Source of the DNA: Ruegeria conchae
GTDB lineage: Bacteria; Pseudomonadota; Alphaproteobacteria; Rhodobacterales; Rhodobacteraceae
Assembly (NCBI RefSeq): GCF_000192475.1
Contig: NZ_AEYW01000006.1
Span: forward strand, 248,001 to 312,000
Direction of reading: 5' to 3'
Length of the DNA stretch: 64,000 nt
The notes under the pieces were generated by a model. It had not been told where the DNA came from and did no database searches. It saw nothing but the letters and a program-made list of their open reading frames with translations. This document shows, one piece after another, positions 1-64,000 of the stretch (the first letter of the stretch is position 1; every line of letters begins with the position of its first letter). The translations under genes and the position numbers were made by a program.

Positions 1-1636
1 CGAACATTTCGCGCACGATGTCATTGGCCCCGGCCTGATAGAGTTCATAAACATGAGTGCGATCTCGCGCCCGAGCGATGATGTGCAGGTCAGGTCGCTG
101 GCGGCGCGCATATCCGACCAGACGAGTGACCTGTTTGTAATCATCCATGGCCGCGACCAAAACCGAGGCTTTTTCAATCCCGGCGGCGCGCAGCAGTTCG
201 GGACGCGTCGGATCGCCCAAGAATCCTTTGACGCCAAACCGGCGCATAAGCTGGATGGTTTCAATGTCGTGATCCAGAACCACGGTCTTGAATCCGCTTG
301 CCTGCACCAGGCGATTCACGATCTGACCAAAGCGACCGATCCCTGCAATTATGACAGGCCCTCTCTCATCAATCTCATCTGGTTCGACCTTTGGCTTGCT
401 CTCGCCGATATAGCGAGAAAGCAGATCGTAGAGGATAAACAGGAGAGGTGCGATCAGCATGGTCAGGGCGATGATCATAAGCAGTTTTTGCGACAAGCCC
501 GGAGGGATCACGTTTTGCTGTGTCGAGAATGCCAGCAATACAAACCCAAACTCGCCAGCCTGGGCCAATCCCAAAGTAAACAGCCAGTGATCACGTCCAC
601 GTAGTTTGAAAGCACGCCCAACGATGAACAGGATGATACCTTTGGCCAAGATCACAAGTAGCGCCAACCCGATCAGATCAAATGGATCGGCGAAGAAGTA
701 CCCAATATCGATCCCAGCGCCGACTGTGATGAAAAACAGGCCCAACAGCAGCCCTTTGAACGGCTCAAGGTCGCTTTCCATTTCATGTCGGAATTCCGAG
801 CTAGCCAGAACGACGCCCGCCAAAAATGCACCAAGGGCGGGGGAGAGGCCCACCAGCGTCATCAGAAACGAGATACCAACCACGATCATCAGTGCAAGCG
901 CGGTATACATCTCACGCAATCGCGTGGCGTGGATAAACCGGAACAAGGGGCGGGTCAGATAGACGCCCGCCAGTACGACAAAGACGACCACTCCGATCGT
1001 GACGAGAGTAACGGCCCAGCCCGGCAGTCCTTCGACCAGCGACAATGTGGCGTGGTGATCGGCTCCGTGGGCGGAATCCACACCTCGATTGATCGAGCCA
1101 TCGTCTTCTATGTGGACGCTGGCAGGCAGTGCAAGAAGGGGCAGAAAGGCCAGAATAGGTATGACGGCGATATCTTGCGTCAACAGAACCGAAAATGTGG
1201 CTCGCCCGCCATTGGTCTGCATCAACCCCTTTTCGGACAAGGTTTGCAGAACGATAGCGGTGGAAGATAGTGACAACGTAAGGCCGACAGCCAGCGCCAC
1301 CGACCATTGATGGCCCGCGTAGAACGCCACAGCTGCGATCGCGGCAGTTGACAGGCCAACCTGCAGCCCGCCCAGCCCCAACAACTTGTCGCGCATGTCC
1401 CAAAGGGCGCGGGGCTCAAGTTCCAGCCCGATCAGGAACAGCATCATGACAACGCCAAACTCGGCGACGTGTTGAAGGCTCTCTGTTTCTGCGCCTACAA
1501 GGCCCAGAATCGGTCCGATTGCAATTCCGGCGGCCAGATATCCCAGCACCGAACCCAGGCCCAGACGCGCGGATAACGGAACGGCGATCACCGCTGCTGC
1601 CAAATAGATCGATGCCTGATAAAGGAACTCGTCCAT
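1..1636 (-). CDS. Kef-type monovalent cation:proton antiporter (CPA2) with TrkA-N domain, C-terminus outside window
   Basis: The minus strand is open from an ATG at 1636 to the window edge, giving 545 residues without a stop. The first 390 or so residues are hydrophobic with many membrane segments and carry typical CPA2 stretches such as GYLAAGIAIGP and SSTAIVLQTL. A cytoplasmic TrkA-N (RCK) nucleotide-binding domain follows, with the Rossmann motif GIGRFGQ and an acidic VVLDHD at the end of the second strand. Known relatives (KefB, KefC, RosB) exchange K+ or Na+ for protons across the inner membrane, gated by nucleotide or glutathione adducts. The C-terminal end is cut off, so the total length is unknown. 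The gene lies 20 bases downstream of the Lrp regulator on the same strand. The family is secure; the transported ion is inference. Confidence 0.9.
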   Translation of the reverse strand, partial: MDEFLYQASIYLAAAVIAVPLSARLGLGSVLGYLAAGIAIGPILGLVGAETESLQHVAEFGVVMMLFLIGLELEPRALWDMRDKLLGLGGLQVGLSTAAIAAVAFYAGHQWSVALAVGLTLSLSSTAIVLQTLSEKGLMQTNGGRATFSVLLTQDIAVIPILAFLPLLALPASVHIEDDGSINRGVDSAHGADHHATLSLVEGLPGWAVTLVTIGVVVFVVLAGVYLTRPLFRFIHATRLREMYTALALMIVVGISFLMTLVGLSPALGAFLAGVVLASSEFRHEMESDLEPFKGLLLGLFFITVGAGIDIGYFFADPFDLIGLALLVILAKGIILFIVGRAFKLRGRDHWLFTLGLAQAGEFGFVLLAFSTQQNVIPPGLSQKLLMIIALTMLIAPLLFILYDLLSRYIGESKPKVEPDEIDERGPVIIAGIGRFGQIVNRLVQASGFKTVVLDHDIETIQLMRRFGVKGFLGDPTRPELLRAAGIEKASVLVAAMDDYKQVTRLVGYARRQRPDLHIIARARDRTHVYELYQAGANDIVREMF

Positions 1637-1656
1637 TATTGTCCTCTTATATCCGC

Positions 1657-2112
1657 TCAGGTCGGGAGCGGCGCGTCACGTTTCAATTGGTCCATCACGA
1701 TCTGGCTTTGCACACGTGCTACTGCAGGATGCGGCAGGATGACTTCGTGAAGCAAGCTGTTGAGTGCGGATAAGTCGTCACAATAGACATGAAGCAGGTA
1801 ATCTGCCTCACCCGTCATCGTCCAGGCACTCGTGATCTCGGGGCGCGTGTTGACCATGCGGGAGAAGCTGGCGGATTGTTCGGGGCCATGTGTGCCCAGA
1901 TGCACCTGAATGAACCCTTGAACCTGCAACCCCAGCATCAGCGGGTCCAGCCGGGCCGTATATCCGGTGATATAGCCCTCAGCCTCAAGGCGCTGTCGGC
2001 GGCGGCCCGCCTGACTGGCCGACAGGTTTAACATCTCACCCAATTGATGTGCCGTCAGGTGCGCATCTTTCTGCAAAGCTGACAACAGTCGTGTGTCTGT
2101 TGCATCCAGCAT
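1657..2112 (-). CDS. Lrp/AsnC family transcriptional regulator, probable regulator of hppD
   Basis: The 151-residue protein has the two-part Lrp/AsnC layout. An N-terminal winged helix-turn-helix (about residues 1-60, with SASQAGRRRQRLEAEGYI as the recognition and wing region) is followed by a RAM-type ligand-binding domain with the usual AWTMTGEADYLLHV segment. Such proteins form octamers or dimers that bind amino acids and control amino-acid metabolism. The gene is divergent from hppD across a 147-base gap, so control of tyrosine breakdown, possibly with tyrosine, phenylalanine or 4-hydroxyphenylpyruvate as ligand, is a fair inference. The ATG at 2112 sits in the usual place for the family. 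Confidence 0.9.
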   Translation of the reverse strand: MLDATDTRLLSALQKDAHLTAHQLGEMLNLSASQAGRRRQRLEAEGYITGYTARLDPLMLGLQVQGFIQVHLGTHGPEQSASFSRMVNTRPEITSAWTMTGEADYLLHVYCDDLSALNSLLHEVILPHPAVARVQSQIVMDQLKRDAPLPT

Positions 2113-2145
2113 GTGCGGTGAATCTCCGGTTTTTGCGTGTTTCGT

Positions 2146-2158
2146 GCGGATGTTCCGC
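2146..2158. promoter_or_regulatory. Short inverted repeat in the lrp-hppD divergent promoter region
   Basis: GCGGA and TCCGC form perfect 5-base arms around TGT, 34 bases upstream of the Lrp start and about 100 bases upstream of hppD. The position suits an Lrp-type operator, but the match is short and the role is inferred. Confidence 0.3.
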
Positions 2159-2259
2159 GCTCAAATTCAGTCTACATGAAAACAATGCGCAGAAACAGCA
2201 CCGAATAAGGCGTATTTTTGAATCAGCAAAGAAATTCCTGTTTTCCAAGGAGACGCGCC

Positions 2260-3357
2260 ATGGGTCCTTTCCCGCATAATGCCCCGAAATCTGTCATCAG
2301 CGAAGAAAACCCAGCCGGCACCGACGGGTTCGAGTTCGTTGAATTTGCCCACCCCGAACCGCAGGAACTGCGCGATCTGTTTGCGCGGATGGGGTTCGAA
2401 TATGTCGGCTACCACCGCGACACCCCCAAGGTTGAGCTGTGGCAACAGGGTGATGTGACCTACATCCTGAATGCTGATCCGGACAGCTTTGCCGCGAAAT
2501 TCGTCGCCGAGCATGGTCCTTGCGCCCCTGCGATGGGCTGGCGTGTCGTGGATGCGCAGAAGGCTTATGAGCACGCGATTGCCAAAGGGGCCGAGCCCTA
2601 TGACGGTGCCGACAAGACCATGAATGTCCCGGCGATCAAGGGTATCGGTGGCTCGCTGATCTATTTCATCGATCAGTATTATGACACCTCGCCCTATAAC
2701 GAGGAGTTTGAGTGGCTGGAGCAATCGAAACCGCGCGGTGATGGGTTCTATTACCTCGATCACCTGACCCACAACGTGTTCAAGGGTAACATGGACAAGT
2801 GGTTCAAATTCTACGGCGACCTGTTCAACTTCCGCGAAATTCGCTTCTTTGACATTCAGGGCAAACATACAGGTCTTTTCAGCCGAGCGCTGACTTCTCC
2901 TTGCGGTCGCATCCGCATACCGATCAATGAGGACCGGGGTGAAACCGGGCAGATCGTCTCTTACCTAAAGAAATACAATGGCGAGGGTATCCAGCATATT
3001 GCGGTGGGTAGCGATGATATCTATGGCTCGACCGATGCGATTGCCGAAAAGGGGTTGAAGTTCATGCCTGGCCCGAACGAGACATATTATGACATGTCTT
3101 ACGACCGTGTGTCTGGCCATGATGAGCCCAAGCATCGAATGATGAAGCACGGTATTCTGATCGACGGCGAAGGCGTTGTTGATGGGGGTGAGACCAAGAT
3201 CCTGCTTCAGATCTTCTCGAAAACCGTCATCGGCCCGATCTTCTTTGAGTTCATTCAGCGCAAAGGCGATGACGGGTTCGGCGAGGGCAATTTCAAAGCC
3301 CTGTTTGAATCGATCGAACGCGAACAGATTGAGTCGGGTGAGATTTCGGCCGCCTGA
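2260..3357 (+). CDS. hppD: 4-hydroxyphenylpyruvate dioxygenase
   Basis: This Fe(II) enzyme converts 4-hydroxyphenylpyruvate to homogentisate, the committed step of tyrosine catabolism in the cytoplasm. The 365-residue length is normal for the bacterial family. The two vicinal-oxygen-chelate halves are present, and the 2-His-1-Glu iron site can be placed: His168 in LDHLTHNV, His246 in GIQHIAVG and Glu330 in FFEFIQRKG. These positions agree closely with the known Pseudomonas enzyme. The ATG at 2260 is chosen because AAGGAG lies at 2247-2252; an upstream in-frame TTG at 2218 has no such site. The gene is divergent from an Lrp regulator. No other homogentisate-pathway gene is in the window. Confidence 0.97.
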   Translation: MGPFPHNAPKSVISEENPAGTDGFEFVEFAHPEPQELRDLFARMGFEYVGYHRDTPKVELWQQGDVTYILNADPDSFAAKFVAEHGPCAPAMGWRVVDAQKAYEHAIAKGAEPYDGADKTMNVPAIKGIGGSLIYFIDQYYDTSPYNEEFEWLEQSKPRGDGFYYLDHLTHNVFKGNMDKWFKFYGDLFNFREIRFFDIQGKHTGLFSRALTSPCGRIRIPINEDRGETGQIVSYLKKYNGEGIQHIAVGSDDIYGSTDAIAEKGLKFMPGPNETYYDMSYDRVSGHDEPKHRMMKHGILIDGEGVVDGGETKILLQIFSKTVIGPIFFEFIQRKGDDGFGEGNFKALFESIEREQIESGEISAA

Positions 3358-3379
3358 TCTGAGGTCTATGAAAATAACT

Positions 3380-3415
3380 GAGCGCTCCGTTTACCAAACA
3401 GGGCGCTCTTCTTTT
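3380..3415 (+). terminator. Rho-independent terminator after hppD
   Basis: GAGCGC at 3380 pairs with GCGCTC at 3403-3408, the stem is extended inward by further pairs, and TTCTTTT follows. It lies 22 bases after the hppD stop and runs into the 3' end of the convergent gene. Confidence 0.8.
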
Positions 3416-5339
3416 ATCCGCGTGGCATCTTGAGGGTGATGTTCTTACCGCGTTTCTGATAGCGCAATTCGCTATCTCCGATGGCCACGACATTCCCACC
3501 ATCGATACGATCACCCACTTTCAGCTTCTTGTAGCGCCCGCTGGGCAGGCGTACCAAGGCACGCCGATTGGCCGGGGTGCCATATACACCGATCAGGTTG
3601 AGCTTGCGTAGGTTGATGGCATTATCGATGGTCGCCTGTCGCGCAACCGAGGCGGTTGTCGGTATCTTGGGTTTTACAGCCCTGGGCTGGAATGAACCGG
3701 CCTCATCACTGCTGGTTGCCACATTCGCGGTCGATCCCAGCGAAGCACTTTGGGTGCTGGGTTTCTTGGCAACCAATGCGGCGATATTCGCAGGGCGTGG
3801 CTTGGGGCGTGGAACACGAACCACCGCCAGAGCGGTTGGTGTTTCGTCAACCTCGGGCTTGGATTGCAGGCTTTCCGGGCGCAGTTTTGGTCGCACCGAG
3901 GCCAATTCCTGGCGAGACCGGCCACCCAATTGTTGTCTTTCGAATTGATCAACAAGGTTGTTGGGCCTTGGGCGGGGTCGGATTGCTGCGAGCCTTTCGT
4001 CAACCTCTTCAACAACAACGGGCTCTGTCTCAAACCGTGTAGGGGATTCCGGAGGCACAGATGAAGGGCGGCCCAGGTAGACCATCACACCGGCTGGATT
4101 CAGAGTGCCCTCTGCGGTCGGCGTTACAAGACCACGTTCGTCCAACTCAAACCTCTGACCAGCGGCGCCGGGCAGGGCGGTGAACTCAAAGGCTTCGTCA
4201 GTTTCGAGGCTTTCATGCGGTGGCAGGGCAACGGTGTCGGTCGACAGATCTGCGCGATCAACCGAAGTTAGATAGACATCAGCAAGCTGTTCCAGCGGCG
4301 GTTCGGCCAACGGGTTCGGTTCAACAGGCGCGGTCCCGGTGAAGTCATGAAACTCTGCCCCGAAATCTGGCAGGCCAGCAATTTCTTCAACCGGTTCAGG
4401 AGCAACCTTCAAAGCTTCGAGAATGGCCTCATCAGTTGCAGACAGATCAATTTCGTCACCGGTGTTCGGCTCAACGGGTTCAGGTTCAATTGCGAGCTCC
4501 GCAACATCTGGTGCGCTGGGTTCAACGGTTGTCCGGACATCTTGCTGTGGCTCTGGAACTAAAACGGGCGCCTCTGCCACGACTGGTTCTGGGGCATCGA
4601 CCGTCGGTTCATCGTTGTTCAGTGACCAGAGACCAAGCACCATGCCCAATAGAACGGATGAAGCAACCGCCGGAATGAAATATTTTTTCACCTCTACCGA
4701 CGAAGAGATCGTGGGCGATTCAGCGCTTTGAGCGGAACGGAAAGCGGTCGGATCAGCGGTATCCGCGATGGGATGAATGGGAATACCCGATGCCTCATCA
4801 GGCGTGGATTCCGGCGATTTGGCCACGGGCGCAGTGCTGACTTCATTTGACTGGGAGTCCACCTCAGACGCAGGCACTTCGTAAACGGACCCTGATAGAG
4901 CGTCTTCACCATTGGCACTAAGCCAGAACCCTTCTGGGATAAATCCATGTTCCACCGCAAACGAGTGCGCTTCTTTCAAAGTTTGCTGCGCGACTGCCGC
5001 GACGTGAATGTCCGAACCGTTCGGAGTTGCGACAAAGGTCAGCTCGGACAACTGGTATGGCGTTGCTGAGGCTAAAGTTTCTTCAACTTTCTGCGTTGCC
5101 GCTTCGCTATCCATTCCATCGGTATCGACCGTCAAAAGGCGTATCTGATCCGAAGGAATCACGAGCTTGCAGCTTAGGTTGTTTTCTAGTGCGAATCCCT
5201 GATCACGAAGGGTCCGGATCTGATCAGTGAAATCCGGTGCATCCAACGGGATAGTGCCAATGCAGTACCAGTCTCCATCCGACTGGTGATGCAAGGAAAT
5301 ACCGTTTTCAGAAAATGACAGCACAAAGGCGGGTTTCAT
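3414..5339 (-). CDS. Large single-pass envelope protein of unknown function with PilP-like C-terminus
   Basis: The 641-residue protein has four parts. Residues 1 to about 215 look like a cytoplasmic domain opening with MKPAFVLSFSENGISL, reminiscent of the GspL/PilM type. A single membrane helix (YFIPAVASSVLLGMVLGLWS) follows near residues 220-240. A long Pro/Glu/Val-rich linker comes next, containing several copies of PRPKPRP- or RPRPRPNN-like motifs. A compact C-terminal domain (about 575-641, LIGVYGTPANRRALVRLP ... KVGDRIDGGNVVAIGD) resembles the periplasmic PilP/GspC homology fold. This suggests a protein that links the inner membrane to the periplasm, but no pilus or secretion genes are adjacent. 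The comparison is my own pattern reading; I do not recognise a named gene. Confidence 0.75.
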   Translation of the reverse strand: MKPAFVLSFSENGISLHHQSDGDWYCIGTIPLDAPDFTDQIRTLRDQGFALENNLSCKLVIPSDQIRLLTVDTDGMDSEAATQKVEETLASATPYQLSELTFVATPNGSDIHVAAVAQQTLKEAHSFAVEHGFIPEGFWLSANGEDALSGSVYEVPASEVDSQSNEVSTAPVAKSPESTPDEASGIPIHPIADTADPTAFRSAQSAESPTISSSVEVKKYFIPAVASSVLLGMVLGLWSLNNDEPTVDAPEPVVAEAPVLVPEPQQDVRTTVEPSAPDVAELAIEPEPVEPNTGDEIDLSATDEAILEALKVAPEPVEEIAGLPDFGAEFHDFTGTAPVEPNPLAEPPLEQLADVYLTSVDRADLSTDTVALPPHESLETDEAFEFTALPGAAGQRFELDERGLVTPTAEGTLNPAGVMVYLGRPSSVPPESPTRFETEPVVVEEVDERLAAIRPRPRPNNLVDQFERQQLGGRSRQELASVRPKLRPESLQSKPEVDETPTALAVVRVPRPKPRPANIAALVAKKPSTQSASLGSTANVATSSDEAGSFQPRAVKPKIPTTASVARQATIDNAINLRKLNLIGVYGTPANRRALVRLPSGRYKKLKVGDRIDGGNVVAIGDSELRYQKRGKNITLKMPRG

Positions 5340-5503
5340 GATCGCGATGAACCATAATTGTCAGCTTCAATGCAAACGCTTGGATGTCTGCCCGACGAGA
5401 TTAGAGCAGGAACTCGCCGAGGGAAAGAAAAAGGCGCGTTTCCCCCTTGCCGTGTACGGAGTATGACACCCATCTTAGCGACAAGTCATAAGGAGAGATC
5501 ACC

Positions 5504-6199
5504 TTGAAGACACTTGCTTTTCTGGCTGCCATGACCGCAGCCGTCGCGGCGTTGCCTGCCCATGCGGAAGAACGTCGCATCACCGTCAGTGGAACCGGAA
5601 CGGCCCTGGCTGCGCCAGATATGGCAACCATAACGCTTGGCGTGACGAACCAGGACGCCCAGGCATCGGTTGCGATGCAGGCGACCTCTGACGCTGTGAC
5701 ACAGATTCTAAAACGGTTGGATGAGATGGGCTTGGAATCACGGGATGTTCAGACCCGCGATCTGTCGTTGTCACCAGTCTGGTCTGGGCACAGGAACTCA
5801 AACGACGAAGCACCCAGGATCACCGGATTTACAGCCTCAAACCGTGTTTCTGTTCGGGTTCGGGATTTGGATAAACTGGGTCAGATTATGGATGCCGTCA
5901 TCAAGGACGGGGCCAATGATTTTGGCGGCTTGAGCTTCAGTGTACAGGAGCCTAAGCCGCTTGAGGCCGAAGCGCGCGCGAAAGCGGTCGTAGACGCAAC
6001 CGATAAGGCGCAACAATTGGCCGAGGCCTCAGGCGTGACTTTGGGTCCTGTGATTTCGATAAACGATCACGGTGGGGGCGTTCGCCCGATGGCCCAGATG
6101 CGCGAAATGGCGATGTCTGACGCCGGTGGCGTTCCGGTAGCGGGTGGAGAGATCTCCGTATCAGTCAATATCGCTATGGAGTTCGAAATCGCGGACTAA
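5504..6199 (+). CDS. Periplasmic SIMPL-domain (DUF541) protein
   Basis: The 231-residue product starts with a clear Sec signal peptide (MKTLAFLAAMTAAVAALPAHA, cleaved before EERRITV) followed by a single SIMPL/DUF541 domain, seen in ITVSGTGTALAAPDMATITLGV and the conserved helix with AKAVVDATDKAQQLAEASGV. The family includes the periplasmic YggE and Brucella BP26; some members form channel-like oligomers and have been linked to oxidative stress, but the molecular role is unsettled. Translation probably begins at TTG 5504, since AGGAG lies at 5491-5495 and no ATG gives an intact signal peptide. The gene converges on the acetyltransferase with a single base between the stops. Confidence 0.9.
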   Translation: MKTLAFLAAMTAAVAALPAHAEERRITVSGTGTALAAPDMATITLGVTNQDAQASVAMQATSDAVTQILKRLDEMGLESRDVQTRDLSLSPVWSGHRNSNDEAPRITGFTASNRVSVRVRDLDKLGQIMDAVIKDGANDFGGLSFSVQEPKPLEAEARAKAVVDATDKAQQLAEASGVTLGPVISINDHGGGVRPMAQMREMAMSDAGGVPVAGGEISVSVNIAMEFEIAD

Positions 6200-6200
6200 G

Positions 6201-6911
6201 CTACGCTCCAACGTGGGCTTGCAGCGGTTGTCGCTGCTGGCCCGCCGCATCGAAATTCCCCGGTGCAAGCCAATTCTCGAATGCTGCGCGAATGCGCGGC
6301 CATTCGCTGTCGATAATAGAGAACCAAGCGGTATCCCGGTTACGCCCTTTGTAATGGGTCGCTTGTCGGAAAATACCTTCGAACGTAAATCCCAAGCGTT
6401 CGGCCGCGCGCTTTGAGGGTGCGTTCAAAGCGTCGCATTTCCATTCGTAACGGCGATAGCCAAGCTCATCGAACACCCGTCGCATCATCAGATACATTAC
6501 TTCGGTTGATTGCGGTTTGCGTTGGAGCAGGGGTGAGAAATGGATATGGCCCACCTCGATTGCACCCGCTGCTGGTTCGACACGCAAATACGAGGCCATA
6601 CCCACCGGCGTTTCGTCGGCATCCAACACCGTATGGAACATGGGATCGGCGTCCATGCAGTTGTTCTGCGCCCATGTGGTGAAATCAGCCTCAGAGGCGA
6701 AGGGGCCATAAGGCAGATAGGTCCAGTCATGGCCATCCGTGTCACTGGCAAACGCCCGGTACAATCCGGGCGCATGCCGGTTCACATCTAGCGGCACAAC
6801 GGAACAGAACCGGCCCTGCATCGGTGTGTAAGGCGGGGTGGGGCGAGGAAACTCGCCCGTGACCGGCAAGCCAATGGGCTGGCCCAGTTCGTTTGTGTCG
6901 TGCTTGGTCAT
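6201..6911 (-). CDS. GNAT family acetyltransferase (RimJ/RimL type)
   Basis: The 236-residue protein has the GNAT_3/RimJ-like layout. The acyl-CoA-binding region is seen in YLMMRRVFDELGYRRYEWK, and the C-terminal NAPSKRAAERLGFTFEGIFR is typical for the subgroup. Members acetylate small molecules or protein N-termini in the cytoplasm; the substrate cannot be told from sequence. The ATG at 6911 lies 4 bases after the metY stop on the same strand, so the two are probably cotranscribed. That does not by itself prove a role in sulfur metabolism. Confidence 0.9.
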   Translation of the reverse strand: MTKHDTNELGQPIGLPVTGEFPRPTPPYTPMQGRFCSVVPLDVNRHAPGLYRAFASDTDGHDWTYLPYGPFASEADFTTWAQNNCMDADPMFHTVLDADETPVGMASYLRVEPAAGAIEVGHIHFSPLLQRKPQSTEVMYLMMRRVFDELGYRRYEWKCDALNAPSKRAAERLGFTFEGIFRQATHYKGRNRDTAWFSIIDSEWPRIRAAFENWLAPGNFDAAGQQRQPLQAHVGA

Positions 6912-6915
6912 TGGA

Positions 6916-8208
6916 TTAGGCGCTCGCCTTGGATAGCGCTTGATCCAGATCGGCGATCAGATCGTCTGCGTCTTCGATGCCGATGGAGACGCGCACGACT
7001 CCCGGGCCCGCGCCTGCAGCTTCCTGCTGCTCAGGCGTCAACTGACGATGGGTCGTCGAGGCAGAGTGGATGATCAGCGAGCGCGCATCGCCCAAGTTGG
7101 CCACATGGCTGAAGATTTCCAACGCGTTGACCAGCTTGATGCAGGCGTCATATCCGCCCTTGACCGCAAATGTGAATAGCGCACCGGCCCCGCGCGGGTA
7201 ATGCGCTTTGACCCGATCATGATAAGGCGACGAGGGAAGGCCTGCATAGGTCACGTAGTCCACGCGATCATCCGCTTCCAGCCAGGCGGCGATCTTTTGG
7301 GCGTTTTCGACATGTCGCTCCATCCGCAGTGAGAGTGTCTCGATCCCCATAAGGGTATAATGTGCTGCCTGCGGGTTCATGGTCATACCCAGATCGCGCA
7401 GACCGATGGCAATGCCGTGGAAAGTGAAGGCCAGCGGGCCGAAAGTCTCGTGGAATTTCAGGCCGTGATACGCAGTCTCGGGCTCGCTGAGCGAGGGGAA
7501 TTTGTCATTCGCAGACCAGTCAAACTTACCCGAATCCACGATACAGCCGCCGGTGACAGTGCCGTTACCGGTCAGGTACTTGGTGGTTGAATGCACGACC
7601 AGAGTCGCGCCATGCTCGATCGGACGGCACAGGTAGGGCGTGGCCGAGGTGTTGTCGACGATCAGCGGGATGCCAGCCGCGTCTGCGACGTCCGCAAGCG
7701 CGCGGATGTCAGTGACATAACCGCCAGGGTTGGCGATGGATTCGCAGAACACCGCGCGGGTGTTTTCGTCGATGGCGGCTTTTACGGCGTCCAGATCGTC
7801 GGTGTCGACAAATTTGGCCGACCATCCGAAACGTTTGATGGTCTGGCTAAACTGCGTGACCGTGCCCCCGTACAAGCGGGTTGAGGCGACCACGTTGCAG
7901 CCCGGACCCATCAGTGGGAATAGCGCCATGATCTGTGCCGCGTGACCCGAGGAACAGCAAACAGCGCCGACACCGCCCTCAAGCGTTGCCACGCGTTCCT
8001 GCAAAACGGCGACGGTCGGGTTGGTCAGACGCGAATAGATGAACCCAACTTCCTGCAAGTTGAACAACGCAGCAGCATGGTCGGCATCGCGAAACACATA
8101 GGCCGTAGTCTGGTAGATCGGAGTCTGACGCGCGCCGGTAGCGGGGTCGGGGCGCGCCCCGGCGTGAATCTGCAGCGTGTCGAAACCATAGGTGGGGCCA
8201 TCAGACAT
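6916..8208 (-). CDS. metY: O-acetylhomoserine aminocarboxypropyltransferase (O-acetylhomoserine sulfhydrylase)
   Basis: This PLP enzyme makes homocysteine from O-acetylhomoserine and sulfide in direct-sulfurylation methionine synthesis. The 430-residue length fits MetY rather than the shorter cystathionine gamma-synthases. The Cys/Met-metabolism PLP family signatures are visible: YSRLTNPTVAVLQERVATLE, VVASTRLYGGT, the aspartate region PLIVDNTSATPYL, and HSTTKYLTGNGTVTGG with the Schiff-base lysine. The ATG at 8208 has AGGAG 8 bases upstream on the minus strand. A GNAT gene follows at 4 bases. A perfect inverted repeat lies in the leader region. Use of O-acetyl over O-succinyl ester follows the subfamily, not a residue I can verify. 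Confidence 0.95.
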   Translation of the reverse strand: MSDGPTYGFDTLQIHAGARPDPATGARQTPIYQTTAYVFRDADHAAALFNLQEVGFIYSRLTNPTVAVLQERVATLEGGVGAVCCSSGHAAQIMALFPLMGPGCNVVASTRLYGGTVTQFSQTIKRFGWSAKFVDTDDLDAVKAAIDENTRAVFCESIANPGGYVTDIRALADVADAAGIPLIVDNTSATPYLCRPIEHGATLVVHSTTKYLTGNGTVTGGCIVDSGKFDWSANDKFPSLSEPETAYHGLKFHETFGPLAFTFHGIAIGLRDLGMTMNPQAAHYTLMGIETLSLRMERHVENAQKIAAWLEADDRVDYVTYAGLPSSPYHDRVKAHYPRGAGALFTFAVKGGYDACIKLVNALEIFSHVANLGDARSLIIHSASTTHRQLTPEQQEAAGAGPGVVRVSIGIEDADDLIADLDQALSKASA

Positions 8209-8249
8209 CTTCGAAATCTCCTGTTGGAATGTGCGTTAGTAAATCTCTA

Positions 8250-8277
8250 GGACATTGCTTTACACCACACAATGTCC
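8250..8277. repeat. Perfect 8-base inverted repeat between the GT8-like gene and metY
   Basis: GGACATTG (8250-8257) and CAATGTCC (8270-8277) are perfect arms with a 12-base loop. It sits 3 bases after the GT8-like gene and 42 bases before metY, both on the minus strand. It could be a weak terminator, although no T-run follows, or an operator or RNA hairpin in the metY leader. Confidence 0.45.
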
Positions 8278-8280
8278 ACG

Positions 8281-9276
8281 TCACCGCAGCCAAAGTCCCT
8301 TGGCCTTGATGGTCTTGCGTATGACCTGTTCGCGTGCTGGCAGGTTGTTCCTGTCGAACATTGCCCGGATTTTTGCACCTTTGCGCTGGATCACCAATTT
8401 CTTCATCGGATCATAGCCTTTGAGCACCTTCTTGATCTTGTTGGGAGCCACGACGGTCTCTAGCACCTCGACCACATGATCGCTTTCTCGCGCATAGAGC
8501 ATCGGAAACAGGTGATAATGGCAGCTGACTGACCCATCCAGCAGACCTTTTGGCAGCGCATCCCGACCACCGCCGAACGAGTGGATGACCAGCGGCAATG
8601 CCACCTGATCCAGCCAGGGGTCTAGGACCTGCCCGGTGAGTTCCGGGATACCTTCGTCCCGAATGGTACGGGCGTAATCAAGATACCGCCGACCAAACTG
8701 GTGAGGGCATTTGTAGAAGAAGTATCCCGCATTGAAATACAGGTAGTGTCGCCAATATCCCGGTGGCTGTCTGGAATCGAGCGAGCTTTCGAAATCCAGC
8801 CCGAATCGGTCATAAAGCGCGCGCCAGATGCCGTCATAACCGGGGCCATAAAGTGTGGGCTTCGGCCATGTGCCTTCGACACGGAGCGAGGCGCCGGGCC
8901 GGTTGAAATCAAATGGCACATCGGCAATTTCACCGGTGATCAATGTATCGGTGTCGAAGAAGACAAATGGCTCGCCTTCGGGCATAGCCAACAGCGCTTC
9001 GATCTTGTTGCCGTGGGGATAGCTTGCTCCAAAGGTTTGCGATTCGAAGGGAAGGATCTCAGCACCCAATTGCCGCAAGGCTTGCAACACATCCTCATCC
9101 TGAATGCTCGGGTCTTGGGGCCACAAGGGGCCTTTTTGAGGAACGCCAACGAATAAACGTCCGCTAAACCCGGGTGAGCTGTGGCGCAGCGATGCCGCGA
9201 ACAAGAGTGCCTCGTATTGCAGACGGTTGTTTTGCCCGATGATGAGGATGTTGAACGTCGTTGGGCTTGCCTGCAT
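8281..9276 (-). CDS. GT8-like glycosyltransferase-fold protein of unknown role
   Basis: The 331-residue protein begins with a beta strand (NILIIGQNNRLQYEALLFA) and has a DTDT motif in PFVFFDTDTLI, the DxD type of metal/nucleotide-sugar site found in GT-A enzymes. Further on, YLYFNAGYFFYKCP and LDQVALPL resemble the FNAG and DQ motifs of family GT8. The last 60 residues are very basic. I infer a sugar transferase or a degenerate relative; donor and acceptor are unknown. The start at 9276 (MQASPTTFNILI) is chosen because it directly precedes the first strand, while the longer reading to 9378 adds 34 non-family-like residues. The ribosome site is weak. Confidence 0.75.
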   Translation of the reverse strand: MQASPTTFNILIIGQNNRLQYEALLFAASLRHSSPGFSGRLFVGVPQKGPLWPQDPSIQDEDVLQALRQLGAEILPFESQTFGASYPHGNKIEALLAMPEGEPFVFFDTDTLITGEIADVPFDFNRPGASLRVEGTWPKPTLYGPGYDGIWRALYDRFGLDFESSLDSRQPPGYWRHYLYFNAGYFFYKCPHQFGRRYLDYARTIRDEGIPELTGQVLDPWLDQVALPLVIHSFGGGRDALPKGLLDGSVSCHYHLFPMLYARESDHVVEVLETVVAPNKIKKVLKGYDPMKKLVIQRKGAKIRAMFDRNNLPAREQVIRKTIKAKGLWLR

Positions 9277-9428
9277 CTTTTTGCGCTTTCTAAACGGGCC
9301 GGAATTGGGCACCGGTCTCAACCGGAAGTACAACAAGCTGTGAAGGGCGTCAAAACCCCAAACATGACCGGTTTGCAAATCCGGCTCGTGCTCCCATCTA
9401 ATGTGACAGCAACGCAGGAGGATTGCAG

Positions 9429-10061
9429 ATGCGCGTCAATGCAGATTTCACCCAGCGGGTCGCCGTTCACTTTGATCAAACCGCATGGGTCGCGTCACCG
9501 GCCGCCGGCGTTGAACGCAAGATGCTGGACCGCATTGGCGAGGAAGTGGCGCGGGCCACAACCATCGTGCGTTTTGCCCCTGGCAGCGCATTTTCAGCGC
9601 ACACCCATGACGGAGGCGAGGAATATCTGGTGCTGGATGGTGTGTTTCAGGATGAAACCGGAGATTTTCCGGTCGGCAGCTATGTGCGTAATCCTCCGAC
9701 TTCATCCCACACTCCCTCGGCCAGCAAAGGCGCGACGATCCTCGTCAAGCTTCACCAGTTCGACCCCAAAGACCGCACCGAAGTGCGTCGTTCCATCAAC
9801 GGGGGCGGAGATATCGATTTGTTCAAGGATGCGCATGAGGATGTTCAGGTGCAATGCTGGGCTGCTGGTGAGCAAATTGAACTGGACGCTGGCAAGGGGC
9901 TTGAGGTCTTCGTTCTCGAAGGCAGCTTTATCGAGACAGGCGAAGAATTTGGTGTTTGGGATTGGCTGCGACTACCACCTGGATCACGCTCGACAGCCAT
10001 CGCAGGAGAGGGTGGAGCCCGCGTTTGGATCAAATCCGGCCACCTAAGCGGGATGATCTGA
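9429..10061 (+). CDS. ChrR-like cupin domain protein
   Basis: The 210-residue protein holds two cupin barrels of the Cupin_7 (ChrR C-terminal) type. The first has the metal-binding pattern FSAHTHDGGEEYLVLDGVF with the later SSHTPSA histidine; the second is seen around GLEVFVLEGSF. ChrR itself is an anti-sigma factor, but this protein lacks the N-terminal zinc anti-sigma domain and there is no sigma gene beside it, so a free-standing metal-binding or small-molecule role is more likely. The ATG at 9429 has AGGAG at 9416-9420. A strong terminator follows. Confidence 0.85.
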   Translation: MRVNADFTQRVAVHFDQTAWVASPAAGVERKMLDRIGEEVARATTIVRFAPGSAFSAHTHDGGEEYLVLDGVFQDETGDFPVGSYVRNPPTSSHTPSASKGATILVKLHQFDPKDRTEVRRSINGGGDIDLFKDAHEDVQVQCWAAGEQIELDAGKGLEVFVLEGSFIETGEEFGVWDWLRLPPGSRSTAIAGEGGARVWIKSGHLSGMI

Positions 10062-10097
10062 CACCAAACGTGCTAACAATGTGGGCAATTATTAAGG

Positions 10098-10133
10098 AAA
10101 TCCGGGCCATTTTTCCCGGATTTCTATTTTTTT
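10098..10133 (+). terminator. Rho-independent terminator after the cupin gene
   Basis: AAATCCGGG (10098-10106) pairs perfectly with CCCGGATTT (10115-10123) across an 8-base loop and is followed by CTATTTTTTT. The T-run merges into the first RutR-like operator, so terminator and next promoter are packed together. Confidence 0.9.
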
Positions 10134-10163
10134 GACCATTTGGTAAATTTACCAATTGATAAA
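10132..10163. promoter_or_regulatory. Two abutting RutR-type operators in front of preT
   Basis: TTGACCA-TT-TGGTAAA (10132-10147) is joined directly to TTTACCA-AT-TGATAAA (10148-10163). Each is a 7-2-7 dyad of the form known for E. coli RutR (TTGACCA, two bases, TGGTCAA). The junction makes a perfect 14-base palindrome at 10141-10154. The pair lies 58 to 89 bases upstream of the preT ATG. A rutR-like gene lies about 3.3 kb downstream. Confidence 0.8.
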
Positions 10164-10220
10164 AAATCAGAATGTGGCAAGCTGAAGCTCATAACAAACA
10201 TATCTACAGGGAGTAGAGTG

Positions 10221-11555
10221 ATGGCACAGGGCCAGATGGCACCCGGGATCGTCTCCGGGCGGCTTTCCAGCGATGAGCTGACCTCGAATTTCACCGATCT
10301 GCATCCGCCTCTGGCTCCGCATGAGGCAGCCGTGGCAGCAGATCGTTGCTATTTCTGCTATGACGCACCATGTGTAACGGCCTGTCCGACGGATATCGAT
10401 ATTCCGTTGTTCATTCGTCAGATTCAGGCCGGGCAACCGCAGGCAGCAGGGCAGACGATTCTGGAACAAAATATCCTAGGCGGCATGTGCGCCCGGGTCT
10501 GTCCGACGGAGACTCTTTGTGAAGAGGCTTGCGTGCGTGAGACGGCCGAAGGCAAGCCGGTCGAGATTGGACGCCTGCAGCGATATGCAACTGATGACGT
10601 GATGGCCTCGGGCGCGCATCCGTTCGAGCGCGCCACGTCAACGGGCAAGACGGTCGCCGTGGTAGGGGCAGGGCCCGCTGGTCTGGCCTGCGCCCACCGT
10701 CTTGCGATGCTGGGGCATGATGTGGTGATCCACGAAGGCAAACCCAAGCCGGGCGGGCTGAACGAATACGGCATTGCAGCGTATAAATCGACCAATGATT
10801 TTGCGCAGGCCGAAGTCGATTGGCTGCTAAAAATCGGTGGAATTGCGATTGAGACCGACTCGGTTCTGGGTGAGACGATTTCACTGGAAGGGCTGCAACA
10901 GAACTATGACGCTGTGTTCCTGTCGATCGGACTGGCAGGGGTGAATGCGCTACGTGCAGATGGGGTCGATAAAGACGGGGTGCGCCCGGCGGTCGACTTT
11001 ATCTCGGATGTGCGGCAGGCCAGCGACCTGGCTGATCTCCCGGTCGGTCGGAATGTCGTTGTGATTGGCGGCGGCATGACAGCGGTAGACGCGGCAGTGA
11101 AATCGAAGCTGCTGGGGGCAGAGCACGTCACCATCGCCTATCGCCGAGGTCGCGACGCAATGGGGGCCAGCCGGTACGAGCAGGATTTGGCGGCGTCGCA
11201 CGGTGTTCGAATTCTGTGCAACGTTCAACCTGTGGCCATTCACGGAAATGGAGCCGCGGCTGAAATCGAATTGGAGTATACTGCTAGTCATGATGGTCGA
11301 CTGACCGGTACAGGAGAAACCGTTCGTGTGCCTGCCGATCAGGTTTTCAAGGCCATCGGTCAGGCGCTTGACGGTGCGCCGGAAGGGCTAACGCTGGATG
11401 GCAATAAGATTGCTGTGACTGGGGCAGGACGCACCTCGATGACCGGCGTGTGGGCTGGCGGAGACTGTGCAGCAGGTGGTGAAGACCTGACCGTTACCGC
11501 AGTGGCCGAGGGCCGCGATGCAGCGATGGATATCCATGCTGCTCTGAGCGCGTGA
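10221..11555 (+). CDS. preT: NAD-dependent dihydropyrimidine dehydrogenase subunit PreT
   Basis: PreT is the flavin, NAD(P)H-oxidising subunit that feeds electrons to PreA for reduction of uracil and thymine to the dihydro forms. The 444-residue protein has N-terminal Fe-S cysteines (CYFCYDAPCVTACPTDIDIP, then GGMCARVCPTETLCEEACV), a FAD-binding GAGPAGLACA and a second nucleotide-binding GGGMTAVDAA, as in glutamate-synthase small subunits. The ATG at 10221 follows an AGGGA site; an earlier in-frame GTG-type reading from 10140 would overlap the operator and is rejected. preA follows after 45 bases. RutR-like control is inferred from the operator pair upstream. Confidence 0.95.
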   Translation: MAQGQMAPGIVSGRLSSDELTSNFTDLHPPLAPHEAAVAADRCYFCYDAPCVTACPTDIDIPLFIRQIQAGQPQAAGQTILEQNILGGMCARVCPTETLCEEACVRETAEGKPVEIGRLQRYATDDVMASGAHPFERATSTGKTVAVVGAGPAGLACAHRLAMLGHDVVIHEGKPKPGGLNEYGIAAYKSTNDFAQAEVDWLLKIGGIAIETDSVLGETISLEGLQQNYDAVFLSIGLAGVNALRADGVDKDGVRPAVDFISDVRQASDLADLPVGRNVVVIGGGMTAVDAAVKSKLLGAEHVTIAYRRGRDAMGASRYEQDLAASHGVRILCNVQPVAIHGNGAAAEIELEYTASHDGRLTGTGETVRVPADQVFKAIGQALDGAPEGLTLDGNKIAVTGAGRTSMTGVWAGGDCAAGGEDLTVTAVAEGRDAAMDIHAALSA

Positions 11556-11600
11556 AACTCAAAGGCAAAGATGCAAACCTGCATCAGGGAGGCCGGATAA

Positions 11601-12905
11601 ATGGCTGATTTAAAATCAAACTTTCTGGGAATTTCAAGTCCAAACCCTTATTGGCTGGCCTCGGCGCCGCCGACTGACAAGGAATACAATGTCCGCCGCG
11701 CCTTTGAGGCCGGTTGGGGCGGCGTGGTATGGAAGACTTTGGGGTCCGAAGGCCCTCCGGTCGTAAACGTAAATGGGCCGCGTTATGGCGCGATCTACGG
11801 GGCGGACCGCCGGCTGCTGGGGCTCAACAACATCGAACTGATTACCGACCGGCCACTTGAGGTGAACCTTGAGGAAATGGCCCGTGTTAAGGCCGACTAC
11901 CCAGATCGCGCGCTGATCGCCTCGATCATGGTGCCCTGTGAAGAAGCCGCGTGGAAGGCCATTCTGCCACGCGTGGCTGAAACTGGCGCGGATGGGATCG
12001 AGCTGAATTTCGGTTGCCCGCATGGGATGAGCGAGCGCGGCATGGGCTCGGCTGTTGGGCAGGTGCCGGAATACATCGAAATGGTGACCCGGTGGTGCAA
12101 ACAGTACTACGACCGCCCGGTTATCGTGAAACTGACGCCGAACATAACCGATATCCGCAAACCCGCAGCGGCAGCTAAGAACGGCGGTGCGGATGCGGTG
12201 TCGCTGATAAATACGATCAACTCGATCACCAGTGTAAATCTGGATACGTTCAGCCCCGAACCATCGATTGACGGCAAAGGCAGCCATGGTGGCTATTGTG
12301 GTCCGGCGGTGAAGCCGATTGCTTTGTCCATGGTGTCAGAGATTGCGCGGGCTGAAGCCACGCGTGGCCTGCCGATCTCGGGCATCGGCGGCGTGACCAC
12401 TTGGCGCGACGCTGCAGAGTTTATCTCGCTTGGTTGTGGTAATGTTCAGGTCTGCACCGCAGCAATGACCTATGGCTTTAAGATCATCGACGAACTGACT
12501 GCAGGCTTGTCAGAATGGATGGACGAGAAAGGCTATACCAGCATCGATCAGGTGATCGGCCGCGCGGTGCCCAATGTCACTGACTGGCAATATTTGAATC
12601 TCAACTACATCGCAAAAGCGAAAATTGATCAGGACCAGTGTATCAAGTGTGGCCGCTGCTATGCCGCCTGCGAGGACACCAGCCATCAGGCGATTTCGAT
12701 GTCGGCAGATCGGGTATTCGAAGTCATCGATGAAGAATGCGTTGCCTGCAACCTGTGTGTCGATGTCTGCCCGGTCGAAGGCTGTATCTCGATGGAGCCA
12801 ATGGCGGCCGGAGAGGTTGATCCGCGCACGGGCAAAGTGGTTAATCCCGAATATGCCAACTGGACAACGCATCCGAACAATCCGATGGCCAAGGCCGCCG
12901 AGTAA
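11601..12905 (+). CDS. preA: NAD-dependent dihydropyrimidine dehydrogenase subunit PreA
   Basis: PreA reduces uracil or thymine to dihydrouracil or dihydrothymine. The 434-residue protein has a dihydroorotate-dehydrogenase-like FMN barrel (NFGCPHGMSERGMGSAVGQ, then a VSLINTINS turn) followed by a C-terminal 2x[4Fe-4S] ferredoxin domain with CIKCGRCYAACED and CVACNLCVDVCPVEGC. The barrel position that holds the catalytic cysteine of the mammalian enzyme (LACGQ as I recall it) reads SAVGQ here. preT is directly upstream, so the two form the PreTA heteromer in the cytoplasm. RBS AGGGAGG lies before the ATG. Confidence 0.96.
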   Translation: MADLKSNFLGISSPNPYWLASAPPTDKEYNVRRAFEAGWGGVVWKTLGSEGPPVVNVNGPRYGAIYGADRRLLGLNNIELITDRPLEVNLEEMARVKADYPDRALIASIMVPCEEAAWKAILPRVAETGADGIELNFGCPHGMSERGMGSAVGQVPEYIEMVTRWCKQYYDRPVIVKLTPNITDIRKPAAAAKNGGADAVSLINTINSITSVNLDTFSPEPSIDGKGSHGGYCGPAVKPIALSMVSEIARAEATRGLPISGIGGVTTWRDAAEFISLGCGNVQVCTAAMTYGFKIIDELTAGLSEWMDEKGYTSIDQVIGRAVPNVTDWQYLNLNYIAKAKIDQDQCIKCGRCYAACEDTSHQAISMSADRVFEVIDEECVACNLCVDVCPVEGCISMEPMAAGEVDPRTGKVVNPEYANWTTHPNNPMAKAAE

Positions 12906-12978
12906 GAGATTCCGGAATCCCGCTACAACCGGTTCGGTGATACACTGCCGCTGACGGACAGGATCAAAGGAGCATGTC

Positions 12979-13458
12979 ATGTCAGCGGCACCAATGGGTC
13001 GGAACAAAGGTGGCAACCGGGTCACAAAGCTTGATCGGGATACATCCAAGAAGAATGTCGCCCTTTCCAAAGCGAAACAGCGCGACGCGCTTGCTGCAAA
13101 AAATTTTGTGAAACATCAAAAGCAGGTCAAAAAGGATCTGGAACAATTGATCAAACTTCGACGCTCGATCGAAGAGATGCTTAAGAAGCTGAAAGAGGAC
13201 CGGCAACTGGATCAGAGATTTCTGAACCAAGTTACGAAAAAGGTTAAATCTCTTAAGGACTTTAGCACTTTCATTAAAGCATCCGAACGTGAGCATTCAG
13301 TAGGTGTTCAGCAGCCCAAGATGTACACCGCAATTGTACGGGATGCCGGAAAAGTACCCAAAATCAACACAGTCAATACAATGGGCGACTTGACCATAAT
13401 TCTGGCCATGACCATCGTGATTTTGAAGCGTATTCTAGCCCTGAAACCGGCGAAGTAA
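12979..13458 (+). CDS. Coiled-coil protein of unknown function with C-terminal hydrophobic tail
   Basis: The 159-residue product is very rich in Lys, Leu, Gln and Glu. Residues about 40-100 (such as LEQLIKLRRSIEEMLKKLKE) show clear heptad spacing for a coiled coil. The last 25 residues (MGDLTIILAMTIVILKRILA, then LKPAK) could form one membrane helix with a basic end. Base use is visibly more A/T-rich than in preA. An AAAGGAG site precedes the ATG. It lies between preA and the convergent rutR-like gene with 3 bases to the latter's stop. I do not recognise the family; a recent insertion into the pyrimidine locus is possible. Confidence 0.75.
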   Translation: MSAAPMGRNKGGNRVTKLDRDTSKKNVALSKAKQRDALAAKNFVKHQKQVKKDLEQLIKLRRSIEEMLKKLKEDRQLDQRFLNQVTKKVKSLKDFSTFIKASEREHSVGVQQPKMYTAIVRDAGKVPKINTVNTMGDLTIILAMTIVILKRILALKPAK

Positions 13459-13461
13459 CGT

Positions 13462-14070
13462 CTACGGCGTTAGAAGTTTGCGATAGAGTGTGTCAACGAA
13501 AGTCTCGGCGCCTTCAAAAGGATCTTCATCGCCCAAGATTGCGCGAACCTGCACGTCAAAATCTGCATAATGCTGGGTCAGAGCCCAGATTGAGAAAATC
13601 AAATGATAGGGATGCAGGCGCGCAATCTTTCCCTGATCCATCCAACGGGTAAGGATGGCTGTTTTTTCATCGACCAGCTTCTTGAGATCGCTGGATAAAG
13701 CATCGTGAATGCGAGGCGCTCCCTGAACCAGTTCATTTGCAAACAGGCGGCTTTCGCGGGGGAGGTCGCGGCTCATCTCAAGCTTTCGGCGGACGTAAGA
13801 TAAGATCTCTTCCAGCGGCTCTCCGTTTTCGTCAAGCTCGTGCAAAGGTGCCAACCATACCTCAAGTAAGCCAGTTAGAAGGGCAGTGTGAATCGCCTCT
13901 TTTGACGGGAAGTAATAGAGCAGATTGGGTTTGCTCAATCCCGCCTCGGTGGCGATTTGGTCAACGGTGGCCCCGCGATATCCATGTGCAGAGAACACAT
14001 TCAGGGCAGCGTCTAGAATCGCTGCTCGGTTTTTTTGCTGAATCCGTGTTGGCGCGCGGTCCTTGGGCAT
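13462..14070 (-). CDS. rutR: RutR-like TetR family repressor of pyrimidine catabolism
   Basis: The 202-residue protein has a TetR N-terminal helix-turn-helix (ILDAALNVFSAHGYRGATVD, then LSKPNLLYYFPSKEAIH) and a C-terminal domain of the YcdC/RutR type (SIWALTQHYADFDVQVRAILG). In E. coli, RutR binds uracil or thymine, which releases it from TTGACCA-NN-TGGTCAA sites. Exactly such sites occur here, one in its own divergent promoter and a pair in front of preT. That makes autoregulation and joint control of preTA and the hydrolase-importer operon a strong inference. Confidence 0.9.
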   Translation of the reverse strand: MPKDRAPTRIQQKNRAAILDAALNVFSAHGYRGATVDQIATEAGLSKPNLLYYFPSKEAIHTALLTGLLEVWLAPLHELDENGEPLEEILSYVRRKLEMSRDLPRESRLFANELVQGAPRIHDALSSDLKKLVDEKTAILTRWMDQGKIARLHPYHLIFSIWALTQHYADFDVQVRAILGDEDPFEGAETFVDTLYRKLLTP

Positions 14071-14174
14071 GTTTCCCTGTGCCTATTTTTGGTTTTCTGC
14101 GTGGCGGATATGTCGAAAATTTCGGCAATACCATGCATTTTCTTGACTGATGTCGAACCCGTGATAGCGTGAGT

Positions 14175-14190
14175 TTGACCAGATGGTCAA
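14175..14190. promoter_or_regulatory. Perfect RutR operator between rutR and the hydrolase gene
   Basis: TTGACCA-GA-TGGTCAA is a full match to the known RutR consensus and is extended by one more pair on each side. It lies 105 bases upstream of rutR and 50 bases upstream of the amidohydrolase start, placed to control both divergent promoters. Confidence 0.88.
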
Positions 14191-14239
14191 ATCAAGACAC
14201 CAAAAGCGAGCTAAATCGCAAGCAACAGGGAAGAAAAAG

Positions 14240-15490
14240 ATGGCAGCTCCGGCGCAGAATCTCAGGATCAATGGCGACAGGTTATGGGACAGCCTGATGG
14301 AGATGGCCAAGATCGGGCCCGGTGTGGCGGGTGGCAATAATCGCCAGACGTTGACTGATGAGGATGCCGAAGGGCGCGCATTGTTTCAAAAGTGGTGCGA
14401 GGACGCGGGTTGCTCCATGGGATTGGACCAGATGGGTAACATGTTCGCCCGTCGAGAAGGCGCTGATGCTGAAGCGTTGCCGGTATATGTTGGGTCGCAT
14501 CTGGATACTCAGCCGACTGGCGGCAAATACGACGGTGTGCTTGGCGTGTTGGGTGGGTTGGAGATCATTCGCACGTTGAATGATCTTGGGATCAAAACCA
14601 AGCACCCCATCGTCGCGACCAACTGGACCAACGAAGAGGGGACGCGATACGCGCCTGCGATGTTGTCTTCGGGCGTATTCGCCGGAATGCACACGCAGGA
14701 TTGGGCCTATGATCGTGAGGATGCCGAGGGCAAAAAATTCGGGGATGAGTTGAACCGTATCGGCTGGCGCGGTGATGAAGAGGTGGGTGCGCGCAAGATG
14801 CACGCGTTCTTCGAACTGCACATCGAACAGGGCCCCATACTGGAAGCCGAGGGCAAGGATATCGGCGTTGTCACGCATGGCCAGGGGCTAAGCTGGACCC
14901 AAGTCACAGTGACTGGCAAGGATGCGCATACCGGGTCTACTCCGATGCCGATGCGTAAGAATGCCGGGCTGGCAATGGCACGTATTCTTGAGAAAGTGGA
15001 TGAGATTGCGTGGTCACATGCGCCTCATGCCGTTGGTGCGGCGGGTCATATCGACGTGTACCCGAACTCGCGCAATGTGATCCCGGGAAAGGCGGTGTTT
15101 ACGGTCGATTTCAGATCACCCGAGTTGGATGTGATCACCGATATGGAGAACCGGCTGCGCGTCGCGGCAGAGGATATCGTCAATGAGATGGGACTGCAGA
15201 TCGAATTCGAGAAGGTTGGCGGCTTTGATCCAGTAAAATTCGATGAAGGTTGCGTGGCTGCGGTGCGCGACGCGGCTGAACGGTTGGGTTATTCACATAC
15301 AGATATCATTTCAGGCGCGGGACATGATGCCTGCTGGATCAATCGAGTTGCCCCGACAGCGATGGTGATGTGCCCCTGCGTGGATGGGCTCAGCCACAAT
15401 GAGGCTGAAGAAATCAGCAAGGATTGGGCTGCAGCCGGGGCGGATGTTTTGCTGCACGCCGTCGTTGAAACGGCCGAGATCGTGGAATAG
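14240..15490 (+). CDS. Zn-dependent amidohydrolase of the hydantoinase/carbamoylase family, probable beta-ureidopropionase
   Basis: The 416-residue M20-like enzyme carries the expected metal site pieces: GSHLDTQPTGGKYDGVLGV, NEEGTRYAP, HIEQGPILE and SGAGHDACW. The family hydrolyses N-carbamoyl amino acids and related ureido compounds. Because dihydropyrimidinase follows and preTA and rutR precede, the natural substrate is most likely N-carbamoyl-beta-alanine, the last step to beta-alanine, CO2 and ammonia. Allantoate or N-carbamoyl-amino-acid hydrolase activity cannot be excluded. The start at 14240 has an AGGGAAG site; an in-frame ATG at 14183 lies inside the RutR operator and would add a 19-residue basic tail, so it is rejected. 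Confidence 0.9.
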   Translation: MAAPAQNLRINGDRLWDSLMEMAKIGPGVAGGNNRQTLTDEDAEGRALFQKWCEDAGCSMGLDQMGNMFARREGADAEALPVYVGSHLDTQPTGGKYDGVLGVLGGLEIIRTLNDLGIKTKHPIVATNWTNEEGTRYAPAMLSSGVFAGMHTQDWAYDREDAEGKKFGDELNRIGWRGDEEVGARKMHAFFELHIEQGPILEAEGKDIGVVTHGQGLSWTQVTVTGKDAHTGSTPMPMRKNAGLAMARILEKVDEIAWSHAPHAVGAAGHIDVYPNSRNVIPGKAVFTVDFRSPELDVITDMENRLRVAAEDIVNEMGLQIEFEKVGGFDPVKFDEGCVAAVRDAAERLGYSHTDIISGAGHDACWINRVAPTAMVMCPCVDGLSHNEAEEISKDWAAAGADVLLHAVVETAEIVE

Positions 15491-15550
15491 GGGGCTTTAC
15501 CCCGTCGCCCGATGGCCCCCCCCCCGGGGGGATATTTTTAGCCAGATGAA
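15491..15550 (+). repeat. Poly-C/poly-G hairpin stretch before dihydropyrimidinase
   Basis: A small GGGG-CCCC hairpin (15491-15503) precedes ten C followed by six G (15516-15531), then GATATTTTTAGCC. The C/G run can fold as a hairpin followed by a short T-run. The pattern of a C/G block followed by GATATTTTT and AGATGAAG resembles an intergenic element I associate with Rhodobacteraceae, from memory only. Confidence 0.5.
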
Positions 15551-15583
15551 GCAAGCGGCGCAGACCGCATCAGGGAGTTTAAC

Positions 15584-17038
15584 ATGAGCACTGTGATCAA
15601 GAACGGAACCGTTGTGACCGCTGATCTGACCTACAAGGCGGACGTGAAGGTTGAAGGTGGCGTGATTACCGAAATTGGGCCGGACCTGCGTGGTGACAAG
15701 GAACTTGATGCGTCGGGCTGTTATGTCATGCCCGGTGGGATCGACCCGCATACGCATTTGGAAATGCCGTTTATGGGCACCTATTCCAGTGACGATTTTG
15801 AAAGCGGGACGCGCGCGGCGCTGGCTGGCGGGACCACGATGGTGGTGGATTTTGCGCTGCCCAATCCGGGTGAAAGCTTGTTGGACGCGCTGAAACGCTG
15901 GGACAACAAGTCAACGCGGGCAAACTGTGATTATTCGTTCCACATGGCGGTGACCTGGTGGGGTGAGCAGGTGTTTGATGACATCAAAACCGTCATCGAG
16001 ACGCGCGGCATCAACACCTTCAAGCATTTCATGGCCTATAAAGGCGCGCTGATGGTGAACGACGATGAGCTTTTTGCCTCGTTCAAACGTCTTGCGGAGC
16101 TAGGTGGCACTGCGATGGTCCATGCCGAGAATGGAGATGTGGTTGCTGAGCTGAGTGCGAAGTTGTTGGCAGAAGGAAATACAGGGCCAGAAGCGCATGC
16201 CTATTCCCGTCCACCGCAGGTGGAAGGCGAGGCAACCAACCGGGCGATCATGATCGCAGATATGGCAGGTGTGCCGCTCTATGTGGTGCATACCTCCTGC
16301 GAAGAGGCGCATGAGGCCATTCGGCGCGCCAAGATGCAGGGCAAGCGTGTATGGGGCGAGCCATTGATCCAACACCTGACCTTGGATGAAAGCGAGTACT
16401 TCCACCACGATTGGGAACACGCGGCACGTCGGGTTATGAGCCCTCCGTTCCGGAACAAGCAGCATCAGGACAGCCTTTGGAATGGTCTACAGTCTGGAAC
16501 GTTGAGCGTTGTGGCCACGGACCATTGTGCGTTTACGACTGAGCAGAAACGATATGGCGTGGGCGATTTCACCAAAATCCCGAACGGGACCGGAGGGTTG
16601 GAAGATCGGATGCCGATGCTATGGACCCATGGGGTGAATACCGGGCGTCTGACGCCGAATGAGTTCGTGGCTGTTACTTCAACTAACATCGCCAAGATAT
16701 TGAATTGCTATCCGAAAAAAGGCGCAATCCTTGTGGGCGCGGATGCTGATCTGGTTGTTTGGGATCCGGACAAGGCCAAGGTGATCTCGGCCGAGACACA
16801 GCAATCCTCCATCGACTACAACGTCTTCGAGGGCAAAGAGGTGCGCGGGTTGCCTCGATTCACGCTGACCCGCGGTGCGGTGGCCGTGCATGATGGTGAG
16901 ATTCAGACTCAGGAAGGGCACGGGAAGTTCGTGGCGCGTGAGGCCAATACCCATGTGAACAAGGCGCTGAGCACCTGGAAAGAGTTGACAGCGCCCCGGC
17001 CTGTTGAGCGGACAGGTATACCGGCAACGGGTGTGTAA
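15584..17038 (+). CDS. hydA: Dihydropyrimidinase
   Basis: The 484-residue cyclic amidohydrolase opens dihydrouracil or dihydrothymine to the N-carbamoyl beta-amino acid. The binuclear metal site is readable: GGIDPHTHLEMPF, the carbamylated lysine in FKHFMAYKGALM, then VHAEN, VVHTSCEEAHEA and ATDHCAFT. The length and the first residues (MSTVIKNGTVVTADLTYKA) are usual for D-hydantoinase/dihydropyrimidinase. The GGGAG site precedes the ATG. It follows the ureidopropionase-type gene by 93 bases and is followed by the importer. A plain hydantoinase role is the alternative, but the neighbours favour pyrimidine degradation. Confidence 0.96.
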   Translation: MSTVIKNGTVVTADLTYKADVKVEGGVITEIGPDLRGDKELDASGCYVMPGGIDPHTHLEMPFMGTYSSDDFESGTRAALAGGTTMVVDFALPNPGESLLDALKRWDNKSTRANCDYSFHMAVTWWGEQVFDDIKTVIETRGINTFKHFMAYKGALMVNDDELFASFKRLAELGGTAMVHAENGDVVAELSAKLLAEGNTGPEAHAYSRPPQVEGEATNRAIMIADMAGVPLYVVHTSCEEAHEAIRRAKMQGKRVWGEPLIQHLTLDESEYFHHDWEHAARRVMSPPFRNKQHQDSLWNGLQSGTLSVVATDHCAFTTEQKRYGVGDFTKIPNGTGGLEDRMPMLWTHGVNTGRLTPNEFVAVTSTNIAKILNCYPKKGAILVGADADLVVWDPDKAKVISAETQQSSIDYNVFEGKEVRGLPRFTLTRGAVAVHDGEIQTQEGHGKFVAREANTHVNKALSTWKELTAPRPVERTGIPATGV

Positions 17039-17045
17039 ACCCCTT

Positions 17046-17066
17046 GGGTCGCCTTTCCGGCGACCC
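17046..17066 (+). terminator. Intercistronic hairpin between hydA and the ABC transporter genes
   Basis: GGGTCGCC (17046-17053) and GGCGACCC (17059-17066) make a perfect 8-base stem with a 5-base loop. No good T-run follows, so it may reduce, rather than stop, transcription into the importer, or stabilise the upstream message. Confidence 0.5.
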
Positions 17067-17093
17067 GGGTCTGAGCTTCTTCAAGGCAATGGA

Positions 17094-17891
17094 ATGAATA
17101 CAGAAAATACTACTCAGCCCGTTATTGAGGCAAGGCAGCTGGATCTTACATTTCAGACGAATGATGGGCCTATTCATGCGCTGAAAGATGTGAACTTGTC
17201 GGTTGGCAAGGGGGAGTTTGTCAGTTTCATCGGTCCATCTGGCTGTGGCAAAACCACTTTCCTGCGCTGTATCGCGGCGCTGGAGACGCCGACGGGTGGG
17301 TCCTTAACCGTCAATGGAATGACCCCGGATGAGGCGCGGAGAAACCGGGCTTACGGGTATGTGTTTCAGGCGGCGGGGCTGTATCCATGGCGAACGATTG
17401 CGAAGAATATCAAGCTGCCGCTTGAGATTATGGGTTATTCGTCTGCTGAGCAGGATGAACGGGTTAAAAAGGTCTTGGAACTTGTTGATCTTGAAGGGTT
17501 TGAGGGCAAATTCCCCTGGCAGCTATCAGGAGGCATGCAGCAGCGGGCCAGCATTGCGCGAGCCCTGGCCTTTGATGCAGACATCTTGCTGATGGATGAA
17601 CCGTTCGGTGCCTTGGATGAGATTGTGCGCGACCATCTGAACGAACAGCTCTTAGCGCTGTGGGCTCGGACCGAGAAGACTATCGGCTTCGTTACCCACT
17701 CGATCCCCGAGGCGGTGTATCTCAGCACCAAGATCGTGGTTATGAGCCCACGGCCTGGTCGGATCACGGATGTGATCGATAGTCCTCTGCCGAAAGAGCG
17801 GCCATTGGATATTCGCGATACGCCCGAGTTTATCGAAGTTGCTCATCGCGTGCGCGAGGGGTTGAGGGCCGGTCATGGGGATGATGTTTGA
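17094..17891 (+). CDS. ABC transporter ATP-binding protein, probable pyrimidine importer
   Basis: The 265-residue cytoplasmic ATPase is of the nitrate/sulfonate/taurine class. It has Walker A GPSGCGKTTFLR, Q-loop AAGLYPWRT, signature LSGGMQQRASIARAL and Walker B ILLMDEPFGALDE. The start at 17094 (MNTENTTQ) is preferred over the longer reading because an AAGG site lies before it and the extra residues belong to the intergenic hairpin. Two permeases and an NMT1/THI5-type binding protein follow. Its place behind hydA suggests import of pyrimidines or their dihydro forms. Confidence 0.93.
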   Translation: MNTENTTQPVIEARQLDLTFQTNDGPIHALKDVNLSVGKGEFVSFIGPSGCGKTTFLRCIAALETPTGGSLTVNGMTPDEARRNRAYGYVFQAAGLYPWRTIAKNIKLPLEIMGYSSAEQDERVKKVLELVDLEGFEGKFPWQLSGGMQQRASIARALAFDADILLMDEPFGALDEIVRDHLNEQLLALWARTEKTIGFVTHSIPEAVYLSTKIVVMSPRPGRITDVIDSPLPKERPLDIRDTPEFIEVAHRVREGLRAGHGDDV

Positions 17892-18322
17892 TGGCGGGTG
17901 ACGGCATCAGACGGGCATCTTTGGATGATGTGAAAGATTGCGCGCGGATCATTTGGACCTGGGCGAAGCAGACGGGCTGGATGCCCGATGAACTGCCGCA
18001 AGAGGAACTGGCGGGCCTGATCCGTGAGGCGTTTCCCAACCGGGACGTCTGGGTCGCCGGAGATCCGCCTGATTGTTACATGTCGGTTGATCCGGTCGAG
18101 AACAAAGTGGGCGCGCTTTATTGTCTGCGGACGGGACGGGGTGTCGGCAAACGGTTGTTGGATAAGGCGAAGGAAGGGCGCGACCATCTTTGGCTAACGA
18201 CGCATGAGCCCAATGTGGACGCGCAGCGGTTCTATCGTCGCGAAGGGTTTATCGAGACGGGACGGGAGCCACCGGTGCCGCCTGACACGGTACCTGTCAT
18301 TCGGATGGAGTGGCAGGCATGA
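17891..18322 (+). CDS. GNAT family acetyltransferase embedded in the importer operon
   Basis: The 143-residue protein has GNAT features in the C-terminal half (GRGVGKRLLDKAKEGRDHLW as the acetyl-CoA loop, then NVDAQRFYRREGFIETGRE). It overlaps the ATP-binding gene by the TGATG junction and the next permease by ATGA, so it is translationally coupled on both sides. The substrate is unknown. The tight coupling implies that its product is made in step with the transporter, perhaps to modify an imported compound; this is inference. Confidence 0.88.
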   Translation: MAGDGIRRASLDDVKDCARIIWTWAKQTGWMPDELPQEELAGLIREAFPNRDVWVAGDPPDCYMSVDPVENKVGALYCLRTGRGVGKRLLDKAKEGRDHLWLTTHEPNVDAQRFYRREGFIETGREPPVPPDTVPVIRMEWQA

Positions 18323-19236
18323 AGCAAATTGTTGCAGTCCTCACTGTCCTCGCCGCGATTGTTATCGTGTGGTACGCGGCCTGTATCCCGATGAATATCA
18401 AAGGGGTTCTGACTGAACAGGAGCGTGCGGGGGCCGAAGTCCAGCCGCCCTCAGCCAAAGATCGCCGAGACATGGATGAGATCGGTTTGGCCCTGAATAA
18501 CGCTTTCGCCATACCTGCAACATGGGAGCAAGAGCGTCCGCGCCTTCCAGCGCCCCATCAGGTTGCGATTGAAATGTGGGAGACCACGGTTCAGAAGAAA
18601 ATCACCTCAAAACGCTCGCTGATCTATCATGGTTGGGTCACGTTAAGTGCAACAATGCTGGGTTTCGTTATCGGGACCGGGCTGGGCATTCTGCTGGCCG
18701 TTGGAATTGTGCATAGCCGGGTGATGGACTTGTCGGTGATGCCCTGGGCGATTGTTAGCCAGACCATCCCAATCATCGCGCTGGCGCCGATGATCATCGT
18801 AGTTCTGTATTCGGTCGGCGTGCAGGGGATCATTCCGAAGGCGATCATTTCGGCGTATCTGAGTTTCTTCCCCGTCGTTGTTGGTATGGTGAAAGGGCTG
18901 CGCAGTCCGGATGCCATGCAGCTTGATCTGTTGCGGACGTATAATGCCAGCCGCTCGCAGGGGTTCTGGAAACTGCGTCTGCCGGCCTCGATGCCCTATC
19001 TGTTTACATCGCTGAAAATTGGCGTCGCTGCGTCTTTGGTAGGGGCCATCGTTGGGGAACTGCCTACAGGTGCTGTGGCGGGGTTGGGCGCGCGATTGCT
19101 CGCAGGCAGCTATTACGGCCAGACCGTGCAAATCTGGTCAGCGCTGTTTGCAGCGGCCATTCTTGCCGCTTGTCTTGTAGGGTTGTTGGGGCTGATTGAG
19201 CGGACGGTTCTGAAACGGATGGGGATGGCACAATGA
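18319..19236 (+). CDS. ABC transporter permease, first subunit
   Basis: The 305-residue inner-membrane protein begins with one membrane helix and a periplasmic stretch of about 70 residues, then shows the BPD_transp_1 core. The EAA loop is seen in LDLLRTYNASRSQGFWKLRL followed by PASMPYLF. It is longer at the N-terminus than the second permease. The ATG overlaps the GNAT stop. Together with the next permease it forms the channel of the importer. Confidence 0.92.
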   Translation: MKQIVAVLTVLAAIVIVWYAACIPMNIKGVLTEQERAGAEVQPPSAKDRRDMDEIGLALNNAFAIPATWEQERPRLPAPHQVAIEMWETTVQKKITSKRSLIYHGWVTLSATMLGFVIGTGLGILLAVGIVHSRVMDLSVMPWAIVSQTIPIIALAPMIIVVLYSVGVQGIIPKAIISAYLSFFPVVVGMVKGLRSPDAMQLDLLRTYNASRSQGFWKLRLPASMPYLFTSLKIGVAASLVGAIVGELPTGAVAGLGARLLAGSYYGQTVQIWSALFAAAILAACLVGLLGLIERTVLKRMGMAQ

Positions 19237-20078
19237 TACCTATTCTTGGTGCAATAGCTGTCTGGTTATTGGGCTGGTGGTTGAACAGCCGTCTGGCCAG
19301 CGGACCCTATTCCGACACACGGATGGTGCGGTTTCTTGCGCCTTTGATCTTCGGTTTAACCGTCATTGGCATCTGGGAGTTGGTCGTGCGCGGCCTCGAG
19401 GTGCCATTGGTCATCCTGCCGGCACCATCTGTCATCTGGGTTCGTTTCTGGGACAGCTTGCCAACTCTTTGGGCGGACTTTGTACAAACGATCATCAAGG
19501 GCGCTTTGAGTGGCTATCTCATCGGCTGCGGTTCGGCCTTCCTGATGGCGATTGCCGTGGATCGATGGGATTTCCTGCGGCTCGGGCTTCTTCCTGTCGG
19601 CAACTTCGTCGCAGCGCTGCCGATCGTGGGCACAGCGCCTATTCTGGTAATGTGGTTCGGCTTCGACTGGCATTCGAAGGCGGCCGTTGTCGTAGTGATG
19701 GTGTTCTTCCCAATGCTGGTGAACACGGTGGCGGGGCTGCGCGAAGCCACTGCGATGCAGAGGGATTTGATGGAGACCTATGCGGCCACCTATTGGCAAA
19801 GCTTTCTTAAACTGCGCCTGCCTGCCGCGATGCCATTCATATTCAACGGATTAAAGATTTCTACCACACTCGCCCTGATCGGCGCTATCGTGGCCGAGTT
19901 CTTTGGCTCACCCACCCTGGGCATGGGCTTTCGGATATCCACCAGCGTCGGGCAATTGTCGCTGGATATGGTGTGGGCCGAGATCGTGGTCGCAGCGCTG
20001 GCAGGGACGGCCTTTTACGGCCTTGTGGCGATGATCGAAAAGGCGGTGACCTTCTGGCATCCGTCTCAGCGAGGATAA
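19233..20078 (+). CDS. ABC transporter permease, second subunit
   Basis: The 281-residue membrane protein of the same class has its EAA loop at MQRDLMETYAATYWQSFLKL followed by RLPAAMPFIF. Its ATG overlaps the stop of the first permease by 4 bases. Having two unlike permeases is usual for the ThiX/RibX-like and SsuC-like importers that use NMT1-type binding proteins. Confidence 0.93.
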   Translation: MIPILGAIAVWLLGWWLNSRLASGPYSDTRMVRFLAPLIFGLTVIGIWELVVRGLEVPLVILPAPSVIWVRFWDSLPTLWADFVQTIIKGALSGYLIGCGSAFLMAIAVDRWDFLRLGLLPVGNFVAALPIVGTAPILVMWFGFDWHSKAAVVVVMVFFPMLVNTVAGLREATAMQRDLMETYAATYWQSFLKLRLPAAMPFIFNGLKISTTLALIGAIVAEFFGSPTLGMGFRISTSVGQLSLDMVWAEIVVAALAGTAFYGLVAMIEKAVTFWHPSQRG

Positions 20079-20132
20079 ATGTAATAATTCAACAGACCCC
20101 ACAAACGGGGCAAACATAAGCAACTAGGAGAT

Positions 20133-21128
20133 ATGATGATGAAGAAGCTACTCAGCGGGGCGGTTGCCGCCTTTAGCCTGGCAGCCAGCGCGGCACTTGC
20201 TGCCGATGAGGTGACGCTGCAATTGAAGTGGGTCACGCAGGCCCAGTTTGCAGGCTACTATGTGGCGAAGGACAAGGGGTTCTACGAAGAAGAGGGGCTG
20301 GACGTTACAATTCTACCCGGTGGCCCCGACATTGCACCCACTCAGGTGATTGCAGGCGGTGGTGCAGACGTGACGGTCGAATGGATGCCAGCCGCGCTGG
20401 CCGCGCGTGAAAAGGGTCTGCCTCTGGTAAACATCGCACAGCCCTTCAAAAGCTCAGGCATGATGCTCACTTGTTGGAAGGATGCTGGAATTGCTGCACC
20501 CGAGGACCTGAAGAACCGTACTTTGGGTGTTTGGTTCTTTGGCAACGAATTCCCGTTCATGAGCTGGATGAGCCAGCTGGGTATCAGCACCGATGGCAAA
20601 AGCGACAGCGGTGTCGAGGTTCTTAAGCAAGGCTTTAACGTCGATCCGTTGCTGCAGCGCCAGGCCGATTGCATTAGCACTATGACCTACAATGAGTACT
20701 GGCAGGTCATCGATGCCGGTGTCACGCCCGAGGAACTGGTGACCTTCAAATACGAAGATCAAGGCGTCGCTACGCTTGAGGATGGCCTCTATGTGCTTGA
20801 GGAAAATCTGAGCGATGCGGCCTTTGCCGACAAGATGGAGCGTTTTGTCCGTGCCTCGATGAAAGGCTGGAAATACGCCGAAGAGAATCCGGATGAGGCC
20901 GCTGAGATTGTGCTTGAAAATGATGCAACCGGTGCCCAGACCGAAGAGCATCAGAAACGCATGATGGGTGAGATTGCCAAGCTAACCGCAGGGTCGAATG
21001 GTGCTCTGGACCCGGCTGATTTCAATCGTACGGTTGAGACTCTGCTGGCCGGTGGTTCCGATCCAGTTATCACCAAGCAGCCGGATGGTGCTTGGACACA
21101 CCAAATCACGGATGCTGCGCTGAACTAA
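20133..21128 (+). CDS. NMT1/THI5-like periplasmic substrate-binding protein
   Basis: The 331-residue product has a signal peptide (LLSGAVAAFSLAASAALA, cut before ADEVTL) and the NMT1/ThiY pattern LQLKWVTQAQFAGYYVAKDK. Members bind thiamine-pyrimidine precursors, riboflavin-like compounds or pyrimidines. The SBP is the last gene of the importer set after a 54-base gap, and its own RBS AGGAG (20126-20130) is strong, which fits the excess usually needed. Three ATG codons in a row (20133, 20136, 20139) make the exact start uncertain by two residues. Location behind the pyrimidine enzymes favours a pyrimidine ligand. Confidence 0.93.
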   Translation: MMMKKLLSGAVAAFSLAASAALAADEVTLQLKWVTQAQFAGYYVAKDKGFYEEEGLDVTILPGGPDIAPTQVIAGGGADVTVEWMPAALAAREKGLPLVNIAQPFKSSGMMLTCWKDAGIAAPEDLKNRTLGVWFFGNEFPFMSWMSQLGISTDGKSDSGVEVLKQGFNVDPLLQRQADCISTMTYNEYWQVIDAGVTPEELVTFKYEDQGVATLEDGLYVLEENLSDAAFADKMERFVRASMKGWKYAEENPDEAAEIVLENDATGAQTEEHQKRMMGEIAKLTAGSNGALDPADFNRTVETLLAGGSDPVITKQPDGAWTHQITDAALN

Positions 21129-21150
21129 GTTCAGCAAAACGCGCAACTCT

Positions 21151-21180
21151 AAACGCGGTCCCATTGGGGCCGCGTTTTCT
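21151..21180 (+). terminator. Rho-independent terminator after the pyrimidine importer
   Basis: AACGCGG (21152-21158) pairs with CCGCGTT (21170-21176), extended by CCC-GGG across ATT, and TTTTCT follows. It ends the pyrimidine operon and separates it from tupBCA. Confidence 0.88.
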
Positions 21181-21229
21181 GTTGTGGATGCCGGATTCGT
21201 GCCTGTACTTGCTGGTTGAAAGGTATAGT

Positions 21230-21242
21230 ATTTCACTGAAAT
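21230..21242. promoter_or_regulatory. Perfect 13-base palindrome in the tup promoter region
   Basis: ATTTCA-C-TGAAAT lies 42 bases upstream of the tupB ATG. Its symmetry and place suit an operator for a metal- or oxyanion-responsive regulator. No family is assigned, and it does not match the ModE consensus that I know. Confidence 0.4.
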
Positions 21243-21283
21243 TAGCGGCATTTAGTGATGTTATGGCATCTACTGGGTAGAGA

Positions 21284-21997
21284 ATGCAGAGTTTTGCATC
21301 AGAATTCAATCAAGCGATCTCGTTGATCCTGAATGGGGATGCCGAGTTGTGGGCGATTGTTCTGTTGTCGCTGCGTGTTTCGGTGTTTGCGGTGCTGATT
21401 TCGGCAGTCATTGGTATGCCTGTCGGAGCCGCATTGGCGGTCGCCCGATTTCCAGGGCGGCGCGCGCTTATCATTTTGATGAACGCTCTGATGGGATTGC
21501 CACCGGTTGTCGTCGGATTGCTGGTTTACCTGATGTTGTCCCGATCTGGCCCATTGGGTGTGTTGGAACTGCTCTACACACCTACCGCCATGATCATAGC
21601 GCAAGTGGTTCTGGTGACGCCGATCATGGCCGCGCTTACCCGCCAGGTGGTTGAAATGCTGGCCGAGGAATATTCCGAACAGCTCCGCTCGCTTGGGGTA
21701 TCGCGGTTGGCGTCGGTACCGGTGCTGTTGTGGGACGCGCGGTTGGCGCTGGTTACCGCCTTGTTGGCTGGGTTTGGTCGGGCGATTGCCGAGGTTGGTG
21801 CGGTGATCATAGTGGGTGGAAACATCAATCACGTCACACGCGTGATGACGACCACGATCGCTCTTGAAACCTCCAAAGGTAACCTTGCGATGGCGCTGGC
21901 CTTGGGGGTGATCCTGATCGGCTTGGCCGTGGCGGTAAACGCGATGGTCAGTGCGCTGACACTTCGTGCCGAGCGGGAAGGGCTGCGCCATGCGTGA
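21284..21997 (+). CDS. tupB: Tungstate ABC transporter permease
   Basis: The 237-residue inner-membrane protein shows the TupB/WtpB pattern, with GLPPVVVGLLVYLMLSRSGP and the EAA loop YSEQLRSLGVSRL. TupBCA imports tungstate with very high affinity and discriminates against molybdate; some relatives (Vup) prefer vanadate. The gene starts a compact tupB-tupC-tupA unit convergent with the formate dehydrogenase operon. The order BCA, with the binding protein last, differs from the more common ABC order. Confidence 0.93.
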   Translation: MQSFASEFNQAISLILNGDAELWAIVLLSLRVSVFAVLISAVIGMPVGAALAVARFPGRRALIILMNALMGLPPVVVGLLVYLMLSRSGPLGVLELLYTPTAMIIAQVVLVTPIMAALTRQVVEMLAEEYSEQLRSLGVSRLASVPVLLWDARLALVTALLAGFGRAIAEVGAVIIVGGNINHVTRVMTTTIALETSKGNLAMALALGVILIGLAVAVNAMVSALTLRAEREGLRHA

Positions 21998-22724
21998 TGT
22001 CGTGACCGGGGCGCCGGGTATTCTGGACGTGAGCGGCCTGAGTATTGCACGTAATGGCAAGGCATTGCTGGACGTCCCGCACCTTTGTCTGGATGGTCCG
22101 GGCCCGACCCTTATTCTTGGACCGAATGGGGCGGGTAAAAGTCTGCTGCTGCGTTGCCTGCACGGACTGATACAACCAGATCGGGGACGGGTTTGTCAGA
22201 ACGGTGCTGTGTTGAATGCCCGCCACAAGGCACGACAGGCGATGGTATTTCAAAGCCCTGTTTTGCTGCGCCGTTCTGTTGCTGCCAATCTGGACTTTGT
22301 TCTGAAACGGCGATCCATGCCGCGCGCGGAAAGGAAGCATCGTATCGAATCCTTGCTGGATGAGGGCGGGCTAGGTGGCAAGGCGCGTCAACCCGCGCGT
22401 TCGCTTTCCGGTGGTGAGGCGCAAAGGCTCGCAATATTGCGCGCATTGGCCTTGGACCCCGAGACGTTGTTTTTGGATGAACCCACCAGCGCACTGGATC
22501 CCAGCGCAACGCAGATGATCGAACGGATGATCCTGCGCGCCTCTGAGCGGGGCGTACGCATCGTTATGGTGACGCATGACATTGGACAAGCACGCCGGTT
22601 GGCATCTGACATAGTGATGATGCAAGCAGGGCGAGTTGTTGAACACGGTAAAGCAATGCAGGTTCTGGAAGCACCAGAAAGCGACGAGTCGCGCCGGTAT
22701 CTGGCCGGTGGCCTCGTTACCTGA
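21990..22724 (+). CDS. tupC: Tungstate ABC transporter ATP-binding protein
   Basis: The 244-residue ATPase has Walker A GPNGAGKSLLLR, signature LSGGEAQRLAILRAL and Walker B LFLDEPTSALD. The ATG at 21990 overlaps tupB by 8 bases, with a GGGAAGGG-type ribosome site inside tupB. There is no C-terminal TOBE/MOP domain, so tungstate sensing is not by this subunit. Confidence 0.93.
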   Translation: MRDVVTGAPGILDVSGLSIARNGKALLDVPHLCLDGPGPTLILGPNGAGKSLLLRCLHGLIQPDRGRVCQNGAVLNARHKARQAMVFQSPVLLRRSVAANLDFVLKRRSMPRAERKHRIESLLDEGGLGGKARQPARSLSGGEAQRLAILRALALDPETLFLDEPTSALDPSATQMIERMILRASERGVRIVMVTHDIGQARRLASDIVMMQAGRVVEHGKAMQVLEAPESDESRRYLAGGLVT

Positions 22725-22746
22725 TTTATACAGATGGAGAAATGGG

Positions 22747-23562
22747 ATGATCCCTGATTTCATTCGGGCATCAATTGTTGCGCTTGGGCTAACCGCTGGC
22801 GCAAGTTTGGCGGAAGAACCCTTTATTATCGTGCAGTCCACGACCTCTACTCAAAACTCGGGTTTGCTTGATTATATCTTGCCCGGGTTTGAGGCCGAAA
22901 CCGGTATTGATGTGCGGGTTGTGGCTGTTGGAACTGGTCAGGCGATCCGAAATGCAATCAACGGGGATGGTGATGTCCTGTTGGTTCATTCCAAATCAGC
23001 CGAAGAGCAGTTCGTTGCTGATGGTTGGGGGGTTGAGAGGTTCGATGTCATGTATAATGACTTTGTTCTCGTCGGCCCGAAATCTGACCCGGCCGAGGTC
23101 AAGGGCGATACCGATATCATCGCAGCCCTTGCGGCAGTGGCCAGCTCCAAAGCGCCCTTCGTTTCGCGCGGCGACGACAGCGGAACCCACAAGGCCGAGA
23201 TGCGTTATTGGCAGGTGACAGATGTCGACCCGACAGTTGCGTCGGGAACATGGTATCGCGAGGCTGGAGCGGGCATGGGCGCATCGCTGAATATCGCTAG
23301 CGGAATGGGCGCTTATATCCTGACGGATCGCGCAACATGGCTTTCGTTTGGAAATCGAGGTGATTTGGAAATCCTGGTTGAAGGCGATCCTCGAATGTTC
23401 AACCAATATGGTGTGATTCTGGTGAACCCAGAGAAGCACTCAAAAGTTCGTGCAACTTCGGGGCAGAGGTTCATTGATTGGTTGATTGGTGCTGATGGTC
23501 AGGCGGCGATTGAATCCTATGAGTTGGATGGGCAGCAGATGTTCTTTCCGAACGCAAGATGA
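22747..23562 (+). CDS. tupA: Tungstate-binding periplasmic protein
   Basis: The 271-residue product has a signal peptide (IVALGLTAGASLA, then EEPF) and the TupA hallmark TTSTQNSGLLDYILPGFE, whose Thr/Ser residues contact the oxyanion in known TupA proteins. The PDF-type middle segment SRGDDSGTHKAEMRYW and C-terminal RFIDWLIGADGQAAIESYE are also typical. The start at 22747 has GGAG 8 bases upstream; the longer open frame reaching into tupC is not used. It converges on the regulator gene with a 39-base gap. Confidence 0.94.
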   Translation: MIPDFIRASIVALGLTAGASLAEEPFIIVQSTTSTQNSGLLDYILPGFEAETGIDVRVVAVGTGQAIRNAINGDGDVLLVHSKSAEEQFVADGWGVERFDVMYNDFVLVGPKSDPAEVKGDTDIIAALAAVASSKAPFVSRGDDSGTHKAEMRYWQVTDVDPTVASGTWYREAGAGMGASLNIASGMGAYILTDRATWLSFGNRGDLEILVEGDPRMFNQYGVILVNPEKHSKVRATSGQRFIDWLIGADGQAAIESYELDGQQMFFPNAR

Positions 23563-23601
23563 ATTTCATCTTTGGCAATTGTCATTGGAAAGACAGAAAG
23601 A

Positions 23602-24474
23602 TCAGCCACTTGCGCCGTTGTGGTGAATCTGGCCCAGATACCTGAGGTCATATCCGCCCAGGTCGGTAGCGCGTTCAGAGAAACGCTCGGATTGCAGGAA
23701 CTGGATTAAAGTCTGCATCGGCGGCTCAAAGAAAGCGCGTCGCCAGATGGCAAGATCTAACCGTTCAGAGTGAGTGGGCACAAAGCTCAGCCCATAAGGG
23801 CTCGCAAGTGCACCGAGGCCGAACCCGGCTTCTGCTTTGCCATCCCGTACGGCAATCGCCAGTTCTTCTTCAGTGCGGGCGCAGATCGGGAGGGCATTCA
23901 GGTCCTCTCGGCCGAGCCCATGCTTGCCAAGCTCTGCATCGAAAAGGTGCTGACTGGCGGCACTGTCCTGTCGCAGGATGACGCGACGGCCTTTCAAGTC
24001 CTGAATACCAGAGATTTCAGGTGTGCCAGTCGCAAGCAACAGGCCGCGCTGCCGATGCGCGATTTGGTAGAGGATCACCGGGGCGTTGCCCATTTTGTCG
24101 CGCAAAGACTGGGTGTTAAAGCCTTCGGGTTCATGGATATGCAACGCAGCCGCTTGTGCTGTGCGGTCAGATAGGCGGTTCAGCCCGTCGAATGAACCGT
24201 CATAATAGGTGGCCAGCCCCGAGCCACTTTCCCTCAGCGCCCAATCCAGCAGCGGATCATGGCTGCCGGCGACAATGGGGGGCAGGGGCGGTTCAGCCAC
24301 CTGCGGACCAGAGCGCGAGGCATTGAGCCATGCGATGATCTCTGCCTTCGGGAACAGCAGTTTTCCCATTGCCCGCACGCAAGGGATTTCACCAGAGGAC
24401 GCCAGATCATAGGCTTTCCGCTCACCAATGCGCAGCAGATCCGCCAATTCGCGTGTTGTCAGGTATTGCGACAT
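23602..24474 (-). CDS. One-component regulator: excisionase-type HTH plus periplasmic-binding-protein-like domain
   Basis: Residues 1-50 form an excisionase/MerR-like helix-turn-helix (LTTRELADLLRIGERKAYDL, then MGKLLFPKAEIIAWL). After a proline-rich link, residues about 70-290 match the PBP_like domain (GSHDPLLDWALRESGSGLA, LILYQIAHRQRG-like strand, LKGRRVILRQDSAASQHLF) related to molybdate/tungstate-binding proteins but without a signal peptide. A cytoplasmic tungstate or molybdate sensor is the natural reading. It is the last gene of the fdh operon, directly abutting the small peptide gene, and faces tupA. Targets are probably the fdh and tup promoters. Confidence 0.85.
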   Translation of the reverse strand: MSQYLTTRELADLLRIGERKAYDLASSGEIPCVRAMGKLLFPKAEIIAWLNASRSGPQVAEPPLPPIVAGSHDPLLDWALRESGSGLATYYDGSFDGLNRLSDRTAQAAALHIHEPEGFNTQSLRDKMGNAPVILYQIAHRQRGLLLATGTPEISGIQDLKGRRVILRQDSAASQHLFDAELGKHGLGREDLNALPICARTEEELAIAVRDGKAEAGFGLGALASPYGLSFVPTHSERLDLAIWRRAFFEPPMQTLIQFLQSERFSERATDLGGYDLRYLGQIHHNGASG

Positions 24475-24600
24475 TCAGTCTAGACGCACCGAAGAGCCGG
24501 AACCCGACGCTGCAGCGCTGAATCCGATCTTGTCCAGAACGATCGGCGCGGCAGCGGTAATGACGACCATCGCAGCGACGGCGGAAAGGAAGGCTTTCAT
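24475..24600 (-). CDS. 41-residue membrane or exported peptide in the fdh operon
   Basis: An ATG at 24600 preceded by GGAGGAAATA encodes MKAFLSAVAAMVVITAAAPI and 21 more residues, a single hydrophobic segment with a basic start, then a Ser/Gly-rich tail. The stop codon abuts the start codon of the regulator gene. The very good ribosome site and tight packing support expression. It is too short for family assignment. It may be a small subunit or a signal-anchor peptide of the dehydrogenase complex. Confidence 0.65.
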   Translation of the reverse strand: MKAFLSAVAAMVVITAAAPIVLDKIGFSAAASGSGSSVRLD

Positions 24601-24613
24601 TATTTCCTCCGGC

Positions 24614-25876
24614 TCAGTTTTCGGGTGCCGTGGCGTGTCGTAAAAAGGTGACCAGATCAATGCGGTCTTGCGATCCGCTAATCCGCTGCATTGGCATATT
24701 TGATCCCGGAATGTAATGATCCGGGCCCTTGTCGAAAAGAGCGTTTATTGTCTCTTCATCCCAAATGATATCAGAAGTTTGCAGTGTATCTGAATAAAGA
24801 TAGTCCGGTACTGTCCCTGCTTTGCGTCCAAACACCCCATACAGGGTTGGACCCGCGCGCCGCTGGTCATCCGGTGAAAGGCTATGACAGATTGAGCATT
24901 TGCGGGCAAATTGGCGTTCCCCATTTCCCATCTCGTTCGGGTTCTTCAGGAAACTGGGTTCGGCCGCCGCCATCTGCTCGCGGTCTTCCGAGGCCGCGAT
25001 CGGCCAGCTATACATCGCTTCGTCAATTCCGCCAGCATGAATATTTTGCCCATCGTTCGAAAAAGCCAGAGCCCAGACAGGCCCGCGTAGCGTAGCCCTG
25101 AAATCTTGCGAGATACGCCAGTTCAGGGTGTCGATGACCATGATAAAACCTTCACCATCACCGACGGCGAGAAGGCTTCGATCAGGGCTGAGGGCAAGCG
25201 CCAGTATCGGCCTTCGGTCCAGGGTGAAATCGCGTTCGTCGCCAGTTGCCAGGTCAAGGATGCGGGTGACGCCATCGACGGCACCGTAGGCGATCCAGTT
25301 GTCGATAGAATTCAAGACCAACCTGTTCACGCCGAACCCGTGCTCGATAAGGCGATCCACCTCCTGACCGCTCGCGACATCCCAGAGGCGGACCGAACCA
25401 TCGACACCCGCCGAATAAAGCTGTGATCCATCAGCAGTGAATTCCACGGCGTTTACCCCGCTGCCCGTTGGCCCGAGCAACATAGGTTCTGACCCATCGA
25501 CCGGCCAAAGCCCGATCATTCCGTCCCAGCTTGCCGTGGCGACATGAGTTTTTGATGCAGCGAGCCCGACGATCTTTCCTTTGTGTTGTCCAACGATTTC
25601 GCCTCCGGGCCAACGGCGTAGCGTGAAATCATCACCAGCAGAATAGATTGCGGTGCCGTTGAACACGACAGTGTTGACGGCAGCTTCATGGCCTTCCAGC
25701 CATTCCGGGGTCTGTCCGGTCCACAGGCCAACCGAATTGTCGAAACTCGCCGTTGCGATGCGCCCGTCTTGTGCGATTGCGATCCCCATGATCGGCCCGC
25801 CATGGCCTTTGAGCGTGAAGAACTCGGACCAAGCGGGCAGGGGGATCAAGCCAAGCGTCAGAACCAGCCAGCGCAT
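24614..25876 (-). CDS. Periplasmic WD40 beta-propeller fused to a class I cytochrome c
   Basis: The 420-residue protein has a signal peptide (WLVLTLGLIPLPAWS), then seven WD40-like repeats up to about residue 300 (for example SVRLWDVASGQEV and FSNDGQNIHAGGIDEAMYSW), then a cytochrome c domain of about 100 residues. The haem motif is CSICH and the probable distal methionine is in GSNMPMQRI; the PTLYGVFGRKAG segment is usual for the cytochrome c class of small mono-haem proteins. It directly precedes the small peptide gene and abuts the fdh gamma gene. A role as periplasmic electron acceptor, or as a scaffold docking a cytochrome on the dehydrogenase, is inferred. Confidence 0.9.
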   Translation of the reverse strand: MRWLVLTLGLIPLPAWSEFFTLKGHGGPIMGIAIAQDGRIATASFDNSVGLWTGQTPEWLEGHEAAVNTVVFNGTAIYSAGDDFTLRRWPGGEIVGQHKGKIVGLAASKTHVATASWDGMIGLWPVDGSEPMLLGPTGSGVNAVEFTADGSQLYSAGVDGSVRLWDVASGQEVDRLIEHGFGVNRLVLNSIDNWIAYGAVDGVTRILDLATGDERDFTLDRRPILALALSPDRSLLAVGDGEGFIMVIDTLNWRISQDFRATLRGPVWALAFSNDGQNIHAGGIDEAMYSWPIAASEDREQMAAAEPSFLKNPNEMGNGERQFARKCSICHSLSPDDQRRAGPTLYGVFGRKAGTVPDYLYSDTLQTSDIIWDEETINALFDKGPDHYIPGSNMPMQRISGSQDRIDLVTFLRHATAPEN

Positions 25877-27085
25877 TTATTCAGCGGGTGAGGCCGCCGC
25901 TTTGCTGGCCTCTTTTTCCTGCACCTCTTCCAGCCACAGCGAGTGATGCTCGCGGGCCCATTGTTCTTCGACTTCACCAGTGCCCATGGCGTCAAAAGCA
26001 CCTTCCATGCCGACTGAGCCGAGGTAGATATGGGCTATGATGATTGCAATGAACACATAGGCCACCATGACGTGCCAAACCTGAGCATATTGCATCTCTT
26101 CTTGTGGCGACATCTGCACGGGTAGGTTCAGGCCCAGCATCTGTGGAATGCCGGTTGCGTTGGCGATTTGGAATGTCTTTGCGAACATCGGCAGCTCAAA
26201 CGGGAACAGCAACGAAAGGCCCGACAAGCTGATCGAGGCGCCGAGTAGTATGCAGGCCCAGAAAATCACCTTTTGACCTGCGTTGAACTTCTTTGCGGGC
26301 GGGTGGCTGTTCTTGGTGAACAAACCACCTCCGGCTGCGAGCCACTTCAGGTCGGTCTTGTTGGGTATGTTGTGTGAAATCCAGTTCACGGTGACGATGA
26401 TCAGACCAAGCATGAAGGCCCAGGCGAGGTTGTTATGTAGCCATTTACCCCCCTGAGCGATGGTTGCGAACCTTTCCTTGCCGAAGATCGGGATCAGGAA
26501 GTCACGGCCATAAAGCGCCAGCAGGCCGGTGATGCCAAGGATCAGGAATGAACCGGCAAATAACCAATGTCCGAACCGTTCGAAACTATTGAACCGCAGG
26601 ACCTTGCGCCCGGTCTTTTCGCCATCAATGCGGATTTTTCCGCGGATCAGGAAGAATAGAACGATGACCGCAAGCATTCCCGCGATGATGTACGTACCGT
26701 ATTCGCGCAGTGGCCCGGTACGGAAATTCAGCCACCACATACCGCCATCTTGAATCAAAACACTGTCTGCTGGTCCATGGGATGAAACGGTGACATCTGC
26801 CGATCCATAGCGCAGCGCGCGATAGACATCGCTGTCTGAGGCGACGCCGCGCGTGCCGATTTGCCCGAGCAGGCCTTCCACATTGCCCTGTCCGGTATTT
26901 TCCGACCGATAGCTGTTATCGACCTTCTCACCGCGCTGACGGGCCAGAATGTCCTCAAGCGTTGTCGCTCCGCCGGTCGAAGCGCGTTCATTCGTGGTTG
27001 CGGGTGCCTCAGCGTCGTTGGTTTGGGCAACGGAAGCGTGGACCAGCCCGATGGTGAACAGCAATGCGAAGAGTAAGCGGAACAT
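25877..27085 (-). CDS. fdhC: Formate dehydrogenase gamma subunit (cytochrome b556)
   Basis: The 402-residue membrane protein has a signal peptide (LLFALLFTIGLVHASVAQ), a periplasmic extension of about 130 residues, and the four-helix di-haem cytochrome b core (RFNSFERFGHWLFAGSFL, KWLHNNLAWAF, VWHVMVAYVFIAIIIAHIYL). It takes electrons from the Fe-S subunit to quinone. The N-terminal extension is longer than in E. coli FdnI but typical of the alphaproteobacterial and Desulfovibrio-like FdoI family. The ATG at 27085 is preferred over the TTG at 27100 since GAGG lies just before it. Its stop abuts the WD40-cytochrome start. Confidence 0.93.
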   Translation of the reverse strand: MFRLLFALLFTIGLVHASVAQTNDAEAPATTNERASTGGATTLEDILARQRGEKVDNSYRSENTGQGNVEGLLGQIGTRGVASDSDVYRALRYGSADVTVSSHGPADSVLIQDGGMWWLNFRTGPLREYGTYIIAGMLAVIVLFFLIRGKIRIDGEKTGRKVLRFNSFERFGHWLFAGSFLILGITGLLALYGRDFLIPIFGKERFATIAQGGKWLHNNLAWAFMLGLIIVTVNWISHNIPNKTDLKWLAAGGGLFTKNSHPPAKKFNAGQKVIFWACILLGASISLSGLSLLFPFELPMFAKTFQIANATGIPQMLGLNLPVQMSPQEEMQYAQVWHVMVAYVFIAIIIAHIYLGSVGMEGAFDAMGTGEVEEQWAREHHSLWLEEVQEKEASKAAASPAE

Positions 27086-27110
27086 CTGAACCTCGGTCAA
27101 AATCCCTGAT

Positions 27111-27138
27111 CAGGCGACCCACGGATGCGGGTCGCCTG
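27111..27138 (-). other. Perfect hairpin between fdhB and fdhC
   Basis: CAGGCGACCC (27111-27120) and GGGTCGCCTG (27129-27138) are perfect 10-base arms with an 8-base loop. It lies inside the operon, after the fdhB stop and before fdhC. On the coding strand no T-run follows, so it is more likely a message-stabilising or attenuating hairpin than a full terminator. Confidence 0.7.
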
Positions 27139-27158
27139 TTTGGTTCATGAAAGCGGAG

Positions 27159-27752
27159 TTATCCGTCTTTCTGGTCGTAGGCTGTACCCCAACCCCAAGC
27201 GCCCGAGCCGAAGCCGCGCGCCACTACGCGTTCGCGGTAAACAGCAGACACCACGTCGCCGTCACCGGCAAGCAGGGCTTTGGTGGAACACATTTCGGCG
27301 CAGATCGGCAGTTTGCCTTCGGCGATCCGGTTGCGACCGTATTTGGCGAACTCCGCGGTCGAGTGCGTTTCCTCGGGGCCGCCAGCACAGAAGGTACATT
27401 TGTCCATCTTGCCGCGCGATCCGAAGTTGCCCGCCTGCGGATATTGCGGCGCGCCGAAGGGGCACGCGTAGAAGCAATAGCCGCAACCAATGCACAGGTC
27501 CTTGGAGTGCAGGACGACGCCTTCTTCGTTCTGATAGAAGCAGTCGACCGGGCACACCGCCATGCAAGGCGCATCCGAACAATGCATACAGGCCACCGAG
27601 ATCGAGCGTTCGCCAGGGTTGCCATCATTGATCGTTACCACCCTGCGGCGGTTGATGCCCCATGGCACTTCGTGCTCGTTCTTACACGCGGTTACGCAAG
27701 CGTTGCACTCGATGCAGCGTTCAGCGTCGCAGAGAAACTTTGCTCTAGCCAT
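27159..27752 (-). CDS. fdhB: Formate dehydrogenase beta subunit, 4x[4Fe-4S] ferredoxin type
   Basis: The 197-residue protein carries the four cysteine groups of the FdnH/DmsB class: [52 protein letters not shown] and the split group around MDKCTFC and ICAEMC. It wires the alpha subunit to the cytochrome b subunit. The C-terminal membrane anchor of E. coli FdnH is missing, as in many alphaproteobacterial members. The ATG at 27752 follows AGGAGG; the frame upstream is open but belongs to the 11-base gap after fdhA. Confidence 0.95.
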
Positions 27753-27763
27753 TATCGTCCTCC

Positions 27764-30658
27764 TTACGCTGCCCAGATTTTGCAGAGAGTACACTTGGTC
27801 TCTTGCATCTGGGTCACTGAATCATAGCCATAGGTTTGGGCGGTGTTGGTACTTTCACCCAGCACATAGGGGTCTGCACCGGCGGGATATTTGTGCCGCT
27901 GGTCTTCGCCCTGGAAATGGCCGCCAAAGTGGAAGGGCATGAAGGCGACACCGGCACCAACCCTGTTGGTCAGCATCGCCATCACCTTGACCTTGCCACC
28001 CTCAGGACCTTCGACCCAGACCTGCGATCCGTCACGAATGCCAAGGTTGTTGGCATCGCGAGGATTGATCTCGACGAACATATCCTGCTGAAGCTCGGCC
28101 AGCCACGGGTTCGACCGCGTCTCATCCCCGCCGCCTTCATACTCGACCAGACGACCTGACGTTAGGATTATCGGATAATCCTTTGAAAAGTCGTTCTTTT
28201 GGATCGAAGCATAAAGGGTGGGCAGCCGATATGCATGCCGGTCCTCGTAGGTCGGATAATCCGCCACCAGATCGCGACGTGGCGTGTAAAGCGGCTCGCG
28301 ATGCAGTGGGATCGGATCCGGGAAGGTCCAGACAACCGCGCGGGCTTTGGCATTCCCGAAGGGCGCACAGCCATGGGCGATTGCAACCCGCTGGATACCG
28401 CCGCTAAGGTCGGTCTTCCAGTTGGTTTTCTCGCCAGCAACTGCGTCGATGGCCGCGCGTTCTTCTGCGGTCAGATCGCCGTCCCAGCCAAGGTCCATCA
28501 GCATCTGCATCGTAAATTCGGGATAGCCATCCTGAATTTCCGATCCAACGCTATAGACCCCTTCGGCCAGCAGGTTGTCGCCGTCACGTTCCACGCCGAA
28601 TCTGGCGCGGAAGGTCAGGCCACCTTCGGCCACCGGTTTGGACATGTCATAGAGGTTTGGTGTCCCCGTATGACCCATCTCGGCGGTTCCCCAGCAGGGC
28701 CACGGTAGACCGTAATACTCGCCGTCGTTTGGTCCACCAATGGCTTGCAGCGTGGTCCTGTCGAACGTATGCTGGTTGGTCATATGGCTTTTCAGACGTT
28801 CCGGCGACTGACCGGTATAGCCAATTGTCCAAAGGCCGCTGTTGAACTCACGCGTGATGCTTTCAACATTCGGGGTTTCGGGATCTTCCATCTCGATATT
28901 GCGGAAGAACCGATCCGCCCAGCCAAACTTATTGGCGAACTTGGCCATGATGACCTCGTCCGGCAGGCTTTCGAACAACGGATCAACCACCTTGTCGCGC
29001 CACTGCAACGACCGGTTCGATGCTGTGACCGAGCCACGGGTTTCGAACTGCGTACAAGCAGGCAACAGGTAAACGCCGTCGGTACGGTCATGCAGAACGG
29101 CCGAAACTGTTGGATACGGATCGATCACGACCAGCATGTCCAGCTTCTCCATCGCCGTCTTCATTTCCGTCATCCGGGTCTGCGAGTTGGGCGCGTGGCC
29201 CCACAGAACCATGGCGCGGACATTGTTGTCCTGGTCCATGTTGGCCGGGTCTTCCAGAACACCGTCGATCCAACGAGAGACGGGGATTCCGCGCTCATTC
29301 TGGAGCGGCTTATCCTTGCCTTCCTTGTCTTTGATCGTGGCGAACTGACCAGCCAGCCATTCGGGCTCTTCACCCCAAACGCGCGCCCAGTGACCCCATG
29401 CGCCTTTCGACAGACCATAGTAGCCGGGCAGGGTGTGGGACAGAACACCAAGGTCCGTCGCGCCTTGCACGTTGTCATGGCCACGGAAGATGTTGGTGCC
29501 ACCACCCGTCGTGCCCATGTTTCCAAGTGCCAGCTGAAGCACACAGTAGGCGCGGGTGTTGTTGTTGCCGTTGGTGTGCTGAGTACCACCCATGCACCAG
29601 ACGACCGTACCTGGACGGTTGTTCGCCATTGTGCGAGCAACGCGCTTCAATTGCGATCCCGGAGTTCCAGTAACGCGTTCAACCTCATCCGGGTTCCAAT
29701 TAGCAACCTCTTCGCGGATCTGGTCCATGCCCCAGACACGGGTGCGGATGAACTCTTTGTCTTCCCAACCGTTGTCGAAGATGTGCCACAGGATACCCCA
29801 GATCAGCGCCACGTCTGTGCCGGGGCGGAAGCGGACATACTCATCCGCATGCGCTGCCGTGCGCGTAAAGCGCGGATCGCAAACGATCAGAGGGGCGTTA
29901 TTCTGCTCTTTCGCGCGCAGAATATGCAGCAGCGAGACAGGGTGTGCCTCGGCCGGGTTGCCGCCGATGATGAAGATCGCCTTGCTGTTGTGCATGTCAT
30001 TGTACGAATTGGTCATGGCGCCATAGCCCCATGTATTCGCAACACCCGCAACAGTGGTTGAGTGGCAGATACGGGCTTGGTGATCCACGTTGTTCGTGCC
30101 CCAGTAGGCAGCGAACTTGCGGAACAGATAGGCCTGTTCGTTGTTATGCTTCGCAGAACCCAGCCAATACACGCTGTCTGGCCCGGATTCCTCGCGGATG
30201 CTCATCATGCCGTCGCCGATCTCATTGATCGCCTCTTCCCAGCTGATGCGCTTCCACTCGCCGCCTTCCTTTTTCATCGGATACTTGAGGCGGCGCTCGC
30301 CATGGGCGTGCTCGCGGACCGAGGCCCCCTTGGCGCAGTGTGCACCCAGATTGAACGGGCTGTCCCAGCCGGGTTCCTGCCCGATCCAGACGCCGTTCTG
30401 TACCTCGGCTACGACCGTGCAGCCCACCGAGCAGTGAGTGCAGACGGATTTGATATTCTCAACGGCGGTGTTTGCCGCTGTCTGGGCGCTGGCAGGCGTC
30501 ACGGTTCCACCCGTGGCGCTGATTGCGGCAAGGCCGCCGATCGTCAGGCCCGAGCCACGCAGGAATGCGCGGCGATCGACGGTTTTCTCGCCGACCTGGG
30601 ACAGGATACTTGTCCGCTGGGGGCGTCTCGCAACCCCGTTGGTCTTTTTCCTAAGCAT
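27764..30658 (-). CDS. fdhA: Formate dehydrogenase alpha (catalytic) subunit, Cys type, Tat-exported
   Basis: This 964-residue enzyme of the DMSO-reductase family oxidises formate to CO2 in the periplasm using a bis-MGD cofactor with Mo or W. A twin-arginine signal ([11 protein letters not shown], Arg29-Arg30) is followed by one [4Fe-4S] site (Cys73, Cys76, Cys80 and Cys108). The metal ligand is Cys198, followed by the catalytic His199, in [12 protein letters not shown]. coli FdnG has selenocysteine here. The C-terminal dinucleotide-binding domain ([19 protein letters not shown]) is complete. The ATG at 30658 has GGGAGGAAA before it. The tup genes nearby argue for tungsten, not proven by sequence. 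It is the core of a ten-gene operon. Confidence 0.97.
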
Positions 30659-30683
30659 TTCTTTCCTCCCTTGCGCGCCGTGT

Positions 30684-30723
30684 AAGCCACGGCTGGCTTG
30701 GTACTGCTGATCCTGACGTCAGG
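30684..30723 (-). other. Two inverted repeats between the Tat peptide gene and fdhA
   Basis: AAGCCA-CGGC-TGGCTT (30684-30699) is a short hairpin, and CCTGACGTCAGG (30712-30723) is a perfect 12-base palindrome. Both lie in the 105-base gap upstream of fdhA. They may be an internal promoter operator or RNA structure; no assignment is possible. Confidence 0.4.
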
Positions 30724-30763
30724 GCCAATCGCAACCGTCTGTCAGGTATGAAAACGTCCAGTC

Positions 30764-30952
30764 CTAGAACCGGGTGCTTTCGATGTATGCGCGCGTATGC
30801 GCGGTATCCTGCATCCGGGTGTCGTCCGTTGGCAGCTCGGCTGCTTCGGCCTGTCCGGTCAGGCTGGCTGCGGCAACAGCAGCAGGGGCTGCGGTTCCGG
30901 CCAGTTTCAGGAAGTCGCGGCGGGTTGCGCCTTCTTCCTTTGTCTTGCTCAT
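30764..30952 (-). CDS. Formate dehydrogenase region Tat-signal small protein
   Basis: The 62-residue product opens with a twin-arginine signal (ATRRDFLKLAGTAAPAAVAA) and a short polar tail ending in ESTRF. It matches the small family known only from formate dehydrogenase loci (formate-dehydrogenase-region TAT target). The role is unknown; it might act in cofactor insertion or Tat quality control. AGGAGGAGCCC before the ATG at 30952 is a strong ribosome site. Confidence 0.88.
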   Translation of the reverse strand: MSKTKEEGATRRDFLKLAGTAAPAAVAAASLTGQAEAAELPTDDTRMQDTAHTRAYIESTRF

Positions 30953-31008
30953 GGGCTCCTCCTGTCCCAATTGCGGTTTGGCGCTGCAAAGCACCGGCGA
31001 GTGGCGGA

Positions 31009-31620
31009 TTAATCCGCCGTCATTCGGAAGGCTTCGCGCTCGATCTCCATGAACACCCGACCGGCGGTGCCGGCCGAGGCATAGAGAACCGAGTTCTCAG
31101 CGCCTTCCAAATCTGAATAGAAATGTGTGGCCCAGGGGCCGATGTGTTTACTCCAGAACGCCTTCTGGTCTTCCAGCGAGGCAGGCGCGCCGAAACGCCC
31201 GACGATCATGCCCGCCATCATCTCCATCAGAGAGGCAATGTTGTCTTCGGGTTCGTAAACATTTTGCGCCCTCGTGATACCGCGTGCTGCCATATCATTG
31301 CGAAGCTGGGCCAGCGGTTTTTCGTTCAGAAAACCGGTCAGATAAAAGCTGGCATACGGCAACAATTCACCACGCCCCAATCCGATGAAAAGCGCATTGA
31401 ACTCACGCTCGGCAGCGGCGGGCTTAGTGACCTTTGCCACGCGCGCCATCGCCTCTATGGCCTGACCCAGATCAGAGGCGTCACCGCTCAGCCCTGCCAT
31501 CTGGTCCAGCAGCAACTGATCGGGCGGACCAGCCAGAAGCAAACCCAGAAAATTGTAGAAATCCGCGCGCAGACGATCCTCGGCCGAGATATCAATGGTT
31601 TGCGCGTTGTCTGCGGTCAT
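31009..31620 (-). CDS. TorD/DmsD-family chaperone for formate dehydrogenase
   Basis: The 203-residue cytoplasmic protein has the all-helical TorD fold signatures (DFYNFLGLLLAGPPDQLLL, EFNALFIGLGRGELLPYASF, FWSKHIGPWATHFYSDLE). Members hold the folded alpha subunit until the Mo/W cofactor is inserted and guard the Tat signal. The ATG at 31620 with AAGGAT before it is chosen over a TTG at 31641; this ribosome site overlaps the DUF3306 stop, so the two genes are coupled. Confidence 0.92.
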   Translation of the reverse strand: MTADNAQTIDISAEDRLRADFYNFLGLLLAGPPDQLLLDQMAGLSGDASDLGQAIEAMARVAKVTKPAAAEREFNALFIGLGRGELLPYASFYLTGFLNEKPLAQLRNDMAARGITRAQNVYEPEDNIASLMEMMAGMIVGRFGAPASLEDQKAFWSKHIGPWATHFYSDLEGAENSVLYASAGTAGRVFMEIEREAFRMTAD

Positions 31621-31624
31621 AGAG

Positions 31625-32206
31625 TTATCCTTCGAATTCAAATTTCATGCGGCGCGGAGCAGGGGGGACTTCAAGCTCCTCTGGTTCTTCCACATTAGCC
31701 ACGATCATGGGTTCCGGCGCAGGTTCTTCTGCCTTGGCCGGTTCTTCACGCGCCTCGATCACATCAAGCGTATCTGTCTCTGGATCGCATTCTTGCTCTT
31801 CAGCCTCGGCAGCGAGCGCTTCGACATGAGCCAACATGCCCTTGCCTACCTGATACGCGGTCTGAAGGTTCTCAAGCACGCAGGCTGCGTCGGTGTAGTC
31901 CTCGCCGTAGTCGACCAGCCCGTCGACATTGGCCAGAACAGGGTTCAGCCGCCATAGGCGCCGCAAGGCGCGGCGGCGCAGGCGGTCAGGCACGGCTTTG
32001 GCCATGAAGCCCGAGACATCATCACCTGCTTGCAGCGTATCGGGATCGGGCAGATCAAACTCGGACAGAATTTCGGCGTCGCTTTTTTCTTCCAGCTCAG
32101 CTTGCCGCGTTGTGATGATCTGTTCCTTTGCGGCCAAAGCTTCTGCTTCGGTCTCGGCCTGAACGGCGGCCTTGCGGCGGGACCAGAAATCGCGCGCTTG
32201 GGTCAT
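31625..32206 (-). CDS. DUF3306 protein of the formate dehydrogenase locus
   Basis: The 193-residue protein begins with the family hallmark ARDFWSRRKAAVQAE and has the conserved core LRRRALRRLWRLNPVLANVD. The C-terminal half is acidic and low in complexity. DUF3306 genes occur almost only in Fdh operons together with DUF3305 and TorD, so an accessory role in maturation is inferred from family context. Its start overlaps the DUF3305 stop by 4 bases. Confidence 0.9.
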   Translation of the reverse strand: MTQARDFWSRRKAAVQAETEAEALAAKEQIITTRQAELEEKSDAEILSEFDLPDPDTLQAGDDVSGFMAKAVPDRLRRRALRRLWRLNPVLANVDGLVDYGEDYTDAACVLENLQTAYQVGKGMLAHVEALAAEAEEQECDPETDTLDVIEAREEPAKAEEPAPEPMIVANVEEPEELEVPPAPRRMKFEFEG

Positions 32207-32757
32207 TGCAGCACCCGACGCGGTGCGCGGTAGACATCTGTGTCCTGACGGATGCGAGCGTCGCCTTTTCCGTCCTCAACCAAATCTATGCGCTTCTTAT
32301 CCCGACGGCGCTTTACGAACACTTCGTCCCGATGATGCTGCAGCGTGAAATCGCGCACCCAAGCGATTAGACCTTCTGTCATCGGGATCTTCTCGACAAT
32401 CTCCTCGCCGGTATCAGCGTAGTCCTGACCTTCAAACGGAGAGGCCGTGATCAGCACTGCATTCAAGGGAGTTTCACCTTTCAACTCATCCCGAAGCACC
32501 AGGTAAAGCGAGGGCTGTCCGTCCGACAGGTTCACCATATAGGCCTCTGTCTCGTCAGCCCAGAGTGATAGAGGCAGTGTGGCAGCGTGATATTCGACGG
32601 TTTCACCTTCGCGGCGCAGCTCTTGCCAATCCGCAGGTCCGGCACCAGGCAACAAAGCGACTGCGCGCCAGCTCCAGCGGGCCCAACGAGTGACCCCGGG
32701 TGTTTTGCGCACGATGACGCCAACCGGCATTTTAATCTGGCTTGCGGCCTTGGCCAC
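32203..32757 (-). CDS. DUF3305 protein of the formate dehydrogenase locus
   Basis: The 184-residue protein has the DUF3305 pattern MPVGVIVRKTPGVTRWARWS and later PSLYLVLRD. Translation starts at GTG 32757 after GGGGAGGAGCCA. It is the first gene of the fdh operon and is divergent from the large ferredoxin protein across 258 bases. The function is unknown; the family always travels with Fdh genes. Confidence 0.9.
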   Translation of the reverse strand: MAKAASQIKMPVGVIVRKTPGVTRWARWSWRAVALLPGAGPADWQELRREGETVEYHAATLPLSLWADETEAYMVNLSDGQPSLYLVLRDELKGETPLNAVLITASPFEGQDYADTGEEIVEKIPMTEGLIAWVRDFTLQHHRDEVFVKRRRDKKRIDLVEDGKGDARIRQDTDVYRAPRRVLQ

Positions 32758-32796
32758 TGGCTCCTCCCCGGAAGGCTCTCCCCTGCCTTCCCTATG

Positions 32797-32812
32797 ATGT
32801 ACTATGGTACAT
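32797..32812. promoter_or_regulatory. Inverted repeat in the fdh divergent promoter region
   Basis: ATGTAC and GTACAT are perfect 6-base arms around TATG, 40 bases upstream of the fdh operon start and 204 bases upstream of the ferredoxin-protein gene. It is a fair candidate operator for the fdh regulator. The rest of 32758-33015 shows no further gene. Confidence 0.45.
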
Positions 32813-33015
32813 AAATTGGCGCTGTGCCAAGTCCACTTGCATTGATCAGGTCGTTTTCTTCGATAATTTATTCGTTATTGACCTCAATGGCTCGTGGATG
32901 GCTTGGGGGTCGATGAAAAATAGTGCACAAATCTGCCATTCTGCCCGGTACCGCATTGCCACGGTGCGGATTAGGTCTAGTGTGAATTGGGGCAGCAAAC
33001 AGTCCGGGAGAAGAC

Positions 33016-34971
33016 ATGACCAGCAAGCTTTTGTTGTGTGATTGCGAGGGGACGCAATCAATTGACGCAGATCGCATATCTTCGGCCTGTGAACTGAGCT
33101 GTTCAAAGGTACATACTGCGCTTTGTACCCGAGAACTTGGCGTGGTGGCTGAAATGCTTCAGACCGACGATCAGGTGGTGATTGCCTGCGGGCAAGAGAC
33201 TGTCGTGTTTTCTGACCTTGCAGATGATCTGGGTGTGGATCAGCCGGGATGCGTTGACCTCAGAGACCGTGCTGGCTGGTCGGATCAGGGCCAAAATGCA
33301 GCGCCTAAAATGGCAGCGTTGGCAGCTGAAGCGATGTTGCCGCAGCCGATCACTTCTGCAGTTGATGTGATCAGCGAAGGCACTTGTTGTATCATCGGGT
33401 CGGGCGAGATCGCTTATGATCTGGCTGAACAATTATCGGACAGCTTGGCCGTAACGGTTTTGGTCACAGATGAGGTTCAACCGCTGAGCCGTGCTTTTGA
33501 TGTTATTCGTGCCAAGGTGCGGAACTTGTCGGGCGCACTGGGTGGGTTCACGTGGCATCTGGATCAAGTGCAACAGTTAGAACCCGGCGGGCGTGGTGAT
33601 TTCGCGTGGAGCGCGCCGAGGGATCGGGCCAAATCGCGCAGTGATATTGTTGTTGATTTGACCGGAGGTACGGCTTTGGTTGCAGCCCCGGATAAGCGCG
33701 AAGGCTACCTGCGCGCCGATCCTCGTGATGCGGTTGCGGTTGCGCGTCTAGCCTTCGATGCGGTGCAACTGGTCGGTACCTTTGAAAAGCCGCTTTATGT
33801 GCGACTGGATGAAGCGCTTTGTGCCCATTCGCGCGCAGGACAGACCGGGTGTTCGAACTGTTTGGACATATGCCCGACCGGTGCCATCACATCAGCGACA
33901 GATCATGTGGCAATCGACCCCATGATTTGCGCCGGGTGTGGTGAGTGTTCTGCCCTATGCCCGTCTACAGCCATTACTTACGAGGATCCGCCGGTATCTG
34001 CCATTCTCTCTAGGATGCACATACTGGCGCGAACTTTTCGTCGGGCAGGGGGTACAGCGCCGCGTTTGCTGGTGCACGATGCCCACGGGGCGCAGATGAT
34101 CCGAATGGTTGCCCGGTTTGGCCGAGGTCTTCCAGCGGATGTCATTCCACTAGAATTGAACGTGGTTTCAGGCTTTGGTCATGCCGAGATGCTGGCCGGG
34201 TTGGCACATGGCTTCGCCCGCGTCGACGTCCTGTTGGGGCCCAAAGTCGAACGGGACGCGCTGGATCGGGAACTGGTTTTGGCGCAGGCCATCGCGGGGC
34301 AGGGTGCCCTGAGCCTGATTGACGAGGTTGACCCGGATGCGTTTGCTGATCTGCTTTACGCGCAAGAGGTGCCGCTACCATTGACCGATCCGGTTCTTCC
34401 ATTGGGGAACCGGCGACAGATCACCCGACTGGCGGCACAAGCGCTGAATGCCAAGACCGAATCACCGTTGGCATTGCCCGATGGCGCGTCATATGGCGCC
34501 GTCGTAGTAAACACTGGCACCTGCACCTTGTGTCTCAGTTGTGTATCTTTGTGCCCCTCAGGTGCGCTGATCGACAATCCAGACAAGCCGCAGTTGAACT
34601 TTCAGCAGGATGCCTGCCTGCAATGCGGTATCTGTCGCACGATCTGTCCTGAGCAAGCCATTAATCTGGTGCCGCAGCTTGACCTCAGCGACAAGGCCCT
34701 GTCGCAGCAGGTTCTTAACGAGGAAGAGCCGTTCGAATGCATCGAATGTGGTGCGGCCTTTGGCGTCAGGTCGACGATCGAGCGCATAATGGACAAACTG
34801 TCGGGAACACATCCGATGTTTGCAACTTCGGATCAGGCAAGGCTGATTCAGATGTGTGATGATTGTAGGGTAAATGCTCAGTTTCACAGCGCTGATAATC
34901 CTTTCCAATCATCTCCCAGACCCCGTGTCGTGACAACGGACGATTATTTTTCAAAGCGTAAGGATCACTGA
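33016..34971 (+). CDS. Large multi-[4Fe-4S] ferredoxin-type protein linked to formate dehydrogenase
   Basis: The 651-residue protein lacks a signal peptide, so it acts in the cytoplasm. Residues 1-250 include cysteine pairs (CDCEG, CELSC) and a nucleotide-binding-like strand (CCIIGSGEIAYDLAEQL). Two ferredoxin modules follow, one near residue 275 (CSNCLDICPTGAI, CAGCGECSALCPSTAI) and one near 500 (CTLCLSCVSLCPSGAL, CLQCGICRTICPEQAI), giving up to four [4Fe-4S] clusters. The tail has FECIECGAAFG and a CDDC pair, a likely extra metal site. It is divergent from the fdh operon. It may shuttle electrons or sulfur during dehydrogenase maturation; the function is not established. Confidence 0.88.
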   Translation: MTSKLLLCDCEGTQSIDADRISSACELSCSKVHTALCTRELGVVAEMLQTDDQVVIACGQETVVFSDLADDLGVDQPGCVDLRDRAGWSDQGQNAAPKMAALAAEAMLPQPITSAVDVISEGTCCIIGSGEIAYDLAEQLSDSLAVTVLVTDEVQPLSRAFDVIRAKVRNLSGALGGFTWHLDQVQQLEPGGRGDFAWSAPRDRAKSRSDIVVDLTGGTALVAAPDKREGYLRADPRDAVAVARLAFDAVQLVGTFEKPLYVRLDEALCAHSRAGQTGCSNCLDICPTGAITSATDHVAIDPMICAGCGECSALCPSTAITYEDPPVSAILSRMHILARTFRRAGGTAPRLLVHDAHGAQMIRMVARFGRGLPADVIPLELNVVSGFGHAEMLAGLAHGFARVDVLLGPKVERDALDRELVLAQAIAGQGALSLIDEVDPDAFADLLYAQEVPLPLTDPVLPLGNRRQITRLAAQALNAKTESPLALPDGASYGAVVVNTGTCTLCLSCVSLCPSGALIDNPDKPQLNFQQDACLQCGICRTICPEQAINLVPQLDLSDKALSQQVLNEEEPFECIECGAAFGVRSTIERIMDKLSGTHPMFATSDQARLIQMCDDCRVNAQFHSADNPFQSSPRPRVVTTDDYFSKRKDH

Positions 34972-35693
34972 AGTTGCAGCGGTGCGCCCAGATCGGCGGC
35001 GCTGATGGCGGCGACAAAGGCCAAAATGGCTTCGAGATCATCCAGACTTATTTCCACCGGATGGATCGGCGATGGACGCTCGGGCGGGAAGGGCTCGGTT
35101 ACGCCCTCAATCTGAGTGAAGGCGGGATGCGGGTTCAGGGCAAAAAAGGCCTGAAACCGCTCGGACCAATCAGGCATCGCGCGCAGGACGGCGAAAGACG
35201 GCGTGGAACCCAATCCGTTCATGCGATTTTGCGGCCCGATCACATGGCACCGACCACAGTGAGTAAACGACAAATCCTGACCCAAAGCAGCATCTCCGTC
35301 GATTTTAGCGTCTTCGACAACATCTGCGATTTCGAAGTTCGCGCTAAAGGGCCCACCTTCAGCGGGAACAAAGCTTTCGACCGTACGTTTCCCAATGTCG
35401 GACAACAGCCAGTCTCGGAACTTGATTTCCTTTGCGCTGGCATTAATGCGCAGGTGATAGACTGTTTCGTCACGGGCAAAAACCGGATCGCCAGGAGGTG
35501 CCGGAGCAAGAGCCATTACACCATTATCGTCTGCGACAACGCGAACCCCAGTCTTGAGAGAGAAGCGCGGAAGGATATGTTGCAGAAGACCCGAGTTTGA
35601 AATCTCATCTGGCGCTGCGAGTCCAATTGCCTCTTGTGACCAAGAGGGGGTGGCGGTGAGCGTCAGGCTCAGGCACAACAGGACAAAGCGCAT
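34965..35693 (-). CDS. Fusion of a reduced TupA-like binding domain to a c-type cytochrome
   Basis: The 242-residue exported protein (signal LLCLSLTLTATPSWS) starts like TupA: ISNSGLLQHILPRFSLKTGV compares with TQNSGLLDYILPGFEAETGI of tupA in this window. After about 30 residues the chain jumps to a segment like the TupA C-terminus (KFRDWLLSDIGKRTVESFVP against RFIDWLIGADGQAAIESYEL). The whole middle lobe is absent. A cytochrome c domain follows with haem motif CGRCH and a tail resembling a cytochrome c helix. It converges on the ferredoxin-protein gene with a 7-base overlap. It is periplasmic, probably part of the Fdh/tungstate system. The start at ATG 35693 is likely; TTG 35699 is possible. 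Confidence 0.82.
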   Translation of the reverse strand: MRFVLLCLSLTLTATPSWSQEAIGLAAPDEISNSGLLQHILPRFSLKTGVRVVADDNGVMALAPAPPGDPVFARDETVYHLRINASAKEIKFRDWLLSDIGKRTVESFVPAEGGPFSANFEIADVVEDAKIDGDAALGQDLSFTHCGRCHVIGPQNRMNGLGSTPSFAVLRAMPDWSERFQAFFALNPHPAFTQIEGVTEPFPPERPSPIHPVEISLDDLEAILAFVAAISAADLGAPLQLQ

Positions 35694-35825
35694 GGCCAAA
35701 CCTAACGGTGTCAGGCCAATTGCGTCAAATGAACGAAATGAGACGGAGTATCATGCAATGAGCGGCGACCGCAATCAGTCGACACGCAAGACCCTAATCG
35801 AAGGGCGGGCAACGGAGGTGATCGC

Positions 35826-36887
35826 ATGAGCATCCGTGACGCCGTACTGGCGAACCTTAAGAAGATCACTGATCCTGTTTCCGGACAGGATATCGTCAGC
35901 GCAGGTATTGTGCGCGCGCTGAATGTCGAGGGGGATACGGTACGCTTTGTACTTGAGATTGATCCCAAACAGGCCGAGAAAATGGAGCCCGTGCGCGCCA
36001 CAGCCGAGAAAGCGGCGCAGATGGTGGACGGCGTGTCCAACGTCTCGGCCATGATGACCGCGCATTCAGACAAGGTCCCACCCGATTTGAAGCCCAAGCC
36101 TAAGCCTTCGCAAACCGGTCCGCAGGCGGTTCCGGGTGTGGACCGGATCATCGCGGTGGCGTCTGGTAAAGGGGGCGTCGGCAAGTCCACTGTGTCGGCC
36201 AACCTTGCCTGCGCGCTAGCCGCAGAAGGGCGCCGCGTGGGTCTTTTGGATGCAGATGTCTACGGTCCGTCGCAACCCCGGATGCTGGGCGTCTCGGGCC
36301 GTCCGGCCAGCCCTGATGGCAAGACGATTCTGCCTTTGCGCAATCACGGTGTTACCATGATGTCGATGGGACTGATGACCAACGAAGGACAGGCGGTTGT
36401 CTGGCGTGGCCCGATGCTGATGGGCGCATTGCAGCAGATGATGGGGCAGGTGCAATGGGGCGCGCTGGATGTGCTGATCGTTGACCTGCCTCCTGGCACG
36501 GGTGATGTGCAACTTACGTTGAGCCAAAAGTTTCAGGTGGATGGCGCCATCGTTGTTTCAACCCCACAAGACGTGGCTTTGATCGATGCTCGCAAGGGGA
36601 TCGACATGTTTAATCAGCTCAAAACACCCATCTTTGGGATGATTGAAAATATGTCGACACATATCTGTTCGAATTGTGGACACGAAGAACACGTGTTCGG
36701 TCATGGCGGTGTGGCGTCAGAAGCCGAGGCATTGGGCGTGCCGCTGCTGGGTGAGATACCACTGCATCTGGATATCCGCGTGGCAGCAGACGGGGGTGCT
36801 CCGATCGTGGTCAGCAAACCCGACAGCCCACAGGCAGAAGCCTTCCGCAAGATCGCTCGCGACATGATTGCCAAGGGGAATGCATGA
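35826..36887 (+). CDS. Mrp/NBP35 (ApbC) family Fe-S cluster carrier ATPase
   Basis: The 353-residue cytoplasmic protein has an N-terminal MIP18/DUF59 domain (residues 1-80) and a P-loop ATPase with the deviant Walker A GKGGVGKSTVSANLACAL. The cluster-binding CxxC is in ICSNCGHEE. Members carry and insert [4Fe-4S] clusters into target enzymes. GGAGG stands before the ATG at 35826. It leads a three-gene unit with ATGA and TGATG overlaps. Placement beside fdh suggests service to its Fe-S proteins, but it may be the housekeeping Mrp. Confidence 0.94.
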   Translation: MSIRDAVLANLKKITDPVSGQDIVSAGIVRALNVEGDTVRFVLEIDPKQAEKMEPVRATAEKAAQMVDGVSNVSAMMTAHSDKVPPDLKPKPKPSQTGPQAVPGVDRIIAVASGKGGVGKSTVSANLACALAAEGRRVGLLDADVYGPSQPRMLGVSGRPASPDGKTILPLRNHGVTMMSMGLMTNEGQAVVWRGPMLMGALQQMMGQVQWGALDVLIVDLPPGTGDVQLTLSQKFQVDGAIVVSTPQDVALIDARKGIDMFNQLKTPIFGMIENMSTHICSNCGHEEHVFGHGGVASEAEALGVPLLGEIPLHLDIRVAADGGAPIVVSKPDSPQAEAFRKIARDMIAKGNA

Positions 36888-37579
36888 GCCACCCGGTCTT
36901 TCCCCCATTGCTCAGCGGGCATCCTGCCAAGGCCGGAGAGGATCCGTTCGAAAAGGCTCAGGCCATGGCGGCGCTAGGCTGTGATGGGGGAACCGTGGTC
37001 TATAGTATTCAGGCGGATCGTTTGCGCGTTGCCATCGTCTTTGCCCCCGAGGTGCCGCTGCAGGATGCAATAGCAATGTTGCCGCTATGTGCCGTCGGTT
37101 TCCAGAACGCCCTGGGCGCATTGGCTCCTCCAGAAGTTGCTGTGCATCTAGGCTGGGACGGAGTGATCTGCGTGAATGGCGCAAAATGCGGGACGATGAA
37201 GGTTGCAGCCTCGTCTGCCGAGGCTGGCGAGATTCCTGATTGGCTTGTCGTCGGTTGGGAGCTTGCATTGCTGCCGACCAGCGACGCCCCCGGGGAAACG
37301 CCGGATGTAACTGCGCTTTATGATGAAGGTTGTGCTGACGTTTCGGCGACGCAACTGGTCGAAAGCTGGTCGCGCCACATGCTGACATGGCTCAACCGCT
37401 GGCAAGAAGAGGGCAACGCGCCGCTCCATGCCGAATGGATGGGGCTGCTGCGCGGGGTTGGCGAACCCATCGCGGACTCCGGTGTATTTCTCGGCACCGA
37501 CGAACGGTTTGGCATGCTGATCCGCGAGGGCGCAGAGACCCAAATACGCCCGCTGACAGAACTGTTGGAGACCGTCTGA
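36884..37579 (+). CDS. Biotin/lipoate protein ligase family protein (DUF4444 type)
   Basis: The 231-residue protein resembles a BPL/LplA catalytic fold in its first two thirds (VAVHLGWDGVICVNGAKCGT, DWLVVGWELAL) and has a DUF4444-like C-terminal domain (GEPIADSGVFLGTDERFGML). It lacks the GRGRXG biotin-binding loop of BirA, so ligase activity is doubtful. Translation is coupled to the Mrp gene (ATGA). The family occurs in alphaproteobacteria; substrate unknown. Confidence 0.82.
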   Translation: MSHPVFPPLLSGHPAKAGEDPFEKAQAMAALGCDGGTVVYSIQADRLRVAIVFAPEVPLQDAIAMLPLCAVGFQNALGALAPPEVAVHLGWDGVICVNGAKCGTMKVAASSAEAGEIPDWLVVGWELALLPTSDAPGETPDVTALYDEGCADVSATQLVESWSRHMLTWLNRWQEEGNAPLHAEWMGLLRGVGEPIADSGVFLGTDERFGMLIREGAETQIRPLTELLETV

Positions 37580-38058
37580 TGAATCTCGCCCGCGCAATCC
37601 ATTTTGATGAAAGCGACATGAACGTGTTCCATTCACCTGCACGAACCGGTGAGTGGTGCATCCCGGGTGGTTTCGAGTTTTCGAATTGGGGAGAGGCCGA
37701 CTTGGAAGGCAAGGCACGTCAGGCCTTTGCCAACGGTTGGCTGGGGCTTGAGACGTTTGGGCGCGTGACATTCGTTGCGGTTACGCAAATTGAGCAGGCT
37801 GAAATTGACCAACTGACAAAGAATCTGGCTGAGCATTTTGTGCAGTTATACGGCGCACCATCGGTCGAGGCGGCGATGGATGTCGCGCAGACCGAAATCG
37901 CGCACATGACCGAGATGTGCGAGGATCATGCCCCGAACACGTTGCTGACTGTGGCCCGGGAATTGACAGGGGCAGGGGTGCACGAGGCGTTTCGTGTGAT
38001 CACGCCGCAAGAAACGCAGCTTGAAGCATTGGCCGTCCACGGATCGCTGGACGACTAG
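37579..38058 (+). CDS. DUF6505 family protein
   Basis: The 159-residue protein opens MNLARAIHFDESDMNVFHSP and is acidic, without signal peptide or membrane segment. It matches what I know as DUF6505, which usually follows the ligase-like gene. The ATG overlaps the previous stop (TGATG). It contains a conserved-looking CEDHAPNTLL stretch. The function is unknown; the three-gene unit suggests a shared task. Confidence 0.78.
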   Translation: MNLARAIHFDESDMNVFHSPARTGEWCIPGGFEFSNWGEADLEGKARQAFANGWLGLETFGRVTFVAVTQIEQAEIDQLTKNLAEHFVQLYGAPSVEAAMDVAQTEIAHMTEMCEDHAPNTLLTVARELTGAGVHEAFRVITPQETQLEALAVHGSLDD

Positions 38059-38555
38059 ATCAAATCTGCGAAACCACCAAACTGGCCGCGTTTAAAGATC
38101 AATCCTTGACCGGGGCGGTGCATGACTTTCTCGACATGGCCAACAAGAATCAGGTGATCACCTGCCGTGTGTCGCGCCGACAAGCGACAGTCGAAGCGGG
38201 CCAGACATTCAGCAAGACGGGGACGCCCGGCATCATCTTCCTGCCAATCTGCATGGGAAAAATCGAACCCGTTGCGCGCAAATTGCAGCGCCTGATCATG
38301 CTGGTCCTGCGCCATCACATGGATCGCGTAATGTTCGCAGGCGCTGAAGGCGTCATACCGGTTCGAGTTCCGGTCGAGACACCATAAAACCAATGGTGGG
38401 TCCAAAGACACGGATGCGAACGAGTTCACCGTGATTGCGGCGGGTCCTTCAGCGGTGCTGGTGGTGACAACGGTGACCCCGGTGCCGAAACAGCCCAACG
38501 CCTCGCGAAAGGCAAAATTGTCCTCAGGGCCAGGAATGAATGTTTTTTCCGTCAT
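38055..38555 (-). CDS. Flavin reductase family protein
   Basis: The 166-residue FMN-binding split-barrel protein has the family core REALGCFGTGVTVVTT, TVNSFASVSLDPPLVLWCL and HLILVGHVEKV. Members reduce FMN or FAD with NAD(P)H, often for two-component monooxygenases, in the cytoplasm. No monooxygenase is adjacent. The start is taken at 38555 (MTEKTFIPGPEDN) because the family begins near there; an ATG at 38591 would add 12 residues. It overlaps the convergent DUF6505 gene by 4 bases. Confidence 0.92.
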   Translation of the reverse strand: MTEKTFIPGPEDNFAFREALGCFGTGVTVVTTSTAEGPAAITVNSFASVSLDPPLVLWCLDRNSNRYDAFSACEHYAIHVMAQDQHDQALQFARNGFDFSHADWQEDDAGRPRLAECLARFDCRLSARHTAGDHLILVGHVEKVMHRPGQGLIFKRGQFGGFADLI

Positions 38556-38642
38556 CACGCGCTCGTTCAAGGGGCCTGTCTCAGGTGCCATGTGGCGCAG
38601 GGATTGTCCACGAAAAGCTGCGGTGAATTGTGGATTTTCCGG

Positions 38643-40055
38643 CTAGTTCAGATCCTCCAGCAACCGGCCGTGTTTGCGGGTTTCCGCAATGACGTCGCCA
38701 AAGGTTGTCATGCCGCGCGCGTTGAGCATTGGCAGCATCAGAACCAGCACTTCTGCCGTGGCGACCGCATCGCCCAATGCCGTGTGACGCAAGGCTTCGG
38801 GGATTGTGATACCCAGCCGTTCGCAAACCGAATCCAGCGTGTGCGTTTCGCTTGCCCCGAACAGCACCGCCGACAGCAAGACGGTATCCAGAATGGGATG
38901 GGTCCACTCTACCTGCATACGCTCAGCGTGGCGGTGCAGAAATGCCATGTCGAACGGTGCGTTATGCGCAACAATCACCGCGTCACGGGCGAATTGATGA
39001 AAGCTGCGGCCAGCCTGGGCAATATCGGGTGCGCCCTGGACCATCCTGTCACTGACCTTGTGTACCTTGGTCGAGGCTGGCGGGATCGGGATGCCGGGAT
39101 TGACCAGCGTGTCCAACCGCTCGCCCTCGACAATTTTGCCCTTCACGACGCGCACCGCGCCGATCTGAACGATTTCGTCCTTATGCGGTAGAAGCCCCGT
39201 GGTTTCGGTGTCAAACACCACAAAGCAAAGATCCAGTAACGGCCTTTCTTCAAACGCGTCGTCGCCGGGCGTTTCAAGAAGCTCGAAATCATAGACCAGT
39301 GGGCGCGCCTCGTCCGGTTCGATCTGTGCAGCGCTGTCGTCGAAAACCAGCATATACCCGGGTGCATCGCCCAAGGGTTTTATTCGGGCCGAATAGGTTT
39401 GCCGCCCGTCAACGCTGGTCAGTGTGCAATGTACGTCTTTTCCGGTCTTGATCAGCTTGGCATAAGCGTCGGTCAGGCCAGTTGCTTCGAGGTAATCAAA
39501 CAGCGAGGCGTTCAAACGGGGATGCGCGATTTGCGCCAGAACCTCGGCTGCCTGAGCGTCATACAAGACAATCTGATGCTTGGGTCCCGCCAGCAGCATG
39601 GCGACCGGGATTTCGGTCAGCAGCGCGGTGAGGCGCTGTTTTTCCGAAGCCAAATGAGCGGTCTCTGCCGCCACAGCCTCTGCCGTGTTCATGGCGTTTG
39701 CGGCCAATTGTTCGGCCAGCCCGGCGGCGGCGGGGGCCAGATCACCCAAATAGCGTGCGGCCTGAAGGTCCAGATCAGCGCTGACCCCGGCATGAGCGCG
39801 CGCGCGCAATTGTGCCGAAAGCCGTTCGATTGGTTTTGCAACATTGTCATCGAACAGAAGCCAAACTCCGGCAACCAACGCCAACATCCCAAACGCAATC
39901 AGAATCTCTGCAAAGATGAACGCGTCCAACAGTCCGGGATCACGTGCCCTTTGATAGCCGACCCACAAAGCCAAAGCGCTGATAACCAGCCCGCCTGCCG
40001 CCAGCAGTAGGAAGAATAGAAAGACCCGCAGGCGCAAGCTAAGGTGATTCAACAT
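38643..40055 (-). CDS. DnaQ-like 3'-5' exonuclease with sensor-kinase-like N-terminus
   Basis: The 470-residue protein has two N-terminal membrane helices (LRVFLFFLLLAAGGLVISAL and IAFGMLALVAGVWLLFDD), a HAMP-like linker (NVAKPIERLSAQLRARAHAG), a PAS-like domain near 150-260 (LTEIPVAMLLAGPKHQIVLY) and a DEDDh exonuclease domain from about 285. The nuclease motifs are VFDTETTGLLPHKDEIVQIG, HNAPFDMAFL and HTALGDAVATAEV. The kinase part of a normal sensor is replaced by a nuclease. It ends a set of acetate genes that in other proteobacteria (the VC_2705 cluster) also includes an exonuclease. The ATG follows the previous stop by two bases. Confidence 0.9.
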   Translation of the reverse strand: MLNHLSLRLRVFLFFLLLAAGGLVISALALWVGYQRARDPGLLDAFIFAEILIAFGMLALVAGVWLLFDDNVAKPIERLSAQLRARAHAGVSADLDLQAARYLGDLAPAAAGLAEQLAANAMNTAEAVAAETAHLASEKQRLTALLTEIPVAMLLAGPKHQIVLYDAQAAEVLAQIAHPRLNASLFDYLEATGLTDAYAKLIKTGKDVHCTLTSVDGRQTYSARIKPLGDAPGYMLVFDDSAAQIEPDEARPLVYDFELLETPGDDAFEERPLLDLCFVVFDTETTGLLPHKDEIVQIGAVRVVKGKIVEGERLDTLVNPGIPIPPASTKVHKVSDRMVQGAPDIAQAGRSFHQFARDAVIVAHNAPFDMAFLHRHAERMQVEWTHPILDTVLLSAVLFGASETHTLDSVCERLGITIPEALRHTALGDAVATAEVLVLMLPMLNARGMTTFGDVIAETRKHGRLLEDLN

Positions 40056-40057
40056 CT

Positions 40058-40576
40058 TCAGACCCCGCAAGTTGCCTCGATCACCGGATCATCGGCGTCA
40101 ATCTTGATCCAACTGGCGTTCAGCAAACGTCCGTCATCAGCGAATTCTGCCCCGTCAGCCAGATTGGCCCGGCTGTTATCAGCGCAATTGACCGCAACGG
40201 GCATCTTCGACACTGGTGCCCAGCGACCGAAGAAATACAGATCGACCAAACGTTCGTCGGGCACGCTGCCATTGGTACGGACCGAGGCAGAATCGATTGC
40301 GGCAAAGCGGTCTACAAACGGTACCGCGTAGGTCCAGGGACGATAAAAGGCACGGCTCTCGACTTCTTGTACCACAGTCAAACTGTCGGGCAGTTGGTCA
40401 CGTGTTCGATCGTACCACGAGTATTCGCTGGTGATCGTCATCGCGATCATCCCGATACCCGCTGCAACCGGCGCGGCCCATTTGGGTAGGCGTCCCCCGG
40501 TCAGCTTGTTCACAACCATCACAACACCCGCAAAAGCAAAGCCCGCAAAGATTGTGCCGATCAGTTCCAGAAACAT
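40058..40576 (-). CDS. Small inner-membrane protein of the acetate cluster, unknown function
   Basis: The 172-residue protein has two membrane helices at the start (LIGTIFAGFAFAGVVMVVNK and WAAPVAAGIGMIAMTITS), then a periplasmic or cytoplasmic domain of 120 residues with WYDRTRDQLPDSLTVVQEVE and two cysteines (NCADN, ATCGV) that might form a disulfide. It lies between the DUF294 gene and the exonuclease gene, its stop 2 bases from the latter's start. I do not recognise a named family. Confidence 0.8.
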   Translation of the reverse strand: MFLELIGTIFAGFAFAGVVMVVNKLTGGRLPKWAAPVAAGIGMIAMTITSEYSWYDRTRDQLPDSLTVVQEVESRAFYRPWTYAVPFVDRFAAIDSASVRTNGSVPDERLVDLYFFGRWAPVSKMPVAVNCADNSRANLADGAEFADDGRLLNASWIKIDADDPVIEATCGV

Positions 40577-40603
40577 AAGGTTTCTCCGTTCATTTCCAGT
40601 TGC

Positions 40604-42427
40604 TTACCCCAGCATTCCCTTGCCGTGTCCAACCGCCGATTGCATCGTTTTTATCACGACAAAGGCGTTGCGGAGATGACTTCGCTCAAAGTCGGACAGG
40701 TCAGCCGGGGGAAGGTAGTTGTCGGGCGCATCACCGACCTTGACCAGACGTGCCTGATGTTCAAGCCGGGTTTCAGCGATGAGGTCATAGGCGTCCAAAA
40801 GATCGCGTGCTCCAGTAGCGCTTAGGACACCAGCAGCCTCAGCAGCGCTGAGCCGCGCGCGTGTGTTGGCCTCGGTTAACTGACCCTGAAGGCTGTAGAT
40901 GCGTGCCAGATCAACCACAGGCACGACGCCATTGTGCTTGAGGTCCAGCGTATTGCGGTGCTCACCCGACCGGATCGTTGCAAAACCGCGCAGCAGCCCC
41001 AATGGTGGCGTGTGTTTCAGCGAATTCGAGATCATGTGCGCCACGAAGATCGAGTTTGCGCTGGCATTGGCCAAAGTCTCGGACTGCAGATCAGTGAACA
41101 GGTCGAAATTGCCCCCGATCGGGCGTAGATCGAACATGACTGAGGCCAGCATCTGTGCCTCAGGGTTCGGCCGGTCGATCCATCCTTTGAAGTAATCGCG
41201 CCAGACCCTGACTGGTTGGCACCAACGTGGGTTTGTCGCCATCATGTCGCCGGGGCAATAGAAATACCCGCAGGTGTCCAGCCCGTCCGACACAAATTTC
41301 GCCAGCTCGGCGAAGTACGCCATGTCGTTTTCGGTTACGCTGTCATCCAGCATCAGGCAATTGTCCTGATCCGAAACACCGGTCTGCTCCTGCCGTCCTT
41401 GCGAGCCGCAGGCCAGCCACAGGTATGGCACCGGAGGTGCCCCAAGCTCGGCCTCGGCCAGTGCCAGCAAGCGCCGTGTTGCGGTGTCAGCAATGTCGGT
41501 GATCAGTCGTGTCACGATCTCGTGCCGGTTGCCGCCTGCAACGAGTTGAACCAGCAGTTGGGGTATCTCGGCAGTGACTGTAGCCATCTCATCGGCAGTA
41601 TTGGCGCGGGCGATCCGGCCCACCAACTCGGCAGAATTGACCGCCTGATAACGGGTGAGGTCGGTTTGAGTGACGATGCCAACCAACCGCCCGGCCTCGG
41701 AAATCGGGATATGCCCAATGCCACGCTCCATCATCACATGCAGCACGTCCGAGCCGATATCGGTGGGGGACAGCGTGATCGGGTTGGTGGTCATGATGGC
41801 TGAAACCGCAGTGTCTGCTGGCATCGACTCGGCGACGAATTTACCCGAGATATCGCGCAGGGTCGCGATGCCCAGCAACTTTTCATCCTCAGTCACGCAG
41901 AGGGATGAGATATGTCGGTCGCGCATGATCTGCGCGGCGTCTTGAACCGGAGTATCAGGCGGGCAGGTGGCAGGGTCGCGCGCCATCAAAATGTCAATTG
42001 CACTTGTGGCCAGGCTTTGTGGCCCACTGCGCCCACCGCGCGTGCGGTCGAAAAATTTGGACACCACATCGTGCCCGTCGATCAGGTTTTTCACCAGATC
42101 TGGTGGCAGCACGATCAGCACCGACGGTGTATGCGCGCGCGCATGGGTTGCGGCCTTGCCATCCTTCAGCAATCCGCGCTCACCGAAGGAATTGCGCAAA
42201 CCGAGATGCGAAACGACAGCGCCGTTTTCATCTGTAATCTCCACCTGTCCTTCGTAGATAACAAAGACGCCGGGCAGAGCTTTGCCCAACTGGTAAATGC
42301 TGCCATCGGCATCGACCTCGCGCACTTCGATCTGCTGGACCAACTCGTCCAAAGCATCTTGGGGCAAGGCGTCATAGGGGTGCACAGATTTCAGAAACCG
42401 GGTGATTTCGTCATGAGACAGGGGCAT
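40604..42427 (-). CDS. cNMP-binding, CBS-pair and DUF294 nucleotidyltransferase-like protein
   Basis: The 607-residue cytoplasmic protein has a cyclic-nucleotide-binding domain at 1-130 (LPGVFVIYEGQVEITDENG, GLRNSFGERGLL), a CBS pair at about 150-275 (MRDRHISSLCVTEDEKLLGI, MMERGIGHIPISEAGRLVGI) and a DUF294 nucleotidyltransferase-like domain with GSQGRQEQTGVSDQDNCLML followed by DUF294_C. The chain looks like a signalling relative of GlnD-type enzymes that reads energy charge. It always neighbours the VC_2705-type symporter in related genomes. The modified target is unknown. Confidence 0.93.
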   Translation of the reverse strand: MPLSHDEITRFLKSVHPYDALPQDALDELVQQIEVREVDADGSIYQLGKALPGVFVIYEGQVEITDENGAVVSHLGLRNSFGERGLLKDGKAATHARAHTPSVLIVLPPDLVKNLIDGHDVVSKFFDRTRGGRSGPQSLATSAIDILMARDPATCPPDTPVQDAAQIMRDRHISSLCVTEDEKLLGIATLRDISGKFVAESMPADTAVSAIMTTNPITLSPTDIGSDVLHVMMERGIGHIPISEAGRLVGIVTQTDLTRYQAVNSAELVGRIARANTADEMATVTAEIPQLLVQLVAGGNRHEIVTRLITDIADTATRRLLALAEAELGAPPVPYLWLACGSQGRQEQTGVSDQDNCLMLDDSVTENDMAYFAELAKFVSDGLDTCGYFYCPGDMMATNPRWCQPVRVWRDYFKGWIDRPNPEAQMLASVMFDLRPIGGNFDLFTDLQSETLANASANSIFVAHMISNSLKHTPPLGLLRGFATIRSGEHRNTLDLKHNGVVPVVDLARIYSLQGQLTEANTRARLSAAEAAGVLSATGARDLLDAYDLIAETRLEHQARLVKVGDAPDNYLPPADLSDFERSHLRNAFVVIKTMQSAVGHGKGMLG

Positions 42428-42534
42428 TTACGCTCTCCGGAGTTCCGAATAAAAATCCCGCCCGGTGGTGTGCCGGGCGGGAACAGTAAGTCGAAAGACG
42501 CGATCGAAGACAAGAGCCGCCGACCGCATCACAC

Positions 42535-44319
42535 TCAGTGATCCTGAGCTGCGCCCGCACCACGGGGAATGCGAATGCTTTCGACCATATCTTTGATCTC
42601 CTGCGGAGTCTCTTTGGTAGCGCCCGCGACAAAGTAGGCGACCGCAAAGTTGATCATCGCACCGATGGCGCCGAACGAGGTCGACTTGATCGGACCCAGA
42701 AGTGGGTCAGCATCGGTGAACGAGTTGGTGCCCGGAATGAACAGCCAGCCCTTATGCAGGAAGATGTAGACCAGGGTTACGGTCAGACCAGCCAGCATAC
42801 CTGCGACCGCACCGGTGTTGTTGATGCGGGTCGAGAAGATCCCCATCATCAGCGCCGGGAAGATCGAGGCAGCCGCCAGACCGAAGGCCAATGCAACCGT
42901 CTGCGCCGCAAAGCCCGGAGGGTTGAGACCCAGATAGGTTGCAACAACGATGGCTACAGCCATGGCAATCCGCGCCGCTAGAAGTTCACCCTTTTCAGAG
43001 ATCGACGGGTTGATTGCACCTTTGACAAGGTCGTGGGACACGGCCGACGAAATTGCCAGCAGTAGACCCGCAGCGGTAGACAGAGCAGCCGCAAGACCAC
43101 CGGCTGCGACCAGACCGATTACCCAACCAGGCAGGTTGGCAATCTCGGGGTTGGCCAGAACCAGGATGTCGCGGTTGAACTTGGTTAGCTCGTTTCCGAC
43201 CCAGCCTTTTTCTTCGGCAAGCGCCTGCATGTCGGCATTCTTGTCGTTGTAGTACTGAATCTTGCCGTCGCCGTTCTTGTCTTCCCAATCCAACAGACCG
43301 GTTTTCTGCCAAGTAGCCATCCAATCATAGCGCGGATCGTTGTCTATATCTTCGACCGAGACAGCGCCACCTTCGATGCCGCCATTGGGCCACATCATGT
43401 CACTGATGTTCAGACGCGCCATGGCACCAACCGCAGGGGCGGTCAGGTACAGCAGCGCGATGAAGACCAGCGCCCAGCCAGCCGACCAACGTGCGTCAGA
43501 TACCTTAGGAACGGTGAAGAAGCGCATGATGACGTGCGGCAGACCCGCTGTACCGATCATCAGCGATAGGGTGAACAGCACCATGTTCAGCGTGTTCGAG
43601 TGGTGTGCTGTGTATTCGTTGAAGCCCAGCTCGGTCACGATGGCGTCCAGCTTGGTCAGCAACGGTTCACCGCTTGCGGTGTCACCAAACAGACCCAGCG
43701 CCGGAACCGGCGTACCGGTCAGCTGCAACGAGATGAAGATGGCCGGGATAGTATAGGCGGTGATCAGCACGCAGTACTGAGCGACCTGAGTGTAGGTCAC
43801 GCCCTTCATCCCGCCAAACACCGCGTAGGCAAACACAACAGCGGCACCGATTAGCAGACCCGAGGTGTTGGACACTTCGAGGAAGCGGCCGAAGGCCACG
43901 CCCACGCCAGTCATCTGACCAATCACATAGGTCACCGAGGCAACGATCAGGCAAATCACGGCAACGATGCGAGCTGTCTGGCTGTAGAAGCGGTCGCCGA
44001 TGAATTCCGACACGGTGTATTTGCCGAACTTACGCAGATAAGGCGCAAGCAGCAGAGCCAGCAGCACGTAGCCACCGGTCCAACCCATCAGAAAGGTTGA
44101 GTTGTCATAGCCGGTAAAAGCAATCAGACCCGCCATCGAGATGAACGAGGCCGCAGACATCCAGTCTGCCGCTGTCGCCATACCGTTGGTGACCGGGTGA
44201 ATGCCGCGACCGGCGGCATAGAATTCCGATGTGGAACCCGCACGGGCCCAGATCGCGATGCCGATGTAAAGCGCAAAGGACGCGCCCACAAACAGCAGGT
44301 TGATGGTAAACTGATCCAT
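42535..44319 (-). CDS. Sodium:solute symporter, VC_2705 subfamily (ActP-like)
   Basis: The 594-residue membrane protein has the SSS-family core (EFYAAGRGIHPVTNGMATAA, GYVLLALLLAPYLRKFGKYT). It pairs with a DUF4212 small subunit, which defines the VC_2705 subgroup. An insert of about 80 residues near 330-410 holds an EF-hand-like loop DKNGDGKIQYYND. The probable substrate is acetate or another short acid, given acs nearby. The downstream DUF294 gene is about 107 bases away. The start ATG at 44319 is followed on the other side by the DUF4212 stop after 5 bases. Confidence 0.92.
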   Translation of the reverse strand: MDQFTINLLFVGASFALYIGIAIWARAGSTSEFYAAGRGIHPVTNGMATAADWMSAASFISMAGLIAFTGYDNSTFLMGWTGGYVLLALLLAPYLRKFGKYTVSEFIGDRFYSQTARIVAVICLIVASVTYVIGQMTGVGVAFGRFLEVSNTSGLLIGAAVVFAYAVFGGMKGVTYTQVAQYCVLITAYTIPAIFISLQLTGTPVPALGLFGDTASGEPLLTKLDAIVTELGFNEYTAHHSNTLNMVLFTLSLMIGTAGLPHVIMRFFTVPKVSDARWSAGWALVFIALLYLTAPAVGAMARLNISDMMWPNGGIEGGAVSVEDIDNDPRYDWMATWQKTGLLDWEDKNGDGKIQYYNDKNADMQALAEEKGWVGNELTKFNRDILVLANPEIANLPGWVIGLVAAGGLAAALSTAAGLLLAISSAVSHDLVKGAINPSISEKGELLAARIAMAVAIVVATYLGLNPPGFAAQTVALAFGLAAASIFPALMMGIFSTRINNTGAVAGMLAGLTVTLVYIFLHKGWLFIPGTNSFTDADPLLGPIKSTSFGAIGAMINFAVAYFVAGATKETPQEIKDMVESIRIPRGAGAAQDH

Positions 44320-44324
44320 GGCTC

Positions 44325-44609
44325 TTACTCCTCGTCCACGCCGTGTTCAGCGTCGAGCTTGTTCATGCGCCAGGCGTAGTTGAAGATCAGCACCAGAAAG
44401 ACCAGGATCGATCCTTGCTGAGCGAACCAAAAGCCCAGATCTGTACCGCCAACGGCGATGCCAGACAGCAGCGGACGCAGCAGAATGCCGAATCCAAACG
44501 ACACCAGCGCCCAAATCGCGAGGCTGATGTAGATGAGGCGCAGGTTGGCCTGCCAATAGCCCTTGTCGGCTTCGGCAGTCTGCGCGGAGTTTGTTGAATG
44601 ATCCGCCAT
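44325..44609 (-). CDS. DUF4212 small subunit of the VC_2705-type symporter
   Basis: The 94-residue protein has two membrane helices (LIYISLAIWALVSFGFGILL and FWFAQQGSILVFLVLIFNYA) and the conserved YWQANLR start and YAWRMNKLD end of DUF4212. It is required as partner of the large symporter in the family description. The ATG at 44609 follows AAGGAGGAA. It is the first gene of the symporter operon. Confidence 0.92.
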   Translation of the reverse strand: MADHSTNSAQTAEADKGYWQANLRLIYISLAIWALVSFGFGILLRPLLSGIAVGGTDLGFWFAQQGSILVFLVLIFNYAWRMNKLDAEHGVDEE

Positions 44610-44766
44610 CGCGGGTTCCTCCTTCGCTTCCCTCATTGGCGGCCCATTGCCCAACTCCTCCAGTGCGGTGGGCCGCTTCTCGGTTGTGCCAAACGCCCCG
44701 TGACGTCAGGCATAACTTCTCTGGTCCGCCAAGGCGGGTCCATCGAAGTATTCTGATTTAGGATCA

Positions 44767-44780
44767 AAGCCCTAGGGCTT
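44767..44780. promoter_or_regulatory. Perfect 14-base palindrome between adk and the DUF4212 operon
   Basis: AAGCCCTAGGGCTT lies 12 bases after the adk stop and about 158 bases upstream of the DUF4212 start. It could be a regulator site or part of a weak adk terminator. A second palindromic core TGACGTCA is at 44700-44707 in the same gap. Confidence 0.4.
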
Positions 44781-44791
44781 GTCTCCTCCCC

Positions 44792-45475
44792 TTAATTCAT
44801 GACTTCGCTAACAATCCCTTGAAGGTCTTGCGCGATGTCGTCGATCTGACCCATGGCATCGATGCCTTTCAGCACGCCATGGGCCTGATAGTAGTCAATC
44901 AGCGGCGCGGTCTGCGCGTGATAGGCCGCCAGCCGCGAGGCTACAGTCTCGGCATTGTCATCAGCACGGCGCTTGAACTCGGTGTGGCCGCACTTATCGC
45001 ATTTGCCATCTTCGATAGGCTGCTTGTACGTGTCGTGATAGCCTTCGCCACATCCGGCACAGGTGTAACGGCCTGAAATCCGGGTTACCATCTCGGCGTC
45101 TTCAACCTCAAGGCTGATGGCCGCGTTGATCTTCTGATCTGAAGACGCAAGCAATCCATCCAGCGCTTCGGCCTGAACCGTAGTGCGCGGGAACCCATCA
45201 AGAATGACGCCCTTGGAGCAGTCCGGTTCCGCCATGCGGTCGCGCAGGATAGCGATGACGATCCCGTCGCTGACAAGATCACCGGCCTCCATTACCGCTT
45301 TGGCCGCATTACCGGCATCAGTGCCTGCGGCAACCGCGTCGCGCAGCAGATCACCGGTGCTGAGTTGTACAAGCCCGAACTTCTCTTCCAACATACGGGC
45401 CTGCGTGCCCTTCCCGGCGCCCGGAGGGCCGAGAAGGATCAGAACGGCGGGGGATATGGTCGTGGCAGCGTCCAT
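44792..45475 (-). CDS. adk: Adenylate kinase, Zn-lid type
   Basis: Adenylate kinase interconverts ATP + AMP and 2 ADP. The 227-residue long-form protein has the P-loop LLGPPGAGKGTQAR, the AMP-site LSTGDLLRDAV and DGFPRTTVQAEAL, and a zinc-binding lid with CAGC and CDKC. It starts 7 bases after the acs stop. Acetyl-CoA synthetase releases AMP, so a dedicated kinase here makes metabolic sense. Rhodobacterales usually carry another adk in the ribosomal-protein operon; that this is an extra copy is inference. Confidence 0.96.
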   Translation of the reverse strand: MDAATTISPAVLILLGPPGAGKGTQARMLEEKFGLVQLSTGDLLRDAVAAGTDAGNAAKAVMEAGDLVSDGIVIAILRDRMAEPDCSKGVILDGFPRTTVQAEALDGLLASSDQKINAAISLEVEDAEMVTRISGRYTCAGCGEGYHDTYKQPIEDGKCDKCGHTEFKRRADDNAETVASRLAAYHAQTAPLIDYYQAHGVLKGIDAMGQIDDIAQDLQGIVSEVMN

Positions 45476-45482
45476 CACATCC

Positions 45483-47447
45483 TCACTTGTTCGCGCGGTT
45501 TACGATCAGGTCTTCGACCACCGAAGGATCGGCCAGTGTGGAAGTATCCCCAAGCGAGCCAAAGTCGTTCTCGGCAATCTTGCGCAGGATGCGGCGCATG
45601 ATCTTGCCCGAGCGTGTCTTGGGCAGGCCAGGAGCCCACTGGATCACATCCGGGCTGGCGATCGGGCCGATCTCGGTCCGGACCCAAGTGCGCAACTCCT
45701 TCAGTAGATCATCCGAAGGCTCGCGATCATTCATCAACGTGACATAGCAATAGATGCCTTGTCCTTTGATTTCATGTGGATATCCGACAACGGCGGCCTC
45801 GGCCACGGCGGCATGTGCCACCAGCGCACTTTCCACTTCGGCAGTACCCATCCGGTGACCCGAGACGTTGATCACATCATCGACGCGGCCGGTGATCCAG
45901 TAATCGCCATCCTCATCCCGACGGCAGCCGTCGCCTGTGAAGTAGTAGCCTTTGTAATCCGAGAAATAGGTCTTTTCGAACCGCTCATGATCGCCCCAAA
46001 CGGTGCGCATCTGACCGGGCCAGCTGTCCTTGATGCACAGAACGCCTTCGACACCATTGCCTTCGATCTCAACACCGGACTGAGGGTCGAGAACCACGGG
46101 CTGAATGCCAAAGAAGGGCTTCATCGCCGAGCCGGGCTTCATCGCGTGAGCACCGGGCAGGGGGGTCATCAAGTGACCGCCAGTTTCGGTCTGCCACCAG
46201 GTGTCAACGATCGGACAACGTCCACTGCCAACCACTTCGTTATACCAGTTCCAGGCCTCCGGATTGATAGGCTCGCCGACCGTGCCCAACGTGCGTAGGT
46301 CGCTCAGGTCGCACTTCTCGACCCACTCGTTGCCTTGCCCCATCAGAGCGCGCAGCGCAGTTGGGGCGGTATAGAACTGGTTCACCTTGTGCTTTTCACA
46401 CACCTGCCAGAAGCGCGAGGCATCCGGATAGGTAGGCACACCTTCGAACATCAGCGTGGTCGCACCGTTGGCCAGCGGGCCATAGACGATATAGCTGTGG
46501 CCGGTGACCCAGCCCACATCCGCCGTGCACCAGTAAATGTCGCCTTCGTGATAATCGAACGTGATCTCATGCGTCATGGCCGCATAGACCAAATAGCCGC
46601 CGGTCGTATGAACAACGCCCTTGGGCTGACCTGTCGAACCGGAGGTATAGAGGATGAACAGCGGGTCTTCCGCGTTCATCTCAGCGGGTGCACAATAGTC
46701 GTCCGCCTCAAGCGCCATTTCGTTGTAATCGTAGTCACGACCGTCGATCCACGTGGTTTGCCCGCCAGTGCGTTTAACGACCAAGCATTTTACTGTGTCC
46801 TTACAGTGCAGCAGTGCAGCGTCTGCGTTCGACTTCAGCGGGGTCTTGCGGCCACCACGGGGCGCCTCATCGGCAGTGATGACGACTTTGGCGTCGCAAC
46901 CGTTGATACGTGCCGCCAACGCGTCGGGTGAAAATCCGGCAAATACAATCGAATGAATCGCTCCGATCCGTGCACAAGCCAGCATCGCGTAAGCAGCTTC
47001 GGGGATCATTGGCAGATAGATGACAACACGGTCGCCTTTGCGTACACCCATCGACTCAAGGATGTTGGCCATCCGGCAAGTGCGGCGATGCAGTTCGGCA
47101 TAAGTAATATACTGAGCCGTGTCGTTTGGATCATCTGGCTCCCAGATAATGGCCGTCTGATCGCCACGCGTCTTCAAATGACGGTCCAAGCAGTTGGCTG
47201 AGACGTTAAGCGTACCGTCCGCATACCAATTTATGCCAACCGAACCAAATTCATAGCTGACGTCTTTGACCTGAGTATAGGGCTTGATCCAGTCAACGCG
47301 CTTGCCTTGCTCATCCCAAAACGCTTCAGGCTTGTTGATCGACGCAGCATACATATCTGCGTATTTGTAGGCGTCGACATGCGCGCGGGCGACGGTTTCT
47401 GCGGATGGCGGATATGTCTTGGCATCTGCCTGGGCAGCGGTGGTCAT
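45483..47447 (-). CDS. acs: Acetyl-CoA synthetase (AMP-forming)
   Basis: Acs makes acetyl-CoA from acetate, ATP and CoA, with AMP and PPi released. The 654-residue length is standard. The motifs include [20 protein letters not shown], the [10 protein letters not shown] box, [20 protein letters not shown] and the C-terminal acetylation lysine in [11 protein letters not shown]. The ATG at 47447 has GGGAGGAG before it; the longer reading to 47480 has no such site. The gene is divergent from a TRAP transporter across a 408-base AT-rich gap and is cotranscribed with adk. Confidence 0.97.
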
Positions 47448-47855
47448 TTTTGAGGCTCCTCCCTCTAGACTGGATTGCATGTGACCGATATTGCCAGCCG
47501 ATCAGACAATGTCGATCCATTTCCTCCCCGAGTCGAATAATACGGAGATCAGAAAAGAAATAAATAAATTGCGATAATCCTTGAACTTCTTTGTAAATAA
47601 GTTTCAGAATAATCGCGTTACTTGTAAACAAATATGAAATTATTAGTAATTATGTAATAATAACAATAATATAACTGTAACATATATAAAGCTCAACGGA
47701 TCGGTTCTGGAATATTAGTGTATAGCCCCATTTTGTTGAGCTGAATTGATTGCGGTAACACCGCTTATCCAAGCAGGGGTTGGCAGATTCCAGACTAGGC
47801 GCTAGCTTCTCTTTCAAGCGCCTCGATAGGGGGCGCATCTATGGGAGAGATCACA
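47448..47855. promoter_or_regulatory. AT-rich divergent promoter region between acs and the TRAP operon
   Basis: The 408-base gap is the only one above 300 bases. It is strongly A/T-rich from about 47540 to 47700, unlike flanking DNA. Two related sites TTGTAAATAA (47591-47600) and TTGTAAACAA (47622-47631) stand 31 bases apart, near three helical turns; the second is a TTGT-AA-ACAA dyad. It probably holds both promoters with a shared activator or repressor. No gene is seen. Confidence 0.55.
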
Positions 47856-48872
47856 ATGAATAAGATACTGAGTGGTGCGGCCTTTGCCGCCCTGAGCGTG
47901 GCGTTTGTCACCGAGGCAGCCGCGACCGAATGGAATGCCTCGGTCTGGGGTAAACGTCGTGCTTTTACCGAACATGTTGAAAAACTGGCTGAACTGGTGA
48001 ACGAGAAAACCGGCGGCGATTTCACCATCAATGTCAGCTATGGTGGCCTGTCGAAGCCCAAGGAAAATCTGGACGGGATCGAGATTGGTGCGTTTGAGAT
48101 GGCGCAGTTCTGCGCGGGCTACCACCGCGACAAGAACCGCGCGATCACTGTTCTGGAACTGCCCTTCCTGGGTGTGAACACACTGGATGAAGAAGTGGCC
48201 GTCAGCCACGCGGTTTATGATCACCCGGCGGTCAAGGATGAGATGGCGCAATGGAACGCGCGTATCATCATGACCTCGCCGATGCCTCAATATAACCTTG
48301 TTGGCACCGGTGACCCTCGTGATGAACTTGCCGATTTCGACGGAATGCGCGTCCGCGCCACCGGCGGGTTAGGGCAGGCATTCGAAGCGGTTGGTGGCGT
48401 TCCGACTTCGGTGCCAGCGACCGAGGCTTACAACGCGATGGAATCTGGCGTTGTCGACACTGTTGCTTTCGCTCAGCATGCACATCTGTCGTTTGGAACC
48501 ATCAACGAAGCCGACTGGTGGACGGCGAACCTCAATCCGGGAACCGTGAATTGCCCAGTTGTGGTGAATATAGACGCCTATGAAGCCCTGCCAGCGGAAC
48601 ACCGTGAGGCGCTTGATAGCTCGATTGATGAGGCGATCGCACATTATCTGGCCAACTACGGTGGACTGCTTGAAAAGTGGGACGGCGTTCTGGAAGAAAA
48701 GGGCGTTGAAAAGGTCGAGATTGACGGCGCAGTTCTTGAAGAGTTCCGCGCTAAGGCCGCCGATCCAATCCGCGCAAAATGGATTGAAGACATGACGGCT
48801 CAGGGTTTGCCAGCGCAGGACCTGTACGATCTAGTGCAGGCAACACTGCAACAGCAACGCGGCGGTAATTAA
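47856..48872 (+). CDS. TRAP transporter substrate-binding protein (DctP type)
   Basis: The 338-residue product has a signal peptide (LSGAAFAALSVAFVTEAAA, then TEWN) and the DctP fold with DEFDGMRVRATGG-like strand (LADFDGMRVRATGGLGQAFE), the conserved arginine for the ligand carboxylate and the cross-over helix GVVDTVAFAQHAH. It captures an organic acid in the periplasm. ATG 47856 follows GGGAGAG. It leads a dctPQM unit. The ligand cannot be told from sequence; the place next to acs hints at a small acid. Confidence 0.93.
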   Translation: MNKILSGAAFAALSVAFVTEAAATEWNASVWGKRRAFTEHVEKLAELVNEKTGGDFTINVSYGGLSKPKENLDGIEIGAFEMAQFCAGYHRDKNRAITVLELPFLGVNTLDEEVAVSHAVYDHPAVKDEMAQWNARIIMTSPMPQYNLVGTGDPRDELADFDGMRVRATGGLGQAFEAVGGVPTSVPATEAYNAMESGVVDTVAFAQHAHLSFGTINEADWWTANLNPGTVNCPVVVNIDAYEALPAEHREALDSSIDEAIAHYLANYGGLLEKWDGVLEEKGVEKVEIDGAVLEEFRAKAADPIRAKWIEDMTAQGLPAQDLYDLVQATLQQQRGGN

Positions 48873-48932
48873 TCGCCCTTCGCCGGGTGTCATTGGGCAC
48901 CCGGCCTTTCCTACAATCAAAGGATTGCTGAG

Positions 48933-49562
48933 ATGGCAGGACATGCCACGGTGCTTGAGGATGGCAGTCTTCTAAGTCGGCTGGATCATCGATTGTTGCG
49001 ATTGGAGCGCTTTATGGCGCTGATCAGTGGATTTGCGGTCTTCGGACTGATGGTGCTGGCTGTTGTGTCAGTCAGCGGCCGAAACGCCTTGAACGCGCCG
49101 TTGCCCGGCTATGTTGACTGGATCGAACAGGCGATGCCCCTGATCGCATTTCTGGGCATTTCGTTTGTGCAACGCGATGGCGGGCACATCCGTATGGATA
49201 TCGCGATCTCGCGCCTGAAAGGGCGGGCGCTGTGGTTGTTTGAACTGATCTCGGTTCTGTTGATCCTGCTGCTGATGCTGGCACTGGTTTGGGGCAGTTG
49301 GTCCCATTTCGACCGCTCCTTTGATTTTGGCGCCCCGATGTGGAGCCGCGACAGCTCAATCGATATCGGGATACCTATTTGGCCAGCCAAGCTGTTGGCA
49401 CCCGTTGCTTTTTCGGTTCTTTGTGCCCGGCTGATCTTGCAGGTCTGGGGCTATGGACGCGCCTTCTTGCTAGGGCTCGATTCCCCGGTGGCCGTACCGC
49501 TGATACAGGATGCCGCTGCGCAGGCTGCAGCCGAGGCCGAACAATTCGAAGGACGTAACTGA
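48933..49562 (+). CDS. TRAP transporter small permease (DctQ type)
   Basis: The 209-residue inner-membrane protein has four helices in the usual DctQ spacing (ALISGFAVFGLMVLAVVSVS, AMPLIAFLGISFVQRDGGHI, SVLLILLLMLALVWGSW, LAPVAFSVLCARLILQVWG) and the RDGGHIRMD motif. It bridges the binding protein and the large permease. AAAGGA precedes the ATG. It is followed by dctM after 3 bases. Confidence 0.93.
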   Translation: MAGHATVLEDGSLLSRLDHRLLRLERFMALISGFAVFGLMVLAVVSVSGRNALNAPLPGYVDWIEQAMPLIAFLGISFVQRDGGHIRMDIAISRLKGRALWLFELISVLLILLLMLALVWGSWSHFDRSFDFGAPMWSRDSSIDIGIPIWPAKLLAPVAFSVLCARLILQVWGYGRAFLLGLDSPVAVPLIQDAAAQAAAEAEQFEGRN

Positions 49563-49565
49563 CCC

Positions 49566-50969
49566 ATGGATACGATTGATATCGGCCTTTGGGTCACTGC
49601 CGGTCTGCTGATCCTGGTCGTCACGGGCATGCGGGTGGCATTCGCCGCTGGTTTGGCAGGCTTGATTGGCCTTATTTGGATATTCTGGGCCAAGTTTGGG
49701 TATGATCCTGGGCGATTTGGCAAAGCGCTGACGGTCGCAGTCAAAACAGCCGGGCAGGTGCCGCACTCTAAGGTGGCATCGCATACACTCAGCCTGATCC
49801 CAACATTCATACTGATTGGCTATCTTGCTTATTACGCTGGCCTGACCCGCGCCTTGTTTGAGGCGGCAAAACGCTGGGTGGCTTGGGTGCCTGGCGGTTT
49901 GGCCGTTTCAACAATCTTTGCGACCGCCGGTTTTGCAGCGGTCTCAGGTGCCTCGGTCGCCACATCAGCTGTCTTTGCGCGCATCGCCATCCCCGAGATG
50001 CTGTCCGTAGGGTATAACAAACGTTTCGCCGCCGGGGTGGTCGCCGCTGGTGGGACCTTGGCTTCTCTTATTCCGCCGTCTGCGATCCTTGTGATCTACG
50101 CCATAATTGTCGAGCAGGACGTGGGAAAACTGTTGCTTGCGGGTTTTATTCCCGGTGCGTTCTCGGCGGTGATTTATGGGTTGTTGATCGTTGGCATCGC
50201 CGTGATTTTCAAATCCGTCGGGCCGCCTGTGACAGGATTTACCTGGAAACAACGATTTGCGGCGCTTCCGGGCGCATTGCCCATCGTGGCGGTGATCCTC
50301 ATCATAATCTGCTTTGTTTACAACCCTTTCGGCGACAAGGCCTGGGGCACCCCGACCGAGGGCGGAGCCATCGGTGCCTTCATCGTGTTCTGCTTTGCCC
50401 TGATCCACGGGATGCGCTGGCCAGAGTTCAAGTCGGCCTTGCTTGAAACCGCCAAACTGACCGCCATGATCTTTGCGATCATCTGGGGCGTTCTGATTTA
50501 TGTCCGCTTTCTAGGGTTCGCTGATCTGCCCGGAGCGTTTTCCGACTGGATCACCTCGCTCGAGATGTCGCCGATGCTGATCCTGATCTGCATCTTGCTG
50601 GCCTATGCTGTGCTGGGCATGTTCATGGATGCGATCGGCATGCTGCTTTTGACACTGCCTGTCGTGTATCCCGCCGTTATGGCCCTGAATGGGGGAGAGG
50701 CCGTCAGCGCCGCAGACAGCGCTTTTGGCATGTCCGGGCCGATGTGTGCGATCTGGTTTGGTATCCTGGTGGTGAAAATGGCCGAGTTCTGCCTGATCAC
50801 ACCACCCATCGGCCTGAATTGTTTTGTCGTTGCCGGGGTGCGGCCTGATCTCAGCGTTCAGGATGTGTTCAAGGGTGTGACACCTTTCTTCATTGCAGAT
50901 GCTCTGACCATCGCGCTGCTAGTGGCTTTTCCGGGGATCGTTCTATACTTGCCATCGCTGGCCGGATAA
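49566..50969 (+). CDS. TRAP transporter large permease (DctM type)
   Basis: The 467-residue membrane protein forms the Na+-coupled channel. Family motifs are SGASVATSAVFARIAIPEML and GGTLASLIPPSAILVIYAII, with the mirror LITPPIGLNCFVVAGV in the second half. Many helices agree with DctM (about 12). It ends the dctPQM operon and is followed by a hairpin. Confidence 0.94.
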   Translation: MDTIDIGLWVTAGLLILVVTGMRVAFAAGLAGLIGLIWIFWAKFGYDPGRFGKALTVAVKTAGQVPHSKVASHTLSLIPTFILIGYLAYYAGLTRALFEAAKRWVAWVPGGLAVSTIFATAGFAAVSGASVATSAVFARIAIPEMLSVGYNKRFAAGVVAAGGTLASLIPPSAILVIYAIIVEQDVGKLLLAGFIPGAFSAVIYGLLIVGIAVIFKSVGPPVTGFTWKQRFAALPGALPIVAVILIIICFVYNPFGDKAWGTPTEGGAIGAFIVFCFALIHGMRWPEFKSALLETAKLTAMIFAIIWGVLIYVRFLGFADLPGAFSDWITSLEMSPMLILICILLAYAVLGMFMDAIGMLLLTLPVVYPAVMALNGGEAVSAADSAFGMSGPMCAIWFGILVVKMAEFCLITPPIGLNCFVVAGVRPDLSVQDVFKGVTPFFIADALTIALLVAFPGIVLYLPSLAG

Positions 50970-50970
50970 G

Positions 50971-50996
50971 AAAAAGCCCCGGCCAAAGGCCGGGGC
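50971..50996. terminator. Bidirectional terminator between dctM and ocd
   Basis: GCCCCGGCC (50976-50984) and GGCCGGGGC (50988-50996) are perfect 9-base arms with AAA as loop. On the minus strand the stem is followed by TTTTT, so it ends the ocd-side transcript best; on the plus strand it may also slow transcripts from dctM. Confidence 0.88.
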
Positions 50997-51019
50997 ACAG
51001 TTATTGATGTGCGGGTTCT

Positions 51020-52060
51020 TTATCCTGCCCGCATCAACATCCCAAACAGGTCCCTTGGGTCGTCAGGGTCTGCTAGCATATCCAATGCTTCATAGAAATC
51101 AGTGCCTTCAATTGCACTTTTAATGTATCGTAGTGCTGAAAAATCTTCGATTGCGAAACCTACACTGTCAAACAACGTGATCTGTCGATCGTCGGTGCGG
51201 CCTTTGGCCTGTCCGGTCATCACTTCCCACATCTCGGTGACCGGGTAATCATCCTCCAGAGCCTGTATTTCACCTTCGATCCGCGTTTGCTCGGGGTATT
51301 CTACAAAGATTTTTGAGCGCAGAAGGATATCGCGGTGCAGTTCGGTTTTGCCGGGGCAATCGCCGCCAATCGCGTTGATGTGGACGCCGGGGCCGACCAT
51401 ATTGTCTGTCAGGATGGTGGCGTATTTCTTGTCTGCGGTGCAGGTCGTTATGATCTGAGCGCCTTCGATCGCGTCCTCTGGCGTCTTGCAGGGCGCAACC
51501 GTCAGCCCCTTGCCCTTGAGGTTGGCCGCGCATTTCGCAGTCGCGTTCGCATCGGTGTCATAAAGCCGGACAGTATCGATCCCGCACATGGCCTTGAATG
51601 CGAGGCACTGGAACTCGGATTGCGCTCCGTTTCCGATCATGGCCATCGTCGTCGCGGATTTGGGCGCGAGGTATTTGCCAACCAGCGCCGAGGTTGCCGC
51701 CGTCCGCAGTGCGGTCAGCATAGTCATTTCGGTCAATAATGTCGGGTAGCCGGTATAAACATCAGCCAGCAGGCCAAACGCTGTAACGGTTTGCAGGCCC
51801 TCAGACGTGTTCTTGGGGTGACCGTTTACGTATTTGAACCCGTAAGCCTCACCATCCGAGGTTGGCATCAGTTCAATTACGCCGTGCGGTGAGTGAGCCG
51901 GGATGCGGGGCGTTTTATCAAAACTCTCCCAGCGTTTGAAATCAGCTTCGATCTGCGCAGCAATCTGTTTGATCATCTGTTCGACCCCGACGTGGTGAAC
52001 CAGACGCATCATGTTGTCGACGGATACAAACGGCACGAGGGCCTTATCAGAGGGTTGCAT
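51020..52060 (-). CDS. Ornithine cyclodeaminase
   Basis: The 346-residue NAD-dependent enzyme converts ornithine to proline and ammonia. It belongs to the OCD/mu-crystallin family, seen in LTEMTMLTALRTAATSALVG and the Rossmann motif MAMIGNGAQSEFQCLAF. The TTCTADKKYATILT and GPGVHINAIGGDCPGKTEL segments are those of bona fide OCDs. It is the last gene of an arginase-CtlX-OCD operon. ATG 52060 lies 9 bases after the CtlX stop. Confidence 0.94.
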   Translation of the reverse strand: MQPSDKALVPFVSVDNMMRLVHHVGVEQMIKQIAAQIEADFKRWESFDKTPRIPAHSPHGVIELMPTSDGEAYGFKYVNGHPKNTSEGLQTVTAFGLLADVYTGYPTLLTEMTMLTALRTAATSALVGKYLAPKSATTMAMIGNGAQSEFQCLAFKAMCGIDTVRLYDTDANATAKCAANLKGKGLTVAPCKTPEDAIEGAQIITTCTADKKYATILTDNMVGPGVHINAIGGDCPGKTELHRDILLRSKIFVEYPEQTRIEGEIQALEDDYPVTEMWEVMTGQAKGRTDDRQITLFDSVGFAIEDFSALRYIKSAIEGTDFYEALDMLADPDDPRDLFGMLMRAG

Positions 52061-52069
52061 CAAAGACTC

Positions 52070-52990
52070 CTATCGGCGGGAAAGATGGATACCAGCGATC
52101 ATACAACGTACGGATCCACCGGCTGTTTCAATTGTGGGAACCGAGAGCGGCAGCGGAGTTGCGCTGGCTTCGATAACCGCGACTTGAGCGGGCGTAAGAG
52201 CCATTAGCGCACGGCTGGACAGCGCCAAAACAAGACCATCGTTGCCGCTAAGCTCAATCGCGTTTCCTGCAAAATCTGCGATCTGTTCATGAGACAGATC
52301 GATGACAGTACGACCAGACTCCTCGAGCCGTGCCCGAACTGTTGCCCGACGTTCTGGGTCGGAAATCATGTCCAAACAGATCAGCGCGTAGTGCGTCCCG
52401 ATCCCCAACAGAACATTGGTGTGATAGACATCGCGTCCTTCGGCATCCTTTGCATCGAACGCGATCGGCTCATAGTTGAAATGCGTACAGAAGCGCTCCA
52501 ACAACACCGGATCGGCGCGGTTGGACCGAACGGTGTAAGCGATACGCCCAACGTGATCCAGAACCATTGCGCCCGTTCCCTCAAGCGCGAGGTCGTCGTG
52601 TTCGAGGCCGGAATAGTCGATGACGTCTTGCACTCGATATTCACGCTTCAGCAACTCGATCACATCTGCGCGTCTCTCGCGCCGGCGCGATGGTACGAAC
52701 ATCGGATATACGGCGACATGACCGCCGGGATGAGTCGAAAACCAGTTGTTTGGGAACACGCTGTCGGGTGTATCGCGCTCACCTTCATCGTCAAACACAT
52801 GAACGGTCACACCAGCAGCGTGAAGCTGTTCTACTGCTTTGTCATGCTCATCCCGCGCAGCCGCTGAAGTCGCTGCGGCAGATCGATTTGCCAGCGTTTG
52901 AAACGCATTGTCGTCTCGGGTTTCTGGATTCGACGCGAATGCATGGGGGCGCACCATCACTACAGCCGAAGGAGATTGAAGAGATATCAT
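52070..52990 (-). CDS. CtlX-type amidinotransferase-fold hydrolase, probable citrulline ureidase
   Basis: The 306-residue protein has the pentein fold of arginine deiminases. The first guanidine-site acid is in PDSVFPNNWFSTH, the catalytic His probably in RDVYHTNVLLGIG, and the catalytic Cys in GGSVRCMIAGIHL. Relatives annotated CtlX hydrolyse citrulline to ornithine. It overlaps the arginase stop (TGATG) and is followed by ornithine cyclodeaminase, so citrulline and arginine both would flow to ornithine and proline. Dimethylarginine or agmatine as substrate is less likely. Confidence 0.9.
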   Translation of the reverse strand: MISLQSPSAVVMVRPHAFASNPETRDDNAFQTLANRSAAATSAAARDEHDKAVEQLHAAGVTVHVFDDEGERDTPDSVFPNNWFSTHPGGHVAVYPMFVPSRRRERRADVIELLKREYRVQDVIDYSGLEHDDLALEGTGAMVLDHVGRIAYTVRSNRADPVLLERFCTHFNYEPIAFDAKDAEGRDVYHTNVLLGIGTHYALICLDMISDPERRATVRARLEESGRTVIDLSHEQIADFAGNAIELSGNDGLVLALSSRALMALTPAQVAVIEASATPLPLSVPTIETAGGSVRCMIAGIHLSRR

Positions 52991-53910
52991 CAGAAACTCC
53001 GGGTCGGGCGATCGAAGATGCGACGACCCATAAGCGAGGCCGCAAGATCGACCATCAGTTTTGCGGTCCGGCCGCGCTCATCAAGGAACGGATTCAACTC
53101 GACGAGGTCCAGCGAACAAACGAGGCCGCTTTCGTGCAGGAATTCCATGACCAGATGCGCCTCACGCTCGGTCGCGCCTCCGGGGACTGTGGTGCCGACG
53201 GCTGGTGCGATCGAGGGGTCAAGGAAATCCACATCCAACGAGACATGCAGGATGCCGTTGGCCTCGCGTACTTTGTCGAGAAAGGCCAGAAGTGGGGTCT
53301 TGATGCCGTGTTCATCGATGCTGCGCATATCGGCCAGCATCGCGTCATCCTTTTCCAGCGCCGCGCGTTCGGCTGGATCAACCGAGCGCAATCCTATCAT
53401 CCCAACGCGATTGGTTGGGATTGGAGTGGTTACAGGAGGAAAGGGCTCAAACCCCGGTTGACCGGTGAAATAGGCGACGGGTGTTCCATGTAAATTGCCG
53501 CTATCTGTACTGCTCGGTGTATGAAAATCACTGTGTGCATCCAACCAAAGAACAAAGAGCGGGCGCCCGATCTCATCCGCATGTGCCGCCATCCCTGTCA
53601 CCGTACCCATCGAAAGCGCGTGATCGCCGCCCATGAAGATCGGCAAACCCTGCTCTGCGACTTCATTCGCAGTCCGGCTCAACGCCTGTGTCCAGCCCAC
53701 GCATTCCGGAAGCGAGAACAGATGGGCGTCTTCTGGCACATCTACCTGATCCGGGTGAGTATCGCCGATGTCGGTCACGGTATGTCCCAGGTCAGACAGC
53801 GCTTGTTCAAGCCCGGCAACACGGTAGGCGTCGGGCCCCATTCGGCAGCCCTGACGATGTTTGCCAGCATCCATCGGAATCCCGGCGAGAATGATGTTCT
53901 GTTTGCTCAT
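52990..53910 (-). CDS. rocF: Arginase
   Basis: The 306-residue enzyme hydrolyses arginine to ornithine and urea. The binuclear Mn site is complete: GGDHALSMGTV, WLDAHSDFHTP and SLDVDFLDP, with the later VELNPFLDERG. Length and motifs fit arginase rather than agmatinase. It is the first gene of the operon and is divergent from an Lrp regulator across 86 bases. Confidence 0.96.
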   Translation of the reverse strand: MSKQNIILAGIPMDAGKHRQGCRMGPDAYRVAGLEQALSDLGHTVTDIGDTHPDQVDVPEDAHLFSLPECVGWTQALSRTANEVAEQGLPIFMGGDHALSMGTVTGMAAHADEIGRPLFVLWLDAHSDFHTPSSTDSGNLHGTPVAYFTGQPGFEPFPPVTTPIPTNRVGMIGLRSVDPAERAALEKDDAMLADMRSIDEHGIKTPLLAFLDKVREANGILHVSLDVDFLDPSIAPAVGTTVPGGATEREAHLVMEFLHESGLVCSLDLVELNPFLDERGRTAKLMVDLAASLMGRRIFDRPTRSF

Positions 53911-53954
53911 AAGTCTATCTATCGATACGATATGAGTTGAGAGAAGAGGGCAAA

Positions 53955-53972
53955 TTGATCAAACTGGATCAA
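53955..53972. promoter_or_regulatory. Inverted repeat in the rocF-lrp divergent promoter region
   Basis: TTGATC (53955-53960) and GATCAA (53967-53972) are perfect 6-base arms with a 6-base spacer. It lies 25 bases upstream of the Lrp start and 45 bases upstream of rocF, well placed for an Lrp-type operator serving both. Confidence 0.45.
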
Positions 53973-53996
53973 CAAAATTCTATTTGGTAATTAAGT

Positions 53997-54425
53997 ATGG
54001 ACGAACTGGATAATAGATTGCTGAATGCCCTGCATAGGGACGCACGCGCATCGCTGTCAGAGTTGGCCGAATTGCTTGGCGTAACCCGAACGACTGTGCG
54101 CAGCCGATTGCAGCGTCTCAAACAATCTGGCGAAATCGTGGGGTTCACTGTGGTGACCCGGCAGGGTGTGTCGGAAAGCCCCGTACGTGGATTGATGATG
54201 CTTGGAATCGAAGGTCGCGGGACCGAGCGGATCCGATCCCGGCTGGCTGCGATGCGGCAAGTTCGGGCAGTACACTCGACCAATGGCAGTTGGGATCTGA
54301 TAGCCGAGATCGGCACAGATACTCTGGACGAGCTTGACGAAGTGTTGTTCCAGATCAGGCGGATGGAAGGCATCACGCGGTCCGAGACAAACCTGTTGCT
54401 TTCTACGCGCAAGGGCCGTTCGTGA
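53997..54425 (+). CDS. Lrp/AsnC family regulator, probable regulator of arginine catabolism
   Basis: The 142-residue protein starts MDELDNRLLNALHRDARASL, the usual N-terminal HTH of the family (LGVTRTTVRSRLQRLKQSGE), and has the RAM domain (WDLIAEIGTDTLDELDEVLF). It is divergent from rocF-ctlX-ocd. In alphaproteobacteria such linked Lrp proteins activate arginine or ornithine breakdown in response to the amino acid. The ATG at 53997 lacks a strong ribosome site. Confidence 0.92.
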   Translation: MDELDNRLLNALHRDARASLSELAELLGVTRTTVRSRLQRLKQSGEIVGFTVVTRQGVSESPVRGLMMLGIEGRGTERIRSRLAAMRQVRAVHSTNGSWDLIAEIGTDTLDELDEVLFQIRRMEGITRSETNLLLSTRKGRS

Positions 54426-54516
54426 CAGGCTGTTCAAGCCACTTTGACGGATTCGAGAATCGTGCAAAGCTTTGAATTAACACTGATCTGAAGATCATAG
54501 GGCAGGGACGTACGGT

Positions 54517-57123
54517 ATGACCACAAAGGCGAGCACCAATGAGACGCGCGTGGCAAATTTAGCCGAGCGCGTAACAGGGTTGTTGGAAAAGCCATTGGTC
54601 AAGATTGCGGTTCCGCTGCTGATCACCGGAATAGCACTCGCGGTTCTGCACGACCTGTCTGCACATGTGAAATGGTCAGATATCCAAAGTGATATCGCGG
54701 CAAAGCCTGGGAAGTTCATGTTCTTCGCGCTGTGTTGGACGGCGTTCAGTTTTCTGTCTCTTTCATTCTATGATGTCCTTGCCGTGCAGAGCGTGGCTGG
54801 TGGAAAGGTGCCTTTGCCCGTTGCCGGTATGGCTGGGGCGAGCGGTTACGCAGTATCGAATTGCCTTGGATTCTCTTACATCACCGGCACAGCGATCCGA
54901 TATCGGATCTATGCCTCGCTCGGGCTGGATTTGGGGCGCGTTGCGGGAGTGATCGCGACCTCGTGGGTGGCGTTCTGGATGGGGCTGGTTCTGCTTCTGG
55001 GCCTGCTGCTTACCATCCATCCTGACGGTATTTCCAAGGTCCTGCCCATCAGTGAGACAATGGAAACTGTGATAGGCCTCTGCATGCTTGCGGGGCTGAT
55101 TGTTCTGTTTGTTTGGCTTTCAAGCGGTGGGCGGCGATTGGCGTATGGCGGCTTTGGGTTCAACCTGCCGGGTGGTAAGCTGGCAAGCTTGCTGACAGTC
55201 GCCGCAGTTGGCGATCTGTTCGGCGCGTCCATGGCGCTTTGGGTATTGATGCCTGACGATTTGGGTGTTGGCTATCCATATTTCTTCGCGGTCTATATCG
55301 GTGCGATCGCGGTGGGTATCCTCAGCCATGCACCGGGCGGGATAGGCGTGTTCGAAGCGACCCTGATTGCAGGCCTCGGGGCTTCGGGCCGGTCTGATGT
55401 CATTGCTGCACTTCTGCTGTACCGGCTGATCTATACTTTTTTGCCATTTGCCATTGCCAGCCTGTCGATTGCGGTCGCATCGGCATTGACTCAGCGCCAA
55501 CGCATCGGGGGCGCGATGACTTGGGTTTATCGCGCAATCCGCCCCATTGTCCCGATGGTGGCCGCGGGTGTTGCGGCAGTGGCCGGGGTGATCTTGCTGG
55601 TCTCGGGTGCCTTACCCTCCAGTTCCCAAAACCTTGGCGTACTGCGTGCGGTGCTGCCCTTGTCGTTTGTCGAGGCCTCACACCTCGCAGGCAGCGCAGT
55701 GGGCGTTTTGCTGCTGTTGGTATCGCGTGGACTATTCCGCAAACTCTATCGCGCATGGGTGGTGGCCATGTTGTTGATGGCGGCTGGTTTCTTTGCCTCG
55801 CTCGCCAAGGGGCTGGATACACACGAAGCCCTGTCCTTGCTGTTTACGATTGGCCTTCTGGCGATGTTCCGGGGGGCTTTCTACCGGGTTAGTGGTGCGT
55901 CGATCTTTCGGCTGAATATCCCATGGCTGGTCAGTGTAGTCGCATTGCTGGCGGTAATTTTCTGGATCGGGTTGTTCGCTTATTCCCATGTTGAATACGA
56001 GAACGCCTTGTGGTGGGATTTTGCCTGGAGCGGCGATGCCTCACGTTTCTTACGCTCGAGCCTTGTTGTCGCTGTGATCCTTGGCATTGTGGCGGTGAAC
56101 TCTCTGTTTGGGAGAGAAATTCCGGCTCCGGTCCGTACTGAAATTCCCGAAGTCGTTGAACGGCTTGTGATGGAATGTGAAGACACCGAGTCGCAGATTT
56201 CGCTGACGGGCGACAAACAATTCCTGATTTCACCCGACGAAACCGCATTCCTCGCTTATGCCGATACTGGCAACGCGCTTATCACCAAGGGTGAGCCGGT
56301 GGGAGATGAAAAGGCAGGGCAACAACTGATCTGGCAATTGCGAGAAATGGCCGACCGGGAGGGTAAGCTTTGTGCCTTTTACAGTGTCTCGACCACGTAT
56401 CTGCCGACGTTCCTGGACCTCGGTCTGTCGATTCTCAAGATCGGAGAAGTGGCCCGCGTGCCGCTGCAGGATTTCTCTCTGGATGGAAAATCGCGCAAAC
56501 GGTTTCGTCAGGCCAAGAACCGGGCCGAGCGTGAAGGGTACAAGTTCGAAATCATCCCCAAGGAACAGCTTGCACCGGTGCTACCCGAACTTCGGAAGAT
56601 CTCGGACCACTGGTTGGCGCAGAAGGCAGGTGAAGAAAAGGGCTTTGCCTTGGGTGGGTTCGACGATGACTATTTGTCTTATTTTGACCACGCCGTTCTG
56701 CGGGATGAGACAGGCAAGATCATGGCTTTCGCCAACCTGTTTCAAGGCGGAAACAAATCCGAATTGTCTCTGGACCTGATGCGTTACGAACCCGACAGCC
56801 CCAGCTTTGTCATGGACGCACTGTTCGCCGAGATGATGGTTTGGGGGTCCGAGCAGGGTTTCCACCGGTTCTCGCTGGGCGCTGCACCATTTTCAGGGAT
56901 TGAGAACCGGCAGTTGGCCTCGCTTTGGAATCGGATCGGTGGGTTCGTTTATGAACATGGTGAGCAGTTCTACCACTTCGAAGGCCTGCGCGCCTTCAAG
57001 CAGAAATTCGATCCGGAATGGAGCCCCAACTATCTGGCCAGCCCTGGCGGATTGGCGGCACCGCGTATCCTCTACGAAGTTAACATCCTGATCTCGGGTG
57101 GCCTGCGCGGTTTGACGAAATAG
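54517..57123 (+). CDS. mprF: Bifunctional lysylphosphatidylglycerol synthetase/flippase MprF
   Basis: The 868-residue membrane protein has an N-terminal flippase of about 14 helices (up to about residue 540; AVGILSHAPGGIGVFEATLI is the UPF0104 motif) and a cytoplasmic DUF2156 synthase domain (about 560-860, with SRKRFRQAKNRAEREGYKFE and FHRFSLGAAPFSGIENRQ). It transfers an aminoacyl group, lysine or alanine, from tRNA to phosphatidylglycerol and moves the lipid outward, reducing membrane negative charge. It stands alone between the Lrp gene and the convergent NodT gene. Confidence 0.95.
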   Translation: MTTKASTNETRVANLAERVTGLLEKPLVKIAVPLLITGIALAVLHDLSAHVKWSDIQSDIAAKPGKFMFFALCWTAFSFLSLSFYDVLAVQSVAGGKVPLPVAGMAGASGYAVSNCLGFSYITGTAIRYRIYASLGLDLGRVAGVIATSWVAFWMGLVLLLGLLLTIHPDGISKVLPISETMETVIGLCMLAGLIVLFVWLSSGGRRLAYGGFGFNLPGGKLASLLTVAAVGDLFGASMALWVLMPDDLGVGYPYFFAVYIGAIAVGILSHAPGGIGVFEATLIAGLGASGRSDVIAALLLYRLIYTFLPFAIASLSIAVASALTQRQRIGGAMTWVYRAIRPIVPMVAAGVAAVAGVILLVSGALPSSSQNLGVLRAVLPLSFVEASHLAGSAVGVLLLLVSRGLFRKLYRAWVVAMLLMAAGFFASLAKGLDTHEALSLLFTIGLLAMFRGAFYRVSGASIFRLNIPWLVSVVALLAVIFWIGLFAYSHVEYENALWWDFAWSGDASRFLRSSLVVAVILGIVAVNSLFGREIPAPVRTEIPEVVERLVMECEDTESQISLTGDKQFLISPDETAFLAYADTGNALITKGEPVGDEKAGQQLIWQLREMADREGKLCAFYSVSTTYLPTFLDLGLSILKIGEVARVPLQDFSLDGKSRKRFRQAKNRAEREGYKFEIIPKEQLAPVLPELRKISDHWLAQKAGEEKGFALGGFDDDYLSYFDHAVLRDETGKIMAFANLFQGGNKSELSLDLMRYEPDSPSFVMDALFAEMMVWGSEQGFHRFSLGAAPFSGIENRQLASLWNRIGGFVYEHGEQFYHFEGLRAFKQKFDPEWSPNYLASPGGLAAPRILYEVNILISGGLRGLTK

Positions 57124-57126
57124 GGC

Positions 57127-58686
57127 TTAATTCAAGCTGGCGCGTGTTGGCGTTTTCTCCAACAGATCACCCCAATCAGTGCGATAGGCCATTTCGGTCA
57201 GAACAGTCTCGGGTAGGAACTCCTGATTCTGACGGATCTGCCAGCCGCCACCCAAACCTTTGTAGATCGCGACCAGATTGGACGAGACTTCTTGCCGCAC
57301 CTCGATCAGATTGGCCTGCGACCGTAGCAGGGCAGTCTGTGTATTCAAGATACGGGAGTAGCTGGCGATACCGTCGCGATACTGGTCAACGGCAATATCA
57401 GCGGCTTTGCGCGAGGCATCGACGCTGCGCTGATAAAAGGTGACCTGTTTGCGCGCCTGTGCATAAGCGACCATCGCGCTTTCGACCTCGGAAAAAGCGG
57501 TCAGCACGGTGTTCTGGTAATTTGCGATCAGCGCTTGATAAGCCGCATCCTGAGCGCGGACGTTGTTCTTGATGCGGCCATAGTTCAGGACATTCCAGAC
57601 AACGCCCGCACTGGCCAATCCTGCGGCACTATTGGTACTGAACAGATCGCGCCCGCCCGAGGCTTGTAACCCGATCGACCCAGACAGGATGAATTGCGGA
57701 TAGAGATCAGCCAAAGCGATCCCCACCTGCGCCGACTGCGTGGCTGCCGCAAGTTCGGCGGCGCGGACGTCGGGCCGCCGCCGTAGCAATTCGGCGGGGA
57801 CTCCCACAGCTACGTTGCTGCGTCCTGTTGGAATGCGACCCGAGTTTCCGATCAAGCCCGCCATCTGAGACGGCGTTTTTCCCAACAGAACCGCAAGCGC
57901 GTTCTTGGCCTGTTGGATATCGCTTTCCAACTCGGGCACCAGCGCTTTGGTGTTGTTGAGCAGTGCGGTTGATTCCTGCACATCCAGCTCGGTCGTCACG
58001 CCGTTGTTAAAGCGTAACTGGGTGAGGTCTGCCGATTCCTGCTGGATCGTGATGTTCTCCCGCGCGATGCGCAGAGCCTCCTGCAAGGAGCGGATGTTGA
58101 TATAGAGCGCTGCAACGTCCCCGGTAAGCGTGACTAGAGCGTCGTCATAATTGGCGACCTGTAGTGCAAGGTTAGACCGTGCGGCCTGTACGCCGCGACG
58201 TTGTTGGCCCCAAACGTCTAGCTCCCATTGCGCATCAAAACCCACTTGCGAGGTTGAGAATTCGGTGTCCAAAGGGATGATACGCCGGATATCCGAAATC
58301 GGCCCAAGGTTGTCGCTGATCTGTCGGCGTTGCAGCGAGCCGCCCACGGCTTGTGATTGCGGGTAAAGCTCACCAAATGCGATGCCAAGCTGCGCGCGGG
58401 CCTGCAGTACGCGGGCACCGGCGACCTGCAAGGTCAGGTTTTGCGCATAGGCTTCGGCGATTAGTTTGTTCAGCGTCGGATCGTTGAATGTCTCCCACCA
58501 GCGCACAACGGGGGCGCTGCGCGAGGTCAGGCCGCTTTGACCCGCGCTGGGGTTGTTGACCTCCATCCATTGCTTCACGACCGGTGAGTTTGGGCGTACG
58601 AAATCTGGCCCAACCGGCGTACAGGCGGCGAGGGTGGCAGCGCAAAGGGCGGTGCCCAACAACCGGCGGAGTGTCATCGTACGCAT
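57127..58686 (-). CDS. NodT/OprM-type outer-membrane efflux lipoprotein
   Basis: The 519-residue protein has a lipoprotein signal with lipobox LAACTP, then two OEP (TolC-like) repeats with the usual SQVGFDAQWELDVWGQQRRG and ALADLYPQFILSGSIG segments. It would form an outer-membrane channel. It lies 2 bases after the HlyD gene. Translation may start at ATG 58686 or at 58677, since GAGG fits the latter better. Confidence 0.95.
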   Translation of the reverse strand: MRTMTLRRLLGTALCAATLAACTPVGPDFVRPNSPVVKQWMEVNNPSAGQSGLTSRSAPVVRWWETFNDPTLNKLIAEAYAQNLTLQVAGARVLQARAQLGIAFGELYPQSQAVGGSLQRRQISDNLGPISDIRRIIPLDTEFSTSQVGFDAQWELDVWGQQRRGVQAARSNLALQVANYDDALVTLTGDVAALYINIRSLQEALRIARENITIQQESADLTQLRFNNGVTTELDVQESTALLNNTKALVPELESDIQQAKNALAVLLGKTPSQMAGLIGNSGRIPTGRSNVAVGVPAELLRRRPDVRAAELAAATQSAQVGIALADLYPQFILSGSIGLQASGGRDLFSTNSAAGLASAGVVWNVLNYGRIKNNVRAQDAAYQALIANYQNTVLTAFSEVESAMVAYAQARKQVTFYQRSVDASRKAADIAVDQYRDGIASYSRILNTQTALLRSQANLIEVRQEVSSNLVAIYKGLGGGWQIRQNQEFLPETVLTEMAYRTDWGDLLEKTPTRASLN

Positions 58687-58688
58687 CC

Positions 58689-59834
58689 TCAGATATCCAG
58701 TGGCCGGATGAAGTTGGCGAAGGAATAGAGGCGGATATTGATGCGCCTCAGAAATTCAAAGCTTTTTCCCATGCCTGTGTAAATCGCCACCGCAGCGTGG
58801 CCACCTGCAGGAAAAGTATGCCCCTCAGGCACATCGACCGAGATCTGAACAGCGATCCGACCGGGCAGTTTTGGCAGCTCAAAGCCGGGCAGGCGGCCTG
58901 AGGGCAGGTATTGGCCTTGACGTGTGGCCCACCAGACGGCTTCGACCTTGCCGGTCAGAATTTCTCCGGGGTACAGGTCCAGCGCAACTTCAACCGGTTG
59001 GCCGACTTCTACGAATTTGAGGTTTTGCTGTCGGAAGGTGGCCAGAATATAGGGGTCTTCTTCGGTGACAAAGCTGGCAATGGCACCCAGACGAATTTCC
59101 CCCACAACCATCCCCGGGCGGGCCTGTTGCGAAACGATCATGCCATTTTCAGGGGCGTAGATCGTTGTGTTTTCAAGAAAGTACTCTGCTTCGGCCAGTT
59201 GGGCCTCAGCTTCCAGAATGCCGGTATTCACCCCGTCGATCTGTGAATCCAACGCGAGGTTGGCCTTTTCCAGATTGGCCTGAGCCTCTTTGATTTTCGC
59301 CTGATCTTCCGCGACCTGTTCGTTCCAGCGATCTAGTTCGTCCTGACGTGCCCCACCAGCCGGAACAAGGTTTTCGTATCGCGCCTGTTCCGTTTGGGCA
59401 TACGCCAATTGCGCATTTGCACGCTCAACCGCCTCGCTTGCAGCTATGACGTCCTGTTCGAGAATTTTCGCGTTTTGCTGCGCCGCCACCAGTTGCGCAT
59501 TTGCCTTGTCCACGGCCAGCGAAAACACCGTGTCGTCGAACTTATACAGCGGATCGCCCTTCGTGACCCATGTGTTGGGCTCTACCAGAACCTCGGACAG
59601 GATTGTGGGCTGTGTCAGGCGCGGTACGATCTGGATGGTGGACCGCACGACGTGACTGTCGACTGAGAAGGGCTGAAAGAACCGCAGCGCGACCAAAAAG
59701 ATCAGCAGCAGATGCGCGCCGACCCAGAACGAGACGATCCCCCACATGATGTTGAATTTCAGCCACTCCATCTTGAAGAAGATGAACCAGACAAAAATGA
59801 TGTAGAACAGCGTGATGCCAAGGGCGACAAACAT
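58689..59834 (-). CDS. HlyD-family membrane fusion protein (YiaV-like)
   Basis: The 381-residue protein starts with two membrane segments (LGITLFYIIFVWFIFFKMEW and SFWVGAHLLLIFLVALRF), then a lipoyl-like half (EVLVEPNTWVTKGDPLYKFD), a coiled-coil hairpin of about 100 residues rich in Ala/Gln/Glu, and the second lipoyl half (TTIYAPENGMIVSQQARPGM). It bridges inner and outer membranes. The DUF3302 gene upstream makes the pair look like E. coli yiaW-yiaV. Confidence 0.93.
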   Translation of the reverse strand: MFVALGITLFYIIFVWFIFFKMEWLKFNIMWGIVSFWVGAHLLLIFLVALRFFQPFSVDSHVVRSTIQIVPRLTQPTILSEVLVEPNTWVTKGDPLYKFDDTVFSLAVDKANAQLVAAQQNAKILEQDVIAASEAVERANAQLAYAQTEQARYENLVPAGGARQDELDRWNEQVAEDQAKIKEAQANLEKANLALDSQIDGVNTGILEAEAQLAEAEYFLENTTIYAPENGMIVSQQARPGMVVGEIRLGAIASFVTEEDPYILATFRQQNLKFVEVGQPVEVALDLYPGEILTGKVEAVWWATRQGQYLPSGRLPGFELPKLPGRIAVQISVDVPEGHTFPAGGHAAVAIYTGMGKSFEFLRRINIRLYSFANFIRPLDI

Positions 59835-59855
59835 GAGTGCTGAATTCCTTTGGCT

Positions 59856-60218
59856 TTAGGCTTGCTTGGTTTCGTCGGTGTCCAGCGGGTCCTGGTATTC
59901 TGGTTTGATGGTGCCGCCAAGACGCTTGATCTCATCCCGGATCGCTTTGCGTTCTTCATCAGGACCACGGCGCATGTCGACTGTCACCCCGTCATGGAAC
60001 GCCCAGATAAAGGCATGCACCCACGGGACTATAGCCAAAAAACCCATCCATCCCATGATCTTGACGGCTTCGGCGTGCGGGTGGTTGCGTTTGATCGCAA
60101 TCCGTCCGGGCAGGCCCATGAGGAACAGAAACAACGCCATCACCGCTGCCAACAGCAGAATAAGCGCCACGAATGTCAAATAGTCATAGTAGCCTAGCGG
60201 CTGCCCCAAAAGTCCCAT
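59856..60218 (-). CDS. DUF3302 (YiaW-like) inner-membrane protein
   Basis: The 120-residue protein has two membrane helices (YLTFVALILLLAAVMALFLF and IMGWMGFLAIVPWVHAFIWA) between polar ends and the motif LPGRIAIKRNHPHAEA. This is the DUF3302 family, found next to HlyD partners. AGGAGG stands before the ATG at 60218. The longer frame to 60278 has no ribosome site and overlaps dsbB. Confidence 0.9.
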   Translation of the reverse strand: MGLLGQPLGYYDYLTFVALILLLAAVMALFLFLMGLPGRIAIKRNHPHAEAVKIMGWMGFLAIVPWVHAFIWAFHDGVTVDMRRGPDEERKAIRDEIKRLGGTIKPEYQDPLDTDETKQA

Positions 60219-60252
60219 GCTCGCGCCTCCTGTTGGGAAGGTTGTGCCATCC

Positions 60253-60822
60253 TCAGTTGTTGTTGCCCAGTTCGTCAATCAATTTGTAACTGGTCGGCGG
60301 GTCCGCACAAATGGTTGGGCCACATTCGATCAGGGTCGAGATCGCGTTTAGCCCTGCCAGAACCAACAATGTGAAAAAGGCAGCCTTGGCCAACCCGCTT
60401 CCTCCGAAACGCGGGCCTTGTTGCGCGTCACTGACATATTGCCTGTCAAACATCAGCATGATCGCCGTTCCCAGAAGGACTAGAAAAAAGCAGATGGCGG
60501 CCCAGGTGTAGTAGTGCAGTCCTAGAACGGGAGAGCCATAGTGGCCCGTGCCTGGTACGATATGCAGCAGGATTTGACGGATCGAAACGCTGCCTCCGTA
60601 AAGTGCGGCAAGCAGCATCAGCGCATAGTGACGCGCGCGCGCTCGGTAGAGCAGGTTCAGCCCAAGTCCAACGCCGACGGCGACAAAGCCGACCCTCTGC
60701 AACAAACAAAGCGGGCAGGGCAACTCGTTCAGCGAAAACTGATAGGCGTAGGCCAATACCAGTACAAGGCTGACAGCAAATGCGCCAACGGCATTCAGGG
60801 TACGAGACAGTTCAGGTGTCAT
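60253..60822 (-). CDS. dsbB: Disulfide bond formation protein DsbB
   Basis: The 189-residue protein has four membrane helices and the first redox pair CPLC in LNELPCPLCLLQR. The second periplasmic pair is in ECGPTICADPP, a different spacing from E. coli DsbB. It would reoxidise a DsbA-like protein with quinone. ATG 60822 follows GGGAG. It is cotranscribed with the small DUF5993 gene upstream. Confidence 0.92.
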   Translation of the reverse strand: MTPELSRTLNAVGAFAVSLVLVLAYAYQFSLNELPCPLCLLQRVGFVAVGVGLGLNLLYRARARHYALMLLAALYGGSVSIRQILLHIVPGTGHYGSPVLGLHYYTWAAICFFLVLLGTAIMLMFDRQYVSDAQQGPRFGGSGLAKAAFFTLLVLAGLNAISTLIECGPTICADPPTSYKLIDELGNNN

Positions 60823-60833
60823 TGAATCGCTCC

Positions 60834-60989
60834 CTACAACTGAATGGTCAGCGTGCTGGTGGCATGGAATTTCAGCCAATAGACGCTCAACGCCAGAGTG
60901 ATCAGAAACAGGGCCATTCCGGCGTTTGTCCGGCCAAAGTAATTTAATCCCATTGTGACTGTAAGTAACGAAAATAAAAGCGCGATCAT
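60834..60989 (-). CDS. DUF5993 small membrane protein
   Basis: The 51-residue protein has two hydrophobic stretches (MIALLFSLLTVTMGLNYFG and GMALFLITLALSVYWLKFHA) and ends TLTIQL. It matches DUF5993, a small family next to dsbB. The start at 60989 is preferred over a longer frame to 61022. Its stop lies 11 bases from the dsbB start. It may assist DsbB; function unknown. Confidence 0.78.
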   Translation of the reverse strand: MIALLFSLLTVTMGLNYFGRTNAGMALFLITLALSVYWLKFHATSTLTIQL

Positions 60990-61090
60990 GGTCCGCTGCC
61001 GCCCCCCTTGCGCCAATTGCAATTGATCACGACTTTGTCATCTGGATTGTGGTCTGGCAAGCAAAGACAACCGAAAGGCGCAGTGGAGGG

Positions 61091-61852
61091 CTATTTGCAT
61101 TCCATAATTTGCGTTTGCCAGTCATTGCATTTCCGGGCCAGCGTTTCAGGAAAGTCAGAATCTGTATAAACCGTATCAATATCCGCCAGCGACGCTATGC
61201 GCGCAGGTGCGGTTCTGCGGAACTTGGAATTGTCAGCGACGAGGCTGATCTGCCGTGCCTGTTCAATGATTGTTTGGCTGACCAGTACTTCCTGTAGGTC
61301 AAAATCCATCAAATCTCCGTCCAAATCCAAGGCCGAGCACCCAATTATGGCGTGATCAAATTTGAATTGTCGGATGGTTGAAACTGCCAGATTGCCTACC
61401 AGCCCGCTATCCGATCGGCGCAGAACACCACCTGCAACGACAATCTGACAATCCGGGTTCTCTACAAGGATATTGGCCACGTTCATGTTGTTGGTTACGA
61501 CCATCAGGTTCTTGTGGTCGAGCAATTGTCGTGCGACGGCCTCGGTCGAGGTGCCGATATTCATAAAGATCGAGCTGCCTTCCGGAATATCAGCTGCGCA
61601 GCGTTCGGCGATGCGAATCTTGGCCTCATGGTTCAGGGCACGCCGGTCTTCGTAACCAATATTGGACACGCCCGAACGCAGAACGGCCCCTCCGTGCACC
61701 CTGTCCAGTTTTCCTGCATCTGATAGCTCGGACAGGTCGCGGCGGATGGTCTGAACCGTCACCTGAAAGCGTTCGGCCAGTCCGTCGACGGTAACGCGAC
61801 CTTCTACATTGGCGATTTCAACAATGTCTGATTGACGGAAGGATAGTGACAT
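61091..61852 (-). CDS. glpR: DeoR/GlpR family repressor, probable glycerol-3-phosphate regulator
   Basis: The 253-residue protein has the DeoR N-terminal HTH (SFRQSDIVEIANVEGRVTVD, VTVQTIRRDLSELSDAGKLD) and a DeoRC sugar-phosphate-binding domain (GSSIFMNIGTSTEAVARQLL). It is divergent from glpD across 192 bases. By analogy with E. coli GlpR, it represses glycerol-3-phosphate use and is released by glycerol-3-phosphate. Confidence 0.92.
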   Translation of the reverse strand: MSLSFRQSDIVEIANVEGRVTVDGLAERFQVTVQTIRRDLSELSDAGKLDRVHGGAVLRSGVSNIGYEDRRALNHEAKIRIAERCAADIPEGSSIFMNIGTSTEAVARQLLDHKNLMVVTNNMNVANILVENPDCQIVVAGGVLRRSDSGLVGNLAVSTIRQFKFDHAIIGCSALDLDGDLMDFDLQEVLVSQTIIEQARQISLVADNSKFRRTAPARIASLADIDTVYTDSDFPETLARKCNDWQTQIMECK

Positions 61853-61954
61853 AGATCAGCTCTGCGCTTGGGATAGTTCGTTTTTGTTCTATTTTTTGAA
61901 ACTGACAAGACTTATTGTGCAGTTATTGCAAAAATTTCGAGAATTTTGATCGCA

Positions 61955-61964
61955 AGCGAACATT
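61955..61964. promoter_or_regulatory. GlpR-like half-site upstream of glpD
   Basis: AGCGAACATT resembles the right half-site of the E. coli GlpR operator. A TTCGTTTTTGTTC stretch (61877-61889) nearby may supply partner elements. The match is weak and no full dyad is seen. Confidence 0.3.
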
Positions 61965-62044
61965 TACGAAAAGTTATGTTGACGATACGAAGTGTTGTGA
62001 TGCTAATGCCATCGAAACTGCCACTTTTGGGGAATCGTTTGGAT

Positions 62045-63613
62045 ATGTCATCAGACAGCAGTCAGGTAACCGATCTTTTCATAATCGGTGGCGGCATCAA
62101 CGGGTGCGGAATTGCAAGGGACGCTGCGGGGCGGGGATTGTCTGTCACTTTGGCAGAGATGAACGATCTGGCGTCTGCCACCTCCTCGGCGTCGACCAAA
62201 CTGTTCCATGGTGGGCTAAGGTATTTGGAATTTTTTGAGTTCCGTTTGGTCCGCGAAGCTCTGATAGAGCGGGAAACGCTGCTGCGCGCGATGCCGCATA
62301 TCAGTTGGCCGATGCGTTTCGTGTTACCGTATCACGCCGATATGCGTTTTGATTCTGAGACGCCAACCTCGCGATTGCTGAGTACGGTGATGCCATGGAT
62401 GCGTGGGCGACGCCCGGCCTGGCTGATCCGGTTGGGTTTGTTTTTGTACGATAATCTTGGCGGCCGCAAAATCCTGCCGGGAACGCGCGCGTTGAACCTG
62501 CGCTCTGTGCCTGAGGGCGCGCCTTTGCAAGACAAGTTCGAAACAGCCTACGAATACTCGGATTGCTGGGTCGAAGATTCTCGGCTGGTGGTTCTGAACG
62601 CCCGTGACGCTGAGGCAAGGGGCGCGAAGATCAGGGTTCGGACCGAAGTTCTTGCGGCCAGGCGTGTTGATGACATGTGGCATATCACGATCCGTGATCA
62701 GCAGAGCGGTGAGACTGAGACAATTCTGGCAAAGATGTTGATCAATGCAGGTGGCCCGTGGGTGGGCGATATCATTCAGACCAAGATCCACATAAATTCA
62801 CGCGAAGGGGTCCGGTTGGTACGGGGCAGTCATATCGTGACGCCCAAACTGTTTGATCACGACAAATGCTACTTCTTTCAGGGTGAGGATGGGCGCATCA
62901 TCTTTGCCATTCCTTACGAGCAGGATTTCACCCTGATTGGCACCACAGATCAGGATCATTCTGATCCATCGGAGCGGCCAGTTTGCACCGAGGCCGAGCA
63001 GGAGTACTTATGCGCATTTGCCACGAAGTATTTTAAGAAACCGGTGACACGTGCTGATATCGTCTGGACCTATTCCGGCGTGCGTCCACTTTATGATGAC
63101 GGCGCAAGCAGCGCCACCGCAGCGACCCGAGACTATACGCTGAAGGTTGATGCCACAGGCGGCGCTCCGGTTCTGAATGTCTTTGGCGGCAAAATCACCA
63201 CATACCGGCGCCTCGCGGAAAGCGCGTTGGAGAAGATCGGAGAGTACTTCCCAGATCTTGCAGGGCCTTGGACGGCCGGGGTAGCGCTGCCCGGAGGAGA
63301 TTTCCCCGTTGATGGTGCGCCAGATTTAATCCGGCAGGTGCAGACGGATTATCCTTTCCTCACCGAAGCTTGGGCGCATCGGCTGGTCCGAGCGTACGGC
63401 ACCGAAGCTTGGGACATTCTGGGGGCGGCCAAAGATCAGACCGATTTGGGCGAGGATTTTGGGGCGACCCTGACCGAGACCGAACTTGTCTGGTTGATGG
63501 ACAAGGAATACGCGCGCACCGCCGAGGACGTTATATGGCGCCGCAACAAATTGGGTCTACGACTAAGCCCCGAGCAGATTGATCGGCTCGATGACTGGAT
63601 GACAAATCGGTAA
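62045..63613 (+). CDS. glpD: Aerobic glycerol-3-phosphate dehydrogenase
   Basis: The 522-residue FAD enzyme oxidises glycerol-3-phosphate to dihydroxyacetone phosphate at the inner membrane and passes electrons to quinone. The FAD motif is LFIIGGGINGCGIARDAAGR, followed by ATSSASTKLFHGGLRYLE and VFGGKITTYRRLAE near the C-terminus. The start at 62045 (MSSDSSQ) is chosen because the family begins near the FAD strand; the longer open frame from 61946 has no ribosome site. It is divergent from glpR and ends at a strong terminator. Confidence 0.96.
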   Translation: MSSDSSQVTDLFIIGGGINGCGIARDAAGRGLSVTLAEMNDLASATSSASTKLFHGGLRYLEFFEFRLVREALIERETLLRAMPHISWPMRFVLPYHADMRFDSETPTSRLLSTVMPWMRGRRPAWLIRLGLFLYDNLGGRKILPGTRALNLRSVPEGAPLQDKFETAYEYSDCWVEDSRLVVLNARDAEARGAKIRVRTEVLAARRVDDMWHITIRDQQSGETETILAKMLINAGGPWVGDIIQTKIHINSREGVRLVRGSHIVTPKLFDHDKCYFFQGEDGRIIFAIPYEQDFTLIGTTDQDHSDPSERPVCTEAEQEYLCAFATKYFKKPVTRADIVWTYSGVRPLYDDGASSATAATRDYTLKVDATGGAPVLNVFGGKITTYRRLAESALEKIGEYFPDLAGPWTAGVALPGGDFPVDGAPDLIRQVQTDYPFLTEAWAHRLVRAYGTEAWDILGAAKDQTDLGEDFGATLTETELVWLMDKEYARTAEDVIWRRNKLGLRLSPEQIDRLDDWMTNR

Positions 63614-63643
63614 CGCAACAACCAGTCGCTTCACACGAAAAAA

Positions 63644-63671
63644 ACGCCCCGCTGTTCTGCGGGGCGTATTC
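63644..63671. terminator. Bidirectional terminator between glpD and the RND gene
   Basis: ACGCCCCGC (63644-63652) pairs with GCGGGGCGT (63659-63667) around TGTTCT. ATTCGTTTTA follows on the plus strand and TTTTTTTCG on the minus strand, so both convergent genes are served. Confidence 0.88.
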
Positions 63672-63686
63672 GTTTTATTGCCGTTT

Positions 63687-64000
63687 TTACGCGGTTTCCT
63701 CTGACGGTCCTGGATCATTCTTGCTCCCTTTGATCCACTCTCGCATGCTTTGCATAACGGCATAGAGGACGGGAACCAGAATGACGCCGAACAGTGTCGC
63801 AGCAAGCATACCGCCAAATACGGCCACACCAATGGCCTTCTGACTTGCCGCCCCGGCACCATTTGCCGCCAGCAATGGAACCACGCCCAGCAGGAAGGAC
63901 AACGCGGTCATCATCACGGCGCGGAAACGCTGGAAGGCAGCTTCGACCGCGGCGTCTTTAACGGACAGCCCCTTGGCCCTTTGTTCCATCGCAAATTCGA
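63687..64000 (-). CDS. RND multidrug efflux pump, C-terminal end only
   Basis: The minus strand is open to the window edge and ends at 63687, giving the last 104 or so residues. The stretch FRAVMMTALSFLLGVVPLLA, then GIGVAVFGGMLAATLFGVIL-like residues (IGVAVFGGMLAATLFGVILV), is the final membrane part of AcrB/MexF-type HAE1 pumps. The gene continues outside the window. Whether it pairs with a nearby membrane fusion protein cannot be seen. Confidence 0.9.
   Translation of the reverse strand, partial: EFAMEQRAKGLSVKDAAVEAAFQRFRAVMMTALSFLLGVVPLLAANGAGAASQKAIGVAVFGGMLAATLFGVILVPVLYAVMQSMREWIKGSKNDPGPSEETA

Follow-up and report, generated by a model that had tools for sequence, protein, structure and literature searches.

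The closest described relative of the domain discussed here is TupA (NF041772; solved structure 5my5), the binding protein of the tungstate ABC transporter. It has two lobes enclosing an oxyanion cleft, and the lobe boundaries and likely ligands, R118, T124 and D170 in lobe B, are given in PMC5517513. The protein reported here shares with TupA the fold of lobe A and both terminal motifs, in collinear order, but it lacks lobe B, the hinge and the TTTS residues, reverses the charge of the alpha1-beta2 segment and carries an attached cytochrome c. Parallels are known from two other systems, namely the fusion of XoxG with XoxJ and binding proteins halved by engineering. XoxJ is a whole two-lobed protein. 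In XoxGJ of Methylacidiphilum, it is fused to a cytochrome c, according to the available part of PMC8498564. By description, not by sequence, this is like the present case, as a binding protein and a cytochrome c are combined for a periplasmic dehydrogenase; the partner of XoxGJ is, however, the methanol dehydrogenase XoxF, whereas the dehydrogenase linked here is FDH3. The halves of ribose-binding protein are designed and permuted, belong to another class of binding proteins and have no redox domain, unlike the present lobe. Nevertheless, they are like it in that half a periplasmic binding protein stands alone as its own protein, as described in the accessible text of PMC9815098.

On the side of the enzyme, FDH3 of Methylobacterium extorquens is encoded by fdh3DABC and is called periplasmic in the accessible text of PMC12180729. 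The NarJ-family/fdhGHI operons are known to carry DUF3305, DUF3306 and fer4 genes; this accessory set is the same as at the present locus, and the available part of that paper (PMC4464133) makes no mention of a TupA-cytochrome gene. In the titles and opening lines of abstracts of open-licence papers on formate dehydrogenase, DUF3305/DUF3306, Ruegeria/Roseobacter, binding-protein/cytochrome fusions and FDH3, no description of this protein was found. For a natural single-lobe, FDH3-linked binding protein, the same literature, so far as its text is accessible, yielded engineered halves only.

The window, i.e., the whole stretch analysed, comprises 64,000 nucleotides of Ruegeria conchae. The fusion gene lies at 34965..35693 on the minus strand, with the ATG at 35693 and the stop codon at 34965-34967, and encodes 242 residues; an alternative TTG start at 35699, two codons upstream, would give 244. 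A signal peptide is followed by a TupA lobe A of about 100 residues and then by a cytochrome c domain, all on the minus strand. The signal peptide (residues 1-20, 35634..35693) contains the N-terminal helix of the model (residues 2-13), its putative cleavage site being placed by eye. The lobe A minidomain (residues 20-121, 35331..35636) was recognised by VIA-align to 5my5, with pLDDT blocks of 94-97 over residues 21-120. Within it, the beta1-alpha1-beta2 segment (residues 23-54, 35532..35627) matches the N-terminal end of TupA in hhalign, the C-terminal helices (residues 87-107, 35373..35435) match its C-terminal end, and a beta hairpin (residues 69-82, 35448..35489; model strands 69-74 and 77-82) replaces the hinge strands and lobe B. 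A total of 89 fused homologues were collected. Of the five closest plasmid copies, four carry the annotation hypothetical protein and one that of a c-type cytochrome.

It is near certain that the N-terminal domain represents TupA's lobe A. The window also encodes the complete protein with both lobes (tupA, about 22747-23562, plus strand; NF041772 212 bits, cut-off 400), and in a single BLASTP comparison, the fusion protein matched this TupA in two collinear pieces, with E values of 1e-6 for the N-terminal and 0.003 for the C-terminal one. In hhalign, the N-terminal part scored 46.8 against TupA and the C-terminal part 58.6, whereas the maxima over 100 column shuffles were 18.2 and 17.3, respectively, and 11 decoy families reached at most 18.3 (a further decoy family, HTH-PBP, was too small to be used). 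When the fusion-family profile was run against its own genome at E <= 1, it matched, besides its own gene, only the two ends of tupA; among PDB sequences, its top matches were 3muq, 5my5 and 3cvg. A chance similarity is ruled out by these shuffled and decoy scores and by the profile searches. The NCBIfam TupA model matches 17 of 46 fused members (best E 1.8e-6), and the window protein gave no match to this model (cut-off 400 bits) at E 0.5 or 0.1. The lobe, predicted at a pLDDT of about 95, has solved TupA 5my5 as its best structural match (VIA-align, Z 13.1, 2.3 A, 102 residues aligned), while the pTM of the whole model, 0.56, leaves the arrangement of the domains uncertain. The spacing from Lys47 to Trp95 is 47-81 residues (median 51) in 57 fused rows as against 191-194 in 25 TupA rows, so that about 140 residues, lobe B and the hinge, are absent. 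Thus, the initial annotation, which had described a reduced TupA domain with the two ends of tupA, a missing middle lobe and a CGRCH haem domain behind it, is upheld on each of these points; the fold is not unrelated to TupA, and the similarity does not vanish in a profile comparison.

The conserved columns were read from a defined set of rows. Fused rows were taken where the coverage of the query ran from residue 32 or earlier to residue 235 or later, which favours rows keeping the N-terminal motif; out of 89 such rows, the 56 with less than 72% identity were combined with the window to give the 57 used. Alignment A1 has 46 rows, namely the window together with 45 of the 56, and A2 has 57 (46 fused, including the window, and 11 stand-alone). 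The 25 TupA rows, each over 200 bits, came from the collected loci. Three columns of the TTTS motif (Thr, Thr and Ser) are invariant in these TupA rows and are replaced in the fused family: the first Thr is kept in none of the 57 fused rows, and the Ser column has Glu (21), Ala (16) and Thr (3).

The first helix and the strand after it have changed in a different manner. Arg43 (codon 35565..35567), Phe44 and Lys47 (codon 35553..35555) are present in 57/57 fused rows. The Arg43 column of the 25 TupA rows has Ala 8, Glu 6, Ile 3, Gln 3, Gly 2, Leu 1 and two others, and the Lys47 column has Asp 16, Glu 5 and Lys 4. The net charge of the alpha1-beta2 18-mer averages +3.51 in the fused rows (2 to 6, n=57) versus -2.72 in TupA (-5 to 0, n=25), the two ranges being disjoint.

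These changes bear on what the lobe may bind. One reading, which extends that of the initial annotation, is that the lobe has remained a sensor of tungstate or another oxyanion, or binds to TupB, and in this way couples the supply of tungsten to the redox state. TupA is indeed present in 117 of the 118 FdhA-positive genomes, and at many loci tupABC is found close to the fdh block. However, TupA also occurs in 51 genomes without FdhA and is, therefore, non-discriminating; a kept TupB contact would be unlikely with an alpha1-beta2 charge opposite to that of TupA. On these two grounds, docking on TupB was rejected as the main role. Oxyanion sensing was rejected as well, because the TTTS residues are replaced and R118, T124 and D170 are gone with lobe B. 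The coupling of oxyanion binding to the redox state is thus unsupported, and this whole reading is considered highly improbable. As judged from its residues, the fusion protein is without the known tungstate site.

The cytochrome c domain (residues 131-242, 34968..35303) matches PF00034 at 15.5 bits in the window protein, below the gathering cut-off of 21.3; of 46 family members, 37 have a match at E <= 0.1, the best of them at 8e-5. The CGRCH motif (residues 146-150, 35244..35258) has its C, C and H in 57/57 rows. No Met, the expected distal ligand, is invariant, the best column being Met158 (37/56 rows). His189 (35127..35129) is the sole other invariant His (57/57) and is the candidate distal ligand; the haem may be ligated by it. 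For the class I fold, the top rows in Foldseek were cytochromes c, none at E <= 0.001, and VIA gave cytochromes of low Z (Kustd1711 highest at 6.9, SoxX 6.1), so the partner is not readable from the fold.

This domain is acidic, with a mean net charge of -4.8 over 57 rows, and the lobe could, therefore, provide a basic patch to it. Basic docking patches are usual in cytochromes c that feed oxidases. The protein might then be a free electron shuttle which docks on a terminal oxidase or the bc1 complex, with FDH3 merely one of its donors. The gene also stands apart from fdhABC and converges on that of the 4Fe-4S protein. A general shuttle, however, should often occur without FDH3, and in the sets tested, the cytochrome occurs with it (90/93 genomes); such a role is judged rather unlikely.

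The genes around the fusion include those of a periplasmic FDH3-type formate dehydrogenase. On its C-terminal side lies a 4Fe-4S protein of 651 residues (33016..34971, plus strand; Pfam Fer4), found within 600 bases in 86/89 fused loci, and on its N-terminal side an Mrp/NBP35-type ATPase (35826..36887, plus strand; named from a syntenic plasmid record), found within 1.2 kb in 86/89. On the minus strand follow the DUF3306 and DUF3305 genes (31625..32757; names from the syntenic plasmid record, with a weak DUF3305 match of 78.5 bits), a TorD/NarJ-type chaperone (31009..31641; PF02613, 104.5 bits) and the alpha subunit, a molybdopterin enzyme (27764..30658). The latter was named by its neighbours and synteny, its best NCBIfam match, TIGR01591, being below the cut-off (480.5 against 666.25 bits). 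The beta subunit (27159..27794, minus strand) scores 342.6 bits with NF038355 FDH3_beta (cut-off 240), and the gamma subunit, a b-type cytochrome on the quinone side (25877..27100, minus strand), 138.9 bits with the formate dehydrogenase gamma model TIGR01583 (cut-off 115.85); by these models, the enzyme is of the same kind as FDH3 of M. extorquens. A further gene, at 24614..25876 on the minus strand, encodes a WD40 propeller/cytochrome c protein (WD40 107 bits, PF00034 36.3 bits), which is a candidate partner. The N-terminal extension of FdhC, considered as a candidate docking site, is present both with and without the fusion gene.

Since the cluster includes maturation-type genes (TorD, DUF3305/3306, Mrp and the 4Fe-4S protein), the fusion might be an accessory for the assembly of FDH3 or for haem delivery, e.g., to the WD40-cytochrome or the gamma subunit, and no carrier in turnover. 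A CxxCH haem domain is, however, typical of electron transfer, and 28 of the 118 FdhA-positive genomes manage without the cytochrome. We give this explanation very little credence.

Across genomes, the linkage of the fusion cytochrome to FDH3 is strong. The fusion gene occurs beside the enzyme in 91 of 248 genomes of the same family. A match of any kind was seen in 103 family genomes; 10 were dropped, as only their TupA-like N-terminus matched, leaving 93 with the cytochrome, fused or stand-alone, and FdhA is present in 90 of these (E <= 1e-150). In the remaining three (G019, G069 and G158), the cytochrome is on short contigs, two with an FdhA fragment; a targeted search found no FdhA in G158 and only 35% identity in G019. 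The 4Fe-4S and Mrp genes both flank the fusion in 83/89 fused loci, and FdhA is on the same stretch in 85/89, though 35 of these 89 loci are close relatives, mostly Ruegeria. The gene lies away from fdh in six genomes (fused in G533; stand-alone in G613, G707, G325, G429 and G478), and all have FdhA of at least 1717 bits elsewhere. The same two-domain layout is thus that of a family tightly tied to fdh genes, as had been anticipated.

The reverse does not hold, because 28/118 FdhA-positive genomes are without the gene; FDH3 does not need the fusion cytochrome. In 22 of the 28 that were inspected, the 4Fe-4S and Mrp genes are adjacent with no cytochrome gene in 11, while the other 11 show contig ends, rearrangements or an FdhA that is just about 60% identical. 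The WD40-cytochrome is found in 81/248 family genomes, all 81 FdhA-positive. In the 118 FdhA-positive genomes, 73 have both, 17 the cytochrome only, 8 the WD40-cytochrome only and 20 neither (Fisher p 5e-7, with no correction for phylogeny). Among the genomes searched, the fusion gene was seen only in the family of the window and one other (f80). Against 289 genomes of the class, the whole protein matched 38, most by one end only, and the cytochrome profile matched 14, i.e., five fused (four in family f1 and one in f80), seven stand-alone and two marginal.

Stand-alone cytochromes lie in or adjoining an FDH cluster at four loci (L110, L111, L112 and L115); around those outside fdh clusters (L108, L109, L113, L114, L116, L174 and L175), the listing of open reading frames gave no obvious partner. 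Some stand-alone forms seem to branch within the fused group, though the support values are weak (80/91 and 80/83); this would be a sign that loss of the lobe can occur. The lobe could be a passenger, a relic of fusion with no function of its own beyond contributing the signal peptide plus a soluble spacer. Its middle varies in length (47-81 residues), the charge of the whole lobe is not constant and lobe-free cytochromes persist in G004, G054, G342, G613 and G707. A passenger would hardly be expected to keep Arg43, Phe44 and Lys47 in 57/57 rows, a local charge reversal without overlap and a fold predicted at a pLDDT of about 95, and we consider it improbable.

The lost metal site and the linkage to FDH3 together suggest that the lobe now probably serves as a docking handle. 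The preferred reading, which we hold at about an even chance, is that of an exported mono-haem cytochrome c acting as an optional electron partner of FDH3, with the TupA lobe turned into a docking surface. TupA would have lost its hinge strands and lobe B, a beta hairpin closing the remaining lobe A, and the first helix and the following strand, with the invariant Arg43 and Lys47, would have been rebuilt from acidic to basic. This basic stretch may be the surface on which a new partner docks, with FDH3 and the WD40-cytochrome as the likeliest choices. Once exported and loaded with one haem c, the protein would serve the adjacent enzyme in the periplasm, probably sharing a c-type branch with the WD40-cytochrome c protein. 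Electron transfer with FDH3, the direction of electron flow and docking are what we infer here. The docking reading refers to the local patch, with Arg43 and Lys47 presumably exposed, as the whole lobe (residues 20-121) is slightly acidic (mean net charge -2.3, -9 to +10, 46 rows). A repurposed docking domain, the other option offered by the initial annotation, fits the local charge reversal better than oxyanion coupling does, the docking itself being presumptive. As a separate observation, the gamma subunit already gives FDH3 a route to quinone, which counts against the role as its partner.

A broader claim is put forward tentatively, as somewhat doubtful: a natural single-lobe binding protein, cut at the hinge, may have been charge-reversed into a docking module for the dedicated cytochrome c of FDH3. 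Little work seems to have been done on what accepts the electrons of periplasmic FDH3, going by a 2010 paper. A conserved cytochrome that accompanies the enzyme in the genomes tested would be a direct candidate acceptor. The domain would also show that half a two-lobed binding protein can survive alone and switch partners. If the claim is true, then together with XoxJ and MxaJ, it would indicate that solute-binding proteins have been turned repeatedly into docking modules for redox partners.

Counted from its ATG, the protein encoded at 34965-35693 of the window (minus strand) has 242 residues. The initial annotation described it as a TupA-like minidomain with the middle lobe missing, fused to a CGRCH cytochrome; profile and fold comparisons both bear this out. 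The CGRCH motif itself can be read from the sequence at 35244-35258 on the same strand. In the predicted structure, the N-terminal domain is well defined (pLDDT blocks of 94-97 over residues 21-120) and is followed by the cytochrome c domain, with an uncertain placement of the two relative to each other (pTM 0.56). The N-terminal domain is almost certainly lobe A of TupA. According to PMC5517513, lobe A of TupA comprises residues 2-76 and 201-251, with residues 91-200 forming lobe B. A beta hairpin in the model (strands 69-74 and 77-82) closes the gap left in the lobe.

Pairwise BLASTP against TupA matched two collinear pieces. The similarity persists in profile-profile comparison, where the N- and C-terminal parts scored 46.8 and 58.6, against maxima of 18.2 and 17.3 over 100 column shuffles and of 18.3 over 11 neighbouring gene families. 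Among all PDB sequences, the top matches of the fusion-family profile were 3muq, 5my5 and 3cvg. In its own genome, at E <= 1, this profile matched, besides the fusion gene, only the two ends of tupA (22774-22956 and 23449-23562). Searching 46 family members with the NCBIfam TupA model yielded 17 matches, the best at E 1.8e-6; the window protein itself was not among them. The predicted fold likewise superposes on TupA: the best-ranked structure was 5my5, with 102 residues aligned at Z 13.1 and rmsd 2.3 (model residues 20-121 against chain residues 2-251), and ModA and PstS types came below it. Foldseek E-values were weak, 0.014 for 3muq and 0.020 for 5my5, at a probability of 1.00. Further, the spacing between Lys47 and Trp95 has a median of 51 residues across 57 fused rows (range 47-81), as against 191-194 in 25 TupA rows. 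Three fused homologues have longer middles of 81, 79 and 71 residues (L096, L094 and L105), and are possibly intermediates that retain more of TupA lobe A.

The residues of the lobe have changed as well. The Thr, Thr and Ser columns, invariant in the TupA rows, are substituted in the fused family; the first Thr column holds Pro in 39 rows, Ala in 8, Asp in 8, Ser in 1 and Asn in 1, and the Ser column mainly Glu (21) and Ala (16), with Thr (3) and others. The likely TupA ligands R118, T124 and D170, as named in PMC5517513, fall within lobe B and are missing from the fusion protein. Arg43, Phe44 and Lys47, by contrast, occur in all 57 fused rows; in TupA, position 43 has no conserved residue and the position of Lys47 is Asp or Glu in 21 of 25 rows. 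Over the 18-residue alpha1-beta2 stretch, the fused rows have a mean net charge of +3.51 (2 to 6) and the TupA rows one of -2.72 (-5 to 0); as the rows are related, the p-value should not be read at face value, and it is the complete separation of these ranges that counts. Taken over residues 20-121 in 46 rows, the whole lobe has a mildly acidic mean net charge of -2.3 (-9 to +10), which counts against the weight of the local basic patch.

Since no Met is conserved as a distal haem ligand in the fused rows and His189 is present in 57 of 57, bis-His ligation is predicted from the alignment. Other families contain stand-alone relatives of the cytochrome, devoid of the lobe. At E 1e-8, the cytochrome profile matched 14 of the 289 genomes sampled from the class: 5 fused, 7 stand-alone and 2 marginal. 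All 7 stand-alone hosts encode a protein closely related to the window's FdhA, the formate dehydrogenase alpha subunit, either on the same stretch (G342, G353, G248 and G432; 1498 to 1726 bits) or elsewhere in the genome (G325, G429 and G478; 1717 to 1796 bits). In a midpoint-rooted tree of 113 columns, 6 stand-alone rows lie outside the fused group and 5 inside, the inside placement being supported only at 80/91 and 80/83. Our reading, which is beyond the power of this tree to settle, is that an old FDH3 cytochrome gained the TupA lobe once, with a few later losses.

Within the same family, the cytochrome was matched in 93 of 248 genomes, as a stand-alone protein in 2 (G004 and G054) and fused in 91, as judged by match coverage or by reading of the locus. 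FdhA occurs in 118 of the 248 (E 1e-150), including 90 of the 93. In the remaining three (G019, G069 and G158), the gene lies on short contigs beside cluster neighbours; in G069 and G158 the contig ends with a fragment of FdhA. A targeted search recovered this fragment in G069; in G019 it found nothing closer than a protein of 35% identity, and in G158 no FdhA at E 1e-60. The 4Fe-4S and Mrp genes each neighbour the fusion gene in 86 of 89 fused loci and both flank it in 83; FdhA is on the same stretch in 85. One such stretch (L117, G533) has no fdh gene, but FdhA of 86% identity is encoded elsewhere in the genome. The 4Fe-4S protein (33016-34971, plus strand, 651 residues) contains no named domain apart from several 4Fe-4S motifs; its gene is among the two most constant neighbours of the fusion gene. 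In G687, a copy is divided between two reading frames close to the end of a contig (L176, 9113-10191), and the targeted search, whose best match had 35% identity, detected no close FdhA; this broken or contig-edge copy perhaps reflects decay following FDH3 loss. Conversely, 28 FdhA-positive genomes lack the fusion-type cytochrome gene, and the 4Fe-4S and Mrp frames are 4 to 253 bases apart in 11 of 22 of them inspected.

As for the enzyme, two subunits exceed the cut-offs of their models: beta scores 342.6 against 240 for NCBIfam FDH3_beta, and gamma 138.9 against 115.85 for TIGR01583; the alpha subunit best matches TIGR01591, under that model's cut-off. A Sagittula plasmid is annotated with the same gene order, its beta subunit named FDH3 and the fusion counterpart a 'hypothetical protein'. 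In PMC12180729, fdh3DABC of Methylobacterium extorquens PA1 is termed the periplasmic formate dehydrogenase, and DUF3305/DUF3306/fer4 accessory genes have already been described in such operons (PMC4464133). The gamma subunit (25877-27100, minus strand) has an N-terminal extension of about 165 residues preceding its b561 domain, with a conserved TGGA(Q/T)TLEDILxRQ motif; the extension is seen both in loci that have the fusion gene and in loci that lack it, and is not apparent in every locus. A gene lying between tupA and the fdh block (23602-24474, minus strand) encodes a helix-turn-helix domain joined to a PBP-like domain (PF12728, PF12727). Its product matches the end of the molybdopterin biosynthesis model PRK14498 at 124 bits, below cut-off, and is perhaps a molybdate/tungstate-type regulator. 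An NMT1/THI5-like binding protein gene (20133-21128, plus strand) immediately precedes tupB.

The fusion protein is probably an electron partner of FDH3, a candidacy drawn from sequence, and for the former lobe the putative role of docking module stands at even chances. The protein would be exported, with haem attached in the periplasm; it could dock via the presumed basic face of the former lobe and exchange electrons with FDH3, directly or via the WD40-cytochrome. XoxGJ is a precedent (PMC8498564) and similarly joins a binding protein to a cytochrome. The component parts are already known; the natural single lobe, its TupA origin and the FDH3 link are apparently new, as far as our literature searches reach.

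The WD40-cytochrome, a beta-propeller fused to a cytochrome c domain, is encoded downstream of the gamma gene (24614-25876, minus strand). Its gene was detected in 81 of the 248 genomes, every one FdhA-positive, and is retained in G188 and G141 despite its large distance from the fdh cluster there. Both cytochromes are present in 73 of the 118 FdhA-positive genomes, the fusion type only in 17, the WD40 type only in 8 and neither in 20 (Fisher p 5e-7, computed without allowing for relatedness of the genomes); with fused rows alone, the counts are 71, 17, 10 and 20 (p 5e-6). This co-occurrence suggests that the two cytochromes belong to a single optional branch of c type, which would run alongside the gamma subunit's quinone route.
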